This document shows positions 1-64,000 of a DNA stretch of 64,000 nucleotides, piece after piece (within the stretch, counting starts at the first letter, position 1; every line of letters starts with the position of its first letter). The stretch is from Peristeroidobacter agariperforans (lineage in GTDB: Bacteria; Pseudomonadota; Gammaproteobacteria; Steroidobacterales; Steroidobacteraceae): assembly GCF_004138335.1 (NCBI RefSeq), contig NZ_RYFW01000001.1, forward strand, positions 1,736,001-1,800,000. Reading direction: 5' to 3'. The position numbers and the translations under genes were made by a program. The notes under the pieces were generated by a model that worked only from the letters and a program-made list of their open reading frames with translations, was not told the DNA's origin and searched no databases.

Positions 1-1168
1 TTGATTCCCAAGCAGGGTCCTTCCAGACGGCGTACCCCGTCGCCGTCAGTCCGGCGCCGACCAACAACAAGCCGCCAAAACGAAACGACCGCTTCGAGCG
101 TGGCAACTGCATCTCCGCCAGCATCTCGTTGTACGATCGGAAGCGCTTCCGCGGCGATGTCGCCATCGCTCGCATCAGCGCCTTTGCATAGCGTTTCGGC
201 AGGTCGCGACGAATCGAATCGATCGGCTGCACCGCGCCGGTCGGCAAGGTGCCAGCCAATAGTTCATACAGCACCACACCGAGCGCATACTGATCGGTGC
301 GCCAGTCCACCTTCTTCGAACCGACGCGCTGTTCCGGCGACATGTAATAAGCCGTGCCGAGCGTCACGCCGGTCTGCGTCATCTGAGAATCGCTCGAGGC
401 CCGCGCGATGCCGAAGTCCATCAGCTTGACCGTGCCATCGTCGGCCAGCCAGATGTTCTCCGGCTTGATGTCCCGGTGCATGATGTAACGATGCGCGTAA
501 TCGAGTGCATCGATCAGCTGATGTGCGATGTCCGTGACCTCGGCAATGCGGAACGCGCGATTCTTCCTGCGATACTGTTCGATCTGATGGCGCAGCGTGT
601 GACCTTTCAGCCGCTCCATGGACAGGTAGTAGATGCCGCCGCTGGTGCCAACGTCATGCACGCGCACGATGTTGGGATGAGACAGGCTGCAGGAGACTTT
701 TGCCTCGGCGAGGAAACGATCCTTGGCCGCGCTGCTGAATTGCAAGTCGTGCCGCAACACTTTGATCGCCACGTCTTCACCTTTCAGACGATCGCGTGCG
801 GCGTACACACAGCCCATGCCCCCTTCCCCGAGCAATGCGCCGATCTCCAGACGACCCGCGATGACTGCGCCGGGCTCCATGCGAACGAATACATCTGGGG
901 AAGATGCAGAGGACTGCATCGTGCCCGAGCGGATCACAGTCGCCGGCGCTTCATCTGATTTCGCGCGGTGGCCTGTGCCGGTGAGCATTTCATAAGCCTT
1001 GCCCAACTCGGCGAGCTCGGCGCCGTGGGCGCTGCGCTCTTGTTCGGACTGCGCCGACATGAGCTTGTCCTGTAGCACAGCCAGCCGTTCGCCATATGCC
1101 TGTGCCACTCTGACTCGATCCTTGTTGTCATTCAGGCCCAGCAGGGCCAGCGCCGCTTTCTTGTTCAT
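1..1168 (-). CDS. Serine/threonine protein kinase, C-terminus cut by window edge
   Basis: The 389 visible residues form a Hanks-type protein kinase, which phosphorylates Ser/Thr on target proteins. A helical N-terminal region (about 1-90) precedes the kinase domain. The glycine loop GEGGMG is at 114-119, the ATP-binding Lys at 136, the catalytic loop HRDIKPEN at 231-238, DFG at 251-253 and SPEQ at 277-280. All catalytic residues are present, so it should be active. A hydrophobic stretch at about 364-382 follows a basic run and is probably a transmembrane helix, so a periplasmic sensor domain is expected beyond the left edge. The start chosen is the ATG at 1166-1168; no strong ribosome binding site is seen. 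The domain architecture resembles bacterial PknB-like kinases; the substrate is unknown. Confidence 0.9.
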   Translation of the reverse strand, partial: MNKKAALALLGLNDNKDRVRVAQAYGERLAVLQDKLMSAQSEQERSAHGAELAELGKAYEMLTGTGHRAKSDEAPATVIRSGTMQSSASSPDVFVRMEPGAVIAGRLEIGALLGEGGMGCVYAARDRLKGEDVAIKVLRHDLQFSSAAKDRFLAEAKVSCSLSHPNIVRVHDVGTSGGIYYLSMERLKGHTLRHQIEQYRRKNRAFRIAEVTDIAHQLIDALDYAHRYIMHRDIKPENIWLADDGTVKLMDFGIARASSDSQMTQTGVTLGTAYYMSPEQRVGSKKVDWRTDQYALGVVLYELLAGTLPTGAVQPIDSIRRDLPKRYAKALMRAMATSPRKRFRSYNEMLAEMQLPRSKRSFRFGGLLLVGAGLTATGYAVWKDPAWES

Positions 1169-1491
1169 ACCCGAGAGGTGTCCGCGTGATTCGTGCCCCG
1201 ACTCGGTCTCGCGGGACGATGGTACTGAACGCGAGGCTGGCATCGCGTGGACGAACGTTCGCGGCTGTGACACGAGAGGGGGAGGCTGACCAATCATCCA
1301 AGTTCGAGCGGCGGTCAACTTTGGTTTCATGCGCACGGTGAGGCGCATGCTTTTGAGAACTGCGTCTGCTAAACCTCGAGCTTTCGGCAATAAGCTTCCA
1401 ATCACTTCCTTCGGCGAACTCGGAGCATTCGCCTCGTCAGAACGTCCGGTCCTGCATCGCAGATACTTGTCAGGTCAGATGAGTAGTTCGA
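1169..1491. other. Intergenic region between divergent kinase and membrane protein genes
   Basis: No gene is supported in this 323-bp gap between divergently transcribed genes. It must hold both promoters, but I see no convincing -35/-10 pair. A perfect 7-bp inverted repeat (CATGCGC at 1328-1334 and GCGCATG at 1343-1349, followed by CTTTT) could be a weak terminator or a protein-binding site. Confidence 0.4.
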
Positions 1492-2424
1492 ATGTTCGCG
1501 TCGAAAACCGAAATCGTCCTGTACAGCGTGCTGGCGGTCGGAATATTCGTCGGGCTCCATTTCGATGTTTCTGTCTGGCTGCTGATTGGCTTTGCCACCT
1601 TGATCGGAGTGGTCGATAGCTCGCTCGGGCGGCGACGGAAGGGCGAGCAACGCAAAGGCACACGAGCGCTCGGCCCCAACGTGCAGGACTGGGCGTTGCT
1701 AGGTACGAGCCTGGCATTCTGTGCGGTCGCGCTATTGCTTGTGACGCACGATTGGCGCGCCGCTGTCGTCACAATCACATTCTTCGGTTCGTGCGCACTC
1801 GTCTTTTGGACGAACATCCTTCGCAAGCGACGCGAGAAGCAGTGGCAGGGAGCAACGGTAAAGGTCGCGGGCCGCGTCAATATCTATGCGAAAGGCGCTC
1901 ACATGCCGGCGATCGCGTTCGGGTGCATGTTCGTCGGATCGGTCTGCTGCTTCATCGGCATCGACTATCCGCTGCTCTTTCGGCTGCTGGGCGCGTTCAT
2001 CGCGTTGGTCGGTGTCGGTGTCGGCGTCGCGATTGCGCTTGCGCTCGGGTTCTACCGGCGCCAGTACCTGCGCTTCGATCCCGACGCAATTACGTTCGGC
2101 GAACGCACGTACCGCTATCAGGTCGGCTGGGACAACATCGCAGACGTGGTTTCGATCGAGTATGCGGACAACCCCTTCGTCGGCATACGACTGTGCAATG
2201 CCGAGATCGTCACGATCGACCCCGGGCAAGAGACGGAAGCCTTCCGCAAACACGTCGCGAGCAACCGCGCACTCATGAACGTGGATGTCTTCATCGCGCC
2301 CCGCAATTTCGGCATCGATGGAACGGTTCTCGCCGCCGCGCTGGCTCGCTATGCGACCAACCCGTCCGCGCGCGAGGAACTGCAACATCGCAGTATTGCT
2401 GCGATCAGTTCCCGGACTGACTGA
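1492..2424 (+). CDS. Membrane protein of unknown function with C-terminal PH-like region
   Basis: I do not recognise a named family for this 310-residue protein. Hydrophobic helices are visible at about 8-36, 66-83, 87-103, 136-158 and 161-183, so it is probably an inner-membrane protein with four to five helices. The C-terminal part after about residue 190 is soluble and has the alternating pattern of a small beta domain (RYQVGWDNIADVVSIEY), which recalls bacterial PH-like domains attached to membrane anchors; this is an inference from pattern only. The basic loop after the second helix (RRRKGEQRKG) is likely cytoplasmic. The reading frame is long and uninterrupted. It is transcribed away from the kinase and stops 29 bp before the tRNA gene. 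Confidence 0.7.
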   Translation: MFASKTEIVLYSVLAVGIFVGLHFDVSVWLLIGFATLIGVVDSSLGRRRKGEQRKGTRALGPNVQDWALLGTSLAFCAVALLLVTHDWRAAVVTITFFGSCALVFWTNILRKRREKQWQGATVKVAGRVNIYAKGAHMPAIAFGCMFVGSVCCFIGIDYPLLFRLLGAFIALVGVGVGVAIALALGFYRRQYLRFDPDAITFGERTYRYQVGWDNIADVVSIEYADNPFVGIRLCNAEIVTIDPGQETEAFRKHVASNRALMNVDVFIAPRNFGIDGTVLAAALARYATNPSAREELQHRSIAAISSRTD

Positions 2425-2453
2425 TCCGTCTGCCACCGAAGCGCGCAAAGAAA

Positions 2454-2845
2454 TGGTGGGCCCGGCAGGATTCGAACCTGCAACCAAGGGATTCACTGTG
2501 GTCCCGATGTTTCCAAAGGGAGTGGACTATCTCTTCACCCGCGCCTTTCGAACACTCGACCGAAGCCGGATATTCGAAGTGAGCGGTGGGGTGCGGGACG
2601 CTCCAGCCTGTTATCAAGGGCGCTCGGATTCGTCGCAGGACCGAAGTCCCGGCATCGAACCCGCCCTCAGGTAGTCTCTGCACCTTCCGGCGGTGTACCG
2701 CCGGCTTGGCTCAGGGTTGCCACGCCGTCCCCGCGAGGAGAGGCGGAAGGGTTCCCTGAATTCATCCCGTCCACTTCGTGGCTTTCGCACACGAAGGCAC
2801 CTTTTATCGATGAGTCCCCTGCACTAACCGTTGTGCTACAGGCCC
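2454..2845 (-). tRNA. ileX-like: tRNA-Ile(CAU), interrupted by a group I intron
   Basis: Two exons on the minus strand fold into a 76-nt tRNA. The 5' exon (2845-2810) gives acceptor strand GGGCCTG, D-arm GCAC/GTGC and anticodon half-stem GGGGA followed by CTCAT. The 3' exon (2493-2454) gives AA, half-stem TCCCT, variable loop, T-arm GCAGG-TTCGAAT-CCTGC, acceptor strand CGGGCCC, discriminator A and encoded CCA. The joined anticodon loop is CTCATAA, so the anticodon is CAU. The loop and stem context match the minor tRNA-Ile whose C34 is modified to lysidine to read AUA, rather than a methionine tRNA. The exons pair only if 2494-2809 is removed, so this gene needs splicing to function. Confidence 0.93.
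2494..2809 (-). ncRNA. Group I self-splicing intron in the anticodon loop of tRNA-Ile(CAU)
   Basis: The 316-nt insert begins right after U36 and ends in a G at 2494, as group I introns do. An internal guide GTG (2800-2798) pairs with exon CAT to give a terminal G-U pair at the 5' splice site. The P7 strands GACTA (2676-2672) and TAGTC (2529-2525) pair, within the typical contexts GCAGAGACTA and GATAGTCC. A GGCAACCCTGAGCC segment matches the J/P core style of the Azoarcus tRNA-Ile intron, which occupies the same site. There is no room for a homing endonuclease. This is a compact IC3-like intron; it is expected to self-splice with guanosine, but that is inferred. Confidence 0.9.
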
Positions 2846-2894
2846 ATATCGTCGAAGCGCGTAATTCTAGCAGTGAGTCGCGCCAGCGCCCAGA

Positions 2895-2915
2895 TATCCA
2901 CAGAAGCGGTGGATA
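2895..2915. repeat. Inverted repeat TATCCAC/GTGGATA upstream of the tRNA
   Basis: The arms TATCCAC (2895-2901) and GTGGATA (2909-2915) are perfect complements around a 7-nt spacer. Each arm lies in a 9-mer that differs by one base from the DnaA box TTATCCACA. It sits between the divergent tRNA-Ile gene and the methyltransferase gene. It could be a DnaA-binding pair or chance; nothing else supports an origin here. Confidence 0.45.
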
Positions 2916-3011
2916 ACTTCTTGATAACCGAGGCTTGACTTCACGCATCTGCGGCGGAAGATGGCTCGGGCGTTGGATTGATCGTTCGGTGATCATGTCG
3001 GCGGAGGTTGC

Positions 3012-3611
3012 TTGCGACCGTCTAACCAAGTGCCGCACCCTGCACTCGCGCTATTGGGGCTAATACTGCTGGCGCTCTGCCAGGTGGCCGCCGGCTCCGA
3101 GGTCGAGCCGACCAAACCCAAGCGCAAGCTCGACGTCTGGTACGTCGCCACGCCGCATGAAGTGGTCGACCGGATGCTCTACGAAGCCAAGATCAAGGCG
3201 ACCGATGTGGTCTACGACCTCGGTTGCGGTGACGGGCGCATGGTCATCGCCGCCGCCAAGCAGTTCGGCACACGTGGCGTCGGCGTGGATCTCGATCCGG
3301 CTCGAATCCGAGAAGCGCGGGCCAATGCCAAAGCGCAGGGCGTCGAGCAACTGGTCACATTCCGAGTCGGCGACATGTTCGAGACCGATCTGCGCGAGGC
3401 GACGGTGGTCATGTTGTATCTCTTGCCCGAATTGAATCGCCGTCTCAAACCGAAACTGTTTGCCGAGCTGCGGCCGGGCGCGCGCGTGGTCTCGCACGAT
3501 TTCGACATGGGCAAAGACTGGCCGCCGGATCGTTCGGTCAATCTCGGCGCCGACGGCATATATATGTGGGTGATGCCGCCGCTGGCTGAACGGCCTGCGC
3601 CCAAGCATTGA
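3012..3611 (+). CDS. Secreted or anchored class I SAM-dependent methyltransferase
   Basis: The 199-residue protein begins with a hydrophobic signal-like segment (about 9-28, ending near QVAAGS), which is unusual for a methyltransferase. The SAM-binding motif I is clear at about 67-76 (VYDLGCGDGR), followed by the acidic end of strand 2 (GVDLDP). A later GDMF and the hydrophobic strand VVMLYLLPE complete a Rossmann methyltransferase core. The frame opens with TTG at 3012; a GTG at 3030 is an alternative that would shorten the N-terminus. The substrate is unknown. It stands alone, downstream of a 160-bp gap after the divergent tRNA gene. Confidence 0.8.
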   Translation: MRPSNQVPHPALALLGLILLALCQVAAGSEVEPTKPKRKLDVWYVATPHEVVDRMLYEAKIKATDVVYDLGCGDGRMVIAAAKQFGTRGVGVDLDPARIREARANAKAQGVEQLVTFRVGDMFETDLREATVVMLYLLPELNRRLKPKLFAELRPGARVVSHDFDMGKDWPPDRSVNLGADGIYMWVMPPLAERPAPKH

Positions 3612-3752
3612 GCGCACCGCTCATCACGACTGAAGTGATTGAAAATGAACAATGTCCTCATGCGGTGCCCGGAACCGAGGACTACGATGGGGCATTCAAA
3701 GGAGTAATGTTCATTGCACGCCCGGCGGCGCCGCCGGACATCGGAATACGGC

Positions 3753-5165
3753 ATGCGCCTCGATCTACCCAGTTCAGGATCGCACCCCGCTCACGAAGCA
3801 TTCGTATTTTCTGACAACGATCAGCCGATATCTCACGACGGTCCGCCGCTTCGAGTGCTGTTGCTCACGTCGGGTCTGGGGTTGGGGCACGTGCGGGCCG
3901 CGCAAGCGGTCGCGGCGGCACTGCAGGACCAGGCCCAGGTCGCCACCGTCGATTTCTGGTCGCTGATGAACGCCGGCGCAGCGCGCGCCATCCATGCGAC
4001 GTATCTGGATCTGGTGCAAAACCACTCCGATTTGTATGAGCGTCTGTATCACCTGGAAGCCGGGACGTGGCGCCAGGTGTTGGAGAGTCGTTCCGGTCCG
4101 CCGCGCGCCGTGCTCGAAGTACTCGAATTGATAGCTTCGGTTGCTTCGAAGGAGGGGCAGAGCATTCCGCGAGGCGGCCGATATGCATCGGACAAGCTGT
4201 TGTACTCGTTGCTGTGCGCGTCGATGCCATATGACGGTGACAGTCTTGCGGGCAATGGCGTGCGCGCCCGGCTGGCGCTCTGGAAATTCACGTACCTGCG
4301 TCTGATCCGGCGCCTGGAGCCGGCGATTCGAAAATTCGCGCCGGATGTGATCATCAGCACCCAAATGATTCCTGCCGCCATGACGTCCTATTTGAAGCAA
4401 CGCGGCAAGGTGCAGGCCTCGATGATCGGAGTACTGACGGATTTTGGCGTGCACGATTTCTGGAAGCAGCGCGGTGTCGATCGCTACTGCGTTGCGCACC
4501 CGTCCATCCTGGAAGGGGATGGCTCGTCGACAACCTCGCGGGCAGTCGTGACCGGTGTGCCGTTGATGCCGGATTTCGCGTTTCCGCTGTCGCAGGCAGA
4601 GGCGCGGCGTGCGATTGGCTTGCCGGAGGATGCGCAGGTCGTGCTGGTGCTCGGTGGCGGCTTGGGGCTGAGTGTGGACTCGGCGGCGATGTCGCTCTTG
4701 CAGCGTCCGGCGTCGACGCACGTCATCGTCATGCCCGGCACCAATAACAAAGCGCGTGCGGTGCTGGATCGGCTCGCGGCCCAGCATCCGCAGCGTTTGA
4801 AAGTTTGCGATTGGACCGATCGCATGGACATTTATCTGCGCGCGTCCGATGTGGTCGTCGGCAAGCCGGGCGGAATCACCGTCGCCGAGGCGCTGGCCTG
4901 TGGCCGGCCGCTGCTCGCGACGCGTTCGCTCGGCGGGCAGGAAGGCTTCAACGTCGATTTCCTCACGCGACACGAAGTCGGCGGCCTGGTCGCCGATGGC
5001 GAACTGCTGGACCGAGTCGATGCACTGCTGCGCGATCGGGATGTATTGCAGAATATGCAGCGTCGCGCGTGGTTGCTCGGTCAGCGCGACGGGGCGACCA
5101 AAGTGGCGCAGCTGGCGCTTGACCTCGCCTCCGTCAACCGGGCAGTGGCTCAACAAACTCCATGA
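3753..5165 (+). CDS. Glycosyltransferase of the MurG/MGDG-synthase type
   Basis: This 470-residue GT-B glycosyltransferase probably transfers a sugar from a nucleotide donor to a lipid or polysaccharide acceptor at the inner membrane face. The N-terminal acceptor domain starts with LLLTSGLGLGHVRAAQAV, the glycine-rich loop of MGDG-synthase-like enzymes. The C-terminal donor domain has VLVLGGGLGL and the donor-binding segment GKPGGITVAEALACGRP. The start at the ATG at 3753 was preferred to an upstream TTG that gives an Arg-rich unlikely N-terminus. Its stop overlaps the next gene, so the three genes to 6294 look like one operon that ends in a polysaccharide deacetylase. The product is not identifiable. 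Confidence 0.85.
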   Translation: MRLDLPSSGSHPAHEAFVFSDNDQPISHDGPPLRVLLLTSGLGLGHVRAAQAVAAALQDQAQVATVDFWSLMNAGAARAIHATYLDLVQNHSDLYERLYHLEAGTWRQVLESRSGPPRAVLEVLELIASVASKEGQSIPRGGRYASDKLLYSLLCASMPYDGDSLAGNGVRARLALWKFTYLRLIRRLEPAIRKFAPDVIISTQMIPAAMTSYLKQRGKVQASMIGVLTDFGVHDFWKQRGVDRYCVAHPSILEGDGSSTTSRAVVTGVPLMPDFAFPLSQAEARRAIGLPEDAQVVLVLGGGLGLSVDSAAMSLLQRPASTHVIVMPGTNNKARAVLDRLAAQHPQRLKVCDWTDRMDIYLRASDVVVGKPGGITVAEALACGRPLLATRSLGGQEGFNVDFLTRHEVGGLVADGELLDRVDALLRDRDVLQNMQRRAWLLGQRDGATKVAQLALDLASVNRAVAQQTP

Positions 5166-5716
5166 AGGTAATGCATCGGCTCGCGCAGCGCGCGCTCGGC
5201 CTGATCGACGCGTGGTACTACCGGCGCTACAAATTGAAAACGCTGGGGCCGGTGCTGTTCGTCGGCCGCTCGCACTATCGCGGGCCGGAGTTGAAATTCG
5301 ACGATGGCACGCTACTGCGGGATAACGACGTCATCGGCCGGCTGCACTTCAACAATGCGAGCATCGCCGCCTTGGGCGAGGGATCGATGCACCGGGTCGG
5401 GTTTCGTTTTGCCAAGCTGATGCGCGAATCGCTGCGGAAGCTCGCGGAGGCAGCGCATAACGATCCCTCGTTGGCCGATGTGCGGGTGTTTCAGGGCACG
5501 ACTTGGATTCCCGCGCACGGCGAGGTCGTCGGTTTCGTGAGCACGCCGATGCCGAAGACGTGGAAGACGCGATTGCTCGCGGCGCATTTCAAGATGCTGA
5601 TGTGGGTGTTCGCGCCGGCGGCGCGCATTCGCAATCGCGAGCAGGCGGAGCCGCGCCTCTACTGGCTGACGCGAGAGGCACTGTCGCGCAATCTGGATAA
5701 ATTGAAGGTCGGCTAG
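5162..5716 (+). CDS. YkoP-like protein of unknown function
   Basis: The 184-residue protein overlaps the glycosyltransferase stop by four bases and ends two bases before the deacetylase gene. It has no signal peptide, but carries basic and aromatic N-terminal and C-terminal stretches (AHFKMLMWVFAPAARIR) that could be membrane-associated. From memory it resembles the YkoP-like domain that occurs beside or fused to polysaccharide deacetylases in Bacillus and others; I cannot check this by search. No catalytic motif is recognisable. The context suggests it helps the flanking enzymes build or modify an envelope glycan or glycolipid. Confidence 0.65.
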   Translation: MKVMHRLAQRALGLIDAWYYRRYKLKTLGPVLFVGRSHYRGPELKFDDGTLLRDNDVIGRLHFNNASIAALGEGSMHRVGFRFAKLMRESLRKLAEAAHNDPSLADVRVFQGTTWIPAHGEVVGFVSTPMPKTWKTRLLAAHFKMLMWVFAPAARIRNREQAEPRLYWLTREALSRNLDKLKVG

Positions 5717-5718
5717 CG

Positions 5719-6294
5719 ATGTGCGCCAACCGCGTCTATCTCACGTTCGATGACGGGCCGGATCCCGAGTGGACGCCGCGCGTGCTCGACGCGCTCGAGC
5801 AAGAGGGCGTGAAGGCAACGTTCTTCGCGATCGGCCAACAGGCGCAACGTTTGCCCGATCTGCTGCGACGAGCTCACGAGGCTGGGCACGCCGTTGGCAA
5901 TCACACGTTCAGCCATCGGCATCCGTGGTTCATGTCGCAACGGGCTGCGCGAGCACAGGTGCGCGATGGGGCAAACGCGATCAGCGATGTGCTCGGTGTT
6001 CAGCCCGGGTTCTATCGCCCGCCGCACGGTCGCGAACGCGCCTGCATGAGTGACGAGGCGCATCGCTGCGGCGAGCAGGTCGTGCTGTGGAATGTCAGCG
6101 CCATCGACTGGGGCCCGCTCGGAGCGGCCGATGGCATCGAGAAGCGACTCGACGCGGTCAAGGCCGGTGACATCGTGCTCATGCACGACGGCCAGAACAA
6201 GCACAATCGGCCGGACCAGCTGTTGAAGATTCTTCCGCTATTCCTGCGCAAGTTGTCCGATCGTGGCCTGCGTCCGGCCTTGTTGCCGGCATAA
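5719..6294 (+). CDS. Polysaccharide deacetylase (NodB domain)
   Basis: This 191-residue protein is a single NodB-homology domain of carbohydrate esterase family 4, which removes N- or O-acetyl groups from glycans in a metal-dependent way. Motif 1 is TFDDGPDP (residues 9-16), with the catalytic base and metal Asp. Motif 2 is HTFSHRH, supplying the two metal histidines, and motif 3 is RPPHG. The late motif LMHDG is also present, so all active-site elements are intact. There is no signal peptide, unlike many family members, so it probably acts in the cytoplasm on a precursor. It is the third gene of the glycosyltransferase operon. Confidence 0.9.
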   Translation: MCANRVYLTFDDGPDPEWTPRVLDALEQEGVKATFFAIGQQAQRLPDLLRRAHEAGHAVGNHTFSHRHPWFMSQRAARAQVRDGANAISDVLGVQPGFYRPPHGRERACMSDEAHRCGEQVVLWNVSAIDWGPLGAADGIEKRLDAVKAGDIVLMHDGQNKHNRPDQLLKILPLFLRKLSDRGLRPALLPA

Positions 6295-6337
6295 CGGCCA
6301 GTACCATGCCTCATCGGCAAGGGATGAGGTGCTCAAA

Positions 6338-6787
6338 GTGTTCAAGAAATGCATGGCTGTTCTGCTCGCGTGTTTCGCTTGGGCAGCAGCTGCGATCGCG
6401 GCGGAGATTCCGGCGGACTTGCGCAAGGCCGTCGACGATTACGATCACGCGCAGGTGAAGGCGGATGGCGCCGAGCTGCGCCGCCTGGTCGCTGACGATT
6501 ACGTGCTGGTCAACAGCAGCGGCAAAGTGCAGAACAAGTCAGAGCTGATCGCCGACTATCTCTCGCCCGGCTATAAGATCGAGCCCTTCAAAGTGCTGGA
6601 GCCGGTGGAGAAGGCCTGGGGCGACGGCGCGGTCATGGGCGGGCTCGTCCATCTCAAAGGCACATCGGAAGGCAAGCCGTTCGCGCTGACGCTGCGGTTC
6701 GCGGACATCTGGGCCAAACGTAACGGCAAATGGCAGGTGGTTTACACCCACGTGTCGGTGCCGCCTCAGCCATCGAGCTCCGGGTAA
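6338..6787 (+). CDS. Exported SnoaL/NTF2-like protein (DUF4440 type)
   Basis: The protein is about 149 residues long with a signal peptide (AVLLACFAWAAAAIAAE), so it is periplasmic. The mature part has the sequence pattern of the NTF2-like fold used by DUF4440/SnoaL proteins: an acidic helix start (DYDHAQVKADGAELRRLVADDYVLVNSSGKV) and the closing strands FADIWAKRNGKWQVVYTHVS. The function of such stand-alone proteins is generally unknown. The GTG at 6338 was chosen because GAGG lies eight bases upstream; GTG 6329 and ATG 6353 are alternatives. The 3' end overlaps the convergent glutathione transferase gene by 22 bp. Confidence 0.7.
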   Translation: MFKKCMAVLLACFAWAAAAIAAEIPADLRKAVDDYDHAQVKADGAELRRLVADDYVLVNSSGKVQNKSELIADYLSPGYKIEPFKVLEPVEKAWGDGAVMGGLVHLKGTSEGKPFALTLRFADIWAKRNGKWQVVYTHVSVPPQPSSSG

Positions 6788-7485
6788 TGCCGAAACAAGT
6801 CGTCGTCGTTGAATGCGAGGCGTCGGCCTGATTCGGCGTAGCGCTTGATGCGCGGGCGGTCGAATACGGCGTCGTGGAGTTTCAGCAATCGCGGATGTTT
6901 GCGCAACGCCTTCGCCGACGCCTTGGGAAGCGCGTAACGAATTCCTGCAACGACCTGTGCGAGTGACAGGTCCGCATAGGTGACCCGGCCACCGACGAGC
7001 CACGGGCCGGCGGTTCGATTGCGCGTCAGCACTTTCTCGAAATAGTTGAAGAACTTCGGAATGCGATGCTCGCGGAAATCTTCGGCGCGGCGCTTTGCGG
7101 CTGCCTTCTGGTCCTTGTAATAGAGGCCGGCCGCGATCGGGTGATGCGTGTCGTGCGCTTCGACGACCAGGTCGGCGACGGTCAGTTGCAATTGGTGCAC
7201 CCAAAGTTTGCCTGCTTCATCGCGAGGCGCGAGCTTCAACGGTCCGCCGAGATACAGCAGGATGTTCGAGGTCTGGCCGATGAGCTGCTTGCCCACTTTG
7301 AGGAAGGGTGGCGCAAACGGCGGGTGCGGCACGCGCGGGCCTTCGAGAAATTTGTTCATGGCGGCCACGCCGCCACCGGGCTTCAGTGCGATGTCGATGT
7401 ACTCCGCGCCGCCTTCTTCCAGCGCCAGCCGGACGAATTCGCCGCGCCCCTGGATGCCCGGCCAGTAATAAAGCTCGTACACCAT
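6766..7485 (-). CDS. Glutathione S-transferase family protein
   Basis: The 239-residue protein begins YELYYWPGIQGRGEFVRLALEEGG, the glutathione-binding thioredoxin-fold start of a GST with a catalytic Tyr near residue 7. The segment KQLIGQTSNILLYLG corresponds to the SNAIL/TRAIL motif of the N-terminal domain. The C-terminal helical domain contains the N-capping motif VTYADLSLAQV. It probably conjugates glutathione to an electrophile or reduces a substrate in the cytoplasm. It is read toward the preceding NTF2-like gene and lies 19 bp downstream of nothing else on its strand except the lysR gene end. Confidence 0.88.
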   Translation of the reverse strand: MVYELYYWPGIQGRGEFVRLALEEGGAEYIDIALKPGGGVAAMNKFLEGPRVPHPPFAPPFLKVGKQLIGQTSNILLYLGGPLKLAPRDEAGKLWVHQLQLTVADLVVEAHDTHHPIAAGLYYKDQKAAAKRRAEDFREHRIPKFFNYFEKVLTRNRTAGPWLVGGRVTYADLSLAQVVAGIRYALPKASAKALRKHPRLLKLHDAVFDRPRIKRYAESGRRLAFNDDDLFRHYPELDG

Positions 7486-7504
7486 GACGATTCCTCGAGT
7501 AACG

Positions 7505-8440
7505 TCACTTCTTTGAAGACTTCTCGGCCAGGTATCGTTCCCACGGCGGCGTCTTGCCGAACTGCTGACTCAGGAACTCAACGAACGCTCGCACTCGCGG
7601 CAGCACCATCCGCCGCTGGGACATGACTGCATAGATGCCGCTGTCTGGCAGCTGATAATCAGGCAGCACGACCTTGAGCCGTCCGGCACGCAGGTCTTCG
7701 CACACGTGCCAGGTCGAATGCAGCGCGATGCCCAGGCCGCCGATGGCGGCGTCACGAATGACCTCGCCGAGATTGCTTCGCACACGGCCCTGCAGGCGTA
7801 CGTCCGTCTCTTTCCCCTCCGGGTCGCGCAGTTTCCAGACGTTGGGCGATTCGCGATGCGACGACATGAGCAAACATTCGTGCTTGGCGAGGTCTTCCGG
7901 CTTCTTCGGCGTGCCATGACGCCGCAGGTAATCCGGCGATGCGCAGAGGACGCGCCGATTTGCAGCCAAACGAGTTGCCACCAGCTCGGAGTCCTTCAGG
8001 GCGCCGATGCGGAGGGCGAGATCGAGGCCTTCACTGACGAGATCGCGCATCTGGTCCGACAGGTCGATGTCCAGACGCAGCCGAGGATGGCGCGCCATGA
8101 ATTGCGGCAGCAACGGCGAGATGTACTGGCGACCGAACGATGCCGGGATCGTGACGCGTAGGGTGCCCGCGATGCTCTTCGCGTTGTTCGCAAGACTGCT
8201 GGTCAGCACGTCCAGTTCTTCGACCAGGTGACGGCCTTGATCCGCCAGCGCGACACCTTCCGGCGTCGGCTGCAGCTGGCGCGTGGTTCGGTGTAAGAGC
8301 CGAACGCCCAAGCCGCGCTCCAGCCGCTTAAGGCGTTGGCTAGCTACTGCGACCGAGAGATCCAGGCTGCGAGCGGCGGCGCTGATCGAGCCGAGATCGA
8401 GCACGCGCAGGAACAGGTTCAAGTCGCCCAAGTGGTCCAT
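7505..8440 (-). CDS. LysR-family transcriptional regulator
   Basis: The 311-residue protein has the LysR layout: an N-terminal winged helix-turn-helix (MDHLGDLNLFLRVLDLGSIS, then AAARSLDLSVAVASQRLKRLE at about 20-40) and a periplasmic-binding-like effector domain starting near residue 90. The start at ATG 8440 puts the helix-turn-helix at its usual distance from the N-terminus; the upstream in-frame ATG would add an unlikely 17 residues. It is divergent from the aldo/keto reductase gene, 114 bp apart, which by LysR habit is its likely target. The sequence is close in style to regulators of quinone or xenobiotic response; the effector is unknown. Confidence 0.88.
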   Translation of the reverse strand: MDHLGDLNLFLRVLDLGSISAAARSLDLSVAVASQRLKRLERGLGVRLLHRTTRQLQPTPEGVALADQGRHLVEELDVLTSSLANNAKSIAGTLRVTIPASFGRQYISPLLPQFMARHPRLRLDIDLSDQMRDLVSEGLDLALRIGALKDSELVATRLAANRRVLCASPDYLRRHGTPKKPEDLAKHECLLMSSHRESPNVWKLRDPEGKETDVRLQGRVRSNLGEVIRDAAIGGLGIALHSTWHVCEDLRAGRLKVVLPDYQLPDSGIYAVMSQRRMVLPRVRAFVEFLSQQFGKTPPWERYLAEKSSKK

Positions 8441-8554
8441 GATTCTCAACGAAACGTAGAAAGTGCTGGTCGATGCGCGTGGTTTTAACACATCGGCCGC
8501 ACGCCTAACCTGCGATCCATGGTCTGGGGGCGACCCCTACGTTGGAGAGCAGGC

Positions 8555-9601
8555 ATGGAATATCGATTCTTGGGTGCGTCGGGCTTCAAAGTCTCGGCGC
8601 TGGGCTTTGGCGCGGGCACGTTTGGCGGCAAAGGACCGCTATTCAGTGCGTGGGGCAATACCGACGTGGAAGAGGCGCGGCGGCTGATCGATGTGAGCCT
8701 CGATGCGGGCTTGAACTTCTTCGATACGGCCGACGTGTATTCGGACGGAGCGTCCGAGTCGATCCTCGGCGCCGCGATCAAAGGGCGGCGGGATCGGGTG
8801 GTGATCTCGACCAAGTTGACCTTGCGTGCCGGTGAAGATGCGAATGCAGTCGGCGCGTCGAAGTATCACCTCATCCGCGCGACAGACCGCGCACTGCAAC
8901 GCCTGGGCACGGATTACATCGACTTGTTACAGCTGCATCACTTCGATGCGATGACGCCGGTCGAAGCGGTGATGTCCACGCTCGACGATCTGGTGCGCGC
9001 CGGCAAGGTGCGCTTCATCGGTGCTTCAAACTTTTCGGGCTGGCAGTTGATGAAGTCACAAGCCGCCGCGGATCGCTACGGTTACTCGCGCTTCGTTGCC
9101 AACCAGACGTACTACTCGCTGCTCGGTCGTGACTATGAGTGGGAGCTGATGCCGGCGGGACTCGATCAAGGCATCGGCGCGGTGGTGTGGAGCCCGCTCG
9201 GCTGGGGGCGCTTGACGGGTCGCATCCGTCGCGGTCAGCCGCTGCCGAAGTCGAGCCGTCTGCACGACACGGCCAGCATCGGTCCGCCGGTGGATGACGA
9301 GCGGCTGTATCGCATCGTGGATGTGCTCGATGAAGTTGCTGCCGAAACCGGCAAATCGGTCCCGCAGATCGCGTTGAACTGGCTGCTGCAGCGCCCGACC
9401 GTCTCGACGATCCTCATTGGTGCGCGGGACGAGAAACAACTGCGTGAGAATCTCGGTGCGATCGGCTGGAAGCTATCGCAAGAGCAAATGGCGAGGCTGG
9501 ATGCGGTCAGCGCGGTGACGCCGCCGTATCCCTATTACCCGTATTGGAACGGGCAGTTTGCGGAACGCACTGCGCCACCGGTGCCGGTCGGCGGCCGATA
9601 A
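8555..9601 (+). CDS. Aldo/keto reductase
   Basis: The 348-residue cytoplasmic oxidoreductase probably reduces aldehydes or ketones with NADPH. It starts MEYRFLGASGFKVSALGFG, typical of the AKR family. The catalytic tetrad is visible: Asp and Tyr in FFDTADVYSDG, Lys in VISTKLTL, and His in LQLHHFD. The C-terminal NADPH-binding segment ILIGARDEKQLRENL is present. The ATG at 8555 follows GGAGAGCAGGC, a good ribosome binding site. Its divergent lysR neighbour is the likely regulator. The length and motifs match the YajO/Gpr-like subgroup. Substrate not known. Confidence 0.92.
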   Translation: MEYRFLGASGFKVSALGFGAGTFGGKGPLFSAWGNTDVEEARRLIDVSLDAGLNFFDTADVYSDGASESILGAAIKGRRDRVVISTKLTLRAGEDANAVGASKYHLIRATDRALQRLGTDYIDLLQLHHFDAMTPVEAVMSTLDDLVRAGKVRFIGASNFSGWQLMKSQAAADRYGYSRFVANQTYYSLLGRDYEWELMPAGLDQGIGAVVWSPLGWGRLTGRIRRGQPLPKSSRLHDTASIGPPVDDERLYRIVDVLDEVAAETGKSVPQIALNWLLQRPTVSTILIGARDEKQLRENLGAIGWKLSQEQMARLDAVSAVTPPYPYYPYWNGQFAERTAPPVPVGGR

Positions 9602-9735
9602 GTTAAATCGCAGCGCGAGGCCAGGTTCGGATGGCCGGCAAAGCGAGACTTGCTGCTCAATCCAATCGAGTTCCTACAGACCAGGGACAGAGCCGGTGGC
9701 ACATTGCCGGCTCTTAACTTACGTAGTGATACTGG

Positions 9736-12417
9736 ATGGAGCTTCCTCCAAGCCGAACCGATGGGATCGACTCTGGCGAAGGAACATCGAGTCCAGTTCC
9801 TGGCGCGCGCCCGGGCCGTTGGCGGCCGGGCATGGCCTGGCGCGTGGCCATTGGCTTTGCGGCGGTCGGCCTGACGGTCATCGTCACCAATATTTCCACC
9901 CAGCAGAGCGCCCGGGAGGCCCGGGAAAAGGTTCGTGAGCTGCTGGTTCAGCACGAGCCGCTGGTGCGCGCCACCGAATCCCTAGCTGCGGCCGTTTCCA
10001 TGTACGAGCGCGCGGTCATCGATCAAAGCGAGACCAGCACCATCGCCCAACAGCCGGTCAAGGCCGCCGCCCAGCGCATGACCGAAGCCGCCGCCGACTA
10101 CCAAGAAGCGGCCTCGCGTTTCTCCGAAGATGATCGTCCCGCGCCTGCATTCGCCGGCGAGCTCAATGACTTTCTGAAGTCGGGTGACGATCTTCTGCGC
10201 ACCAGTGTGACGCGTCGTTCTCGAATGCGCGACTACTGGGCGCGCTTCGAGACGTTGGAAACGAGCCTCAATGCGCCGCAGGCGAACGCAGTGCGCTTCG
10301 CGGGCGCGGTGTTCGCGAGCGAAAAGCTAATGGATTTATCGCGCACGCTGTCCAGCGTTCGTGAGCAGGTCAGCGCCGCTGCGAGCCTGTCGTCGCCGCG
10401 CTCGTTGCAGCTCATCATCGCGAGTGAAAATGCATTTCGCGCCCGACTGCAGCAGCACTCGGCCGAGCTGGCGACGTTGCACGGCCAGGCCTGGCTCGAT
10501 CAGGTGAAGGACAATTTCAACAGCGTGGTGGCCGGACGGCGAGCTGCCTTCGCCAGCATCGAAACGTTCAATGAGCAGTCGGTGACGTTTCGCGATCACG
10601 CCGCCGAGATTTCCGGGATGGTCGTGACGAAGCTCGTGGAGCCGGCGCGACGAGCGCTCGCCGATGCCGATCAGCTGGCGGTGCAAGCGTCGGACCGGGC
10701 CGATCACCGGCTCGGTTGGGCGAGCGGCATCGCGATGCTGTTGTTGATCGGCATTGCAGTCGTCACTGTCACTGGAGTGACGGCGCCGGTTCGTCGCCTG
10801 ACCGACGCGACCCGTCGGTTGGCGGGAGGCGCGGTGAGAACTCGCGTTGTCCGCGGTGGCGTGCCCGAGCTCGACACGCTGGCCGAAGCCTTCAATCAGA
10901 TGGCCGAGCAACTCCAGCAGGCACAGAACGCCGTTCGGGTGCACCAGCTGGAGCTGGAAGCGCGAGTCGATGAGCGCACGCGCGAGCTGAATCATCTCGC
11001 GCACCACGATCCGCTGACCGATCTGCCGAATCGCCGGCACTTGCTCGCGCATCTGGACGAAGCCATCGATCGTGCGCGTTTGAGAAATGGTCGACTTGCG
11101 CTGCTGTTCATCGATCTGGATAACTTCAAGACCATCAATGACAGCATGGGTCACGCGTTCGGCGACCGCGTGCTGCAGGCGGTGAGCGAGCGGCTGCGCA
11201 TGAACAGCCTGTTCTCGCGCTCGTTCAGCGCCCGCCTGGGTGGCGATGAATTCACGGTTGTTTGCGAAGAAGTAGATCAGCTAGGGGATGTCGAGAGGCT
11301 GAGCCGCTCAGTGCTGGAGGAATTCCAGCGCTCGCTGAGCGTCCACGGCCGCGAGCTACGGATCAGCGTAAGCGTCGGCGCGTGCATCTTTCCGGATCAC
11401 GCGTCCGACTCTCATGCCTTGTTACGAGCGGCCGATTCGGCGTTGTTCCGCGCCAAGGCGTCGGGTCGCAATTGCTGGAGTCTGTATGCGCCACAGCTGC
11501 TGGAAGCGGCGTCGTCGCGCTTCAAGGTCGAGCAGTCGCTGCGGCGGGCGGTGGAGCAGGGCGAGTTCGAGCTGCTCTATCAGCCGGAAGTTTGCTTCGA
11601 AACATTGGAGACGCACACGGTCGAGGCGCTGCTACGCTGGCGCCAGCCCGATGGCAACGTCGTCTCTCCCGCGGATTTCTTCGAGGTCGCCGAGCAGACG
11701 GGGCTCATCGCCGACATCAGCGACTGGGCGCTGCGCACGGCCATTCAAACGGCGGCGGTGTGGCACAGCGGCCCCTGGCCCAAGGCCCGCGTCGCGGTGA
11801 ATATTTCTTCGCAACAGCTGATGAGCGCGAGCTTCGTCAGCCGTTTGCAGTCATTGCTGAAGCAGTATCAATTGCCGGCGCAGTGTCTGGAGATCGAGCT
11901 GACCGAGAATGTGTTGCAGACCGGTGCGAACACCATCGCGACGCTGAAGCGCTTGCGCGAGCTCGGCATCAGCATTGCGCTGGACGATTTCGGCACCGGC
12001 TATTCCTCGCTGACCTCGCTGGAGCGGTTGCCGCTGACCCGCGTGAAGATCGATCGCAGCCTGGTGACCACGATCGATACCGGTGGCCGCTCGTCAGCCA
12101 TCATGCGTTCCATCATCGGCCTGTGCCACAGCCTCGGCCTGCAGGTGACGGCAGAAGGCGTCGAGCGGCCGGCGCAGCTGGGCGTTCTGCTGAACGACCG
12201 CGGCGTGCAGGTCCAGGGCTATCTGGTTTCGCGGCCGATCAATGCGGCGACGGTGCCAGTGTTCATCGATCAGGCCCGTGCGCATCTGGAACAATTGATG
12301 ATCGGCGCGCCCGCGCCGGTCCACGAAAACGAGTCGAACACGACCCGGCTACGTACTTTGCGAGCGTCCACTGCGCGGGGCTCTCGCTCAGCCAGGCCCC
12401 CTGCCGACGAGAAATGA
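9736..12417 (+). CDS. Membrane GGDEF-EAL cyclic-di-GMP protein with HAMP domain
   Basis: This 893-residue protein makes or degrades the second messenger c-di-GMP. A transmembrane helix at about 34-51 and another at about 326-348 flank a mostly helical periplasmic sensor region. A HAMP segment follows to about 400. The GGDEF motif is intact at about 502-506, so diguanylate cyclase activity is possible, but no RxxD inhibitory site lies five residues upstream. The phosphodiesterase domain has EALLRW near 629 and DDFGTGYSS near 750, also intact. Which activity dominates cannot be told. The ATG at 9736 was chosen; ATG 9832 is a weaker alternative that starts just before the first helix. Confidence 0.92.
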   Translation: MELPPSRTDGIDSGEGTSSPVPGARPGRWRPGMAWRVAIGFAAVGLTVIVTNISTQQSAREAREKVRELLVQHEPLVRATESLAAAVSMYERAVIDQSETSTIAQQPVKAAAQRMTEAAADYQEAASRFSEDDRPAPAFAGELNDFLKSGDDLLRTSVTRRSRMRDYWARFETLETSLNAPQANAVRFAGAVFASEKLMDLSRTLSSVREQVSAAASLSSPRSLQLIIASENAFRARLQQHSAELATLHGQAWLDQVKDNFNSVVAGRRAAFASIETFNEQSVTFRDHAAEISGMVVTKLVEPARRALADADQLAVQASDRADHRLGWASGIAMLLLIGIAVVTVTGVTAPVRRLTDATRRLAGGAVRTRVVRGGVPELDTLAEAFNQMAEQLQQAQNAVRVHQLELEARVDERTRELNHLAHHDPLTDLPNRRHLLAHLDEAIDRARLRNGRLALLFIDLDNFKTINDSMGHAFGDRVLQAVSERLRMNSLFSRSFSARLGGDEFTVVCEEVDQLGDVERLSRSVLEEFQRSLSVHGRELRISVSVGACIFPDHASDSHALLRAADSALFRAKASGRNCWSLYAPQLLEAASSRFKVEQSLRRAVEQGEFELLYQPEVCFETLETHTVEALLRWRQPDGNVVSPADFFEVAEQTGLIADISDWALRTAIQTAAVWHSGPWPKARVAVNISSQQLMSASFVSRLQSLLKQYQLPAQCLEIELTENVLQTGANTIATLKRLRELGISIALDDFGTGYSSLTSLERLPLTRVKIDRSLVTTIDTGGRSSAIMRSIIGLCHSLGLQVTAEGVERPAQLGVLLNDRGVQVQGYLVSRPINAATVPVFIDQARAHLEQLMIGAPAPVHENESNTTRLRTLRASTARGSRSARPPADEK

Positions 12418-12492
12418 GGAACCCGCGCCTGCGGCGCGGAGTTTCTGCAACGTCGTCTTTTCTATCAGCGTCCCCGCAGGGGCTGAATTCAC

Positions 12493-14277
12493 GTGCCGCA
12501 GAATCCATTACCCGCACGATTGAACGGTCCGTGGGTCACTTTGCTCACGCTCGTGCTGGTTGTTGGGATCCTCTACACCGGCAAGGAAGTGCTGTTGCCG
12601 ATGGCGCTGGGCGTCGTGCTCGCCTTCGTGCTCACGCCGCTGGTGCGCCAGTTCGATCGCATGCATCTGCCAAGATTTGCCGGCGTGGCGCTCACCATGG
12701 TGCTGGCGCTGAGCGCGGTTGGCGGCATGGGCTACGTCGTGTACGACCAGTTCGCGCAGCTGTCTGGCGAAATCAGCCAGTACACCTCATCCATGCGACG
12801 CAAGCTCAGTCAGTTGCGCATGGGGAACGACGCCGCCATTCAACAGTTCACTCGCACGCTGGATCGGGTGACCGATCAGTTCTATGACGATCCCGATCAG
12901 CGCAAGGCGCAGCCGGTGCGGGTGGTGCCGACGAAATTGCCGCCAACGCAGCGCCTGCGCGAATCGTTCAGCACGATCTTCGAGCCGGTCGCCAGTGCGT
13001 TCATCGTGATCGTGCTGGTCGCGTTTCTGCTCGGGCAACGCGAAGACCTGCGCGATCGTTTCATACGCTTGATCGGCGCCGGCAACGTGACCATGACCAC
13101 GCGCCTGATGAACGAAGCGGCCTATCGGGTCAGCCAGTTCCTGGTGTGGCAGACGCTGATCAATGTCGGCTTCGGCATCCTGGTGGGCTTGGGGCTGTAC
13201 TGGATCGGCGTGCCGTATGCGGCGTTGTGGGGCGGCATGACGGCGCTGCTGCGTTTCGTGCCGTACGTGGGCACGGTGCTCTCGGCGTTGATGCCGGCAT
13301 CGCTCGCGTTCGCGACGTTTCCGGGCTGGTCCGAAACCGCGGAGACCCTGGCGCTATTCCTCGGGTTGGATTTGATTACCGCGTACTTCGTCGAGCCGGT
13401 GGTATTTGGTTATCGCACCGGTGTTTCTTCGTTTGCGCTGTTGATCTCGGCGCTGTTCTGGATCTGGGTGTGGGGCCCGGTGGGATTGCTGCTCGCCACG
13501 CCGCTGACTGTCTGCATCGCCGTGCTGGGGCGGCACGTGCGCTCGCTGCGTTTTCTCGCCGTCATTTTCGCCGACGAGCCCGCATTGCAGCCTCATGTTC
13601 GCTTCTATCAACGCTTGCTGGCGCGCGATGAGGATGAAGCGGGCGTGCTGATCAATCGCATGCTGCACGAAGTGGGGCCGCTCGCCGTCATCGACGAGGT
13701 GCTGGTGCCCACGGTGACGTTGGTTCTGAGTCATCGCGAGCAGAACGAGATCAGCGAGGACGACACGGACTTCGTGCTGGATGTGGTCGCCGAGACCTTG
13801 CAGCAGCTGCCGAGCATCGAGAATGTGCTGATGCCGAAGACAAACATCATCGGTTTGACGGTGCGCGCGCCGGCGGACCAGTTGGTGCTCGAAATGTTGC
13901 GTACGGCGTATGGGCGCGACCGGATTGCGTTGATGTCACCCGAACTGACTGCGGAAGAAGCGCTGCGTGCCGCGATTCGGCAGGCGCCCGCGATGATTTG
14001 TATAGCCGCTGCTGCCTCGACTCGTGGATCGGAACTGCGCAACTATTGTCGCCGTATCCGCAGCGAGCTCCCCGAAACGCGAATCATCGTGATGCGTCCG
14101 CAGCTCCCGGACGATGAAGCGCCGCGTTCCATCGAGCGCTTCCGTGAGGCCGGCGCGAATTGTATGGTGGTTGACGCGAAGCAGGCGGTCGCGGCGATCG
14201 ATCGTCTGCTGGCCGCGAATGCCGAACCCGAGAACGCAGAGCCGACAGGTAAGCGCCAGCTATCGGCACAGGGCTAG
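12493..14277 (+). CDS. AI-2E-family permease with extra C-terminal cytoplasmic domain
   Basis: The first 360 residues are a PerM/AI-2E-family membrane protein: paired helices near residues 14-50, the conserved central region after about 155 with FLLGQREDLRDRFIRLIG, and the late helices ending WGPVGLLLATPLTVCIAVLGRHV. Members export small molecules or act as Na+/H+ antiporters; the substrate here is unknown. The protein is 594 residues, much longer than the usual 350-380. The extra 230 residues include a region near 440-590 with alternating strands and helices (TNIIGLTVRAPADQLVLEML, then MICIAAAAS) that resembles a Rossmann-like or cobalamin-binding-type sensor fold. The start is a GTG at 12493. 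Confidence 0.82.
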   Translation: MPQNPLPARLNGPWVTLLTLVLVVGILYTGKEVLLPMALGVVLAFVLTPLVRQFDRMHLPRFAGVALTMVLALSAVGGMGYVVYDQFAQLSGEISQYTSSMRRKLSQLRMGNDAAIQQFTRTLDRVTDQFYDDPDQRKAQPVRVVPTKLPPTQRLRESFSTIFEPVASAFIVIVLVAFLLGQREDLRDRFIRLIGAGNVTMTTRLMNEAAYRVSQFLVWQTLINVGFGILVGLGLYWIGVPYAALWGGMTALLRFVPYVGTVLSALMPASLAFATFPGWSETAETLALFLGLDLITAYFVEPVVFGYRTGVSSFALLISALFWIWVWGPVGLLLATPLTVCIAVLGRHVRSLRFLAVIFADEPALQPHVRFYQRLLARDEDEAGVLINRMLHEVGPLAVIDEVLVPTVTLVLSHREQNEISEDDTDFVLDVVAETLQQLPSIENVLMPKTNIIGLTVRAPADQLVLEMLRTAYGRDRIALMSPELTAEEALRAAIRQAPAMICIAAAASTRGSELRNYCRRIRSELPETRIIVMRPQLPDDEAPRSIERFREAGANCMVVDAKQAVAAIDRLLAANAEPENAEPTGKRQLSAQG

Positions 14278-14284
14278 TAAATAA

Positions 14285-16276
14285 TCAGGTGTCCTCTTCG
14301 GCGAGGCCGAGCACCGCCGCAGCGCTCAACGGTGCAATCCGCACCAGCCAGTTGTCCACCTTCTGCGGCTCGCCGGTCTTGAGCCACGAGAACACCACGT
14401 TGTGCCAGAGAATGCGCTGCACGTAGTTGCGCGTCTCGTTGTAAGGAATGTTTTCGACCCAGATGTCCGGGTCCAGCGATTCGGGCGGCATCCAGCGCGC
14501 TGCTGCATTCGGGCCGGCGTTGTAACCGGCCAGTGCCACCATCGTCTGCCCGCCGAAACGATCCACCAGTCCACGCAGGTTGGCGGCGCCGAGCGGCACG
14601 TTGATCACCGGATTGAACAGGTCGTCGGGCGAAGGACGCGGTTTGTTCCATTTGCGGGCGGTGCGCCGGGCGGTCTCTGGCAACATCTGCAGCAGGCCGC
14701 GCGCTCCGGCCGACGAGTACGCATCGGGACGGAACAAGCTCTCCTGACGCATCACACTGTAGATCAGTTGCGGTGAGAGGCCAGTGAGCTTCGCGGCCGA
14801 CAATACTTCCGCGTCGTACGGCTGCGGATACAACAGCTGGTAATCGTTGAACACTCGCTGCTGAGTTGCCGTGGCGATCGCTTGGTCGTACCAGCCCCAA
14901 CGCGCGGCCAGATGAATGGATTGCGAGCGCGCCGAGTCCATCAGTTGCTCGAAGCCAAAAGACCATTCGGTGTTGGCCTGATTGCGCATGTCGCTCAACA
15001 AAAGCTCCCGCGCGCGCACCATCGGCGGCAGTTGTTCCATGCGCTCGACTTGCGCCTGATCGAGCGGCAGCTTTTCAGGATGCGGCGATACCGGCCGATC
15101 GAGCCTGGCGCTGGCCATGATGGAATAGAAGTTATCCTCGGCCAGGACAGACTCATAGAGCTGCCGCGCCAGCTGCGGGTCGCCGTTCTTTTCGGCGGCG
15201 CGCGCCGCCCAATAACGCCAGCGAGCCAGCGAGCGCTGCTGATCCGGCATGGCGGCGATGATGTTGCCGACCAGTTTCCAATCGCCGGCCCACAGCGCCG
15301 CCCGTGCGTGCCACTCGCGAGCCATGTCATCGAAGTCTTTGAGCTGCACGCGCTTGAAGTAATCGAGCGCCTCTTCCGCCCGGCGGTCCCAGGACAATCC
15401 AAGCGCGAGCGCCAGCGCATACGGACTGGCCGTTTCTTCTGTGAGTTTGCGCGCGCGGATGAATCTTTCGTAGCGACTCACCGCAGCGTCACGATCGACG
15501 CGCGCCAGCCGCTGCCAGCCGGCCAGTTGCGCCTTCGGTTCGATGTCCAATGCGGGTGAGGCGATCAACGCATCGATCTGCCTTTGCGGATTTTCCAGCA
15601 GCGCTGCCCAACGCAGCAGCGGTGCCGCCCGATCAGCTGGCAACTCTGCGGCGATTTGTTTGGCGAAGCTGTGATTGTTGTTTTCCAGCGCGCGACGCAC
15701 GCGTTGCTCGATCAGCTCGGGCGTCAGCGCCTTTTGGGCACGCATCCATGTGAACGCTTGCTCACAATCCGGCAAGCTGGCGGGTGTCAGCCACTGCCGA
15801 GCGATGTCCAGCGACAGGTCCTCGGTTTGTCCGAGCGCGATGCGGGCGCTGAAGCTGTGACAACGCAACGAATCGCTGGCCGACGCGTCATTGTAATGTT
15901 GCATGAACGGTTGCCACTGCTGACGGGCTGCGAGGCTCGACAACCACGCGCCACGCACATCGCGTCCCACCGGCTCGCGTTCATAGTAGGAGATGAATGT
16001 TTCCGCGCTCTGGTCGGCCGGACCGAGCTGGTTGGTCGCCTCGCCCAGGGCGCGCTTGATACGCGCTGCCTGCAAATAGGGATACAGCGGGTAATTGCGT
16101 AACGCCTCGCTGTCCTTCTTCTCATCGGCCGGCTGCGTGGTCGCCTGTTCATACGCCGTTTGGAAAACTTCCCGGGTCCGCTTGAACGGATCCTTGGCAG
16201 CAAGCGCGGTGCCGCCAGTTAGCGACAGCAGGGTCAAGGCGAGCAGCGACAATTGGATTGGGCGGAAACGAGTCAT
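14285..16276 (-). CDS. slt: Soluble lytic murein transglycosylase
   Basis: This periplasmic enzyme cleaves the MurNAc-GlcNAc bond of peptidoglycan to give 1,6-anhydro ends. The 663-residue product has a signal peptide (LSLLALTLLSLTGGTALA), a long alpha-helical superhelix of repeats, and a C-terminal lysozyme-like SLT domain. The catalytic Glu is in YSVMRQESLFRPDAYSSAG, followed by RGLLQMLPETAR and the conserved AGYNAGPNA. The length matches E. coli Slt70 (about 645). The start at ATG 16276 was chosen because it opens directly into the signal peptide. It converges with the permease gene, with seven bases between stops. Confidence 0.92.
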   Translation of the reverse strand: MTRFRPIQLSLLALTLLSLTGGTALAAKDPFKRTREVFQTAYEQATTQPADEKKDSEALRNYPLYPYLQAARIKRALGEATNQLGPADQSAETFISYYEREPVGRDVRGAWLSSLAARQQWQPFMQHYNDASASDSLRCHSFSARIALGQTEDLSLDIARQWLTPASLPDCEQAFTWMRAQKALTPELIEQRVRRALENNNHSFAKQIAAELPADRAAPLLRWAALLENPQRQIDALIASPALDIEPKAQLAGWQRLARVDRDAAVSRYERFIRARKLTEETASPYALALALGLSWDRRAEEALDYFKRVQLKDFDDMAREWHARAALWAGDWKLVGNIIAAMPDQQRSLARWRYWAARAAEKNGDPQLARQLYESVLAEDNFYSIMASARLDRPVSPHPEKLPLDQAQVERMEQLPPMVRARELLLSDMRNQANTEWSFGFEQLMDSARSQSIHLAARWGWYDQAIATATQQRVFNDYQLLYPQPYDAEVLSAAKLTGLSPQLIYSVMRQESLFRPDAYSSAGARGLLQMLPETARRTARKWNKPRPSPDDLFNPVINVPLGAANLRGLVDRFGGQTMVALAGYNAGPNAAARWMPPESLDPDIWVENIPYNETRNYVQRILWHNVVFSWLKTGEPQKVDNWLVRIAPLSAAAVLGLAEEDT

Positions 16277-16377
16277 GAGGGTGAGATTAATGGCAAATGC
16301 CGCGGCTGGCCATTGCAGCAGCCACTTCAGCACACCGCATCAGAGGAACCCTACGGCCGAGTGCAACGTTCCTGGCC

Positions 16378-16929
16378 ATGGACCTGTTCGTCACCTTGGG
16401 CGGACACCACACGGTGCTGCCGTCGCTCGAAGCCACGCTCCGCGTCTTGTTCGCGGTCGTGGCTGGCAGCCTCATCGGGCTGGACCGCGAGCTGCGTAAC
16501 AAACCAGCCGGTCTGCGCACGCATATTTTGATATCGCTCGCGGCTGCTTTGTTCACTTTGATCACGTTCGAGCTGCACGAGCAGTTCACCGGCGACAACA
16601 GCAGCAAGACGGCCGATCCGGTTCGTATCATCGAGGCGGTGACCGCCGGCGTGGCGTTTCTGGCCGCGGGCGCGATCATTCAGAGTCGCGGCAACGTGCA
16701 CGGCCTGACGACCGGCGCCAACATGTGGCTCGCGGGCGCGCTCGGCGTCGCGTGTGGAGCCGGATACTACTTCCTCGCCACCATCGGCACCGGGTTCGCG
16801 CTCATCGTGCTCGTCGTGCTCGCAAAGATAGAGAAGCGGCTGACCAGGCGGGCGGCTGACGAGATTCCAACGCCGGTCGAAGGCGAGCAGCGCTCCGAAA
16901 GGCGCAAAGCGGATAAACCCCACTTCTAG
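16378..16929 (+). CDS. MgtC/SapB-family membrane protein
   Basis: This inner-membrane protein of about 183 residues has the conserved MgtC/SapB core: VVAGSLIGLDRELRNKPAGLRTHILISLAAALFT, followed by DPVRIIEAVTAGVAFLAAGAII and the helix GLTTGANMWLAGALGVACGAGYY. Family members are involved in Mg2+ homeostasis and, in pathogens, survival in host cells; the short ones such as this lack the C-terminal soluble domain. The ATG at 16378 opens just before the first helix. It lies divergent from slt and shortly before ogt, with no obvious functional link. Confidence 0.88.
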   Translation: MDLFVTLGGHHTVLPSLEATLRVLFAVVAGSLIGLDRELRNKPAGLRTHILISLAAALFTLITFELHEQFTGDNSSKTADPVRIIEAVTAGVAFLAAGAIIQSRGNVHGLTTGANMWLAGALGVACGAGYYFLATIGTGFALIVLVVLAKIEKRLTRRAADEIPTPVEGEQRSERRKADKPHF

Positions 16930-16963
16930 TGGGCGCGTGCCCGCTGGTGTAACGTGCGCGCCC

Positions 16964-17503
16964 GTGAACGCCACAGCCACATCCGAGGTCCGCTCCATCG
17001 ACTGGTACGAATCGCCGGTCGGGCCGCTGATTGCTCGTGCAACCGACAGCGCGCTGTGTGGCTTATCGTTCTGCGATGCCGATCGGCTGCAGGAGCGATT
17101 GCACGAGCTGCGCGAGCGGCACGCGCCAACGCTCCAAGCGGGCAGCAATCAGGTGCTGAACGATCTGAGAGTGCAGCTGGCGGAATATTTCGCGGGTCAG
17201 CGCCGAACATTTGCGGTGTCGTTGCATAGTCCTGGAACTGCCTTCCAGGAGCGCGTGTGGGCAGCGCTTTGCGAGATTCCTTACGGCGAAACCTGGTCAT
17301 ATTTGCAGCTTGCCGTGCGCATCGGCGATGCGCTGGCAACGCGGGCAGTGGGATATGCGAACGGCGCGAATCCCATTGCGATCGTCATTCCCTGTCATCG
17401 GGTGATCAATGCCGATGGCGGCGATGGGGGCTACGGCGGCGGCCTGTGGCGCAAACGCATTCTGCTGGATCTGGAACGGGGTCAGGGCTCATTGCTGCTG
17501 TAG
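16964..17503 (+). CDS. ogt: Methylated-DNA--protein-cysteine methyltransferase
   Basis: This 179-residue suicide repair enzyme transfers alkyl groups from O6-alkylguanine or O4-alkylthymine to its own cysteine. The active-site sequence IVIPCHRVINADG holds the acceptor Cys, and the upstream helix-turn-helix with arginine finger reads GETWSYLQLAVRIGDALATRAVGYANGANP. The short N-terminal domain and the absence of an AraC-like Ada domain make it an Ogt rather than an Ada protein. The start is uncertain: GTG 16964 is chosen, with GTG 16937 a longer option. It follows the MgtC-like gene by 34 bp on the same strand. Confidence 0.93.
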   Translation: MNATATSEVRSIDWYESPVGPLIARATDSALCGLSFCDADRLQERLHELRERHAPTLQAGSNQVLNDLRVQLAEYFAGQRRTFAVSLHSPGTAFQERVWAALCEIPYGETWSYLQLAVRIGDALATRAVGYANGANPIAIVIPCHRVINADGGDGGYGGGLWRKRILLDLERGQGSLLL

Positions 17504-17610
17504 GGCTTGTGAGCACCGGTTCAGCCGCCATATAGCCGCCGAGGATGAACATTTGGTAACGCGTCGCTTCGGAACTTGAGCCGGGACGATTCGACTAAAC
17601 AAGTAAGCTG

Positions 17611-18222
17611 ATGCGTACGAGGTACACCATCATGTCCTGCAAGCCATATTTGTCACGGGTCGCAGCGGCGTTCGCGCTGACCGCGGCCTTGTTCGCGGCC
17701 GGCTGCGCCACCACCAGCGGCCCCAAGACCCGCATCGATTACGACCGGTCGGCGGACTTTTCCGTCTACCGCACTTACGGATTCCCGAAGGAAACCGGCA
17801 CCGATCGCGGCGGTTATTCAACGCTGGTCACGAGCTATCTGAAGAGCGCCATGTCAGCGCAGATGGAAGCTCGTGGCTACAAGTTCAGCGAGGAGCATCC
17901 GGATCTGCTGGTGAACTTCTACATGAACACTCGCGAGCGCACCGAAATCCGTCCGGATGCCCGCGCGTCGGTGGGCTATGGCTACTACGGCTATCGCTAC
18001 GGCCTGTACAACGCCTGGCCGCTGTATGACGAAGACCGCACGGTCACGTACAAGGTCGGCACGCTGAATCTCGACATCGTCGATGCCGAGAAGAAGCAGC
18101 TGGTGTGGGAAGGCGTGGCCGAAGGTCGCGTCAGCGAGGAGGAGCTGCAGAACCCGAAGGTTGCCATCAATGCGGTCGTGACCGAGTTGATGCGGCAGTA
18201 CCCGGGCAAGCCCAACATGTAA
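17611..18222 (+). CDS. DUF4136-type outer-membrane lipoprotein
   Basis: The 203-residue protein has a lipoprotein signal: a hydrophobic run ending LFAAGC, with the Cys at about 35 as the acylated residue. The mature part has the DUF4136 pattern: YDRSADFSVYRTYGF near its start, LKSAMSAQMEARGYKFSEEHPDLLVNFYMNT in the middle and IVDAEKKQLVWEGVAEGRVSEE later. Family members are small lipoproteins of unknown function. The start at 17611 gives a long n-region; the ATG at 17632 would give a more normal signal peptide. Confidence 0.82.
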   Translation: MRTRYTIMSCKPYLSRVAAAFALTAALFAAGCATTSGPKTRIDYDRSADFSVYRTYGFPKETGTDRGGYSTLVTSYLKSAMSAQMEARGYKFSEEHPDLLVNFYMNTRERTEIRPDARASVGYGYYGYRYGLYNAWPLYDEDRTVTYKVGTLNLDIVDAEKKQLVWEGVAEGRVSEEELQNPKVAINAVVTELMRQYPGKPNM

Positions 18223-18275
18223 CCGCCCTCAGGAGCTGACCGTCAGATCGCTGCGGTCGGCGCGTCCGCGCCTCT

Positions 18276-18554
18276 TCAACGAACAGGCAACCCGCTGAGC
18301 ATGGCGTCCATCTGCTCGGCGCTCAGCTCGATCTCGACTTCGATGGTGTCGTCGTCCAGGGCCAGGTCCGGAATGGGGTCGGCCGGGGACAGCACGGCGC
18401 CGTCGTTGTTCGCCGCCGGCAGCGGCTTCAACAGCGGGTCGAACTCGCAGATGTCGTCCACTTCGATTTCGTTCGGGGCGAGCGGCGCGATGCTCGAAGG
18501 ATCGGTCAATTCCTGGGCCGTGAGATCGATGGAGATCTCCGCGATGGGATTCAT
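18276..18554 (-). CDS. Small acidic hypothetical protein
   Basis: I do not recognise this 92-residue protein. It is strongly acidic, with many Asp and Glu and only two or three basic residues, and it ends in an amphipathic segment VEIELSAEQMDAMLSGLPVR that could be a binding helix. There is no signal peptide or Cys. A GAGG sequence lies about ten bases upstream of the ATG, which supports translation. It converges with the DUF4136 lipoprotein gene and is 210 bp from the divergent permease gene. A regulator-binding or chaperone-bound protein is possible, but this is a guess. Confidence 0.55.
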   Translation of the reverse strand: MNPIAEISIDLTAQELTDPSSIAPLAPNEIEVDDICEFDPLLKPLPAANNDGAVLSPADPIPDLALDDDTIEVEIELSAEQMDAMLSGLPVR

Positions 18555-18764
18555 TGCACTCGGCCCTCATTCGACTTCGACCCATGAATGCTGCCAGAGC
18601 CGCGTGGCTGAAGCCTGCAACGCAGTTCACACACGAGAGTCGCAAGCGTTATGAAATGGTGCGACTTACCGTAATCCGGCCTGGCGGCGCGGCGCATTCT
18701 AACCGCTCGAACGGCGCGTGTGACCGGAATGGAACCATAATGTAAAGTCGTTCATTTGACCGCG

Positions 18765-20609
18765 ATGGCCACGATCCCCATGCCCGACCCGCACGCGATC
18801 GCGGTCATGCTGCTGACCCTCGGCGCGCTCTATCTGTTCTCGCGCGACTTCATTCCCATCGAGACGTCCAGCCTGCTGGTCGTGGCGGTGCTGGCGATCG
18901 GGTTCAGCTTGTTTCCCTATCGAGGGCCGGACGGCGCCGAGCTCGATCCCATCCGCTTCTTCGCAGGTTTCGGCAACGAGGCTTTGATTGCGATCTGCGC
19001 GCTGGTCATGGCGAGCCAGGGGCTGGTCTCCACCGGTGCGCTCGCGCCGATCGGGCGGGTGGTGCACCGGGTGTGGCAGATCAGTCCACTGCTGGCGATG
19101 GGGGTCGTGATCATCGTGACGGCCGTCATCAGCGCCTTCATGAACAACACCCCGCAGGTGGTGTTGATGATCCCCATCCTCACCGCGGTGGCCATGCGCT
19201 CGAGCATGTCGCCGTCCAAACTGCTCATGCCCATGACCTTCGCCTCACAGATCGGCGGCATGGGTACGCCGATCGGCACGTCATTGAACCTGCTGGTGAT
19301 CGGCAGCGCGGCGAGCCTGGGAGTCGAGCGCTTCCACATGTTCGACTTCATTGCGCCGGCGGCGCTGGCGGCGATTCCGGGGCTGCTGTTCTTGTGGCTG
19401 ATCGCGCCGAGACTGCTGCCTGACAAGCATCCGCACCCGTCGTTCGTTAATGCCTCGCCGCGTATTTTCGATGCTCAGCTGCACATCTCGGACAGCAGCC
19501 CGGTCGCAGGCAAGACGCTCGCTGACGCAAAGAAACTCACGCAGGGTGAGATGTCCGTGGTGTCGGTGCGGCGTTCGGAGGACCTGGTGATCTCGCCGCT
19601 GCCCGATGTGATCTTGCGATCCGGCGATCAACTGGTTGTCCGCGACACGTCCGAACAACTGATGGAGTATTCGCGCGTGCTCGGTGCGACGCTGTTTTCC
19701 GGCGACGTACGCGTGGACGCCGAGCATCCGCTGACCGCGCCGGATCAGCAGACCGCCGAGCTAGTGCTGACGCCGGCGTCGCCGTTGCGAGATCGCACCT
19801 TGGCGCAGGCCAACTTCGATTGGCACTACCAGCTGATCCCACTGGCGGTTCACCGGCCCGGCGACGAAGAGGCGTCGGGGCAAAGGACTCCGCTGCGAGA
19901 CCTGCGGCTCGGTGTCGGCGACGTGCTGCTGGTGCAGGGGCCGGCGGAGCAGATCGAGGCGCTCAAGAAGCGCAGTGAGATGCTGGTGCTGGACGCGACC
20001 AGCAATGTGCCGCTGACGGCGAAGGCGCCGCTGGCCCTGGGCATCATGGCAGGCATCGTCTTGATCGCGTCGTTGCGCATCGCGCCGGTCGCCATCGCTG
20101 CGATTTGCGGCGTGCTGGTGATGGTGACGACCGGGTGTTTGAAGTGGCGCCACGCGACGCGGTCGCTCGACTCGTCGATGATCCTGCTGACGGTGGCGAG
20201 CCTGGCGTTGAGCCTGGCCTTGGTGACTACCGGCGGCGCTGCGTTCATCGCGCAAATAGGCGCCGTCATGGCGAAGTCGCTGCCGCCCGTGGCGGTGCTG
20301 AGTGCGACGATGCTGTTCATGGCGATGATGAGCAGTGTGATTTCAAACAGCGCGGCCGCGGTGATCGGAACACCCATTGCGATCGAGCTGGCAAGGCAGT
20401 TGGGCCTCGCACCGGAGCCGTTCGTGCTAGCGGTGATGTTCGGCGTGAACATGGGATACGCGACGCCGATGGCCGACAACTGCAATTTGCTCGTCTATAG
20501 CGCAGGTGGCTATTCGTTCGGCGATTTCCTGCGCGTCGGTCTGCCGCTGACGCTGATCATGTGGCTGGCGCTGACATGGGTGCTGCCGCAGTTCTATCCA
20601 CTGGGCTGA
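18765..20609 (+). CDS. SLC13-family anion permease with two TrkA-C domains
   Basis: The 614-residue inner-membrane transporter has a first block of hydrophobic helices (about 5-215), two soluble TrkA-C/RCK_C domains, and a second block (about 420-614). The DASS-type motifs are visible as NNTPQVVLMIPI and, in the second half, MMSSVISNSAAAVIGTPIAIE. The RCK_C domains begin at PVAGKTLADAKKLTQGEMSVVSVRR and around LRDRTLAQANFDWHYQLIPLAVHRP. Relatives move sulfate, dicarboxylates or other anions with sodium; the substrate is not known. The start is ATG 18765, three codons after an in-frame TTG. Confidence 0.88.
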   Translation: MATIPMPDPHAIAVMLLTLGALYLFSRDFIPIETSSLLVVAVLAIGFSLFPYRGPDGAELDPIRFFAGFGNEALIAICALVMASQGLVSTGALAPIGRVVHRVWQISPLLAMGVVIIVTAVISAFMNNTPQVVLMIPILTAVAMRSSMSPSKLLMPMTFASQIGGMGTPIGTSLNLLVIGSAASLGVERFHMFDFIAPAALAAIPGLLFLWLIAPRLLPDKHPHPSFVNASPRIFDAQLHISDSSPVAGKTLADAKKLTQGEMSVVSVRRSEDLVISPLPDVILRSGDQLVVRDTSEQLMEYSRVLGATLFSGDVRVDAEHPLTAPDQQTAELVLTPASPLRDRTLAQANFDWHYQLIPLAVHRPGDEEASGQRTPLRDLRLGVGDVLLVQGPAEQIEALKKRSEMLVLDATSNVPLTAKAPLALGIMAGIVLIASLRIAPVAIAAICGVLVMVTTGCLKWRHATRSLDSSMILLTVASLALSLALVTTGGAAFIAQIGAVMAKSLPPVAVLSATMLFMAMMSSVISNSAAAVIGTPIAIELARQLGLAPEPFVLAVMFGVNMGYATPMADNCNLLVYSAGGYSFGDFLRVGLPLTLIMWLALTWVLPQFYPLG

Positions 20610-20691
20610 AGCGGACGATCTGCGGAAATAGGCAAGAACCCGCCAGCTTCGCCTAACTCTCGGCTAAGTCTCCCGGGGCAAGATACTGCCC

Positions 20692-21795
20692 ATGCGCCTG
20701 CCTGCTTGGGTGTTGTTATCGGGAGTTGTCGCTATGAGCGCAGCCTACGGCGATCGGCCAACGTTTCAATCGGCTCGGTTTCGCGACGGTCAATTTCACA
20801 ACGTCGCGCCGCCCAAGCAGCCCGGCGGCTGGCAGCTGCTGAAACTGTGGTGGCAGTTCATGTTCAAGGATACGAGCCGCACCGTGCCGCCCGAAGCCTT
20901 GTCCGTAACGCCGCTGAGCCCGGATCAGTTGCAACAAGCGTCTGAGGGTTCGATCTGGCGGCTCGGCCATTCGACCGTGCTGATGAAGTTGAATGGCCGG
21001 TTCTGGATCACCGATCCGGTGTTCTCCGAGCGCGCCTCGCCGGTGCAATGGGCCGGTCCGAAACGTTTCATTCCGACGCCGATCTCGCTGGAGGCGCTGC
21101 CGCCGCTGGCCGGCGTGGTGCTGTCGCACGATCACTTCGATCATCTCGATCGCGATACGGTCGTGAAGCTCGCGGCGAAGACCACCATGTTTCTCACGCC
21201 GTTGGGCGTGGGCGATCATCTGATCCAGTGGGGCATTCCCGCCAACAAGATCCAGCAGCTCGATTGGTGGCAGACCGTCGAACTGGAAGGCCTGCAGTTC
21301 ACCGCCACGCCGGCCGAGCATTTCTCCGGGCGCAGCTTCTTCGCGAAAAACCCGACGTTGTGGGCCTCGTGGGCGATCTACACCGGCACGCATCGGATTT
21401 TCTTCAGCGGCGACACCGGATATTTCGACGGTTTCGCGGAGATCGGCCGGCGCCATGGGCCGTTCGATCTCACGTTGCTTGAGGCCGGCGCGTACGACAA
21501 GCAATGGGAAGGGGTGCACATGCTTCCCGAACAAGTCGTGCAGGCGCATCGGGATCTGCGCGGCGACTGGTTGCTGCCGATTCACAATGCCACGTTCGAT
21601 CTGGCCTTCCATTCCTGGGATGAGCCCATGGAAAAGATGCTGGCGCTGTCGGCGCAGCACGGTATTCGTCTGACCATGCCGCGCATTGGCGAGGCTGTGC
21701 GCCTGGATCACTACCAGGCCGCGCAGGCGTGGTGGCGTTTCAGACAATCCCGGCCTGCCAGCATGAGCATTACTGCTACGACCCACGCCATGTGA
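20692..21795 (+). CDS. Metallo-beta-lactamase-fold hydrolase
   Basis: The 367-residue protein has the MBL metal-binding set: SHDHFDHLD (the HxHxDH motif, about residues 144-152), a later His in TPAEHFSGR, the bridging Asp in GDTGYFDG and a final His in IHNATFDL. These complete a binuclear zinc site, so it should be active. The layout resembles the NAPE-hydrolysing phospholipase D/UlaG-like branch (WRLGHSTVLMKLNGRFWITDPVF). A short hydrophobic N-terminus (VLLSGVVAMSAAYG) may be a signal peptide. The natural substrate is unknown. It ends about 70 bp before the ycaQ-like gene on the same strand. Confidence 0.87.
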   Translation: MRLPAWVLLSGVVAMSAAYGDRPTFQSARFRDGQFHNVAPPKQPGGWQLLKLWWQFMFKDTSRTVPPEALSVTPLSPDQLQQASEGSIWRLGHSTVLMKLNGRFWITDPVFSERASPVQWAGPKRFIPTPISLEALPPLAGVVLSHDHFDHLDRDTVVKLAAKTTMFLTPLGVGDHLIQWGIPANKIQQLDWWQTVELEGLQFTATPAEHFSGRSFFAKNPTLWASWAIYTGTHRIFFSGDTGYFDGFAEIGRRHGPFDLTLLEAGAYDKQWEGVHMLPEQVVQAHRDLRGDWLLPIHNATFDLAFHSWDEPMEKMLALSAQHGIRLTMPRIGEAVRLDHYQAAQAWWRFRQSRPASMSITATTHAM

Positions 21796-21867
21796 GGTCG
21801 TTGCGCCCAAAAGCGGCGGGGATAGTCAGGGTTTACGGCTACACTGCGCGCTTCCTGATTGTCGGGG

Positions 21868-23100
21868 ATGCGTGGCTTCATGGGCGCGGCGAAGGATTCA
21901 CTCTCGATCGGTGAAGCGCGACGCGTAGCGTTGGAGGCACAGCAGTTCCTGTCGGCAGGGGCCGCGCCAAGAAGCGGGAAGGCATTGGCGGAGATGGTGC
22001 GACGCTTGGGCGTCGTGCAGATGGATTCCGTCAACGTGCTGGTTCGCTCGCATTACCTGCCGGTCTTTTCGCGACGGGGCGATTACAAAAGCACGCTGCT
22101 CGAGCGTGCTGCTTATGACGAGCGCTTGCTGTTCGAATATTGGGGTCACGAAGCCTCGCTGCTCCCCATCGAGTCCTATCCATTGTTCCGCTGGCGCATG
22201 GACGACGCGCGCAAGGGCGTCGGCACGTGGGGCCGGCTCAAGCGCTATGCGACCAGTCACCAGGAACTGGTGAAAAGCGCCATCGATCAAATTCGCGAAC
22301 GCGGTCCGCTGGGCGCGAGTGAATTGACGGACGCGGGCAAATCGAAGGGCAGCTGGTGGGGCTGGAGCCAGGGCAAGGAAATCCTGGAGTGGTTGTTCTG
22401 GATCGGTGACGTCACCACCGCGCGTCGGCGGAATTTCGAGCGGCTGTATGAGTTGCCGGAGCGGGTGTTGCCCGAGGCGGTACGAAATGCGCCTGTGCCC
22501 TCTCGAGAGCACGCACAGCGCGAGCTGATGATGATTGGCGCTCGCGCCATGGGTGTGGCGAGTGCACGCGATCTACGCGATTACTTTCGGCTTCCGGCGA
22601 ACGAGGCGGCGACGCGGCTCGCCGAGTTGGTGGAAGAGGGCAAGCTTCTACCGGTCAGCGTGGAAGGCTGGAAGCAGCAGGGATATCTGCACCACGAAGC
22701 GAAGATTCCTCGCGCCTCGAAAGTCGCTGACGTGGCCGCGCTGTTATCGCCGTTCGACTCGTTGATTTGGGAACGGCAGCGCACCGAACGTCTGTTCGAC
22801 TTTCATTTCCGACTGGAGATCTACACGCCGGTGCACAAGCGCCTGCACGGCTATTACGTGCTGCCATTGCTATTGGGCGAGCGCATCGTTGGACGAGTCG
22901 ATCTGAAATCGGAACGTCAGAGCGGGCAGCTGCAAGTGAAGGGCGGAAGTGTCGAGCCGGGTGTCGTGCCGGCACGCGTGGTCGAGCCGCTGGCGAAACA
23001 GTTGAGTGGACTGGCGAGGTGGCTGGGCCTGGAAAATTATGCCGTCACGAGTCGCAAGGGTGAGCTCATGCGCGCGCTGAAGAAACTGAAGGCGCGCTGA
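21868..23100 (+). CDS. ycaQ: Winged-helix YcaQ-like DNA glycosylase
   Basis: The protein of about 410 residues matches the HTH_42/YcaQ family, whose E. coli member is a glycosylase that unhooks interstrand DNA crosslinks. The hallmark segment VQMDSVNVLVRSHYLPVFSRRGDY includes the QxD catalytic motif. Other family blocks seen are YWGHEASLLPIE and LLSPFDSLIWERQRTERLFDFHFRLEIYTP. The start is uncertain: ATG 21868 and ATG 21880 are both plausible and a TTG at 21859 is in frame. No signal or membrane segment is present, so it is cytoplasmic. Confidence 0.87.
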   Translation: MRGFMGAAKDSLSIGEARRVALEAQQFLSAGAAPRSGKALAEMVRRLGVVQMDSVNVLVRSHYLPVFSRRGDYKSTLLERAAYDERLLFEYWGHEASLLPIESYPLFRWRMDDARKGVGTWGRLKRYATSHQELVKSAIDQIRERGPLGASELTDAGKSKGSWWGWSQGKEILEWLFWIGDVTTARRRNFERLYELPERVLPEAVRNAPVPSREHAQRELMMIGARAMGVASARDLRDYFRLPANEAATRLAELVEEGKLLPVSVEGWKQQGYLHHEAKIPRASKVADVAALLSPFDSLIWERQRTERLFDFHFRLEIYTPVHKRLHGYYVLPLLLGERIVGRVDLKSERQSGQLQVKGGSVEPGVVPARVVEPLAKQLSGLARWLGLENYAVTSRKGELMRALKKLKAR

Positions 23101-23118
23101 ACACAGATGACCGTGAGC

Positions 23119-23193
23119 TCAGGATGCGCCGCGCGCGGACCAGCCGAATACGCACATCACGATGAACAGAGTCAGATAAAACAAGAAGCTCAT
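23119..23193 (-). CDS. 24-residue single-helix membrane microprotein
   Basis: A 24-codon frame encodes MSFLFYLTLFIVMCVFGWS and then a short basic tail, which is one transmembrane helix. It has an excellent ribosome binding site, GGAGG, nine bases before the ATG. A hairpin with a run of six U lies about 35 nt upstream in the same transcript, between this gene and the rpoD terminator, so it may be under attenuation. No family is recognised; small proteins of this kind often bind membrane complexes. Expression is unproven. Confidence 0.55.
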   Translation of the reverse strand: MSFLFYLTLFIVMCVFGWSARGAS

Positions 23194-23227
23194 TGCTGCA
23201 GCCTCCGAACAAATATCCGTGCTGTCG

Positions 23228-23252
23228 AAAAAACGACCGGACGGGGTGGTCG
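23228..23252 (-). terminator. Hairpin with U-tract upstream of the microprotein
   Basis: On the minus strand CGACC and GGTCG (23252-23248 and 23238-23234) pair around a nine-base loop and are followed by six T residues. The stem is short, but the U-run is long. It lies just upstream of the 24-codon frame, so it may act as a leader attenuator or as a second terminator after rpoD. Confidence 0.5.
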
Positions 23253-23307
23253 GTTCCCGTTGTGGATATAGACACACTCGACCCGGGCAGGGTTGCATCA
23301 GCCCCGC

Positions 23308-23336
23308 AAAAACGAAGCCCCCTTGCGGGGGCTTCG
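23308..23336 (-). terminator. Rho-independent terminator of rpoD
   Basis: A perfect 10-bp GC-rich stem (23313-23322 with 23327-23336, loop TTGC) is followed on the minus strand by five T residues. It lies 31 bp after the rpoD stop codon. Confidence 0.9.
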
Positions 23337-23367
23337 TGATCACACCTGAGACAGCTGAACGTTAGTT

Positions 23368-25257
<1,890 letters not shown>

Positions 25258-25347
25258 GTCGTGGCCCTCACGTGCTGTCGGGGGGTGGGCGGGCTTAAAA
25301 AGACCGCGCAGTGTACTTTGATCGTTTTCCGGGCGCTAGGTTCGCGT

Positions 25348-27111
25348 TCACGCCCCGTGAACGACCGGAGGTTTGCGGGCCAGCAGCCCCTGCAATTCAG
25401 CCTTTTCGGCATCGGTCAGCCGGCCCGCCCGGCTTAACAGAAGCTTCTGTCGAGCCTCCATCGCCTCGGCAGCCAGCTGCTGGACCGCGCCGGCCAGGTC
25501 ACTGGCGGCGCCGGCGGCATCGACCAAACATTCCTGCGCGGCCAATTTCGCCAGGTGCTCAACATCGGGGCGGTCCCGCCAGCGTTCAAGCAGCGCCCCA
25601 GTGTTAGCGCACGGGCGCTGGGCTAGTTCCTCGATCAGCTCGATCAACAGCGGAATTCCCGGCCTTTCCAGCGTGCTCAAGACAGGATTCAACGTCACCT
25701 TGTCGGCAATTTCAGGGTAGTGAACCAACAGATGAATCGCCTGCCGCACCAGATTGCGCCGGCCGGACTGAACCTGAGGCTTCACGGGCCTGCGCACCGG
25801 TTCCGAAGCGGCGGCTTTTTCCGTCCCCTCACCTAACATAGACGTCAAACGATCGCGTTTCAGGCCGACGGTTTTGGCTACTTCCTCCGCCAGCAATTCA
25901 CGGAAAATTCCTGCGGGGATGCGCTCAAGCAACGGTCGTGCCAATTCGCCCAGCCGCGCCCGCCCGTCGATGCTGTGGGTATCGACCTGCGCGCTCAGAT
26001 GATTGATGAAATATTCAGACAGCGGCATTGCCTGTTTGATACGTGCCTCGAAAGCCTCGCGCCCTTCCTCGCCGACCAGCGTGTCCGGGTCGTGGCCTTC
26101 GGGCAGAAACAAGAACCGGATCTGCCGCCCTTCGCGCACCTGGCTCAGCGAGTTCTCCAGCGCTTTCCACGCGGCCGCCCGGCCGGCGCGGTCGCCGTCG
26201 AAACAGAACGTCACTTCGTTACAGATGCGGAACACGCGTGCCAGATGCTCCGGCGTCGTTGCCGTACCCAGGGTCGCCACTGCATAAGTGATGCCGGCCT
26301 GATGGAGCCGCACCACGTCCATATAACCTTCAACGATCAACAGCCGGCTCAGGGTCCGGCTCGCCTGCCGAGCCTCATATAAGCCATAAAGCTCCCGGCC
26401 TTTGTGAAACAGTTCTGTTTCCGGCGAGTTCATGTACTTGGGCTCGCCCTTATCGAGCACGCGCCCGCCGAAACCGATGGTGCGGCCCCGCGCATCACGA
26501 ATCGGGAACATCACCCGATCGCGAAACCGGTCGTAGTGGCCGGAGCGGTTGTCCCGCTCGATGATCAAGCCCACCTGCAACAGCCGCGACCGCTCGGCGT
26601 CGCTGCCGCCCAATAGCTTGAGTACCGAATCCCAGGCATCCGGGGCGTATCCCAGCGCAAAAGTTGCGGCGGTTTCGCCGCTCAGGCCGCGCGACTTGAA
26701 GTAGTCCTTGCCGCGGGCCGTATTCATCAACTCACTTCTGTAGAAAGCCGCGGCTTTCTCCAATGTTGCGAATAAAACATCCGACGGCGGCGGCCGTTGG
26801 CCCGGAGTTTGCTCGCGTGGCACTTCGACGCCGACCCGGTCGGCCAGCTCCTCGATCGCGTCGATGAAGCCGAGATTGTCGTGCTTCATCAGGAAGCCGA
26901 GCGCGTTGCCGTGCTCGCCGCAGCCGAAGCAGTGGTAGAAGTTCTTGTCCGGCACCACCGTGAACGACGGCGTCTTCTCACCGTGGAACGGGCAACAGGC
27001 CTTGTATTCCTTGCCGTGCTTTTTCAATTGCACACGGCTGCCGATCAGCTCGACCAGGTCGACCCGGGAGATCAGCTCTTCGATGAAATGTTTGGGGATG
27101 AGGCCGGACAC
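25348..27111 (-). CDS. dnaG: DNA primase
   Basis: The 587-residue primase makes RNA primers for replication. The N-terminal CHC2 zinc finger is clear (YKACCPFHGEKTPSF, then YHCFGCGEHGN at about 39-66). The TOPRIM domain has the metal motifs VEGYMD and FCFDGDRAGRAAAWKALE. The C-terminal DnaB-interaction part, after about residue 430, is the less conserved end. The gene is in the standard place between yqeY and rpoD. The length equals that of E. coli DnaG (581). Confidence 0.97.
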   Translation of the reverse strand: MSGLIPKHFIEELISRVDLVELIGSRVQLKKHGKEYKACCPFHGEKTPSFTVVPDKNFYHCFGCGEHGNALGFLMKHDNLGFIDAIEELADRVGVEVPREQTPGQRPPPSDVLFATLEKAAAFYRSELMNTARGKDYFKSRGLSGETAATFALGYAPDAWDSVLKLLGGSDAERSRLLQVGLIIERDNRSGHYDRFRDRVMFPIRDARGRTIGFGGRVLDKGEPKYMNSPETELFHKGRELYGLYEARQASRTLSRLLIVEGYMDVVRLHQAGITYAVATLGTATTPEHLARVFRICNEVTFCFDGDRAGRAAAWKALENSLSQVREGRQIRFLFLPEGHDPDTLVGEEGREAFEARIKQAMPLSEYFINHLSAQVDTHSIDGRARLGELARPLLERIPAGIFRELLAEEVAKTVGLKRDRLTSMLGEGTEKAAASEPVRRPVKPQVQSGRRNLVRQAIHLLVHYPEIADKVTLNPVLSTLERPGIPLLIELIEELAQRPCANTGALLERWRDRPDVEHLAKLAAQECLVDAAGAASDLAGAVQQLAAEAMEARQKLLLSRAGRLTDAEKAELQGLLARKPPVVHGA

Positions 27112-27160
27112 GAATGCAAGAGTATGCGCGGCAACGTGGCCGGCATAGAGCCCGACCGTC

Positions 27161-27610
27161 TCAGCCGCCGAGTTTTGCCTTCAGTTTGGCGCTGGCACTG
27201 GCCATATCGGTGCGGCCCTGCGCCTTCTGCTTGAGCAGCGCCATGGCCTTGCCCATTTCCTTGATGGAAGTGGCGCCCGACTCGGCAATGGCCTGGGCCA
27301 CCAGGGCGTCGACTTCGGCGTCGCTGAGCTGCTGCGGCATGTAGGCCTGCAACAGGTCGATTTCCTTCTGTTCCTTGGCGACCAGGTCTTCGCGACCGCC
27401 GCTCTGGAACTGCGCGATGGACTCCTTGCGCATCTTGATCATCTTCTCGACCACGGCCAGCACCTGGCTGTCGTCGAGCTGAATGCGCTCGTCGACTTCG
27501 CGCTGCTTGATGGCGGAGGTGATCATCCGGATCGTGCCCAGGCGCTCGCTGTCCTTGGCCTTCATCGCGGCCTTCATGTCTTCAGTAATGCGGTCTTTGA
27601 GTGAGGACAT
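27161..27610 (-). CDS. yqeY: YqeY/GatB-domain family protein
   Basis: The 149-residue protein begins SLKDRITEDMKAAMKAKDSERLGTIRMI, typical of YqeY, which resembles the C-terminal tail domain of the amidotransferase subunit GatB. The second half carries DLLQAYMPQQLSDAEVDALV and ends GRTDMASASAKLKAKLGG, the usual YqeY ending. A role in tRNA-dependent amidation or tRNA binding has been suggested for the fold but not shown for the free protein. The start at ATG 27610 was chosen over an upstream ATG eight codons earlier. It sits between rpsU and dnaG. Confidence 0.93.
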   Translation of the reverse strand: MSSLKDRITEDMKAAMKAKDSERLGTIRMITSAIKQREVDERIQLDDSQVLAVVEKMIKMRKESIAQFQSGGREDLVAKEQKEIDLLQAYMPQQLSDAEVDALVAQAIAESGATSIKEMGKAMALLKQKAQGRTDMASASAKLKAKLGG

Positions 27611-27652
27611 GACTTGGCTCGGAGCAGCTGGCAATCGGCGGGGGAATCGACA

Positions 27653-27678
27653 GGGACGGAGCGAGAAGGCTCCGTCCC
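27653..27678 (-). terminator. Intra-operon hairpin between rpsU and yqeY
   Basis: A perfect 10-bp stem (27653-27662 with 27669-27678, six-base loop) lies 18 bp after the rpsU stop. There is no long U-run, so it is probably a partial terminator or a processing/stability element that makes more rpsU than dnaG mRNA, as in the comparable E. coli operon. The role is inferred. Confidence 0.65.
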
Positions 27679-27696
27679 GGGAAGCAGATCTATCTA

Positions 27697-27924
27697 TCAG
27701 TACGCGCGGGCGCGGGCGGGGCCGCGGCTGCTGCCGTCGCGGGTGACGCGCTTCATGTGGCGCTTCACGGCGGCGGCCTTCTTGCGTTTACGTTCCTGAG
27801 TGGGCTTCTCGTAGAATTCCCGGCGGCGCAGTTCCGTCAGGACCCCGGCCTTTTCGCAGGCGCGCTTGAAGCGCCGCAAGGCGGCATCGAAGTACTCGTT
27901 TTCTCGGACGCGAACGCTCGGCAT
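27697..27924 (-). CDS. rpsU: 30S ribosomal protein S21
   Basis: The 75-residue basic protein reads [20 protein letters not shown] and continues with [12 protein letters not shown], the S21 signature; it binds the small-subunit platform near the anti-Shine-Dalgarno region of 16S rRNA. The start at ATG 27924 gives the universal N-terminus. The C-terminal tail ([11 protein letters not shown]) is slightly longer than in E. coli. It is the first gene of the rpsU-yqeY-dnaG-rpoD operon, divergent from tsaD. Confidence 0.97.
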
Positions 27925-28152
27925 TACTACCTCGGAATGTGGATGGCCGGCCCCGGTTCGGACGCTTCGAGCCGGTTCGAAACGGGTACGGGGACGGTTG
28001 AGAGCGCGGCAGTCTAATGGCGACCGCAAGGAAAAGCAAAATTCTCGCGGTTTTGGTGCCCAAAGCCACGATCGAGGCCCGTTTTCACCGCTTGGGGGTT
28101 AAGCTTCGCGCCCCCAAAATTGGCTTTTGGACGTTTTTCCTACGCTTCTCAA

Positions 28153-29193
28153 GTGAAAGTCCTCGGCATCGAAACCTCCTGTGACGAGACCGCCGCTGCC
28201 GTGTACGACGGCGAGCGCGGCCTGCTGTCCCACGCTTTGCATAGTCAGGTTCAACTGCACGCCGTATACGGCGGCGTCGTGCCCGAGCTGGCCTCGCGTG
28301 ACCATGTAAAGAAGCTGTTGCCGCTGGTCCAGCAAGCGCTGGCTGAAGCAAAAATCGACGCGGATCAGCTGGATGGGGTGGCGTACACCGCCGGGCCGGG
28401 TCTGGTCGGTGCATTGCTGGTCGGTGCTTCGCTGGCACGCAGTCTGGCGTTCGCCTGGGGCAAGCCGGCGGTCGGGGTTCATCACTTAGAGGGGCACCTG
28501 CTGGCGCCCATGCTGGAGACGGCGGCGCCCGAGTTTCCCTTCCTGGCGTTGTTGGTGTCCGGGGGGCATACCTTGCTCGCCGAAGTGCGCGGGTTGGGGG
28601 AGTACCAGATCATTGGCTCCTCCCTGGACGATGCCGCCGGCGAGGCGTTCGATAAGACGGCCAAGATGCTCGGCCTGCCGTATCCGGGCGGCCCGGCACT
28701 GGCGAAGCTGGCGGACAGCGGGAAGCCCGGGGGCTTCGATTTCCCCCGGCCCATGCTCGACCGGCCGGGGCTGGATTTCAGTTTCAGCGGTTTGAAGACG
28801 GCGGTGGTCGTTGCGATCCGCGGTCGCGAGCTCGATGAACAGACGCGCGCCGACGTTGCTTACGAGTTTCAGCAGGCCGTGGTCGAAACGCTGGTCGCCA
28901 AGTGCGCGCGCGCTGCGAAACAAACGGGGTTGAAAACCTTGGTTGTTGCCGGTGGGGTGGGCGCGAATCGCCGGCTGCGAGCCGAGCTGCAGGCGTTGGG
29001 CGAGAAGCGTGGATTGCGAGTGTTGTATCCGCGACCGGAGTTTTGCACCGACAATGCGGCGATGATCGCTTACGCTGGCTATCGCCGCCTCGCGGCGGGC
29101 GAGCACGAAGATTTGAAGATTCGCGCCACCGCGCGCTGGCCGCTCGATACGCTGCGGATGCCCTCTGGCCAACCCCCAACCTCCAACCCCTGA
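28153..29193 (+). CDS. tsaD: tRNA threonylcarbamoyladenosine synthase catalytic subunit
   Basis: TsaD transfers threonylcarbamoyl to A37 of ANN-decoding tRNAs, with TsaB and TsaE. The 346-residue protein opens [17 protein letters not shown], the ASKHA ATP-binding start, has the metal motif [12 protein letters not shown], a [10 protein letters not shown] block and the late [14 protein letters not shown]. The GTG at 28153 puts the family start right after a codon or two; an ATG 11 codons upstream is less likely. It diverges from rpsU, the usual gammaproteobacterial arrangement. Upstream, TTGGGGG/CCCCCAA (28092-28117) forms a 7-bp inverted repeat. Confidence 0.97.
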
Positions 29194-29206
29194 CACCTTC
29201 CGATTC

Positions 29207-29593
29207 ATGGACAAGATTTTTCTCTCCCAGCTCAGTGTCGAGTGCATCGTCGGCATTTGGGATTGGGAACGGCGCGTCAAACAGACCGTCATCATCGATG
29301 TCGAGATGGCAGCGGACATTCGTAAAGCTGCGGCGACCGACCACATCGATGACACCATCGATTACAAGCGCGTCGCCAAACGTTTGCTCGCGTTCGTAGG
29401 CGAATCGCAGTATCAGCTGGTCGAGACGCTGACCGAGCAAATCGCGAAAGTGATCGTTACGGAGTTCGGGGTGTCGTGGGTGAAGGTGCGGCTCAATAAG
29501 CGCGGCGCCATTCGAGGTGCGCGCGACGTCGGTATCGAGATCGAGCGGCGTGCCGAGGATTATGCGGGCGTGACGCAGCAGACTCAGCCATGA
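29207..29593 (+). CDS. folB: Dihydroneopterin aldolase
   Basis: FolB converts 7,8-dihydroneopterin to 6-hydroxymethyl-dihydropterin in folate synthesis. The 128-residue sequence starts MDKIFLSQLSVECIVGIWDWE and includes DDTIDYKRVAKRLLAFV and VKVRLNKRGAIRGARDVGI, with Glu and Lys at the usual catalytic positions (family knowledge). The stop overlaps the folK start by four bases, so the two consecutive pathway steps are co-translated. Confidence 0.95.
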   Translation: MDKIFLSQLSVECIVGIWDWERRVKQTVIIDVEMAADIRKAAATDHIDDTIDYKRVAKRLLAFVGESQYQLVETLTEQIAKVIVTEFGVSWVKVRLNKRGAIRGARDVGIEIERRAEDYAGVTQQTQP

Positions 29594-30129
29594 CCGCTGT
29601 TTACGTCGCGGCTGGCAGTAACGTCGAACCGGACAAGCATTTGTCGGTTGCGTTGCGCGCCTTGGCGTCGGCCTATGGGCCGATGACTCTATCGCCGGCT
29701 TATAAGAACAAGGCAGTGGGCTTCGACGGCGCCGATTTCATCAATCTGGTGGTCGGCTTCAATACCGAAGATCCGGTGGCCGACGTTCGCAAGCAGTTGC
29801 AGAAGATCGAAGCCGCCTGCGATCGTCCGCCTGACGCGCCGAAGTGGGCGCCGCGGACCATGGATCTCGATATTCTTTTATTCGGCGACCTGGTGAGTAA
29901 CCAGCCCGGCCTGGTCATTCCACGGCCCGACCTGGTGAAGCGATCTTACATGCTCAAGCCGATGGCCGACATCGCGCCCGATGTTCGGCACCCGACGCTC
30001 GATAGAACCATGCGCGAGCTTTGGGAAAGTTTTCAGGGCGGCGAGCATGAGATGGTCGAGGTACTGCTGGGCGGCGAGCCTACCAGCCCACACTCCGGCC
30101 GCCATCGATCGCCAGAATCTGGCCGGTGA
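29590..30129 (+). CDS. folK: 2-amino-4-hydroxy-6-hydroxymethyldihydropteridine pyrophosphokinase
   Basis: FolK transfers pyrophosphate from ATP to the pterin alcohol made by FolB. The 179-residue protein begins VYVAAGSNVEPDKHLSVALRAL, the FolK start, and contains CDRPPDAPKWAPRTMDLDILLFGDL, the signature with the metal Asp pair, then VIPRPDLVKRSYMLKPMADI. The C-terminal tail is a little longer than in E. coli and overlaps the end of the convergent folM gene by 50 bp. Confidence 0.95.
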   Translation: MTAVYVAAGSNVEPDKHLSVALRALASAYGPMTLSPAYKNKAVGFDGADFINLVVGFNTEDPVADVRKQLQKIEAACDRPPDAPKWAPRTMDLDILLFGDLVSNQPGLVIPRPDLVKRSYMLKPMADIAPDVRHPTLDRTMRELWESFQGGEHEMVEVLLGGEPTSPHSGRHRSPESGR

Positions 30130-30832
30130 CGAACGGGCCGTCCTTCGCGAAGAACAGCGCCGCGCGCACGATGTCGGGCGGCGAGCCGCTGCGCTTGAGC
30201 AAAGTCTTGTCGATGATTTCCTGCTTCACCGTTGCGTCGATGCCGCCGTCGGGCCACAGAATCGGGCCGGGCGCGATGCCGTTGACCCGCACCTCGGGTC
30301 CCAGTTCGCGCGCCAGAGACCGGGTCAACATCATCAATCCGGCCTTGGCGCTGGAATAAACAGGGTGCTGCGGGAGCGGGCGCTGAGCATGGATGTCGAT
30401 CATGTTGATGATGAGACCTCGCGCTTCTTTCAGCGCCGGCGCGGCTGCCTGCGCCAGGAACAGCGGCGCGCGCAGGTTCGTTCCCATCAGGTCGTCCCAT
30501 TGCTTGATCGTGACAGTGCCGAGGGGAGTGGGATAAAACGTCGAGGCGTTGTTGATCAGCACATCGAGGCGGCCAAACGCACAGGTTACTCGCTCAATCA
30601 GCGCCGGCAGGGCCTCGGTATCCAGCAGATTGGCGGCAGCGCAGATGGCCGAGCCGGCGCGAGCGGCATTGAGTTCGTCCCGCAACTGTTCCGCTTCGCC
30701 GGCCGAACGGTGAAAATGGATGCAGACGTTGGCGCCCTCGGCGTGAAAGCCACGGGCCAGTGCCGCGCCGATGCGGCGGGCCGCGCCAGTGATCAGCACC
30801 GAGCGTTTGGCGAGTGCGTTGGAAGTGTCCAT
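30080..30832 (-). CDS. folM: Pteridine reductase / dihydromonapterin reductase
   Basis: This 250-residue SDR probably reduces dihydrofolate or dihydromonapterin with NADPH. The cofactor motif is TGAARRIGAALARGF, the TGxxxRxG form typical of FolM and PTR1 rather than the common TGxxxGxG. NNAS is conserved at about 90-93, and the catalytic Tyr-Lys pair is in YSSAKAGL. The end GQILAIDGGRSVGW is usual for the family. The start at ATG 30832 places the cofactor motif near residue 16. It faces folK, so three pterin genes sit together. Confidence 0.9.
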   Translation of the reverse strand: MDTSNALAKRSVLITGAARRIGAALARGFHAEGANVCIHFHRSAGEAEQLRDELNAARAGSAICAAANLLDTEALPALIERVTCAFGRLDVLINNASTFYPTPLGTVTIKQWDDLMGTNLRAPLFLAQAAAPALKEARGLIINMIDIHAQRPLPQHPVYSSAKAGLMMLTRSLARELGPEVRVNGIAPGPILWPDGGIDATVKQEIIDKTLLKRSGSPPDIVRAALFFAKDGPFVTGQILAIDGGRSVGW

Positions 30833-30903
30833 GCAGGTATGGTGAACGAACGGATGATTGCTGCAAGTCCGGCTGACTCGGAGCGCGTCGCTTGAACGTA
30901 CCG

Positions 30904-32070
30904 ATGCCATTGCCGGCACTGTCGCCGGACGAATCGGCGCATAGCGAGCGGCTGGTCCAGCGCATTCGCGACGCAATCGACGCGGCCGGCGGGTGGATCA
31001 GCTTCGAGCGCTTCATGGAGATGGCGCTCTACGAGCCGGGCCTGGGCTACTACAGTGCGGGCGCGACCAAGCTGGGCAGCGAAGGCGACTTCGTCACCGC
31101 GCCGGAAATTTCTCCCTTGTTCAGTCGCTGCCTCGCCAATCAATGCGTGCAGGTGCTGGAGACGGTCAGCGGCGGTCATGTGCTCGAACTGGGCGCCGGC
31201 TCCGGCGTGATGGCCGCCGACGTGCTGAGCGAGCTCGACCGACAGCAAAAAACACCCGAGCGCTATCTCATCCTCGAGGTCAGCGCCGACCTGCGCGAGC
31301 GGCAGCGCGCGTTGTTACAACGTCGCTTGCCGCACCTGATGGGTCGCATCGAGTGGCTCGATCGCCTGCCGGATGACTTTCGCGGCGTGCTGCTCGCGAA
31401 TGAAGTGCTCGATGCGCTGCCGATTCAGCGCTTTCGGATTCGTGGCTTGAAGGTGAATCAGTTGGGCGTGACCTGGGAGCTCGGCCGGCTCGACTGGTCC
31501 GAGGTGCACGCGAATGCGGCGCTCGAGGCGACGGTGCGCGAAATTGAATTCAACTTGGGCGAGCCGTTCGCCGATGGTTACACCTCAGAGATCAATCTCC
31601 GCTTGTCTCAGTGGATCGCCGGTATCGCCGCGTCGATGAAGCAAGGCGCAGCTTTTTTCATCGACTACGGATTGCCTCGTCGGCAGTACTACGCAGCCAG
31701 TCGCAGCGCCGGCACGATGCTGTGTCACTTCCGGCATCGTTTCCATGACGATCCGCTCATCAATGTCGGTGTGCAGGATATCGGCGCATGGGTGGATTTC
31801 ACCGCGGTTGCTGAGTCCGCTGTGGCGGCGGGCATGAGTGTCGCTGGTTACACGACGCAGGCGCACTTCCTCATTGGCGCCGGGATCGAGCAGTTCCTCG
31901 CGCCGACGAACGATGACGAGCTGGCGTCGCGCTTGCAGATGGCGCGACAGGCGATGTTATTGACGCTGCCCGGCGAGATGGGCGAGCGATTCAAAGTCAT
32001 CGGACTCGCCAAAGGTGTCGAGCAGCCGTTGCGCGGCTTCAGTGTTCGGGATCTGGCGGCGTCTCTTTAG
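30904..32070 (+). CDS. MidA/NDUFAF7-family SAM-dependent methyltransferase
   Basis: The 388-residue protein belongs to the DUF185/MidA family, whose eukaryotic member methylates an arginine of a complex I subunit. It contains SFERFMEMALYEPGLGYYSAGATKLGSEGDFVTAPEISPLF, the family signature, then SAM motif VLELGAGSGVMAADVL and LANEVLDALPIQRFRI. The later FIDYGLPRRQYYA is also conserved. The bacterial target protein is not known. The start is ATG 30904; a TTG four codons earlier is in frame. The 3' end overlaps the convergent cca gene by 32 bp. Confidence 0.9.
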   Translation: MPLPALSPDESAHSERLVQRIRDAIDAAGGWISFERFMEMALYEPGLGYYSAGATKLGSEGDFVTAPEISPLFSRCLANQCVQVLETVSGGHVLELGAGSGVMAADVLSELDRQQKTPERYLILEVSADLRERQRALLQRRLPHLMGRIEWLDRLPDDFRGVLLANEVLDALPIQRFRIRGLKVNQLGVTWELGRLDWSEVHANAALEATVREIEFNLGEPFADGYTSEINLRLSQWIAGIAASMKQGAAFFIDYGLPRRQYYAASRSAGTMLCHFRHRFHDDPLINVGVQDIGAWVDFTAVAESAVAAGMSVAGYTTQAHFLIGAGIEQFLAPTNDDELASRLQMARQAMLLTLPGEMGERFKVIGLAKGVEQPLRGFSVRDLAASL

Positions 32071-33313
32071 TCGATTCGCGCTCGGCCTCGTGCTGACGCT
32101 TCAGCTCTTTCAGCGCGTGAATGCGCTTGTCGTGCAGGCGCTTCGCGATTTCGAACCCTTGCAGTCCTTCGCGCTCTTCCGCGCTCAGCATCGCACCTGC
32201 CGCCACCTCACGTGCGCGGCGTAGATATTCGGGCTGCGGATACTCGCGCTGCTCGAGCCCTTTGCGACCGCGAGCGTCCGCTTCGCACGCCAGCAAGAAT
32301 TGTTCGAAGCGCGCCGGGCGTCGGAACGCATCGAGACGTTCCAGCAGCTCCAGCACGGTTTGCGGGCGCAGCTCCGTGATCTTGTGCATGTGCAGGTGAT
32401 AGCGAGACACCAGCACGCCCAATTCGCGATAGGCATTCGGAATGCGGAGGCGATCGCACAGCGCCTCGACGATGCCGACACCTCTTTCTTCGTGCGCGAT
32501 GTGACGAGGCAGCTCGTGAGTCGGCGTCGTCCCTTTGCCCAGATCGTGAACGAGCGCGGCGAAGCGAACGACGGCGTCTTCGCTGAGCTTCGTCGCCTGA
32601 TCGAGCACCATCATGGTGTGCACGCCGGTGTCGATCTCCGGATGCCATTGCTCGGGCTGCGGAACGCCAAAGAGCGCGTGGATTTCCGGAAAGATCACCG
32701 GCAACGCGTTCCCATCGCGCAGCACTTCGAAGAACTGGCGCGGCGCGGGCATTTCCAGCGCGCGTTGAGTTTCTTGCCACACGCGTTCAGACACGAGCGC
32801 ATCGAGCTCACCGCGTGCAGCGATTGCTCTCAGCAGTTCCATCGTTTCAGGCGCAACTCGAAAACCCAGCGGTGCGAACCGGGCGGCGAATCGCGCGAGG
32901 CGCAGCACTCGAACCGGATCTTCGACGAATGCAGGCGACACGTGCCGAAGCCAGCGCTCTTGCAGATCGCGCTGCCCGTCGAACGGATCGACGAGTGCGC
33001 CCGTCGCCTCATCTCGGGCGATGGCATTGATCGTGAGGTCCCGGCGTTCGAGATCCTGCTCCAGCGTCACGTCGGGCGAAAACCTGGTGTCGAAGCCGCG
33101 ATAGCCTGGCCCCGTTTTGCGCTCGGTGCGGGCCAGCGCGTATTCCTCCTTGGTCTGCGGGTGCAGGAACACGGGGAAGTCCTTGCCCACCGGCTTGAAG
33201 CCCTGATCGAGCAATTCCTCCGGGCGCGCGCCCACCACGACCCAGTCGCGCTCGCGCACGGCCAGGCCGAGGAGCTCATCACGGACCGCGCCACCGACCA
33301 GGTAAATCTTCAT
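32039..33313 (-). CDS. cca: CCA-adding tRNA nucleotidyltransferase with HD domain
   Basis: This enzyme adds or repairs the 3' CCA of tRNA without a template. The 424-residue protein starts MKIYLVGGAVRDELLG, the class II nucleotidyltransferase head, with ERDWVVVGA, the RRDLTINAIA motif and the DPVRVLRLARFAARF block. A C-terminal HD phosphohydrolase domain reads RFAALVHDLGKGTTP near 250, as in E. coli Cca. The start was placed at ATG 33313; the upstream frame extends but lacks homology. Its end overlaps the midA-like gene on the other strand. Confidence 0.95.
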   Translation of the reverse strand: MKIYLVGGAVRDELLGLAVRERDWVVVGARPEELLDQGFKPVGKDFPVFLHPQTKEEYALARTERKTGPGYRGFDTRFSPDVTLEQDLERRDLTINAIARDEATGALVDPFDGQRDLQERWLRHVSPAFVEDPVRVLRLARFAARFAPLGFRVAPETMELLRAIAARGELDALVSERVWQETQRALEMPAPRQFFEVLRDGNALPVIFPEIHALFGVPQPEQWHPEIDTGVHTMMVLDQATKLSEDAVVRFAALVHDLGKGTTPTHELPRHIAHEERGVGIVEALCDRLRIPNAYRELGVLVSRYHLHMHKITELRPQTVLELLERLDAFRRPARFEQFLLACEADARGRKGLEQREYPQPEYLRRAREVAAGAMLSAEEREGLQGFEIAKRLHDKRIHALKELKRQHEAERESTKETPPDPEH

Positions 33314-33392
33314 ACGGACATTTTGTCTCACTTGACGCGGTGGGACAAAATGGCCCCTTCTTCCTCCGCTCGTGAGCTGCTTGCCCAAAACG

Positions 33393-34466
33393 ATGCCCGG
33401 AACGGACCACACCCCGACTTTCATTGGCCGCCTGTGCAAGATCGCGCTGGTCCTGGCGGCATCGCTGTCGGCCAGCGGCTGCTACTTGATGCAGGCGGCT
33501 ACCGGTCAAATGGAGCTCACCTCCAAGCGCCAGCCCATCGCCAAGCTGCTGACCGACACGAGCACGCCGCAGAAATTGCGCGAGCGGCTCGAATACGTGT
33601 CGGCAGCGCGGGCCTTCGCTTCACAGGAGTTGGGTCTGCCGGACAACGACAGCTATCGCAGCTATGCCGATGTCGGCCGTCCCTATGTCGTCTGGAACGT
33701 GTTCGCGACCGATGAGTTCTCCATACAGCCGAAGCGCTGGTGCTTTCCAATTGCCGGCTGCGTCGTGTATCGCGGCTACTTCAAAGAAAACAGCGCGAAG
33801 ACTTATGCGCGCCGCCTGCGCTTGCGTGGCAGCGACACGGCGGTAGGCGGCGTCGCCGCCTACTCGACGTTGGGTCATTTCAAGGATCCGGTGCTCAACA
33901 CCATGCTCGGCTGGAGCGATGTGCAACTCGCGGCAACCTTGTTTCACGAGCTCGCGCACCAGGTGGTCTATGTGCCCGGAGATTCGGAGTTCAACGAAGC
34001 GTTCGCGACGGTGGTGGAGGAGGCGGGCTTGCAGCGCTGGCTCGCAGCGCGCGGTCGCTTGAAGGAGCTGGATGCGTGGAATGAGCAACGCGAGCGCAAT
34101 GCTCAGTTCGTCGCACTCTTGTTACAGACTCGCGAGCGTCTCGATGCGTTGTATCGGTCGGACCTGTCTGATGACGAGAAACGAGATCGCAAACAATATG
34201 AATTTGGCGTGCTGAAACTGCAGTACTCGCAGCTGAAGGCAGAACAGTGGAATGGCTATCCGGGTTACGACGCCTGGTTCAGTCGCACGCTGAATAACGC
34301 TCATCTGGTATCTGCCGCGACGTACTACGGCTGCGTGCCCGGGTTGCGTCGAGTGTTGCATTCGGTTGACGGCGATCTGCCGCGGTTCTACGAGAAGGCG
34401 CGCGAGCTGGCGAAAGAAACAAGAGAGACGCGAGCTGCGGCCGTTTGCACTGTCGCCGATTCGTGA
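33393..34466 (+). CDS. Predicted zinc aminopeptidase, lipoprotein (COG4324 type)
   Basis: The protein of about 357 residues has a lipoprotein signal ending SLSASGCYLMQ, with Cys at about 28. The zinc motif HELAH lies in ATLFHELAHQVVYV, followed 20 residues later by NEAFATVVEEAG, which gives the third ligand, so the gluzincin site is intact. From its sequence blocks (RRLRLRGSDTAVGGVAAYSTLGHFKDPVLNTM) it matches the predicted aminopeptidase family COG4324, whose substrates are unknown. Membrane anchoring suggests a role in periplasmic peptide turnover. The ATG at 33393 is chosen; a GTG seven codons upstream is in frame. Confidence 0.83.
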   Translation: MPGTDHTPTFIGRLCKIALVLAASLSASGCYLMQAATGQMELTSKRQPIAKLLTDTSTPQKLRERLEYVSAARAFASQELGLPDNDSYRSYADVGRPYVVWNVFATDEFSIQPKRWCFPIAGCVVYRGYFKENSAKTYARRLRLRGSDTAVGGVAAYSTLGHFKDPVLNTMLGWSDVQLAATLFHELAHQVVYVPGDSEFNEAFATVVEEAGLQRWLAARGRLKELDAWNEQRERNAQFVALLLQTRERLDALYRSDLSDDEKRDRKQYEFGVLKLQYSQLKAEQWNGYPGYDAWFSRTLNNAHLVSAATYYGCVPGLRRVLHSVDGDLPRFYEKARELAKETRETRAAAVCTVADS

Positions 34467-34543
34467 CGTCCGAAATCTGCACCTATATTTAAAGCGGCGC
34501 AACTCGCGTATCTTCGCGCCGTTCATGAGCGAGGGGACGAGAG

Positions 34544-35281
34544 ATGCAGTTATGGGTGCGGGCAATTGCCGCGCTGATTTGCGCTTGTGCGGTGAGTGTT
34601 ACCAGCGCGACCGAGAATAATTCGAAGGACGGACCGACGCCATATCCGACGGCGGCGAAGGACTGGCCAGGCGAAGGTGTGATCCGTGTCTTCGGCTGGA
34701 TGAATGACAACCGCGCAACCTTCTGGAAACAGCGCGAGCGAAAGCAAGGGGCGTGGGTGCTCGCTGGCGATTCGTTGCTGGGCAACTGGAAGGCCTCCGA
34801 GCGCGATCTCGCACCGACGCCGATCGCGAATCGAGCCATCGGCGGCGACGTGAGCCGCGGGCTGTTGTTTCGTTTTAAGCAAGACGTGCTCGAGCTGAAT
34901 CCGAGCGGGATCGTCGTGCTGATCGGGACCAACGATCTGAGCGCGTCACAGAAGACCGATCAGACTGCTCGAAACATCGATCGGATGTTACAGGCCATCC
35001 GGACGCAGCAGGCTGACCTGCCGGTCATCCTGTGCACTTTGCCGCCAAGGAATAGCGATAAGGCGCCGATCAAGGCGTCGGAGCTGACCAGCCTCAATGC
35101 CAGCATTCGGGAGCTGGCGGAGAAATACGACAACGTGGAGTTGCTGGATTTGTTTCCCCTGTTTGCGACTCCGGACGGGCAGCCACAGCTGAATCTGCTG
35201 GCCGCCGATCGTTTGCACATCGGTCCTGCGGGTTACGAAGTGTTGGGACGCGCGCTGAAGCAGAGAATGGAATCGAAGTAG
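34544..35281 (+). CDS. Exported SGNH/GDSL hydrolase
   Basis: The 245-residue protein starts with a signal peptide (AIAALICACAVSVTSA), so it acts outside the cytoplasm. The SGNH blocks are in order: LAGDSLLGNW with the nucleophile Ser (about residue 77), IANRAIGGD with Gly, LIGTND with Asn, and DRLHIGPAGY with the catalytic Asp-His. It is likely an acetyl-esterase or acyl-hydrolase on sugars or lipids; the substrate is not known. A ribosome binding site GAGGGGACGAG precedes the ATG. It converges with the copA gene. Confidence 0.87.
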   Translation: MQLWVRAIAALICACAVSVTSATENNSKDGPTPYPTAAKDWPGEGVIRVFGWMNDNRATFWKQRERKQGAWVLAGDSLLGNWKASERDLAPTPIANRAIGGDVSRGLLFRFKQDVLELNPSGIVVLIGTNDLSASQKTDQTARNIDRMLQAIRTQQADLPVILCTLPPRNSDKAPIKASELTSLNASIRELAEKYDNVELLDLFPLFATPDGQPQLNLLAADRLHIGPAGYEVLGRALKQRMESK

Positions 35282-35322
35282 AGCGAGGCGTTGGTTCCCG
35301 CACGTCCGTGGTCACTCCGGCA

Positions 35323-37827
35323 TTATCGGAGTCGCAGCGCGTTGCTGATGACCGAGACCGACGACAGGCTCATTGCGAGCGCCGCGAGCATGGGGTTCAT
35401 CAGCCAGCCGGTGAGCGGGTAAAGCACGCCGGCGGCGATGGGAATGCCGAGGGCGTTGTAGCCGAAGGCGAAGAACAGGTTTTGGCGAATGTTTCCTACC
35501 GTCGCGCGGCTCAAGTGGCGGGCGCGGACGATGCCCGTCAGGTCGCCTTTCACCAAAGTGACTTGCGCGCTCTCCATTGCGATGTCGGTGCCTGTGCCCA
35601 TGGCGATGCCGACATCGGCCTTGGCGAGGGCGGGGGCGTCGTTGATACCGTCGCCGGCCATGGCGACGCGTCGGCCTTGGGATTGTAACTTCGCGATTAC
35701 ATTTGCTTTGTCCTGGGGCTGTACTTCGGCGATCACTTCGTCGATCGCGAGATGCTTGGCGACGGCGCGCGCCGTTGTTTCGTTGTCGCCGGTCAGCATC
35801 ACGAGGCGGAGGCCGTCTTGCTTCAGGGCCTGTAACGCGCTCGGTGTTGTTTCCTTGATGGCGTCGCCAACAGCGATAGCGCCGGCGAGTTGGCCGTCGA
35901 CGCCGAGGAACACGACCGTTTTTCCTTCGCTTCGCAATTCTGCGATTTGCTCCGAAAGAGTGTTGATCGGCGCGCCAACGTTGCTCATGAGCGCTTTGTT
36001 CCCCAGCGCAAGCTCGTGGCCGTCGGCATGGCCGCGAACGCCTTGGCCGGTGACTGACTGAAAGCCGGTGACGGTTGCGAGTTCGACCCTGCGCTGTTCT
36101 GCTCCAGCAACAATGGCGCGCGCCAGTGGATGTTCGCTCGCGCGATCGAGTCCGCCGGCCCAGCTGAGCACCTGCGATTCCGAATAACCGTGCAACGCGA
36201 TCACGCGATCGAGCGTCGGGCGGCCGATGGTGATCGTGCCGGTCTTGTCCAATACCAGCGTGTCGACGTTGCGGAAGTTCTCGATCGCTTGCGCGTCTCG
36301 GAACAACACGCCCTGCTGCGCGCCGCGGCCGCTGGCGACCATGATGGAGATGGGCGTCGCGAGTCCGAGCGCGCAGGGGCAGGCGATGATCAAGACGGCG
36401 ACGGCATTCACGAGCGCGTAAGCGAGCTTCGGCTCGGGGCCGACGAACCACCAGACGATGAACGTGGCAATCGCGATGACGATCACGGCGGGTACGAACC
36501 AAGCGGCGACTTGATCTGCGAGTCGCTGCAGCGGAGCGCGCGAGCGCTGGGCCTGCGCGACCATGGTGACGATCTGAGAGAGCAGGCTTTCGGCGCCGAC
36601 GCGCTGGGCTTCGACGATCAAGCTGCCGGTTTGGTTGATGGTCGCGCCGGTCACGCCATCGCCGGCGGATTTTTCCACTGGCATGGGTTCGCCGGTCAGC
36701 ATCGATTCGTCGACGCTGGAGTTGCCCTCGACGACCACACCATCGACGGGAATCTTTTCGCCGGGCCGGACGCGCAGTTTGTCCCCGGCGTGAACGTGGC
36801 CGAGTGCAACGTCGTGTTCCGTGCCATCCGCTTCGATGCGGCGTGCGGTCTTCGGTGCGAGGCCGAGGAGTTGGCGGATCGCTGCGCTCGTGCGGCCGCG
36901 TGCCCGCAACTCTAGCCATTCGCCGAGCAGTACGAGCGTCACGATCGAGCTAGCGACTTCGTAATAGACGCCGACCATGCCGTGTCCGTCGCGGAGTTCG
37001 GCAGGGAAAGCGTTAGGCAGGAACGTGGCGATGAGGCTGTAACCGAACGCGATACAGACGCCGAGGCCGATCAACGTGTACATGTTCGGAGCGCGGTGCA
37101 CGACGCCCATCCAGCCGCGCTTGTAGTAATCGGCTGCGGCCCAGAGTACGACGGGCGCGCTCAATAGGAGCTCGAGCCAGCGCAGATTGCCTGCTGTCGT
37201 ATGTGAGATCGCCAGATCGAGCATATGCGGCGCCATCGCCACGATGACGACGGGAATACTCAGAACAAGGGAGATCCAGAACTTGCGTCGTACGCTCCGC
37301 AGCTCGCTGTCGTCGACGTGCTCGCTCGGCAGCTCTGGCTCGAGTGCCATGCCGCACTTAGGGCAGTTACCCGGGCCGACTTGTCGGATCTCGGGATGCA
37401 TGGGGCAGGTGTAGATGGTGCCCGCGGGCATGGGCGCGTCGCTCGCAGGGCGCGCGCGATGGTGCCCATGATGCTGATGGTTTTGTCGCTCATGCGAGCA
37501 ACAAGAACCCGTCGTTGCAGGCTTCTGCGCGTGAGAATGCGCGCGATGCGAGCCGGACGAATCGTGCTTCGCTGCGCCGGTGTGCGAGCACGAGTCAGAC
37601 GCTGCTGCCCCAGCAGCACTCGACGCAGTAGAGCAGCGGCAGCTAGCCGCTACGGTTTCAGGTGCGCTCGACGCAGTCGAGCAGCACGAGTCTGCCGCGG
37701 CTTGCGTCATCTCGCCGTTGTTTGTTGAGGCGGGCTTCTGCGCGTGTTTGCTGCTAGTCGAGCAGCACGACTTCGCCGTCGTGTCCTCGTGCTTGCTGTC
37801 TGAATGATGATGCTGCTGCTTTGACAT
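35323..37827 (-). CDS. copA: Copper-exporting P-type ATPase with Cys/His-rich N-terminus
   Basis: The 834-residue P1B-ATPase exports Cu+ from the cytoplasm. The first 130 residues contain nine Cys (four CC or CxC pairs in SCCSTxxS-like repeats) and 16 His. A heavy-metal-binding domain follows (CPMHP at 141-145, CPKCGM at 155-160); no HMA domain is present. Core motifs are intact: [17 protein letters not shown] in the membrane, [11 protein letters not shown] with the phosphorylated Asp, SEHPLA and [10 protein letters not shown]. The final helix has MSLSS, a Cu+ transport signature. It begins four bases after cueR with SD GGAGTGA overlapping the cueR stop, so the two are one operon. Confidence 0.94.
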
Positions 37828-37831
37828 TACT

Positions 37832-38287
37832 TCACTCCGCCGGCGGCAGCCCGGCGAGATCGCTGAGAATGGGACAATCGGGTCTCGAATCGCCGTGACA
37901 ATGCTCGGCCAGCTCCGCTAACGCCGCGCGCATGGATTGCAGTTCGGCGATCTTGTGATCGAGGTCCGTGATGTGTTTGATCGCAAGCCGCTTCACTTGC
38001 TCGCTTGCGCGGCGCTGATTGCGCCACAAGCCGAGCAGCGTCCCGATCTCGTCCATCGAGAATCCAAGACCCCGCGCGCGACGGATGAAGCGCAGCGTAT
38101 GAATGTCGGCCGCGCTGTAGACGCGATAGTCACCGGCGGTGCGCGCCGCCTTGGGAATGAGCTGCAGCGATTCGTAGTGACGAATCATCTTCGGGGTGAT
38201 CCCCGACAGGTCGGCAGCCTTGCCGATGCTGTAGTAACCCTGATCCTTGGCTTCCGACAATTCCGCTCGAGCTTTGACGGCAGACAT
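37832..38287 (-). CDS. cueR: Copper-responsive MerR-family activator
   Basis: The 151-residue regulator has the MerR helix-turn-helix [27 protein letters not shown] (about 18-44) and a dimerisation helix. The metal loop is CHGDSRPDC, with Cys130 and Cys138, the C-x7-C spacing of CueR, which binds Cu+, Ag+ or Au+. The next residues PIL also match CueR. The start at ATG 38287 gives a ten-residue extension before the usual MerR start. It heads cueR-copA, and the operator at 38315-38335 is in its own promoter, so it should activate both genes under copper. Confidence 0.93.
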
Positions 38288-38304
38288 GACTTCCTCCAAC
38301 GGCC

Positions 38305-38340
38305 TGCATGATGAACCTTGCCACGGTGGCAAGGTCAAGC
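38305..38340 (-). promoter_or_regulatory. CueR operator and MerR-type promoter of cueR-copA
   Basis: The perfect palindrome arms ACCTTGCCA (38315-38323) and TGGCAAGGT (38327-38335) are separated by three bases, like known CueR sites. On the minus strand a -35 TTGACC (38338-38333) and a -10-like CATCAT lie 19 bp apart, the long spacing that MerR-family activators correct. The cueR start is about 20 bp downstream. Confidence 0.88.
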
Positions 38341-39162
38341 CCGGAGCCGGTACACGGGTAGGAGACGCCTGGCGCGCGTGGTCGGTGGGCGCGATCACGG
38401 TCGGGACTTAGCGCTGTGTCACGAACATGCTCGGTCCGAACGACCACTTAACCGGTAATCCGACTCAGCACGGTCTTTACGTTCTGTGTCGAGATCAGGA
38501 CACGTTTTTCCAGCCCACCGAATCAATGCGACAGCGTGTCGAGTTGCGCTGATTGGGGTTTAGTCCAAACGGGCTGAACGATCAGTCTTCAGGTTCGCCC
38601 GAGCCGTGGCTGCCCGCAGCCGTGAACTCTCTCAACTCTCCCTACCCTTGCCACTCTTGGGGGCCCTAAGCCTTTACGCGCTAGGACGCTCAGCGCTTTA
38701 GCGCATTGAGGCTAGAGAGGGTTCCCGGCTGCTGACGGTTGGATGGTTAAAGCTCACACGCTCCCACCGCCTCGGCGGTGCTGGCCGCGCAGAACTAGCC
38801 GCCGCCTTCCGAACCATGAGGTTGGGAGTTCGAATCTCTCCGGGCGCGATCAGGCCGGTCGCAAACTCCTGGGCGCGTGCGCAATTCTGCATGCCTGACA
38901 CCGGATCGCCCCGCGATATCGGCACCTCCGAAGGGCAGCAGTACCAATCATGTCAGCTGGTAGCAAGGGTGCCTCGAGCCCGGCTGTTTGCTCCAGATTC
39001 AAAATGTTGGAGATCAGACAGGAGCCCAGTGCGGTCTATCGTAATACCGCGGGGCTACCCGCTCGGAATCCGTAGCAGATTGAGGGTCATTGCGAGGCAG
39101 ACGACACGCATGCATTTACTCCCGGACTCGATAGTTTGACTAAGACAACAGAGGGTTTCGCC
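38341..39162. other. Intergenic region with tRNA remnant, left edge of lower-GC segment
   Basis: No protein gene is supported. The stretch contains the 3' tRNA-Arg fragment at 38807-38848, described separately. To its left, up to about 38340, only weak inverted repeats are seen (for example AGCGC on both sides of TTT near 38690-38705). To its right GC falls visibly toward the first island gene. An apparent small minus-strand frame across the tRNA translates to GEIRTPNLMVRK, which is a tRNA artefact. Confidence 0.55.
38807..38848 (+). pseudogene. 3' half of tRNA-Arg(CCG), possible integration site
   Basis: The segment reads anticodon loop TTCCGAA (anticodon CCG), 3' half-stem CCATG, variable loop AGGTT, T-arm GGGAG-TTCGAAT-CTCTC, acceptor strand CGGGCGC and discriminator G. 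No CCA follows. The bases before the loop (CCGCC) do not pair with CCATG, and no D-arm or 5' acceptor is nearby, so only the 3' half is present. Such 3' tRNA ends are the usual attachment-site remnants of integrated elements; the intact gene should be elsewhere in the genome. Confidence 0.8.
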
Positions 39163-39879
39163 ATGTCAATGGTCTGCACGTCTCTTAAACATATGGCCGC
39201 AGTGCTCGCAGTCATGGTTGCTACGGTTGCGTTCGCCGACGAAACCAGTAGGCAGAAGCCCATGTCGCCCGCCGATATGGCCCGAACAATCACTGAACTC
39301 CAAACACAGCTCGCAGCACTCACTGATCGCGAGAGGGTTCGGGAGGTTTACATCAACTATGGACGTGGCATTGATCGGCTAGATGAAGAAGCCTATAGAA
39401 AATCCTTCTGGCCGGACGCTCAGATTAACTATGGAACCGCAGAATCGATCACGCCGGAGCAGCATTGGCAAGGGCACATGATGAAAGGATTTAAGAATCA
39501 AGTGAAAGCATGGGGTCACCTCTTCACAAATCAGGTAATTGAAATCAACGGCGACGTCGCACACGTGGAGACATATTTGACGGTAATGGCGATTCCGAAG
39601 GACAAGGAAAGCGCGTTCAATCGCCAGAACATTTGGGCCGGCAGGTATGTGGATAAGCTTGAGCGTCGAGGGGGAGAGTGGCGCGTCGCCGTGCGCGAGT
39701 ACATGCCATACTTTTCGATGAGTGCGGATGTCTTAGATGAGTATGACGCACTGTGGGGCAAATACTTTGGCGGCGCGACTTCTGACTGTGCTGTGCAGGC
39801 GGCTGGAAAGCGCGATGTGGCCTATGCGCGCCCGCTAAAACGAAGGGACCGCGCGGCCGGACCGACATGCGCTCAGTGA
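39163..39879 (+). CDS. Exported SnoaL-like protein
   Basis: The 238-residue product begins with a signal peptide (MAAVLAVMVATVAFADE) and so should be periplasmic. After a helix TITELQTQLAALTDRERVREVYINYGRGIDRLDEEAYRKSFWPDAQINYG, it follows the SnoaL_4-type NTF2-like pattern, with HLFTNQVIEINGDVAHVETYLTVMA and GRYVDKLERRGGEWRVAVREYMPYF. Related domains occur in polyketide cyclases and dehydratases and in the small subunits of ring dioxygenases; catalytic function here is unknown. The ATG at 39163 follows GAGGG. GC and codon use are visibly lower than in flanking backbone genes, consistent with transfer. Confidence 0.8.
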   Translation: MSMVCTSLKHMAAVLAVMVATVAFADETSRQKPMSPADMARTITELQTQLAALTDRERVREVYINYGRGIDRLDEEAYRKSFWPDAQINYGTAESITPEQHWQGHMMKGFKNQVKAWGHLFTNQVIEINGDVAHVETYLTVMAIPKDKESAFNRQNIWAGRYVDKLERRGGEWRVAVREYMPYFSMSADVLDEYDALWGKYFGGATSDCAVQAAGKRDVAYARPLKRRDRAAGPTCAQ

Positions 39880-40341
39880 ACTTGCGGAGTTGTGCAGGAC
39901 CCGGGCATGTGGTCGCGAGCTTTGCGTGGCCAGAGCTCGATTTCAAAGTCCTCGCCTGACCCGGTGGTGCGCATGGCCGTTTGCGTTCGCTCCGTGATGG
40001 GACGTTTGAATGTCGGCCGGCCTGATGAGCGTCGGAAGACCGGTGCCTCCGGCAAAGGCGCTCAGCATGCAGTTCACCCTCCTCGACTGCGAGCCGCAGA
40101 ATGCGCGCATCGACGCCCCCTCGCGGTTTGGTATGAGCGCCGCCGATCTAGTGGATCGGGAGTGAAGACTCCGGAGACTGCTGCATCGCAAACACACTTG
40201 CTGGCCAAATGATTCGGTTCGATCGGCGTTGAATTGCGAATCTCTAATGCAGCACGCGCGGGGATCGAGCCTTTGCACCAGCCGGTCTAGGAGAATGTGA
40301 TCCGCACTGAGCGCTCCTAGTTGCTGTACCAAGCCGAGCCG
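39880..40341. other. Intergenic region inside the low-GC segment
   Basis: I see no supported gene in this 462-bp gap. Open frames on both strands lack ribosome binding sites and recognisable blocks. Some stretches could be worn coding sequence, but no family is apparent. Confidence 0.5.
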
Positions 40342-41961
40342 ATGCGCTTCGTAGCAAGAGCTAGAGCATGGCTACGACTCACATTCAGGCACTATGGGAT
40401 TTTATTCTGCATCCTTGGATGCGCCTGCGTAAGATGCCCCTCCATAGCACATGCCGAGGAGCACTTCACTGCATGCAATGCTGCAGCACCATCCGTGGGC
40501 CAACCATACTGGGTGGAGGAACTCGCCAGCGGTCTAAGAAACCCATTCTCGTTAGCGTGGCTGCCTAATGGGGACGTGCTGATTACGGAACGGCAAGGAG
40601 GGTTACGGATCTTTAGCAACGGCCGGTTGGATCCCAGGCCCCTCAGCGGAGTCCCGGCGAGTTTCCAAAACAGTCTGAATGGTCTCAAGGACGTCTTGCT
40701 CGACCCGGACTATGAAACCAACCAAGCGATCTATTTGCTGATATCGGAAGGCACACTGGATGAACACCATACGTCCGTATACCGCGCCCGTTTCGGACGC
40801 GACGGACTTACCGAGGTAAGCCGGATCTTCCGGGCTAGAGAGGAAATGGGAGGGCCCGGGCACAGTTCTGCTCGCATGATTTGCCTTAGTGACAAGACAC
40901 TACTCCTTGCTGTGCCAGAGAGTCACTACTACAAACGGATGGCGCAGCGACTCGATTCGCACATCGGTAAACTATTGCGACTCAATCGCGATGGCTCGAT
41001 TCCCACTGACAATCCATTTCTCCGCAACTCGAATGCGCTTCCTGAGATCTGGTCTTATGGCCATCGTGCACCAACCGGGCTGTACTATGACTCCGATAGC
41101 GGCTTGCTCTGGGAAGTAGAGCCGGGACCTCGGGGGGGGGATGAACTCAACTTACTAAAAGCCGGAGGTAACTTCGGATGGGCCGTCGCGAGTTGGGGTT
41201 TTGAGTACAACGGAGGACCTACTGCTCCTCAGCAAGTTGGACCAAATATCGAAAGTCCGATCCTCGTGTGGACGCCGTCGGTGACTCCTTCTGGCCTGAC
41301 TCGCTATCGAGGAACAACCTATCCGGCCTGGAACGGAGACTTCTTTGTCGGCCATCTGTCAGGGAGAGCTCTTGAACGCCTGAGAATCGTTGATACAAAT
41401 GTCATCTCCAGAGAGACGATGTTACTTGGTCTGAAAGAACGGATTCGCGAGGTTAAGGTCGGACCTGATAATCACATTTATCTTCTTACGGACAACTCAA
41501 ACGGCCGGCTCTTGCGCCTGCGGCCTGGCCAGCCCTCTATCGAACAACTTAGCCGAGTCGCACACAAGCTTGAGCCCGTCCGAACCATTGAGAGCGCCTC
41601 CAGCGCTTCGCCGCAGGAAGGTCCCGTTGACCTTGAGCAAGGCAAACAAGCGTTTATGGAACTCTGTTCGGCCTGCCACAGCCTGGGAACAGTCATTCGC
41701 GGCGGTAATATCGGTCCAGATCTAACTGCAGTTTACGGCAGGCGAGCGGGGACCAGCTCCGGATACGGCTACTCTGAAGGCATGACCAGCACCTCTCACG
41801 TATGGGATTTTCTGATGCTGGATCTGTTTCTCGCCGATCCCGCAAGCTTTGTAAGAGGCACGACTATGTCAGTCCCTCCAATCTCAGATTCAAGCGTGCG
41901 GCGACAGATCATCGAATTTCTTCGAGGCCCAGCGTCCCAATTGCCAAATAGAATGGATTGA
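40342..41961 (+). CDS. PQQ-dependent sugar dehydrogenase fused to cytochrome c
   Basis: The protein of about 539 residues has a signal peptide (LFCILGCACVRCPSIAHA) and a beta-propeller of the soluble aldose sugar dehydrogenase family: ELASGLRNPFSLAWLPNGDVLITERQGGLRI, later EIWSYGHRAPTGLYYD, and EPGPRGGDELNLLKAGGNFGW. A C-terminal class I cytochrome c domain has CSACH (about 441-445) and IGPDLTAVYGRRAG, with a Met later (TTMSVPP) as possible sixth ligand. The fusion suggests direct electron transfer from PQQ to haem c in the periplasm, then to the respiratory chain. GC is lower than in the backbone. The ATG at 40342 is chosen over a TTG seven codons upstream. Substrate unknown. Confidence 0.87.
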   Translation: MRFVARARAWLRLTFRHYGILFCILGCACVRCPSIAHAEEHFTACNAAAPSVGQPYWVEELASGLRNPFSLAWLPNGDVLITERQGGLRIFSNGRLDPRPLSGVPASFQNSLNGLKDVLLDPDYETNQAIYLLISEGTLDEHHTSVYRARFGRDGLTEVSRIFRAREEMGGPGHSSARMICLSDKTLLLAVPESHYYKRMAQRLDSHIGKLLRLNRDGSIPTDNPFLRNSNALPEIWSYGHRAPTGLYYDSDSGLLWEVEPGPRGGDELNLLKAGGNFGWAVASWGFEYNGGPTAPQQVGPNIESPILVWTPSVTPSGLTRYRGTTYPAWNGDFFVGHLSGRALERLRIVDTNVISRETMLLGLKERIREVKVGPDNHIYLLTDNSNGRLLRLRPGQPSIEQLSRVAHKLEPVRTIESASSASPQEGPVDLEQGKQAFMELCSACHSLGTVIRGGNIGPDLTAVYGRRAGTSSGYGYSEGMTSTSHVWDFLMLDLFLADPASFVRGTTMSVPPISDSSVRRQIIEFLRGPASQLPNRMD

Positions 41962-42049
41962 AGGTTCGATGCCGATGACGAGTAACTGTCCCGTATGTCG
42001 ACGCGACACATTGATTTGCGACTTCTGAGAGCGACGCACAGGTTGAAAT

Positions 42050-42507
42050 CTCCGATGGACATGACTGCCCTCAACAGGACAGTCCACTCCTTCGCGGTGA
42101 GCACAATTCGATCCGCCGAGCAGTTGTCTACCATGTGATCGGCCTTAGTTGCACCGATGATTGGTACGATTTCGGCGAGATGTGGCAGTGGCCACGCAAT
42201 CATAGTCTGCCGGAGTACGCGCGTGTTTTGCGCCGACGTCGACTAGCAGTTGCGCCACCCTGATTTTCGGAGCTGCCGTTCGTGGTGGATTTAGCAGCAT
42301 CGGTCTTTTCGTCACGTCGCCGCCCCCTTTGAGCGGCGAATAGGCTTGTACTTGCACTTCGTTTAGACGGCAATAGTCCACGACCCCACCGTAGTTCATG
42401 CGGTCCACCATCGCGTCGTAAGCAGCAAGACCGAGCCGGATTTGGTTGGTCAACATATTTTTTGCTTGCGGCGTGCTGATGTCAGCCGATCCCGACGAGT
42501 TACTCAT
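42050..42507 (-). pseudogene. Broken aldo/keto reductase C-terminal fragment
   Basis: Two minus-strand frames together give the C-terminal third of an aldo/keto reductase. The first (from 42507) has NQIRLGLAAYDAMVDRMNYGG, VVDYCRLNEVQVQAYSPLKGG and a LLVDVGAKHARTPA block. The second frame picks up near 42205 with MIAWPLPHLAEIVPIIGATKADHMVDNCSADRIVLTAKEW, which is the expected continuation. So there is at least one frameshift near 42205-42215 and the N-terminal two thirds are missing. It is probably non-functional and marks decay at the right edge of the low-GC segment. Confidence 0.8.
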
Positions 42508-42573
42508 CGCATAGTCTACGGCGACCGGAGTGCGCTGCGCGCTCGATCAACTACTGAGCGGGTGGGACGATCG

Positions 42574-42599
42574 GCCCTCTGCCCGGATCGGCAGAGGGC
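42574..42599 (-). terminator. Hairpin downstream of the degQ-like gene
   Basis: A perfect 10-bp stem (GCCCTCTGCC at 42574-42583 with GGCAGAGGGC at 42590-42599) lies 22 bp after the stop codon. No U-run follows on the minus strand, so it may stop transcription only weakly or protect the mRNA end. Confidence 0.6.
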
Positions 42600-42620
42600 G
42601 CGGAGACTGCTGAATCGTTG

Positions 42621-43973
42621 TTATTGGATCGTGAAGACCAGCGTCGAATTGCCACGCCGAATGGTCAGCGCGAACGCCGTCGCCCCATTCACCGCCTGAC
42701 GCAATTGTTCGACCGTGGTGATGCGCGCGCGGCCGATCGCGAGGATCACATCGTTCGCGCGCAGACCTGCCTGCTGAGCGGGACTGCCATCGGCAACGTT
42801 TTCCACCAGCACGCCAGCATTATTTGCAGCGTTGGTCAGCGCGGCGCCTTCGAGGGCCGGATGAATCTGTGCGGCGCCTTCACCATCGGCGCCATCGCGC
42901 TCGCCGATCACAGCGCTCACCCGACGCGGCTTGCCTTCGCGAATCAAGCCCAGCTCGACCTTCTCGCCAATGCGCAGCAAGCCGATGGTGTTGCGCAGTT
43001 CGCCAGCATTGGCGACGTTGCGACCGTTGATCGACGTGATCACGTCGCCGGCCTTGATGCCCGCCCTGTCGGCTGGCGAACCTTCGATGACCTGCGAGAC
43101 CAGCGCGCCTCGCGCATTTTCCAGGCCGAGGCTGTCGGCGATGCCGGGAGTGAAATTGTTAGATAGCTGCACGCCGAGCATGCCGCGCTTCACTTCGCCG
43201 TATTGGACCAGCTGCCCCATCACGGCCTTGACCATGTTGGAAGGAATGGCGAAGCCGATGCCGATGTTGCCGCCGCTGCCGGAGAAGATCGCGGTGTTGA
43301 CGCCGACCAGCTGACCTTTCAGGTCAACCAGCGCGCCGCCGGAATTGCCGGGATTGATGGGAGCATCGGTCTGAATGAAATCCTGATACGACTCCGGATT
43401 GTTGTCGGAGCGGCCGAGCGCGCTGATGATGCCGGAGGTGACGGTGTGGCTGAGCGCGAAGGGATTGCCGATCGCGAGCACGAAGTCGCCGACTTCGGCT
43501 TTGGATGAATCGGCCAGCGGCATCTCGACCAGATTCTTGGCCGGGACTTTCAGCACGGCGACGTCCGACGCCTTGTCGCGACCGACGATTTCGGCCTTTA
43601 CTTGCCGGTCATCGAGCAACGTCACGGTGATCTCGTCGGCGTTCTCGATCACGTGCGCGTTGGTGATGATGTAGCCGTTCTTGGCGTCGACGATGACGCC
43701 CGAGCCGGCGCTCTGGAATTGCCGCTCGCGCGGCCCCATCTCTGGAGCATCGAAAAAGCGGCGGAAAAACGGATCTTCCAGCAGCGGATTGCGCGGCCGC
43801 TGTTCCCGCACAGTGCCGCGAGTGGCGATGTTGACCACTGCCGGCGAAGCCTTTTTGACGATCGGCGCCAGCGAGGGCAGCGGCGTATCTCCGACTTTCT
43901 CCGGCAGCTGCGCGGCGGCACCCACGTTGTAGAGCAGAGCCGTTGCGGCCAACAGCGCGTAAACCTGTCTCAT
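42621..43973 (-). CDS. degQ: Periplasmic DegQ-type serine protease with two PDZ domains
   Basis: The 450-residue HtrA-family protease degrades or refolds damaged envelope proteins. A signal peptide covers about 1-21. The catalytic triad is His107 (TNAHV), Asp137 (ASDVAVLK) and Ser211 (GNSGGALVD). The first PDZ follows about residue 255 (YGEVKRGMLGVQLSN) and the second begins near 370 (NNAGVLVENVADGSPAQQAGLRANDVIL). The size and two-PDZ layout match DegQ/DegP/MucD; which one cannot be settled. AGGA upstream of the ATG is a fair ribosome binding site. It diverges from the nrdJ genes across a 616-bp gap. Confidence 0.94.
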   Translation of the reverse strand: MRQVYALLAATALLYNVGAAAQLPEKVGDTPLPSLAPIVKKASPAVVNIATRGTVREQRPRNPLLEDPFFRRFFDAPEMGPRERQFQSAGSGVIVDAKNGYIITNAHVIENADEITVTLLDDRQVKAEIVGRDKASDVAVLKVPAKNLVEMPLADSSKAEVGDFVLAIGNPFALSHTVTSGIISALGRSDNNPESYQDFIQTDAPINPGNSGGALVDLKGQLVGVNTAIFSGSGGNIGIGFAIPSNMVKAVMGQLVQYGEVKRGMLGVQLSNNFTPGIADSLGLENARGALVSQVIEGSPADRAGIKAGDVITSINGRNVANAGELRNTIGLLRIGEKVELGLIREGKPRRVSAVIGERDGADGEGAAQIHPALEGAALTNAANNAGVLVENVADGSPAQQAGLRANDVILAIGRARITTVEQLRQAVNGATAFALTIRRGNSTLVFTIQ

Positions 43974-44589
43974 GAAGCAATCCTAGTGTGGAGCGTGAAA
44001 GCGGCTCGCTGCCGCGTTTGCCAAGACCATGGTTGAAGGTTTTTGGGTTCGAATCGGGCCGGTCCTGCCCAGCCCCGGATTCTATGGGCAATCCGCCTGA
44101 TTTGGCATTTCGAGGCCTGTGACTGGAACAACTCCGCAATGCGGCGAAGCGTTGCAGCAGAAATGGCCTGTGTATAGGCCTGTGCACACGCCGGTGGGCA
44201 CTCTGTGGATAACTTGTGTGCTTACAGTTGATTGCGGGTGGACACAAGATGTTGTGGTTTGCTGCGTTTGCAGAGATACTGGCAACCTCTTTTCGGCAGC
44301 GCCGAAATCCTCCCGCGAAAGCCAGCAAGCCCTTGAACTATAGGGGCTTTCCGAGCCTATTTTTCGAAGGAGGGTTTCTTGACGGCTTCAGATGGCAGGT
44401 CTAGGCTTGTGCCCCTGACACAATATGTAGTGTCTCGCTGTGGAAAGAAAAACACGACCGGCGGGATAACTGCGCAGGTCAGATGGACCGCCAGCTCACG
44501 GGCTTTGAAGGGGCTCGTGCTGGAGGGAGTTTTGGGACGTCAGTTGGGGACGATTGGCGCCCGCTCGCAATCCGGAGTTCTTTGCCGGC
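43974..44589. promoter_or_regulatory. Long divergent control region of degQ and nrdJ genes
   Basis: This 616-bp gap has no supported gene. It contains an exact DnaA box (TGTGGATAA, 44204-44212, reverse of TTATCCACA), a second weaker one at 44169-44177 with two mismatches, an NrdR-like box with three mismatches at 44242-44257 and a strong NrdR box at 44418-44433. No cobalamin riboswitch core was seen despite the B12-dependent enzyme. The length and sites suggest control by nucleotide status and replication. Confidence 0.6.
44418..44433. promoter_or_regulatory. NrdR box upstream of nrdJa
   Basis: ACACAATATGTAGTGT differs at one position from the NrdR consensus ACACWATATWTWGTGT (family knowledge). 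NrdR represses ribonucleotide reductase genes when dATP is high. It lies about 157 bp before the chosen nrdJa start. NrdR boxes usually come as a close tandem pair; the only partner here is the weaker one 176 bp upstream. Confidence 0.8.
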
Positions 44590-46734
44590 ATGAAGACCGC
44601 AATCAAACTTGAGCCCATGGATGTCAACAGCATTCCGTTCCAGGAAGCCTCGCTGGATATCTGGGACAAAAAATACCGCCTCTCGGCCAAAGACGGCACG
44701 CCCGTCGATCGCTCCATGGACGACACCTATAAACGGGTCGCCCGTGCGCTCGCTGACGTCGAGAAAGAAGACGTGCGCGACCAATGGTACGAAAAGTTCC
44801 TCTGGGCGTTGCGCAAGGGCGCGATTCCGGCAGGTCGCGTCACCTCGAACGCTGGCGCGCTGGAACACAAGCCCGCCACTTCCACGATCAACTGCACCGT
44901 GTCGGGCACCATTCTGGACTCGATGGATGACATTCTCGCGAAGGTCCATGAAGCGGGCCTGACGCTGAAGGCCGGCTGCGGCATCGGCTACGAATTCTCG
45001 ACCATGCGCCCGAAGGGGGCGTATGTCTCCGGCGCCGGCGCGTACACGTCGGGCCCGCTGTCGTTCATGGATATCTACGACAAGATGTGCTTCACCGTTT
45101 CGTCGGCCGGCGGCCGGCGCGGCGCGCAGATGGGCACATTCGATATCGGTCATCCCGACGCAATGGATTTCATCCGCGCCAAGCGCGAAGCCGGCCGGTT
45201 GCGTCAGTTCAACCTGTCGCTGCTGATCACCGACGAATTCGTCGAGGCGGTGAAGAAGGACCAGGACTGGCAGCTGGCCTTCCCGGTCAGCCAGCGCGAG
45301 CTCGAAGGCGGCGAAGATCTGCAGGACCGCTCCCAGTATGTGTGGCGCGAATGGCCGACCAAGGACGGCTATGTCGTGAACGACACCGGCCTGGTCTGCT
45401 GCAAGATCTATAAGACGCTGCCGGCCAAGCGCATGTGGGACGTGATCATGTCGTCCACCTACGACTTCGCCGAGCCGGGCTTCGTGCTGATCGACAAAGT
45501 CAACGAAATGAACAACAACTGGTGGTGCGAAAACATTCGCGCGACCAATCCTTGCGGCGAGCAGCCGCTGCCGCCGTATGGCTCGTGCCTGCTGGGCTCG
45601 ATCAACCTGACGCGCTTCGTGCTCGATCCATTCACCGAAAATGCGCGCTTCGATTGGGAAGAGTTCCGCAAAGCCGTGAAGGTGTTCACGCGCATGCTGG
45701 ACAACGTGGTCGAGATCAACGGCCTGCCGCTCGGCCAGCAGCGCGACGAAATCATGCGCAAGCGCCGCCATGGCATGGGCTTCCTGGGTCTGGGCTCGGC
45801 GATCACCATGCAGTGCATGAAGTACGGCTCGAAGAAGTCCGTGGCCTTCACGCAGAACGTATCGCGCGAAATGGCGCTCGCGGGCTGGGAAGCGGGTCTC
45901 GAGCTGGCGCGTGAGAAGGGCCCGGCCCCGATCATGGTCGAAGAGTTCGAAGTGACGGCGGAAATGCTCCGCAAGCGCCCCGAGATGGTGAAGGACGGCT
46001 GGCGCGTCGGTCAGAAGATTCACGGCCGCACTTTGCACGCCAAGTACAGCCGCTACATGCAGCGCGTTGCCGAAGCTGCGCCGGAGCTGGTCGATGAGCT
46101 GGCCGAAGTCGGTGCGCGCTTCACGCATCACAGCTCGATCGCGCCGACCGGCACGATCTCGTTGTCGCTGGCGAACAATGCGTCCAACGGCATCGAGCCG
46201 TCGTTCGCGCATCACTACTTCAGGAACGTCATCCGTGAAGGCAAGAAGACCAAGGAGAAGATCGACGTGTTCTCCTTCGAGCTGCTGGCCTACCGCGAGC
46301 TGATCAATCCGCGCGCAATGCCGAACTCCACCAACGCGGCCGAGAAGCTGCCCGACTACTTCACGACGGCGGACAACATCACGCCGAAGGAGCACGTCGA
46401 CATCCAGGCGGCCTCGCAGCTGTGGATCGACTCCTCGATCTCCAAGACGGCGAACGTGCCGACGGATTATCCGTACGAGGACTTCAAGAACATCTATCTG
46501 TATGCCTACGAGCAGGGCCTGAAGGGCTGCACCACGTTCCGGTTCAACCCGGAAGCGTTCCAGGGCGTGCTGGTCAAGGAAGAGGATCTGAAGAACACCA
46601 CTTATGTGTTCACGCTGGAAGACGGCACCGAAGTGAAGGTGCGTGGCGATGAAGAGATCGAGTACGACGGCGAGAAGCACACCGCCGCCAATCTCTTCGA
46701 CGCGCTCAAAGAAGGCTACTACGGAAAATTTTGA
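44590..46734 (+). CDS. nrdJa: Adenosylcobalamin-dependent ribonucleotide reductase, large part
   Basis: Class II RNR reduces ribonucleotides to deoxyribonucleotides using B12 radical chemistry, independent of oxygen. The 714-residue product contains SNAGALEHKPATSTINCTVSG, FTVSSAGGRRGAQMGTFDIGH, WCENIRATNPCGEQPLPPYGSCLLGSINL (active-site loop with catalytic Cys and Glu) and the late THHSSIAPTGTISL block. The C-terminal shuttle cysteine region is missing here and is supplied by the next gene, as in split NrdJa/NrdJb systems. ATG 44590 was chosen; the in-frame upstream ATG at 44554 gives 12 unlikely residues. Control by NrdR and DnaA is suggested by the upstream sites. Confidence 0.93.
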   Translation: MKTAIKLEPMDVNSIPFQEASLDIWDKKYRLSAKDGTPVDRSMDDTYKRVARALADVEKEDVRDQWYEKFLWALRKGAIPAGRVTSNAGALEHKPATSTINCTVSGTILDSMDDILAKVHEAGLTLKAGCGIGYEFSTMRPKGAYVSGAGAYTSGPLSFMDIYDKMCFTVSSAGGRRGAQMGTFDIGHPDAMDFIRAKREAGRLRQFNLSLLITDEFVEAVKKDQDWQLAFPVSQRELEGGEDLQDRSQYVWREWPTKDGYVVNDTGLVCCKIYKTLPAKRMWDVIMSSTYDFAEPGFVLIDKVNEMNNNWWCENIRATNPCGEQPLPPYGSCLLGSINLTRFVLDPFTENARFDWEEFRKAVKVFTRMLDNVVEINGLPLGQQRDEIMRKRRHGMGFLGLGSAITMQCMKYGSKKSVAFTQNVSREMALAGWEAGLELAREKGPAPIMVEEFEVTAEMLRKRPEMVKDGWRVGQKIHGRTLHAKYSRYMQRVAEAAPELVDELAEVGARFTHHSSIAPTGTISLSLANNASNGIEPSFAHHYFRNVIREGKKTKEKIDVFSFELLAYRELINPRAMPNSTNAAEKLPDYFTTADNITPKEHVDIQAASQLWIDSSISKTANVPTDYPYEDFKNIYLYAYEQGLKGCTTFRFNPEAFQGVLVKEEDLKNTTYVFTLEDGTEVKVRGDEEIEYDGEKHTAANLFDALKEGYYGKF

Positions 46735-46742
46735 GGAGACGC

Positions 46743-46842
46743 GGTTATCGGTTATCGGTTAGCGGTTCGCGGTTGGGTGAAGAAACCCGCGGGCCCTTCC
46801 GAACCAACCGCCAACCGCGAACCGCTAACCGCTAACCGCTGG
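46743..46842 (+). repeat. Heptanucleotide inverted repeat between nrdJa and nrdJb
   Basis: Five tandem 7-mers of the form GGTTNNN (GGTTATC, GGTTATC, GGTTAGC, GGTTCGC, GGTTGGG) occupy 46743-46777. The complementary set runs from 46804 to 46840. Positions 46747-46776 and 46811-46840 pair over 28 of 30 bases around a 34-nt loop. The transcript would form a very stable hairpin immediately before nrdJb. Confidence 0.85.
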
Positions 46843-46849
46843 TTCAACC

Positions 46850-47566
46850 ATGAGCTCCAAGATCGACAAGAAAATCGTCAAGTACCGGGTCGAGAAGCCC
46901 GAAGATCGCGCGGCGGCTGAAAAGGCCGCCTCCGAAGCTGCGCAGGCCAAGGAGCGCAAGGAAGAATCGAACGTCGTCTGGATGCACGAGAAAGTCGAGC
47001 GTCCCGATGTGCTGATCGGCTCGACCTACAAGATCAAGACGCCGGTGTCGGATCACGCCATGTACGTGACCATCAACGACATCATCTTGAACGAAGGCAC
47101 CCGCCACGAGCAGCGCCGGCCGTTCGAGATCTTCATCAACTCCAAGAACCTGGATCATTTCCAGTGGATCGTGGCGTTGACGCGCATTCTCTCCGCCGTG
47201 TTCCGCAAGGGCGGCGACGTGACCTTCCTGGTCGATGAGATGAAAGCCGTGTTCGACCCGCGCGGCGGCTACTGGCAGTCGGGCGGCAAGTTCATGCCAT
47301 CCATCATCGCCGAGCTGGGCTACGTGGTCGAAAAGCACCTGCAGACCATCGGCCTGCTGAAGAAGCCGGAGATGGAAGAGGAGCGCAAGAAGCTCATCGA
47401 GGAAAAGAAGGCCGAGTACGAAGCGCGCAGCAAGCAAGTCGACGCCTTCGCCAAGAGCCACTTCCCGGAAGGCGCGCAACTGTGCGCCAAGTGCAGCACC
47501 ACGGCCGTCGTGTTGATGGACGGCTGTATGACTTGTTTGAACTGCGGCGATTCGAAGTGCGGATGA
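46850..47566 (+). CDS. nrdJb: NrdJ partner subunit with C-terminal TSCPD-like cysteine tail
   Basis: The 238-residue product fits the NrdJb part of a split class II reductase: it begins with a helical charged segment, has VVWMHEKVERPDVLIGSTYKIKTPVSDHAMYVTINDI and the TSCPD-type block FEIFINSKNLDHFQWIVALTRILSAVFRKG, and ends in the Cys-rich tail CAKCSTTAVVLMDGCMTCLNCGDSKCG. Those terminal Cys pairs probably re-reduce the active site through thioredoxin. It lies 115 bp after nrdJa, separated by the heptamer hairpin, and has a terminator after it. The sequence order matches the Pseudomonas NrdJa-NrdJb pair. Confidence 0.87.
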   Translation: MSSKIDKKIVKYRVEKPEDRAAAEKAASEAAQAKERKEESNVVWMHEKVERPDVLIGSTYKIKTPVSDHAMYVTINDIILNEGTRHEQRRPFEIFINSKNLDHFQWIVALTRILSAVFRKGGDVTFLVDEMKAVFDPRGGYWQSGGKFMPSIIAELGYVVEKHLQTIGLLKKPEMEEERKKLIEEKKAEYEARSKQVDAFAKSHFPEGAQLCAKCSTTAVVLMDGCMTCLNCGDSKCG

Positions 47567-47623
47567 GCACTGCCGCTTGAGCTGATTTGTTCGACGGCCT
47601 TGGGGACTAACCCACGCCACCTG

Positions 47624-47653
47624 CGCCCCGCCTCGTGCGGGGCGTTTTCTTTT
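47624..47653 (+). terminator. Rho-independent terminator after nrdJb
   Basis: The stem CGCCCCGC (47624-47631) pairs with GCGGGGCG (47637-47644) around a five-base loop and is followed by TTTTCTTTT. It is almost identical to the terminator after the GH9 gene. Confidence 0.9.
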
Positions 47654-47741
47654 GAGCAGGCACTGAGTCGCCCACCTTGAGCTCGCCTCCGGAAAAAGGC
47701 AGCATTGGTATCGCTAACACTGCGGCCTCCGGGGCAAAACC

Positions 47742-50201
47742 ATGAGCTTTCATTCGAAGACAGTGGCCGTACTTTGCGCCGCGTTCATCGGCGCGATGGC
47801 GCAAGCCGCAGGCCCTGAGAAGTTGGTCCTGACGGAGAAAGAGTATTTCGCGGCGCCCGGCCTCGACGTTCTGGTGTTCAACAATACCTACGATGGCTTG
47901 TTCAGCGATGCGAAGATCGCGGGAATCGAGCTCATTCATCACGGAGTGCGCACCGCCACGAACGGCGATGTCCGCTTGGGCCCGACGCCGGAGCAATGGG
48001 ACCCTACGCCTGCGGTGAAGAAACGCACGGTCGACAAGGCCAGCGGTGCGATCGACGTTCACCTGCACTACCCGCAACACAAGTTCGAGTACGTCGTTCA
48101 TGCCGAGCCGAGCGCTGCGGGCGTGCGAATCAGCGTGGCCCTGGACCGTCCGCTGCCGCGCGAGCTCGAGGGTAAAGCCGGCTTCAACCTCGAATTCCTG
48201 CCTTCGGCGTATTTCACACGCACTTATCTGATGGATCGGAACAGCGGCGCTCTGCCGCTCTATCCGTTCGGCCCATCGGGGCGCGATGCGAAAGGGGAGA
48301 CGACCCGCCTGCCGATGGCGACGGGACACAACCTCACGCTCGCGCCAGAAGACGCCGAACGCCGCGTGACGATTACGTCGAACAAGGCCGAGCTCGCGCT
48401 GTACGACGGTCGCAACCAGGCGCAGAACGGCTGGTTCGTGGTGCGCAGCTTATTGCCTGCAGGCAAAACCGGCACGGTGCTCGAGTGGACGCTGTCGGCC
48501 AGCACGATTCCGGGCTGGACCCGTCCGGCGGTGATCGGTCATTCGCAAGTGGGCTACGGCCCGAGCCAACAGAAGATCGCGGTGATCGAAGCCGACCCGA
48601 GAGCAGCGGCGCCGTCGACGGCCAAGCTGCTCAAGGTGAATGCGGACGGCACGATGTCGGAGGCGTTCAGTGCCCCGCCGCGACCGTGGGGCGACTACCT
48701 GCGCTATCGCTACTACACGTTCGACTTCTCGACCGTGCAGGAGCCCGGACTCTACATGATCGAAGCCGGCGGTCAGCGAACGCATGCGTTCCGCATCGCT
48801 CACGACGTGCTCGCGAGCGCGTGGCAACCGACGCTCGACGTGTACTTTCCGGTGGCGATGGATCACATGTTCGTGAACGAAGCGTATCGCGTGTGGCACG
48901 GCGCTTCGCACCTGGACGACGCGCGTCAGGCTGCGGAGAACAAGGAGCATTTCGATCTCTACGGCGGCAGCCCATCGAACGATTCGCCGTTCAAAGCCGG
49001 CGAGCACATCCCCGGGTTGAATGTCGGCGGTTGGTACGACGCAGGCGATTTCGATCTGCGCACGCAGACGCACTACAGCGTCGTGCAATCGCTCGTCGAT
49101 ACCTGGGAGAGATACAAGCCCATGCGCGACGAAACCTCGATCAATCAGGAGCGGCGTCACGTCGAGATCCATCGTCCCGACGGTGTGCCGGACCTGCTGC
49201 AGCAGATCGAACATGGCACGCTATTCCTGATCTCGCAGTACCGTGTGTTCGGTCACGCGATTCCCGGCATCGTCGAGCCGGACCTGGGGCAGTACACGCA
49301 TCTGGGTGACGCCGTAACGAAGACGGACAACAAAATCGACGATCCCACCGACCCGAACTCGGCGAAAGACGATCGCCTCGCATTCACGACTGCGACGACC
49401 GCGCTCAACTACGGATCCGCTGCGGCGTTGGCTGCTGCGAGTCGCGCGCTGCGCGGGTATCGCGACGCATTGGCCGATGAGTGCCTCTCATGGGCGCAGA
49501 AGGCATGGGATTTCGAGGGCGGACGCAAGCCCAATCTGTTTGCGTTCGGAAATACGACTGGCGGCAATCCCGAAGATGAGGAGCTGCGCGCCGCGGTCGA
49601 ATTGTTGCTCGCGACGAAGGATGCAAAGTACGCCGCGCGCGTGAACGCGTTGTGGCCGGCGATCGATCAACGCTTCATGGCGAACGCTGCCGATGCGGTG
49701 CGAGTCATGCCGCTCATGGGCAAGGACTTCGCCGCTAAGCTGCGCGCCCGTGCCGCGAAGTATCGCGATCAATCAACGGCGGAGCTCAAAGAGAATCCCT
49801 ATGGTGTGCCGGTCACGCGCGCGGGCTGGGCTGGCAACGGCACCGTCGTGGCGTATTCCACGGCAGCGTTCTTTTTGCACACGGCGTTTCCCGATCTGTT
49901 CGATCGCGAAGCCGTGTTCCGCGGCTTGAATTTTTTGTACGGCACGCACCCGAGCTCCGACATCTCCTTCGTTTCGGGCGTAGGCACGCATTCGAAGAAG
50001 GTCGCATACGGCAACAATCGCGCGGACTTTTCTTTCATTGCCGGCGGCATCGTGCCGGGCGTGTTGATCCTGAAGCCCGATTTTCCGGAGAACAAGGAAG
50101 ACTGGCCGTACTTGTGGGGCGAGAACGAATACGTCATCAACGTGGGCGCGAGCTATATTTTCCTGGTGCACGCCGCGCAGGAACTGTTGAATCGCGAGTG
50201 A
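47742..50201 (+). CDS. GH9-family glycanase with N-terminal Ig-like domain
   Basis: The 819-residue secreted enzyme has a signal peptide (VAVLCAAFIGAMAQA) and, after about residue 270, a CelD_N Ig-like domain (IPGWTRPAVIGHSQVGYGPSQQKIAVIE) preceding a GH9 catalytic (alpha/alpha)6 domain. The base motif GWYDAGD is at about 430-436 and the acid Glu is in WGENEYVIN near 790, close to the usual NEV ending. GH9 members cleave beta-1,4-glucans, or glucosamine and related glucosides in some branches; the substrate here is not certain. The first 270 residues are an additional beta-rich region of unknown role. Good terminators on both sides isolate it as a single-gene unit. Confidence 0.85.
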   Translation: MSFHSKTVAVLCAAFIGAMAQAAGPEKLVLTEKEYFAAPGLDVLVFNNTYDGLFSDAKIAGIELIHHGVRTATNGDVRLGPTPEQWDPTPAVKKRTVDKASGAIDVHLHYPQHKFEYVVHAEPSAAGVRISVALDRPLPRELEGKAGFNLEFLPSAYFTRTYLMDRNSGALPLYPFGPSGRDAKGETTRLPMATGHNLTLAPEDAERRVTITSNKAELALYDGRNQAQNGWFVVRSLLPAGKTGTVLEWTLSASTIPGWTRPAVIGHSQVGYGPSQQKIAVIEADPRAAAPSTAKLLKVNADGTMSEAFSAPPRPWGDYLRYRYYTFDFSTVQEPGLYMIEAGGQRTHAFRIAHDVLASAWQPTLDVYFPVAMDHMFVNEAYRVWHGASHLDDARQAAENKEHFDLYGGSPSNDSPFKAGEHIPGLNVGGWYDAGDFDLRTQTHYSVVQSLVDTWERYKPMRDETSINQERRHVEIHRPDGVPDLLQQIEHGTLFLISQYRVFGHAIPGIVEPDLGQYTHLGDAVTKTDNKIDDPTDPNSAKDDRLAFTTATTALNYGSAAALAAASRALRGYRDALADECLSWAQKAWDFEGGRKPNLFAFGNTTGGNPEDEELRAAVELLLATKDAKYAARVNALWPAIDQRFMANAADAVRVMPLMGKDFAAKLRARAAKYRDQSTAELKENPYGVPVTRAGWAGNGTVVAYSTAAFFLHTAFPDLFDREAVFRGLNFLYGTHPSSDISFVSGVGTHSKKVAYGNNRADFSFIAGGIVPGVLILKPDFPENKEDWPYLWGENEYVINVGASYIFLVHAAQELLNRE

Positions 50202-50206
50202 GCGGA

Positions 50207-50236
50207 CGCCCCGCTCGACGCGGGGCGTTTTCTTTT
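50207..50236 (+). terminator. Rho-independent terminator after the GH9 gene
   Basis: The stem CGCCCCGC (50207-50214) pairs with GCGGGGCG (50220-50227), loop TCGAC, followed by TTTTCTTTT. The stem and tail copy the terminator at 47624-47653. Confidence 0.9.
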
Positions 50237-50264
50237 CTGCCGGCAGTCGCGTACCTTCGTACCC

Positions 50265-50996
50265 ATGCCGCTCAAACTACTGACCCTGAACATCGAACAC
50301 GATCGTCATCTCGACCGCGTGGCGCAGACGATTGCGACACATTTGCCGGACGTAGTCTGCCTGCAGGAAGTATTCGAGAAGGACTGCGCGAAACTGGCGG
50401 CGGTCGGCGGTTATCAAGTGAAGTACGCGCTCAGCACGCTCATGCCGGAGGGCGAGAAGGGCAATACCAGTCCGCGCAGTTGGGGAGTGGCGGTGCTGAC
50501 TCGAGTGCCGGTTCACAACCAAACCGTCGCTTACTACGCCGACGACCCGCGCATCCGAATCTTCAAGGAATCCAATGATCCGCGGCGCCTGGTGGTCATG
50601 ACGGAGCTCCAGCACGAGGGGCGGAACTTCAAGATCGGCACCACTCATTTCACCTGGTCGAAGAACGGCGCAACGACCGACGAACAACGCGAGGATTTCG
50701 CACGGCTCAAGCGGGTGCTGCTGCCATATCCCGACTATGTGTTGTGCGGCGACTTCAATGCGCCGCGCGGCGGGGAAATGTTCTCGAAGTTCACGGGCGA
50801 GTTGGGGCTGATAGATCACCTGCCGCCCCACGTCACCACGACTCTCGACTCGCAGTTCCACTACGCCGGCGCGCTCGAGCTGGCGGTCGACAACATTTTC
50901 TCGACGCCGGAATATCGGGTGACGCAGGTGCAGGTGCTGGAGGGCATCAGCGATCACAAGGGGATCCTGGCGGTGGTCGAGCGGCGCACGTTGTGA
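50265..50996 (+). CDS. Endonuclease/exonuclease/phosphatase-family hydrolase
   Basis: The 243-residue protein has the EEP fold signature: KLLTLNIEHD at the start, VCLQEVFEKD with the metal Glu, GTTHFTW, GDFNAP with Asp and Asn, and the terminal SDHKGILAVVE with the catalytic Asp-His. All metal and catalytic positions of Mg2+-dependent phosphodiesterases are present. It has no signal peptide. Family members act on DNA, phospholipids or inositol phosphates; the substrate cannot be chosen from sequence. It ends 15 bp before the TRIC-like gene. Confidence 0.87.
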   Translation: MPLKLLTLNIEHDRHLDRVAQTIATHLPDVVCLQEVFEKDCAKLAAVGGYQVKYALSTLMPEGEKGNTSPRSWGVAVLTRVPVHNQTVAYYADDPRIRIFKESNDPRRLVVMTELQHEGRNFKIGTTHFTWSKNGATTDEQREDFARLKRVLLPYPDYVLCGDFNAPRGGEMFSKFTGELGLIDHLPPHVTTTLDSQFHYAGALELAVDNIFSTPEYRVTQVQVLEGISDHKGILAVVERRTL

Positions 50997-51011
50997 GCTG
51001 CAGGCGCCCGC

Positions 51012-51641
51012 ATGAAAACCCTCGTCCTCATCCTCGATCTCGTCGGCACCTTCGTCTTCGCGCTCGCAGGTGCGACGGCGGGCGCGCGGCGGCAGTTGGA
51101 TGTCTTCGGCGTACTCGTGCTGGCGTTCGCGGCGGCATGTGCCGGGGGCATCGCGAGGGATGTTTTGATTGGCGCGACGCCGCCGGCGGCCATTACAGAT
51201 TGGCGGTTCCTTGCGACGTCGGTGGTGGCTGGAGTCATTGCGTTCCGGTGGCACGCCGCCATCGAGCGCATGGAGAATCCAGTCCGAATGTTTGACGCGG
51301 CGGGTCTTGCACTCTTTGCGGTGGTAGGAACTCAGAAGGCGCTGGCATACGAGCTCAATCCGGTGATGGCGGCGTTGTTCGGCATGCTGACCGGTATTGG
51401 TGGCGGAGTCGTTCGCGATCTGCTGCTGGCGCAGATTCCTCTGGTGTTGCGTGCGGATCTGTATGCGGTGGCAGCGCTCGGCGGTGCGACCGTCGTGGTG
51501 TTGGGCCAGCAGTTTGGGGCCCCGCCGCTGCCGACCGCCTTGTGCGGAGCTGCGTTCTGTTTTGTGTTACGCGTGATGGCGATCAAGCGTGGCTGGCAGC
51601 TGCCCAAGCCTTTTCAACAACCGCCGCAGCAGCCTAAATGA
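51012..51641 (+). CDS. TRIC/UPF0126-family membrane channel
   Basis: The 209-residue protein has about six hydrophobic helices arranged as two halves with a repeated glycine-rich pattern: VGTFVFALAGATAGARR then AAACAGGIARDVLIGATPPAAI in the first half, and AAGLALFAVVGTQKAL then LTGIGGGVVRDLLLAQIPLVLR in the second. The GGxxRD motifs are typical of trimeric intracellular cation channels and their bacterial relatives (YadS/YicG). It likely conducts K+ or another cation. It follows the EEP gene by 15 bp, possibly co-transcribed, and converges with the RpiR gene. Confidence 0.88.
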   Translation: MKTLVLILDLVGTFVFALAGATAGARRQLDVFGVLVLAFAAACAGGIARDVLIGATPPAAITDWRFLATSVVAGVIAFRWHAAIERMENPVRMFDAAGLALFAVVGTQKALAYELNPVMAALFGMLTGIGGGVVRDLLLAQIPLVLRADLYAVAALGGATVVVLGQQFGAPPLPTALCGAAFCFVLRVMAIKRGWQLPKPFQQPPQQPK

Positions 51642-51647
51642 CTGGCG

Positions 51648-52538
51648 TCACTCGATCCGGCGCTTGATCAGTTCCTCGCCGGAGGACTGCAGCCTGGCCG
51701 CCGTCCGGCTCTTGTGCTTCAAAGCCAGGAAAACGAATAACGCATCGATCAACGCCAGCTGCGTCACGCGCGAGGCGAGCGGCGCCTGGAAATATTTGAT
51801 CTCGCTCGGTGTCGCGTACAGACAGTAATCGCTATGAGTCGTGATCGGCGACTTCATCGCGTTGGTGAGCCCGATGGTGGTGGCGCCCTTGGCCTTGGCG
51901 ACTTTCAGGCATTCCACGGTTTCGCGAGTCGTGCCCGACAACGAAATGCCGATGGCCACATCGCCTTTCTCCAGCTGGGTCGCGGCGATGAGCTGAATGT
52001 GCGAGTCGAAATGCGCCGTGGCCTGCAGCCCCAGCAGCAGGAACTTGCAGTACGCCGTGTGCGCCACTGGATATGACAGGCCGATGGAGAACAGCTCCAC
52101 GCGGCGGCTCTTGTCGATCACCTGCGCGATCTTTTCGAACTGAGCGGGCGGGTTGATCTGCAGGGTTTCCGTCAGGCTCTGCGCGTGAACCTGAAACACC
52201 TTCTCGAGCAGCGTGCCGCTTTCCTGCGCCTGTCCGGCGGGCAGGCCCGACTGCGCCAGGTCGCGGGCCAAGGCGATTTTGAACTCGGCAAAACCCGCGA
52301 CACCGACGCGCCGGCAGAACGCCACGATGGCGCCGACACTGGCGCCGCAGTCGTCCTTCAACTGAGCGATCGATGAGGTGATGACCCGTTCCGGGTCGGC
52401 GAGCACACAGTCCGCGATCAACCGGTCTGTCGGATTGAGGGAAGCGAGGATGCCTTTGATATAGGTCAGCAACGGCCGCCGGCCGTCGGCCCCAAGCGTG
52501 TCAGTCGATGCCTTTATTGCAGAGTTCTTGCGTCGCAC
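51648..52538 (-). CDS. RpiR-family regulator with SIS domain
   Basis: The 296-residue regulator has an N-terminal HTH_6 domain (LLTYIKGILASLNPTDRLIADCVLADPERVITSSIAQLKDDCGASVGAIVAFCRRVGVAGFAEFK, about 23-88) and a C-terminal SIS sugar-isomerase domain that senses phosphosugars (VELFSIGLSYPVAHTAYCKFLLLG and VAIGISLSGTTRETVECLKVAKAKGATTIGLTNAMKSPI). It is divergent from the ten-gene sugar operon starting at 52691. The 152-bp gap holds an operator-like repeat, so it probably represses or activates that operon in response to a phosphorylated intermediate and controls its own gene. Confidence 0.9.
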   Translation of the reverse strand: MRRKNSAIKASTDTLGADGRRPLLTYIKGILASLNPTDRLIADCVLADPERVITSSIAQLKDDCGASVGAIVAFCRRVGVAGFAEFKIALARDLAQSGLPAGQAQESGTLLEKVFQVHAQSLTETLQINPPAQFEKIAQVIDKSRRVELFSIGLSYPVAHTAYCKFLLLGLQATAHFDSHIQLIAATQLEKGDVAIGISLSGTTRETVECLKVAKAKGATTIGLTNAMKSPITTHSDYCLYATPSEIKYFQAPLASRVTQLALIDALFVFLALKHKSRTAARLQSSGEELIKRRIE

Positions 52539-52596
52539 AGGACCATTCTATGAGCAGCCTTGACAGCACACCAGCGGCCGCGTAGTTTTGAATCAA

Positions 52597-52636
52597 GTTC
52601 AGTAACACTACAAAATTAGTGAACATAGTTCAGTCA
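52597..52636. promoter_or_regulatory. Probable RpiR operator between regulator and sugar operon
   Basis: GTTCAGTAA (52597-52605) and TTAGTGAAC (52616-52624) form an inverted repeat with one mismatch in nine, ten bases apart. A third half-site, GTTCAGTCA, follows at 52628-52636 in direct orientation. The local sequence is AT-rich compared with its surroundings. This fits a dimer- or tetramer-binding site in the divergent promoter region. Confidence 0.7.
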
Positions 52637-52690
52637 TAGCCCGACGCTAGTTCACCAGCCTTTTCAGCCTTTGCCATCGCGGGTTTTCCC

Positions 52691-53551
52691 ATGTCGCTCG
52701 AACCGATCAATCGACTGATGCAGCACGCCCGCCATCACGACTATGCGCTCGGCTATTTCGAGAGCTGGAGCCTCGAGTCCGTGCAAGGCGTGATCGATGC
52801 GGCCGAAGCCACCCGCTCGCCCATCATCATCGGCTTCAACGGTGAATGGCTCGCGGACCGACAGAACGCCTCGGCCCAGGAGCTGCGCCTGTACGCGGCG
52901 CTCGGCAGGGCGGCGGCAACAGAAGCCGACGTGCCCGTCGGGTTCATCTTCAATGAATGCCCGAACGATGCTTGGGTGGAGCAGGCGATCGGCGCGGGCT
53001 TCAACCTGGTCATGCCGGCCGATCCGCACGCTCCGCTGGAGGATTACACCCGGCGTGTGAAGCGGCTCACTGCATTGGCCCATAGCCGTCAGGTCGCCGT
53101 GGAAGCGGATTTCGAAGCTGACGATCTGGACACCGCTCAGTACGCCGACGGCGCTGTGAAGTTTGTGACGGAAACGGGCGTCGACCTGCTCGCGGTCAGC
53201 GTCGGCAACGAAGAAATCAAATTGCAGGGCCGCGCGCCATTGGATTTGAGCCGTCTCGAAGCACTGGGCCGGCGGCTCGATGTGCCCCTGGTATTACACG
53301 GGGGGACCGGCATCGAGGATGACTCGATCAAGGCCGCCATTCATCTGGGTGTCAGGAAGATCAACTATGGCACCTATATGAAACAAAAGTATCTTCGAAC
53401 GATCCGCGAGGCGCTGGACACCGCCGAGCCGAATCCGCACGCACTGCTCGGCGATGGCAGCGGCACCGACCTGATGGTCATCGGCCGTCGCGTCGTGAAG
53501 GAAGCCGTCCTGGAACGGATCGATCTGCTCGGTTGTTGCGGAAGGGCGTGA
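52691..53551 (+). CDS. Class II aldolase-like protein with altered metal site
   Basis: The 286-residue protein follows the fold pattern of KbaY/GatY/FbaA class II aldolases, which cleave ketose phosphates to DHAP and an aldehyde. Kept features are Glu138 in VEADF, His203 in LHGGTG (the phosphate loop and zinc ligand) and the late NYGTYMK. The usual HxDH metal motif is replaced by FNECPND at 87-93, and the TAVGTxHG histidine is replaced in SVGNEEIK at 170-177. So at least two canonical zinc ligands are missing, and catalysis may differ or be metal-free. It is the first gene of the operon, 67 bp after the operator. Confidence 0.8.
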   Translation: MSLEPINRLMQHARHHDYALGYFESWSLESVQGVIDAAEATRSPIIIGFNGEWLADRQNASAQELRLYAALGRAAATEADVPVGFIFNECPNDAWVEQAIGAGFNLVMPADPHAPLEDYTRRVKRLTALAHSRQVAVEADFEADDLDTAQYADGAVKFVTETGVDLLAVSVGNEEIKLQGRAPLDLSRLEALGRRLDVPLVLHGGTGIEDDSIKAAIHLGVRKINYGTYMKQKYLRTIREALDTAEPNPHALLGDGSGTDLMVIGRRVVKEAVLERIDLLGCCGRA

Positions 53552-53554
53552 GCC

Positions 53555-54511
53555 ATGCCTGATGTGGGTTGCGCAGGAATCCTGGTCGAAGACACATTCT
53601 GTGGTCCTCTTCCGGCCCTGCCACCGGCGGGACAATTGCACGCGCTGGACGACATGCCGGTACGAGCCGGCGGTTGTGCGGCGAACGTCGCTATCGATCT
53701 TGCCAAGCAAGGCGTCAGCGTCGATCTCGTCGGTTGTGTAGGCCGCGACGGATCCGCCGAAACGCTCTTCAAAGCATTTGCCAGGCACGACGTCGGTTGT
53801 TCGCTGGTGGAGCGCGTCGAGCAGTATCCGACCAGTCGGACGATCGTGCTGTTGATCGAGAACCAGGACCGCCGTTACCTGCACACCTTCGGCGCCAACC
53901 ACGCGTTCCGCATCGATCGCATCTCGCCCCAATGGCTGGAGTCGTTGAAAGTGTTCTATCTCGGCGGCTTGTTTGCCATGCCGGGCATCGACTTTTCGAA
54001 GCTCAAAGCGCTGCTGCAGTTCTGCAAGGAAGTCGAGGTCAAGACCGTCGTGGATGTAGTCGTTCCGCAAGGAATGACGGGCATGGCGCAGTTGGCCCCC
54101 TTGCTGCCATACATCGATGTATTTCTGCCGAACGACGATGAAGCGCGCGCCTTCACTGGTTGCGCCGATCCGTGCGACCAACTGCGCGCGCTGAAAGATG
54201 CCGGTGCAAACACCGTGATCATCACTCGTGGCTCACAGGGGGCCGTCGCGGGGCGGAACGGGAAGATGTGGAGTTGCGGGGCCTACCGCATGGCCGTGGT
54301 CGATCCGTCCGGCTCCGGGGATGCATTCACGTCGGGCGTCATCCGCAGCCTGCTGGCAGGCTGGGATCTGCAGCAAACCCTTCGCTATGCGAGCGCCGTC
54401 GGCGCGTCGGCTACCAGAGCAGCGGGCACCACCGATTCCGTCTTCAGCGCCGAAGAAGCCGACGCGTTTCTAGTCGAGCATCCGTTGCCTGTTAACACCG
54501 AGGAACACTGA
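53555..54511 (+). CDS. PfkB-family carbohydrate kinase
   Basis: The 318-residue ribokinase-type kinase should phosphorylate the sugar or a ketose intermediate using ATP. Motif 1 is GGCAANVAIDLAKQGVSVDLVGCVGRDG near residue 38, and motif 2 with the catalytic Asp and anion hole is DPSGSGDAFTSGV near 250. It starts just four bases after the aldolase-like gene and ends three bases before the lipoyl gene, so it is tightly co-translated. The phosphorylated position and substrate cannot be told from sequence. A sugar-phosphate product would fit the SIS-domain regulator. Confidence 0.92.
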   Translation: MPDVGCAGILVEDTFCGPLPALPPAGQLHALDDMPVRAGGCAANVAIDLAKQGVSVDLVGCVGRDGSAETLFKAFARHDVGCSLVERVEQYPTSRTIVLLIENQDRRYLHTFGANHAFRIDRISPQWLESLKVFYLGGLFAMPGIDFSKLKALLQFCKEVEVKTVVDVVVPQGMTGMAQLAPLLPYIDVFLPNDDEARAFTGCADPCDQLRALKDAGANTVIITRGSQGAVAGRNGKMWSCGAYRMAVVDPSGSGDAFTSGVIRSLLAGWDLQQTLRYASAVGASATRAAGTTDSVFSAEEADAFLVEHPLPVNTEEH

Positions 54512-54513
54512 CG

Positions 54514-54756
54514 ATGGATGTGAACATGAAGATGCCGGACCTCGCCACCAACGAGGGCGTGGAGCTGGGCGTCACCCGCTGGCTCGCTAACGTGGGCGAC
54601 CCTGTGAAGCGCGGTCAGGCGCTGCTGGAAATCGAAACCGACAAAGCGGTCCAGGAAGTCGAGTGCATCGCCAACGGCACCCTGACTACCATCCATGTGC
54701 AGTCCGGGCAGAAAGTTGCCGTCGGCACCGTCATCGCAACGATCAAGGTGAGCTGA
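54514..54756 (+). CDS. Stand-alone lipoyl-domain protein
   Basis: The 80-residue protein is a lipoyl (biotinyl) attachment domain: the hairpin ETDKAVQEVE holds the modified Lys44, preceded by GDPVKRGQALLEI and followed by GTLTTIHVQSGQKVAVGTVIATI. It carries a swinging lipoyl arm that would be acylated by the E1 protein next to it. No E2 acyltransferase domain is attached, which is unusual. Its stop overlaps the E1 start by one base (ATGA). Confidence 0.92.
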   Translation: MDVNMKMPDLATNEGVELGVTRWLANVGDPVKRGQALLEIETDKAVQEVECIANGTLTTIHVQSGQKVAVGTVIATIKVS

Positions 54757-56771
54757 TGACTGGCTACGATCGCAAGTTCCTGCTCGGCATGTACGAGCGC
54801 ATGGTGCTGATCCGCGAGTTCGAGGACGCGGTCAAATTCCTGTTCCTCGAAGGCACCATGCCCGGAACGATTCATCAATGTCAGGGCCAGGAGGCCACCG
54901 CTGTCGGCGTGTGCACGGCGTTGTCGTCCGACGATTGGATCACTTCGACGTTTCGTGGCCACGGCCACGCGCTGGCAAAGGGATTGGGGCCGCAAGAGCT
55001 GATGGACGAGCTGTTTGGCGCCGAAACCGGTTGTTGCAAGGGCCGGGGCGGATCGATGCACGTCGGCAATATGAGCAAGGGGATGGTGCCGGGAATCGCC
55101 ATCGTGGCAGGTGGCATTCCACTGGCCGCCGGCATGGCGCTGTCATTCAAGTTGGAAAACAAGCCACACGTAGTGGCGTCCTTCTTCGGTGACGGCGCCA
55201 TTGCCGAAGGGGCGTTTCATGAAGGCGTCAACATGGCCGCCATCTGGAACCTGCCGCTCATCCTGGTGTGCGAGAACAATCTGTACGGCGCGTCGACGCA
55301 TGTCGATCTGGTAATGAAGAATTCGCGCATCTCGGATCGCGCGAAGTCGTATGGATTCCGCGGTGAGACGGTGGACGGCAACGATGTGCTCGCAGTGTAT
55401 GAAGCTGCGCAGAAAGCGGTCGCCGAATGTCGCGCCGGCCACGGTCCGGTGCTGCTGGAGCTGCTGACCTATCGTCGCACCGGGCATTCGCGTCGCGACC
55501 CGTGTCATTACCAACCGAAGGACGAGCGCGAGGCCTGGACGCAACGCGATCCCATCGAGCGATTCGCCGCGAGGATCCAGATCACGGCCGAAGAACACGA
55601 GCTCATCAACACTCGCGTTCAAAAGACGCTGGCCGCAGCAGTCGAGCGAGCGAAGGTCGCCCCGCATCCGAGCGCCAGCGATCTGGCCGAGTACGTTTAT
55701 GCCGAGGCGTCGCCGCGGCCATCTGCTCTCAATGAACAATTAAACCCCGTCGTGAGTGCAGGTGGATCAACGCGACGTCTCGGCATTGCCGAAGCGCTGC
55801 GCGAGGGAATCACCGAAGAAATGGCTGCGGACCCGCGCGTGTTCTGCATCGGCGAGGATATTGGGGTGCCGGGAGGGTGGGGCGGTGCGTTCACGGTGAC
55901 GCTGGGCCTGGAGAAGAGATTTCCGGAGCGGATGATCAATACACCGATCGCGGAGCTCGGTTTCTTCGGCCTGGCCACCGGGGCGGCAATGATGGGCATG
56001 CGGCCGATTGCCGACGTGCAGTATGGCGACTTCCTGTTCCTGGCCAGCGACCAGATCATCAACAACGCGGCCAAGCTTCGTTACATGTCCGGCGGAACGA
56101 TCAGCGTACCGCTGGTCATGCGTGCACCGGTGGGGGCGACGGGCCGGGGCTCGCAGCATGCGCAAAACATGGAACGCTATTTCACCGGCGTTCCTGGATT
56201 GAAAGTGGTTGCCCCCTCGAACGCCTACGACGCGAAAGGATTGCTCAAGGCCGCACTACGTGACGGCAATCCCGTGCTCATGTTCGAGCACAAGTTGCTG
56301 TACGGCTCGAAGGGCGCGCGCGCCGAGGGCGGTGCCGTCGATGCGTCGAGCGATGTTCCGTTGGACGACTATGTGGTGCCGATCGGCAAAGCCGCGATTC
56401 GGCGCGAAGGTAAGCGCGTGACGGTGTTGGCCTGGCTCTTGATGGTCCACTACGCGATGCAAGTGGCCGATGAGCTCGACGCCGAAGTGATCGACGTGCG
56501 CAGTCTGTCTCCTATCGATTGGGAAACGATCGGCGCCTCGGTGCGCAAGACCGGTCACGCCGTCATCGTCGAAGAAGGACCGGTGACCGGCGGTGTGGGC
56601 GCCGAAATCGCCGCCGGCATCGCCGAGCGTTGGCCATCGGTGCGCGTAACGCGCGTGGCCTCGCCTGATGTCCCTGTTCCTTTCACTCCCGTGCTCGAAA
56701 ACGCATATCGCCCCAACGCGGATCGCATCTCGATGGGAGTGCGCCAGATACTGGAGGAGAGCCATGGCTGA
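54756..56771 (+). CDS. TPP-dependent E1 alpha-beta fusion of 2-oxoacid/acetoin dehydrogenase type
   Basis: The 671-residue protein fuses an E1 alpha part (about 1-325) and an E1 beta part (about 345-671), each resembling the acetoin or pyruvate dehydrogenase E1 subunits. The TPP motif begins GDGAIAEG at 145-152 and ends at NN 174-175. The alpha block [24 protein letters not shown] is of the AcoA style. The beta part has [33 protein letters not shown] and the final [15 protein letters not shown]. It should cleave a 2-oxo compound or diketone and pass the acyl group to the lipoyl protein. E2 and E3 genes are missing from the operon. Confidence 0.9.
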
Positions 56772-57657
56772 TACCGAAGCACTCAGAGAAGCGAAGAATT
56801 TCTACGAGGACGTGCCGGTGCGCGCGCCCGGGTTCTTTCTGCGGGGAGCCGGCTCGCTCGACTGGGGCATGAAGAATCGCCTGGCGCGCATCTTCAATCC
56901 TGAAACCGCCCGCACCGTGATGCTCGCCATCGACCATGGCTATTTCCAAGGACCGACGACGGGCCTGGAGCGCGTGGATCTCAACATCGTCCCGCTCATG
57001 CCCATGGCCGATGCGTTGATGCTCACGCGCGGCATCTTGCGGACCACGGTGCCGCCGGCGATCGACAAGCCCATCGTCATGCGTTGTAGCGGCGGTCCGA
57101 GCATTCTCAAGGAGCTGTCGAACGAGGAGCTGGCGGTCGACATAGAAGACGCCATTCGCATGAATGTTTCGGCGCTGACCACGCAGGTGTTCATCGGCGG
57201 TCAGTTCGAGACGCACTCGGTGCACAACATGACGCGGCTCGTCGACATGGGCCTGCGCTATAGCATTCCGACGATGGCGGTCACTGCGGTGGGCAAGGAA
57301 CTGACGCGCGATGCTCAGTATCTTCGCCTGGCCTGCCGCATCTGTGCCGAGCTGGGGGCACAGATCGTCAAGACGTATTACTGCGCCGAAGGTTTCGAAA
57401 CGGTCACGGCTTCGTGTCCGGTGCCCATCGTGATGGCGGGCGGCAAGAAGCTGCCGGAATTGGACGCGCTCACCATGGCGTACAACGCGATTCAGCGGGG
57501 TGCGGCCGGCGTCGACATGGGGCGCAATATTTTCCAGAGCGACGCGCCACGCGCCATGATGCAGGCGATTCACAAAGTCGTGCACAACGGTCTCAAGCCG
57601 AAGGAAGCGCATGAGCTGTTCCTGACCTTGAGAAGCGAAGAGTCGAAAGGACATTGA
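56764..57657 (+). CDS. lsrF: LsrF-type thiolase/class I aldolase
   Basis: The 297-residue protein matches E. coli LsrF, which transfers an acetyl group from 3-hydroxy-5-phosphonooxypentane-2,4-dione to CoA, giving DHAP and acetyl-CoA. The Schiff-base Lys is Lys203 in [16 protein letters not shown], the position reported for LsrF. Other class I blocks are [18 protein letters not shown] and the closing [34 protein letters not shown]. The start at ATG 56764 overlaps the E1 stop by eight bases. Without the lsrACDB/lsrK genes it is more likely to serve another phosphorylated diketone than AI-2. Confidence in the family is high, in the substrate low. Confidence 0.9.
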
Positions 57658-57658
57658 A

Positions 57659-58360
57659 ATGGCGCGCTCCCCTCTCGTTGATCGTTTGCGCGCCTCTGCG
57701 CCTCAGATCAGCGTCGGGGTGCTCACTGCGGACTGGCTGACGCTGGGCTCGCAGCTGGAGATTCTGGAAAGCGCGGGGGTCGAGCTGCTGCACTTCGATG
57801 TGATGGATGGGGTGTTCTGCCCCATGCTGACCCTGGGTGCGCCCGTCGTCGCGGGGCTCAAGACACGTCTGCTCAAAGACGTGCACCTGATGATCGAAGA
57901 TCCGCTCAGCAAGCTGGATGCGTTCGTTGCCGCCGGCGCGGACATCATCACCGTGCACGCGGAGTCCACTCGTCATCTTCATCGCGTGCTGCAGACCTTG
58001 GGCACGATGACCAACGCCAACGATTCCAATCGCGGCATCGTGCGTGGCATCGCTTTGAATCCGGGCACGCCGCTGGAAGTGCTGGAGCCGCTGGCGGGCG
58101 AGTTCGAGCTGGTCCTGATGCTGGCGGTGAATCCGGGCTGGGGCGGTCAGAAGTTCATCGCGTCGACGTGCGAACGTGTCAAACGGTTGCGCGAGATGGT
58201 GCGAGATACGGCGTTGATCTGCGTGGACGGCGGCGTCACGCGAGACAATATTGGCAACATCGCTCGCCTTGGCGCCGACATCATCGTGACCGGTAGCGCC
58301 GTCTTCGATGGCAAGGCCCCGTTGGAGAACGCCAGAGCAATGATGGGCGCGTTGCGATGA
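57659..58360 (+). CDS. rpe: Ribulose-phosphate 3-epimerase family protein
   Basis: The 233-residue TIM barrel has the Rpe blocks HFDVMDGVFCP, VHLMIEDP, GIALNPGTPLE, MLAVNPGWGGQKF and ICVDGGVTRDNIGNIARLGADIIVTGSA, with the metal Asp and His residues of the family. It interconverts D-ribulose-5-phosphate and D-xylulose-5-phosphate, or a C3 epimer of another ketose phosphate. Some loops differ from housekeeping Rpe (GVLTADW at the start, CP in place of VP), so a pathway-specific epimerase is likely. The gene starts one base after the lsrF stop. Confidence 0.88.
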   Translation: MARSPLVDRLRASAPQISVGVLTADWLTLGSQLEILESAGVELLHFDVMDGVFCPMLTLGAPVVAGLKTRLLKDVHLMIEDPLSKLDAFVAAGADIITVHAESTRHLHRVLQTLGTMTNANDSNRGIVRGIALNPGTPLEVLEPLAGEFELVLMLAVNPGWGGQKFIASTCERVKRLREMVRDTALICVDGGVTRDNIGNIARLGADIIVTGSAVFDGKAPLENARAMMGALR

Positions 58361-60321
58361 ACAGCATGTGGAACGATCGGGACGCGGTCCGATTCCAGGG
58401 GCCGTTGGGACAACGGGTCTACACGTCGCGCCTGCTCGGTCGCGATCCTTCGCTCGTTCTCCATGGCGGCGGCAATACGTCGGTCAAGCTGTTCGAGCCG
58501 AATCTTTTCGGCGAATCCGAGGAAGTGCTCTACGTCAAAGGGCGCGGCGCGGATCTGAGCACGATCGACGCGGCGGGGTTCTCGCCCTGTCGGTTGAGGC
58601 GACTGCTACGACTGGTTAGTCTCCCCGAACTGACCGACGAGCAGATGGAGAGCGAGCTGAAGCTGTCCTTGACCCGTGCCTCCGCTCCCGCACCGTCAGT
58701 TGAGACGCTGCTTCACGCGCTGCTTCCTCAAAAGTTCGTCGATCACACGCACGCCGATGCGCTCATCGCCGTGATGAACTCACGCAACGGCTTCGAGCGC
58801 TTGCAGGAGATCTACGGCACGCAGGTCGTGATCATTCCGTACGCGATGCCGGGCTTCAAACTGGTTCGTTTGTGCCGCGAGATTCTTTCCAAAGAGGCAT
58901 CACGCGAAACCATTGGTGTCGTGCTGATGCATCACGGGCTCTTTACCTTCGGCGAGTCGGCGAAACTTTCTTACGAGCGAACGATCGATCTGGTGTCGCT
59001 GGCGGAGCGCTATCTCGAGACGCATGGCGCTGGCCGCATCGAGTGGCTTACGCAGCCTGTGAAGCCCCAGTCCCGCGCAGAGCTTGCGACGCTTCGGCGG
59101 CAGGTGAGTGACGTGGCCGGGACGCCCATGGTGATGACCGTACGTTCGGACTCACAGGCGCTGGGGTTTGCCCGGCGTCCCGACGTGTTTGAGTTGTCTC
59201 AGCGTGGCGGCGTGACGCCCGATCACGTCATTCGTACGAAGCGCGTACCGATGGTGGGGCGCGATGTTGCAGCCTATGCGGCGGCATATCGAGATTATGC
59301 GCGAGCCTACGCAGCTGGGCGCACATTGGCGGCCGTTGATCCAGCGCCGCGCGTGATTCTCGATCCTGAGCTGGGCATGGCGGTGCTGGGCCGAAGCGCC
59401 GAGGATGTGGGCATCGCTGAGGATATCTACCGGCACACCATCGACATCATCATGAGCGCCGAGATACTCGGCGGCTGGAAGGCGCTGCCCGCCAGAGATT
59501 TCTTCGATGTCGAGTTCTGGGACCTGGAGCGCACCAAGCTTGCCAAGCCCGCTCCTGAATCCGTCTTCCTGGGAGAAGTTGCGCTCGTGACGGGCGCGGC
59601 TTCGGGCATCGGTAAAGCCTGCGTCGACGCCTTGCTCGCACGCGGCGCCGCCGTCGTCGGTCTGGATGTAGCGTCGGGTGTCAAACAACTGTACGACCGC
59701 AAGAGTTATCTGGGTATCGAGTGCAATCTCACCGATGAGGAGCAGATCGGCGCGGCGCTGGACCAGGCGGTGCGCAGCTTCGGTTCGATCGATATGTTGG
59801 TCCTGAATGCCGGAATCTTTCCAAGGAGCTCGCCGATTGCCGCGCTGGCCACCGACGTGTGGCGCAGAACCATGAGTATTAATCTGGATGCAAACCTGGT
59901 GCTGATGCGGGAATGTCATCCACTGCTGAAGCTCGCGCCGCGCGGTGGCCGCGTGGTGATTATCGGATCCAAGAATGTCGCCGCCCCGGGGCCGGGAGCC
60001 GCGGCTTATTCGGCCTCGAAGTCAGCGATGCAACAGCTGGCGCGAGTTGCGGCGCTGGAGTGGGGCAGCGATGGTATTCGCGTGAACTGCGTGCACCCGA
60101 ATGCCGTGTTCGATACGGCGATCTGGACACCCGAAGTGCTGGCGGCGCGTGCGGCCTCCTACAAACTGAGTGTCCAGGAATACAAAACAAACAACGTCCT
60201 CAAGGTCGAGGTGACGAGCAAAGACGTGGCTGAGCTGGCCGCCGAGCTGTGCGGGCCCAGGTTCTCCAGGACCACGGGCGCGCAGATTCCAGTGGATGGC
60301 GGCAACGAGCGGGTCATCTGA
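58357..60321 (+). CDS. Bifunctional class II aldolase / short-chain dehydrogenase, RhaD-like
   Basis: The 654-residue protein joins an AraD/FucA-type aldolase (about 1-330) to an SDR (about 405-654), the plan of bifunctional rhamnulose-1-phosphate aldolase/alcohol dehydrogenase. The aldolase has LHGGGNTSVKL, the zinc HTHAD near 129-133 and a later His in MHHGLFTFG. The SDR has TGAASGIGKACVDALLARGAAVV, NAG, and the YSASKSAM catalytic pair. Known enzymes release DHAP and a lactaldehyde-like product that the SDR oxidises. It overlaps the rpe stop by four bases (ATGA) and probably cleaves a deoxyketose-1-phosphate, which is an inference. Confidence 0.87.
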   Translation: MNSMWNDRDAVRFQGPLGQRVYTSRLLGRDPSLVLHGGGNTSVKLFEPNLFGESEEVLYVKGRGADLSTIDAAGFSPCRLRRLLRLVSLPELTDEQMESELKLSLTRASAPAPSVETLLHALLPQKFVDHTHADALIAVMNSRNGFERLQEIYGTQVVIIPYAMPGFKLVRLCREILSKEASRETIGVVLMHHGLFTFGESAKLSYERTIDLVSLAERYLETHGAGRIEWLTQPVKPQSRAELATLRRQVSDVAGTPMVMTVRSDSQALGFARRPDVFELSQRGGVTPDHVIRTKRVPMVGRDVAAYAAAYRDYARAYAAGRTLAAVDPAPRVILDPELGMAVLGRSAEDVGIAEDIYRHTIDIIMSAEILGGWKALPARDFFDVEFWDLERTKLAKPAPESVFLGEVALVTGAASGIGKACVDALLARGAAVVGLDVASGVKQLYDRKSYLGIECNLTDEEQIGAALDQAVRSFGSIDMLVLNAGIFPRSSPIAALATDVWRRTMSINLDANLVLMRECHPLLKLAPRGGRVVIIGSKNVAAPGPGAAAYSASKSAMQQLARVAALEWGSDGIRVNCVHPNAVFDTAIWTPEVLAARAASYKLSVQEYKTNNVLKVEVTSKDVAELAAELCGPRFSRTTGAQIPVDGGNERVI

Positions 60322-60330
60322 GGGGGAAGC

Positions 60331-61002
60331 ATGAAACGGTCCGAAATCAATGCGCTGATCGATGACGCGATCGCGCTGCTCCACGAGCACCAGGTCCGCC
60401 TGCCGCCGTTCGCATACTGGAGTCCTGCGGAGTGGGCGACCAAGGGCGAAGAATGCGATGAGATTCGCCAGTGCAAGCTCGGTTGGGATATCACCGATTT
60501 CGGCTCAGGAGATTTCGACAAGGTCGGCCTGGTGGTCTTCACGGTGCGCAACGGCCATCACAAGCTCGCGCCGTACAACAAAAAGCCCTATGCCGAGAAG
60601 ATCCTGGTGATTCAAGAGAATCAGCACACGCCGATGCATCATCACATGCTCAAGTCCGAGGACATCATCTGCAAGTCGGGCGGCAATCTGCTGATTCGCC
60701 TGTTCAATCGCGGCCCGGACGGCAAGCTCGCGGACTCGGATGTCGAGGTCTCGTTGGACGGCGTGCGCCACCGTGTCGCAGCCGGGCATACCTTTCGTCT
60801 GCAGCCGGGCGACTCCATCACCTTGACGCCCTATCTGTACCACGAGTTCTGGGCCGAAGAAGGCCGGGGCACTGCCATCGTGGGCGAAGTCTCTTCGGTC
60901 AATGACGATGAGACCGACAATGCCTTCTATGCCCAGGTCGGGCGCTTTCCGACCATCGACGAAGACGAGCCGGTGACGCACAAGCTGTGTACTGAATACT
61001 AA
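60331..61002 (+). CDS. D-lyxose/D-mannose isomerase family cupin
   Basis: The 223-residue protein belongs to the D-lyxose isomerase family (COG3822), which interconverts aldoses such as D-lyxose or D-mannose with their ketoses using a divalent metal. The metal site is MHHHMLKSEDII near 101-112 with a further His in YLYHEFW. The family signature WGLAEWATKG-like text appears as YWSPAEWATKGEECDEI. The ribosome binding site GAGGGGGAAGC precedes it, nine bases after the previous stop. It is the likely entry step from the imported aldose to a ketose. The exact aldose is unknown. Confidence 0.9.
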   Translation: MKRSEINALIDDAIALLHEHQVRLPPFAYWSPAEWATKGEECDEIRQCKLGWDITDFGSGDFDKVGLVVFTVRNGHHKLAPYNKKPYAEKILVIQENQHTPMHHHMLKSEDIICKSGGNLLIRLFNRGPDGKLADSDVEVSLDGVRHRVAAGHTFRLQPGDSITLTPYLYHEFWAEEGRGTAIVGEVSSVNDDETDNAFYAQVGRFPTIDEDEPVTHKLCTEY

Positions 61003-61015
61003 CGTTCGGTGCCGC

Positions 61016-62194
61016 ATGACCTTCGAGTCCACCGTCAAGATTCAGGGACAGGACTCATTCCTGCTGGGGACGCGGGAGGTCGAGCTGGCGTTGACCCGGA
61101 CCGGCGGCATGCTGGGTCCGGTGACGTTCTTTCCCGAAGACGATGCGCCGATTCAGCCCTATGCCATCGCGCCGTGGGCGGAGGAATCGCTGCCTGCAGA
61201 TGTGCCGCCGATGCTCCGAGCATTGCGTGGCGACTGGTTCTGCTCGGCATTTGGAGAGAATGGCGAGCCGTATCGTGGCCAGCGATTGCCGCCGCACGGT
61301 GAAACTGCGAATCGTGATTGGCGCGAGATTGATAGTGGAGGAACAAGCGACGGCTGCTGGCTGCGCCTGGGTGTCGAGATGCCGTTGCAGGGCGGCGCAT
61401 GTCACGCGACCACGGCTCTGCTCTCCAATCAATCGATCGTTTATCAGCGTCATGACCTTTCGGGACTGACCGGTCCGATCAACCCGGGCCATCACGCGAC
61501 ACTGGCGTTTCCAATCGGCCAGGGCGCGGCACGACTTTCGTTTAGTTCGTTGCTTCATGCGCGCACCTATGTCGAGCCAACTGCCAGGCCCGAAGATCGC
61601 GGCTACTCGTGGCTCAAGACGAATGAGCAGATCGTCGATCTGCACGCTGCGCCGTGCATCGATGGCTCGACCACGGACTTGTGCCGCTTTCCCGCCCGAC
61701 GCGGATTCGAAGATCTGGCGCTGTTGTGCGCCGATCCGGCGCAGGAGTTCGCTTGGTCGGCCGTGACCTTCCCGGAGCAACGATTTGTTTGGTTCGCATT
61801 GCGCGATCCGAAGCAACTCGCCTCGACGCTGCTGTGGTTCTCCAATGGTGGGCGTCACTTCCCGCCTTGGAATGGCAGGCACGTCAACGTCATGGGGATC
61901 GAGGACATCACGGCCTACTTTCACGCCGGGCTCGCCGCGTCGTGCCGTGAGAATCCGTTGAACGCGCGAGGCATACCGACTTCTCTACGGCCCGATGCTC
62001 GTGGCCGGCTGTCCATTTTCTATGTCCAGGGCGTCGCACGCATACCGGCGGATTTCGATTGCGTCGCCGACATCGAAGGTCACTGGAGAGATAACAGCAT
62101 CGTGCTGCGCGCGGCATCGGGCGCAGCGGTGGCAGTCCATTGTCATCTCGACTTCCTGCGCACGGGAACCTTACCGGGGCTCGCATTACAATGA
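61016..62194 (+). CDS. Mutarotase-like sugar-binding protein of unknown function
   Basis: I do not recognise a named family for this 392-residue cytoplasmic protein. Its pattern (VYQRHDLSGLTGPINPGHHATLAFP, FSSLLHARTYVEP, WNGRHVNVMGIEDITAYFHAGLAAS) suggests the galactose-mutarotase-like superfamily: a beta-sandwich that anomerises or binds aldoses. It may convert the alpha and beta forms of the imported sugar for the lyxose-isomerase-like enzyme just upstream. It starts 13 bp after that gene and overlaps the next by four bases, so it clearly belongs to the operon. Confidence 0.6.
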   Translation: MTFESTVKIQGQDSFLLGTREVELALTRTGGMLGPVTFFPEDDAPIQPYAIAPWAEESLPADVPPMLRALRGDWFCSAFGENGEPYRGQRLPPHGETANRDWREIDSGGTSDGCWLRLGVEMPLQGGACHATTALLSNQSIVYQRHDLSGLTGPINPGHHATLAFPIGQGAARLSFSSLLHARTYVEPTARPEDRGYSWLKTNEQIVDLHAAPCIDGSTTDLCRFPARRGFEDLALLCADPAQEFAWSAVTFPEQRFVWFALRDPKQLASTLLWFSNGGRHFPPWNGRHVNVMGIEDITAYFHAGLAASCRENPLNARGIPTSLRPDARGRLSIFYVQGVARIPADFDCVADIEGHWRDNSIVLRAASGAAVAVHCHLDFLRTGTLPGLALQ

Positions 62195-63573
62195 AACAAA
62201 CGCTCAACGGCACTTTGGTCCGGACGGTCTTCGTGGCTGCGCTGGGCGGCTCGTTGCTTGGGTTCGACACGGCAGTTATCGCCGGGTCGACGCAGGGGCT
62301 GACGCAGGTGTTCAATCTCTCGCCGGCCGAGCTGGGGTTCACAGTGTCGGCGGCGCTGTGGGGCACGGTGCTGGGTGCGATGGCGGCAGGCTGGCTTGGC
62401 CGCGTGCTCGGCGGGCGCACGAGTCTGCTCATTCTCGCCGCGTGCTACCTCATATCGGCGTTGGGCTGTGCGCTTTCCCCATCTTGGATGTGGCTGTTGA
62501 TCTTCCGCTTCGTCGGCGGCCTCGGCATGGGCGGTTCATCCGTGATTGCGCCGGTATATATCGCCGAGATTGCTCCCGCCGCGTGGCGGGGGCGATTGGT
62601 CGGCGCATTTCAGATAAACATCATTGGCGGCATTCTGCTCGCGTATCTATCGAACTACGTGATCGGATTGTTTCCGTTGGGCGATGTCGAGTGGCGCTGG
62701 CAGCTGGGCGTCGCAGCCGCGCCGGCGGCACTGTTTCTATCGATGCTGATCGGTATTCCGCAGAGCCCACGATGGTTGATCGCACAGAATCGCCTGACGG
62801 AAGCAGATCAGGTGCTTGCGATGCTCGGCTCGCTGCAGCCGCAAGTGGAGCGGGAAACTATCCGCGCGTCGCTGCAGGCGGATGTGGGGCCGAGCTCAGA
62901 TCGGCTGTTTCAGTGGCGCTATCGCCGCCCGATCCTGCTGGCGCTGGTGCTGGCCTCGTTCAATCAGTTGATCGGCATCAACGCGGTGCTCTACTACTTG
63001 AACGATATCTTCCAGATGGCTGGCTTCGATCGCGCGTCGCAGAACGCACAGGCCGTGGCCGTCGGTGCGACGATGCTGATCGCCACTCTCATCGCACTGA
63101 GCCTGATCGATCGGTTCGGCCGACGCACGCTGTTGTTGGTGGGCTCCGTCGGACTGGCGGTGTGCCTGGCCGCCATCGCGACGATCTTCCGGATCCAGCA
63201 GTATCAGCAGATGCTGCTGGTGTTCGTGGTCGGCTACGTGGCGTTCTTCGCGTTTTCGCAGGGCGCGGTCGTCTGGGTGTACCTCAGTGAAATTTTCCCC
63301 GATCGCGTGCGCGCGCAAGGGCAGAGCCTCGGCAGCTCGACGCATTGGGTGATGAACGCCCTCGTGTCGGCCGCCTTTCCGGTGGTCGCAACTCAGTCGC
63401 AGTCCGGGCCCTTCTTCGGGTTCCTGGTCATGGTGATCCTGCAGTTTCTGGTCGTGTGGATGTTCTTTCCCGAGACCAGCGGCATCAGACTCGAAGACAT
63501 TCAACGGCGCTTGGGAACCTCGGATCCTACTGACGGCGCAGTCGTCGTGCAGGGCGCCCGCGAAGCTCCCTAG
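62191..63573 (+). CDS. MFS sugar porter
   Basis: The 460-residue transporter has 12 hydrophobic segments and the sugar-porter signatures: GSLLGFDTAVIAGS at the first helix, RFVGGLGMGGSSVIAPVYIAEIAPAAWRGRLV after helix 4, PQSPRWLIAQNR after helix 6, QLIGINAVLYYL in helix 7 and VWVYLSEIFPDRVRAQG in helix 10. These match proton-coupled D-xylose/L-arabinose/galactose or inositol symporters. It overlaps the previous gene by four bases and closes the ten-gene operon, so it probably imports the substrate sugar. Confidence 0.93.
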   Translation: MKQTLNGTLVRTVFVAALGGSLLGFDTAVIAGSTQGLTQVFNLSPAELGFTVSAALWGTVLGAMAAGWLGRVLGGRTSLLILAACYLISALGCALSPSWMWLLIFRFVGGLGMGGSSVIAPVYIAEIAPAAWRGRLVGAFQINIIGGILLAYLSNYVIGLFPLGDVEWRWQLGVAAAPAALFLSMLIGIPQSPRWLIAQNRLTEADQVLAMLGSLQPQVERETIRASLQADVGPSSDRLFQWRYRRPILLALVLASFNQLIGINAVLYYLNDIFQMAGFDRASQNAQAVAVGATMLIATLIALSLIDRFGRRTLLLVGSVGLAVCLAAIATIFRIQQYQQMLLVFVVGYVAFFAFSQGAVVWVYLSEIFPDRVRAQGQSLGSSTHWVMNALVSAAFPVVATQSQSGPFFGFLVMVILQFLVVWMFFPETSGIRLEDIQRRLGTSDPTDGAVVVQGAREAP

Positions 63574-63689
63574 CATCGCAGTCGGCTTTCTTACACACTG
63601 CGTGCGCACTTTCCCCTGCCCCGGGGAACTTCGATTTGGCTGACCCATTCCCACTACATCGCAGCGAAATCTGCGACCGGAGATCAGCC

Positions 63690-64000
63690 ATGCGTCACTT
63701 GCGAGAACTCACCCTCATCGTGTGCTTGTTTTGCGTCATCCCTGCCGCCGCAGCGGCTGAGCAGGACACTCGTGCTGTTAGCGACACCGCACTGACGGCC
63801 AAGGTCAAATCAGCTCTGGCCGCCGATAGCGCTGTGCAAGCGACAGACATCGAGGTCGAGACACGCGACGGCATCGTTCAGTTGAGCGGATTTGTCGAGT
63901 CCGAGGACGCGGTCTCTGCGGCCGTGATGCGCGCTCGAGCGGTCGATGGCGTCGATGAAGTTCGCAATGACCTGGTCGTTCGCAATGAGGACCGGCCTGC
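63690..64000 (+). CDS. Exported BON-domain protein, cut by window edge
   Basis: The 103 visible residues start with a signal peptide (LTLIVCLFCVIPAAAAAE) and a BON domain: DTALTAKVKSALAADSAVQATDIEVETRDGIVQLSGFVES then a valine-rich strand to VRNDLVV. BON proteins such as OsmY are periplasmic and bind membranes under osmotic or envelope stress. The ribosome binding site GGAGA is six bases before the ATG. It is monocistronic from what is seen, and continues past the right edge. Confidence 0.85.
   Translation, partial: MRHLRELTLIVCLFCVIPAAAAAEQDTRAVSDTALTAKVKSALAADSAVQATDIEVETRDGIVQLSGFVESEDAVSAAVMRARAVDGVDEVRNDLVVRNEDRP

Follow-up and report, generated by a model that had tools for sequence, protein, structure and literature searches.

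The window analyzed here is a 64-kb stretch of DNA from a Steroidobacter-like genome. At positions 52691-63573 it carries ten co-directed genes, all on the forward strand, and the analysis confirmed that they constitute an operon. The genes are tightly packed. Four junctions overlap (lipoyl/E1 by 1 base, E1/LsrF by 8, Rpe/fusion by 4, and P0010/MFS by 4 if the MFS gene starts at its first ATG), and genes at the non-overlapping junctions are 1-13 bases apart. A divergent gene (51648-52538, reverse strand) encodes a MurR/RpiR-family regulator with an SIS domain, identified by a match to the SIS family; it scores under the cut-off of every NCBIfam RpiR model (best NF008458, 151 versus 378 bits). 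The arrangement from RpiR to MFS is complete at three of four Steroidobacteraceae loci, all three in named genomes, and the contig of the fourth ends within LsrF. Comparison with three relatives gives dN/dS values of 0.03-0.21 for all 11 genes, indicating purifying selection. The original prediction of a packed ten-gene operon with a divergent RpiR/SIS regulator is thus confirmed by coordinates, overlaps, synteny and dN/dS.

In the entire 64 kb the palindrome TGAAYNNNGTTCA has just two sites, each of them in the stretch that separates the RpiR gene from the operon. These are candidate operator 1, TGAATCAAGTTCA (52589-52601), kept with changes in three relatives, and candidate operator 2, TGAACATAGTTCA (52620-52632), conserved in two of these relatives and altered in the third. 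For this pattern, which was picked after the alignment had been inspected, there are 3 strand-matches in the 64 kb versus a shuffled mean of 0.19, and 3 matches were reached in 1 of 100 shuffles. An inverted-repeat finder reported none in the RpiR-operon intergenic stretch; the palindromes came from the alignment and a pattern search. A sigma-70 scan gave 1 site versus a shuffled mean of 2.6. A pattern scan also placed a terminator-like hairpin 3' of the last gene (63610-63628, forward strand), one of 15 such sites in the region versus a shuffled mean of 8.5.

Proteins encoded by the operon

The last gene (62191-63573) encodes an MFS sugar porter (PF00083, Sugar_tr, 336 bits; TIGR00879, 325 bits versus a cut-off of 237.8). 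The D-lyxose/D-mannose isomerase-family cupin (60331-61002; PF07385, Lyx_isomer, 318 bits, cut-off 20.8) has a His-x-His and a Glu that are conserved in 10 of 10 aligned rows. It matches the solved D-lyxose isomerase 3kmh with an E value of 1.4e-64 and falls below the cut-off of the isomerase equivalog NF051472 (274 versus 350). The PfkB sugar kinase (53555-54511; PF00294, 161 bits), a proposed ketose-1-kinase, has a GxGD motif present in all 28 aligned rows. P0010 (61016-62194), a protein of 392 amino acids, has no Pfam or NCBIfam match and a predicted structure with a pLDDT of 29. Among 80 loci it was found only in L059, L060 and L061, and inspection by eye makes it a putative mutarotase-like protein.

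The first gene (52691-53551; PF01116, F_bP_aldolase, 160 bits) encodes a class II aldolase-like protein, which we call FBA-like. In class II aldolases an Asp is catalytic and a pair of His residues binds Zn. In the FBA-like protein, Asn88-Glu89 replaces the catalytic Asp-His, and this is so in all 40 aligned rows. FBA-like matches were found at 53 of 74 loci: 51 are Asn-Glu (50 called by pattern, L120 by eye), two are end fragments without this stretch, and none is Asp-His. In a tree the Asn-Glu proteins, including that of Arthrobacter, form a clade (support 0.96) separate from six named aldolases. One metal His with its GG loop is retained in 40 of 40 rows. The second (the H180 ligand) is also lost in Steroidobacteraceae, where the window and L059-L062 have GNEE, so the chemistry of the protein there may differ from that in other groups or be gone. 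Despite this loss, dN/dS for the FBA-like protein is 0.03-0.09 against the same three relatives. The predicted structure (pLDDT 91.7) is a TIM barrel. Every one of the 50 nearest PDB folds listed is a class II aldolase, though the description of one (9a4l) calls it no more than a complex. The protein therefore has the fold of a class II fructose-bisphosphate aldolase but neither its catalytic Asp nor its Zn-binding His pair, and to judge from its sequence it is probably not an ordinary aldolase.

A stand-alone lipoyl domain of 80 amino acids (54514-54756; PF00364, Biotin_lipoyl, 68 bits) is followed by a fused E1 alpha-beta ThDP dehydrogenase (54756-56771; PF00676, PF02779 and PF02780). The GHSRRDP loop of this E1 is present in the window and in L059-L062, and its Arg-Arg pair might, at a guess, bind phosphate. 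In the E1 tree, 70 GHSRRD rows lie on one side of a branch (SH-aLRT 99) and 40 others on the other, a count favored by the search design, in which the query was peptides of the window's E1, including one from immediately behind the loop. The E1 scores best with pyruvate dehydrogenase E1 models, though below the equivalog cut-offs (TIGR03182, 335.5 versus 393.85; NF008854, 306 versus 454). Because of the residues of the FBA-like protein and the separate E1 clade, a simple fructose-bisphosphate aldolase working with a pyruvate dehydrogenase was rejected as the plain reading. A family search found the lipoyl domain and no E2 catalytic domain in the window operon. E2 proteins with a catalytic domain occur in other operons, and 36 of the 74 related loci have an E2-like motif. 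In the genome, seven E2 catalytic domains were detected; all lie outside the operon, and none is known to serve it. Hence the acyl-transfer set proposed originally (lipoyl, E1 fusion and LsrF) is present, but without an E2 catalytic domain. LsrF was considered as the missing acyltransferase of lipoyl-only operons, but this found no support, since the LsrF loci L069, L075 and L090 carry the E2 motif as well.

The LsrF homologue (56764-57657) exceeds its family cut-off (NF006081, 495 versus 297 bits) and matches solved LsrF structures with 380 bits. The Lys of its VKTYY motif, which we take to have the Schiff-base role, is conserved in 10 of 10 aligned rows. The ribulose-phosphate 3-epimerase-like (Rpe-like) protein (57659-58360; PF00834, Ribul_P_3_epim, 181 bits) is under the equivalog cut-off of TIGR01163 (194.7 versus 212.6) and above that of the wider subfamily NF004076 (170.6 versus 165). 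Next is a RhaEW-like fusion of a class II aldolase and a short-chain dehydrogenase (Aldolase_II+SDR; 58357-60321). It exceeds the cut-off of NF006196 (1000 versus 831 bits), which names no substrate, and falls short of the RhaEW equivalog TIGR02632 (428 versus 567.75). Its aldolase Glu, His-x-His and His and its SDR Ser-Tyr-Lys are intact, as they are in nearly all of 16 aligned rows. Of the two aldolase types originally predicted, only that in the fusion therefore has an intact aldolase domain; the other is aldolase-like without the catalytic residues.

Recurrence in other genomes

The E1 clade of the operon was found in Planctomycetota, Verrucomicrobiota, Chloroflexota and other groups, often beside genes for FBA-like, PfkB, lipoyl/E2, lyxose-isomerase-family and aldolase/SDR proteins; the gene set is thus not co-located only here. 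Within 8 kb of the E1 at 70 loci of the same E1 type outside Steroidobacteraceae, partners were lipoyl (64), FBA-like (46), PfkB (30), lyxose-isomerase family (27), aldolase/SDR (21), LsrF (6) and Rpe (5). Six loci of other E1 types, which came from the same search, had lipoyl in every case and none of the remaining partners. Since LsrF and Rpe are optional, the core is the isomerase, the kinase, the FBA-like protein, the E1-lipoyl unit and the aldolase/SDR fusion. The fusion was rejected as an anchor for finding the operon. Among 398 genomes from the phylum, 24, counting that of the window, exceed the NF006196 cut-off. In four of these (G064, G161, G157 and G025) no other operon genes lie near the fusion in the 11.8-19 kb read, so the fusion is not specific to the operon.

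At four loci (L076, L131, L136 and L203) there is a RuBisCO-like protein and no FBA-like gene in the stretch read. The mutual exclusion of the two proteins has P = 0.02 for L076, L131 and L136, and the E1 of L075 (FBA-like) and that of L136 (RuBisCO-like) are sisters with support 98. Eighteen of the 21 loci without an FBA-like match have neither protein in the stretch read, which for about half of the 18 was at least 20 kb. A RhaB-type kinase adjoins the RuBisCO-like gene in L131, L203 and L220, and no E1 lies within 20 kb of that gene in L220. Two RuBisCO-like proteins were scanned, and both scored under all NCBIfam cut-offs. At E 1e-120 the phylum of G593 has the protein in 1 of 387 genomes (G593 itself) and that of G594 in 1 of 392; because it is so rare, few further displaced operons can be gathered.

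A proposed pathway

We suspect that this operon has spread horizontally and serves growth on a single aldose whose C2-C4 configuration matches that of D-mannose; the aldose could be D-lyxose, D-mannose or D-rhamnose. The sugar would enter by the MFS porter, under control of RpiR acting through the two palindromes. The lyxose-isomerase-type cupin would convert the aldose to a ketose, and PfkB would convert this to a ketose-1-phosphate. With residues needed for splitting lost from the FBA-like protein, cleavage of the sugar and its conversion to fuel may follow a route so far undescribed. We infer that this protein is a ketose-phosphate enolase/isomerase, which would enolise the ketose-1-phosphate and shift its carbonyl with no splitting, as RuBisCO-like isomerases do. 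The ThDP E1 would then cleave the resulting acyloin, perhaps with the phosphate held by the Arg-Arg loop. The lipoyl protein would take up the acyl fragment, which would then be transferred to CoA, and glyceraldehyde-3-phosphate would be released. This would resemble a DXP-synthase-like reaction in reverse, coupled to oxidation; mutant pyruvate dehydrogenase E1 reportedly allows survival of E. coli deficient in DXP synthase. In Steroidobacter another complex would have to supply the CoA transfer and the E3 step. Where an operon includes Rpe and LsrF as well, a sixth step could follow, in which the fusion's SDR half oxidises a ketose-1-phosphate to a dione. The Rpe-like protein could shift this dione, and thiolysis by LsrF, as in AI-2 breakdown, could yield DHAP and an acyl-CoA. 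The sixth step duplicates the fifth, and LsrF and Rpe are rare in such operons; we count both points against the scheme.

That this is a dedicated catabolic operon giving acyl-CoA and triose phosphate seems likely to us. The six-step explanation as a whole is tentative, and we put slightly more weight on its failing somewhere than on its holding throughout. Carbonyl shift and acyloin cleavage exactly as written are doubtful. Slightly more doubtful again is the full evolutionary version. In it, a former class II aldolase turned ketose-phosphate isomerase, interchangeable with the RuBisCO-like protein, would prepare an acyloin phosphate, which a pyruvate-dehydrogenase-type E1 with the Arg-Arg loop would cleave oxidatively to acyl-CoA and glyceraldehyde-3-phosphate with no free aldehyde, while LsrF would serve a parallel dione branch in some members. 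We infer every reaction of the pathway, with gene content and order, conservation, selection, the lost residues, the loop and the FBA-like/RuBisCO-like pattern as the observed ground. The earlier scheme, in which a phosphorylated ketose or diketone yields triose phosphate and an acyl-lipoyl or acyl-CoA product, still seems the most sensible, but nothing indicates a deoxysugar substrate. Its claim that no characterized pathway has this gene set also stands: literature searches turned up no described pathway matching the operon, no account of a test of any step with these proteins, and no substrate, product or growth datum for it.

Alternatives and known systems

The aldolase domain of the fusion is intact; if it performed ordinary aldol cleavage, the FBA-like protein and the E1 would become secondary. 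The isomerase, kinase and fusion could yield DHAP and lactaldehyde or glycolaldehyde, with the SDR oxidising the aldehyde, the E1-lipoyl unit serving as a dedicated pyruvate dehydrogenase for the subsequent metabolism and the FBA-like protein being minor or regulatory. The pyruvate-dehydrogenase-like scores of the E1 and the intact residues of both fusion halves suit this. So does precedent (PMC3870299): Chloroflexus RhaEW turns rhamnulose-1-phosphate into DHAP and L-lactate in vitro, and Bacillus RhaEW is weakly active and required for growth on rhamnose. The RhaEW L-rhamnose pathway shares an isomerase, a kinase and an aldolase/SDR fusion with the operon. The operon differs in being without RhaA, in having a PfkB kinase and a fusion of another subfamily (NF006196), and in adding the E1-lipoyl unit and the FBA-like, LsrF and Rpe proteins. 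We consider this explanation rather unlikely, since the E1 belongs to a distinct clade and has a loop of its own, lactate dehydrogenase is absent from the families of the operon, and the FBA-like protein accompanies the E1 more regularly than any partner except lipoyl (46 of 70 loci, versus 21 of 70 for the fusion).

It is unlikely, too, that the FBA-like protein continues to act as a class II aldolase at an altered metal site, with Glu and His as ligands, in a pathway of isomerase, kinase and aldolase whose aldehyde product is then oxidised to acyl-CoA by the E1-lipoyl unit. ThDP enzymes can add aldehydes, the fold and nearest structures are those of class II aldolases, and one metal His and the GG loop persist in every row. 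A lyxose-isomerase locus on an enterobacterial plasmid of Citrobacter freundii (L182) likewise has an isomerase, a class II aldolase-family protein and a PfkB kinase side by side. That aldolase has Asp-His, the locus has an ABC transporter, and no E1, lipoyl, LsrF or SDR protein is annotated in the stretch shown. Against a retained aldolase, all readable FBA-like copies have other residues for the catalytic Asp and one His, Steroidobacteraceae are without the second His, an intact aldolase domain is available in the operon already, and four loci without the FBA-like protein have the RuBisCO-like one. Breakdown of AI-2 or an AI-2-like diketone by a variant lsr system, with PfkB for LsrK and the Rpe-like or FBA-like protein for LsrG, we regard as very unlikely. 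LsrF is above its family cut-off, and the SDR and LsrF suit dione chemistry. Against this, a search of the operon's families found no LsrK, LsrG or Lsr transporter, LsrF is in just 6 of 70 such operons elsewhere, and an aldose isomerase would have no role; on these grounds an AI-2 system was rejected. In addition, of 15 LsrF places in the phylum of G593, 11 adjoin neither E1 nor aldolase/SDR; the other four, the more similar ones, do, one of them on a weak 49-bit match.

Returning to the pathway of carbonyl shift and acyloin cleavage, models for single steps exist. In the MTA-isoprenoid shunt, the RuBisCO-like MTRu-1P isomerase converts a ketose-1-phosphate to an acyloin phosphate, a model for step 4; it belongs to a route from MTA to DXP (PMC10663253). 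The window operon has no RuBisCO-like protein. Dione thiolysis in AI-2 processing is a model for step 6. Pyruvate and acetoin dehydrogenase complexes share E1 alpha-beta and a lipoyl domain with the operon, and E2 with many of its relatives. They differ from it in that the operon's E1 has its own clade and loop and is linked to sugar genes, with no E2 catalytic domain or E3. An Arthrobacter plasmid cluster (L183, L187 and L188) also has the Asn-Glu FBA-like protein, a fused E1 and a lipoyl-only protein. The cluster carries sugar kinases and an ABC transporter for sugar as well. In contrast to the operon, its kinases are FGGY, its E1 loop is GHSRGD, a separate E2 catalytic domain and E3 are on the same plasmid, and no lyxose isomerase is annotated in the stretches.

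If our proposal is true, it would add a further mode of breaking carbon bonds in sugars. In planctomycetes, verrucomicrobia, Anaerolineae and others, it would also assign roles to LsrF homologues and to two subfamilies, one aldolase-like and one of E1, which would otherwise bear the names of their closest relatives (AI-2 thiolase, aldolase and pyruvate dehydrogenase, respectively). Whatever the chemistry, annotation as "fructose-bisphosphate aldolase" or "pyruvate dehydrogenase" can be misleading in these genomes. Experimental tests should be feasible, since three of the four Steroidobacteraceae loci are in named strains.

LsrF and aldolase/SDR also occur together without E1, in 6 of 20 regions. 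This is a separate pairing, and 5-deoxyribose salvage is one idea for its role. GH38 homologues, which we count in favor of the proposed pathway, are present at 28 of 80 loci and at none of six loci with other E1 types, the sole control; three representatives were checked by Pfam. These neighbors may, however, reflect glycan-degrading lifestyles.

The operon in its genome and close relatives

The original prediction placed ten co-directed genes at 52691-63573 beside a divergent RpiR/SIS gene, and this arrangement was borne out as described. The genes encode a class II aldolase-like protein of an Asn-Glu subfamily (FBA-like), a PfkB kinase, a lipoyl protein, a fused alpha-beta ThDP dehydrogenase (E1), LsrF, an Rpe-like protein, an aldolase/SDR fusion, a lyxose-isomerase-family cupin, a protein without a family match and an MFS transporter. 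We call the genome Steroidobacter-like because its E1 and the S. agaridevorans one share 97% identity. Synteny from RpiR to MFS is found in three other Steroidobacteraceae loci (L059, L060 and L061); in a fourth, L062, the contig end falls inside LsrF. Purifying selection acts on 11 of 11 genes (dN/dS 0.031-0.209, three pairwise comparisons), and two copies of the palindrome TGAAYNNNGTTCA, the only ones in the window, lie between the RpiR gene and the operon. Across 196 genomes of the order, the best E1 besides the window's own is 45% identical, and the E1 loop GHSRRD is absent from the 29 other E1 loci returned by that search. The operon is real and conserved; its gene set was not described in the literature searched, which included few subscription journals, and a published account may exist. 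Its plain part is the isomerase, kinase and aldolase/SDR fusion; its odd part, the FBA-like protein, E1-lipoyl and LsrF, is the portion worth bench work.

The protein without a family match (61016-62194, 392 residues) has matches in just three Steroidobacteraceae loci among 80 (77-95% identical) and none in Pfam or NCBIfam; by eye, it looks like a mutarotase-type beta protein. Upstream of the operon, at 47742-50201, an 819-residue protein appears by eye to be GH9-type glucanase-like. The same genome has a second aldolase/SDR fusion (L055, G000 C9:1340005-1342053), 33% identical to that of the operon and below the cut-off of the fusion model NF006196.

Spread of loop-type E1 operons

From an E1 search of a named genome collection we used the best 80 loci of 100 relatives, a set that is biased to near kin because the search peptides were taken from the window E1. 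The motif GHSRRD[PA] occurs in 72 of the 80. The loop of L068 reads GHSRRDT, and L094 gave no loop match, its alpha part lying beyond the contig. Six loci of other E1 types, in which the motif was not found, served as controls, leaving 74. Outside Steroidobacteraceae (70 loci), a lipoyl gene lies within 8 kb of E1 in 64, an FBA-like gene in 46, PfkB in 30, the lyxose-isomerase family in 27 and aldolase/SDR in 21; MFS (7), LsrF (6), Rpe (5) and RpiR (1) are scarcer, and a gene like that of the 392-residue protein was found in 0 of the 70. These counts are lower bounds because many contigs are short. The controls have lipoyl in 6/6 and every other operon gene in 0/6. When only the 39 loci flanked by 5 kb on each side are counted, 23 have an FBA-like gene, 17 the isomerase, 14 PfkB, 14 aldolase/SDR and 3 LsrF. 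The Opitutaceae locus L090 has nine of the ten operon genes; the 392-residue protein is absent and MFS is on the opposite strand. The isomerases fall into two size classes, one of about 223 residues and the other of about 185-200. Members of the smaller class give weak matches (23-32 bits) to a model built in this analysis, and one exceeds the Pfam cut-off.

In a 110-row E1 tree (109 different; quick method, long branches on several outside rows), a branch with SH-aLRT 99 separates the 70 loop-bearing rows from the others. The Steroidobacter E1 is nested in a Verrucomicrobiota group next to L068 and L107 (support 95), and this position suggests transfer from Verrucomicrobiota.

Possible chemistry of the odd part

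We favor a reading in which the FBA-like protein would isomerise a ketose phosphate and E1-lipoyl would cleave the product; one alternative is a RhaEW-like pathway. Class II aldolases have a catalytic Asp-His and a further His at H180. Asn88-Glu89 replaces Asp-His in 40 of 40 aligned FBA-like rows, and the H180 equivalent is Glu in the window and L059-L062 and His in the remaining rows. An FBA-like match occurs in 53 of the 74 loci, with Asn-Glu in 50 by pattern and in L120 by eye, and Asp-His in none; L089 and L133 have end fragments missing this stretch. The subfamily groups with an Arthrobacter protein in a clade of 37 rows (support 0.96), separate from six named aldolases, five of which visibly carry Asp-His in the motif (GatY was missed by the pattern). 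The predicted structure is a class II aldolase barrel (pLDDT 91.7).

Four loci (L076, L131, L136 and L203) pair a loop-type E1 with a RuBisCO-like protein and have no FBA-like gene in the stretch read. All of the first three fall in the set of 21 loci lacking an FBA-like match (P = 0.02). The other 18 of the 21 have neither gene in the stretches read, ten of which exceed 20 kb; the FBA-like gene of L092 precedes E1 by about 7 kb, so some missing FBA-like genes may sit just beyond the stretches read. The E1s of the four loci group with that of L075 (support 99), which has an FBA-like gene and is the E1 sister of L136. Both RuBisCO-like proteins scanned fall below every NCBIfam cut-off. Because RuBisCO-like proteins occur in operons without an FBA-like gene, we propose enolisation chemistry for the FBA-like protein; the evidence is suggestive, not proof. 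L131, L203 and L220 each have a RhaB-like kinase next to the RuBisCO-like gene, all three kinases being under the rhamnulokinase cut-off. L220, from the phylum of genome G594, has RpiR, RuBisCO-like and RhaB-like genes consecutively, an SDR about 3 kb on and no E1 in 20 kb.

For the cleavage step, DXP chemistry is within reach of a PDH-type E1: a title in the reference list of PMC10663253 states that strains lacking DXP synthase survive with a mutant PDH E1. The window lipoyl domain is stand-alone, and the seven E2 catalytic domains of the genome are all outside the operon. An E2-like motif occurs in 36 of the 74 loci, by a search of the plus strand that included cut contigs; a few of the hits, e.g. 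that in L137, may be due to chance.

As for the aldolase/SDR fusion and LsrF, PMC3870299 reports that RhaEW gave no detectable DHAP without NAD+. This is consistent with oxidation before cleavage, but the authors attribute it to the aldolase relying on the dehydrogenase domain. The operon LsrF is above its family cut-off with the conserved Lys present. At 1e-60, LsrF is found in 15 of 145 genomes (16 places) in the phylum of the Opitutaceae genome G593; one place is L090, and we read the other 15. E1 or aldolase/SDR is nearby in four, one (L205) by a weak 49-bit match, and these four LsrFs are the more similar ones (62-80%); the stretches of the other 11 have neither. In the window's phylum, 6 of 20 regions have an LsrF and aldolase/SDR pair without E1. 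In these six (L042, L043, L047, L049, L050 and L056), LsrF (64-68% identical) adjoins an aldolase/SDR fusion of another subfamily, and no E1 was found in the stretches. The L056 pair adjoins a protein of 1274 residues that matches the HA (helicase-associated) domain nine times.

Candidate sugar and related units

The isomerase family takes its name from D-lyxose and D-mannose. GH38 homologues occur in 28 of 80 loci (the best 80 of 100 E1 relatives), the L093 and L108 copies being just 24-25% identical, with GH29 in L075 and L116 and GH92 in L127. By inspection, no such glycosidase adjoins the operon in the window. The isomerase family and these neighbors agree with an alpha-mannose-like sugar as a candidate substrate.

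A plasmid of Arthrobacter sp. FW306-07-I (L183, L187 and L188; 1-20000 and 90000-101757), typed conjugative, encodes an Asn-Glu FBA-like protein, a fused E1, FGGY kinases, a sugar ABC transporter and, as in the window, a stand-alone lipoyl-only protein. At its other end are a separate E2 catalytic domain (a 228-residue E2-family protein), E3, ThiC and a glycerol-3-phosphate dehydrogenase family protein. These genes are a dispersed version of the operon's FBA-like/E1/lipoyl unit. E1-E2-E3 sets adjoin sugar uptake or regulator genes in L184, L185 and L186, and by eye in L077-L079; their neighbors include a glucitol PTS (Priestia), a sugar ABC transporter (Sinorhizobium) and GH43 with MFS (Clostridioides). 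These sets are putative sugar-linked dehydrogenase complexes of other kinds.
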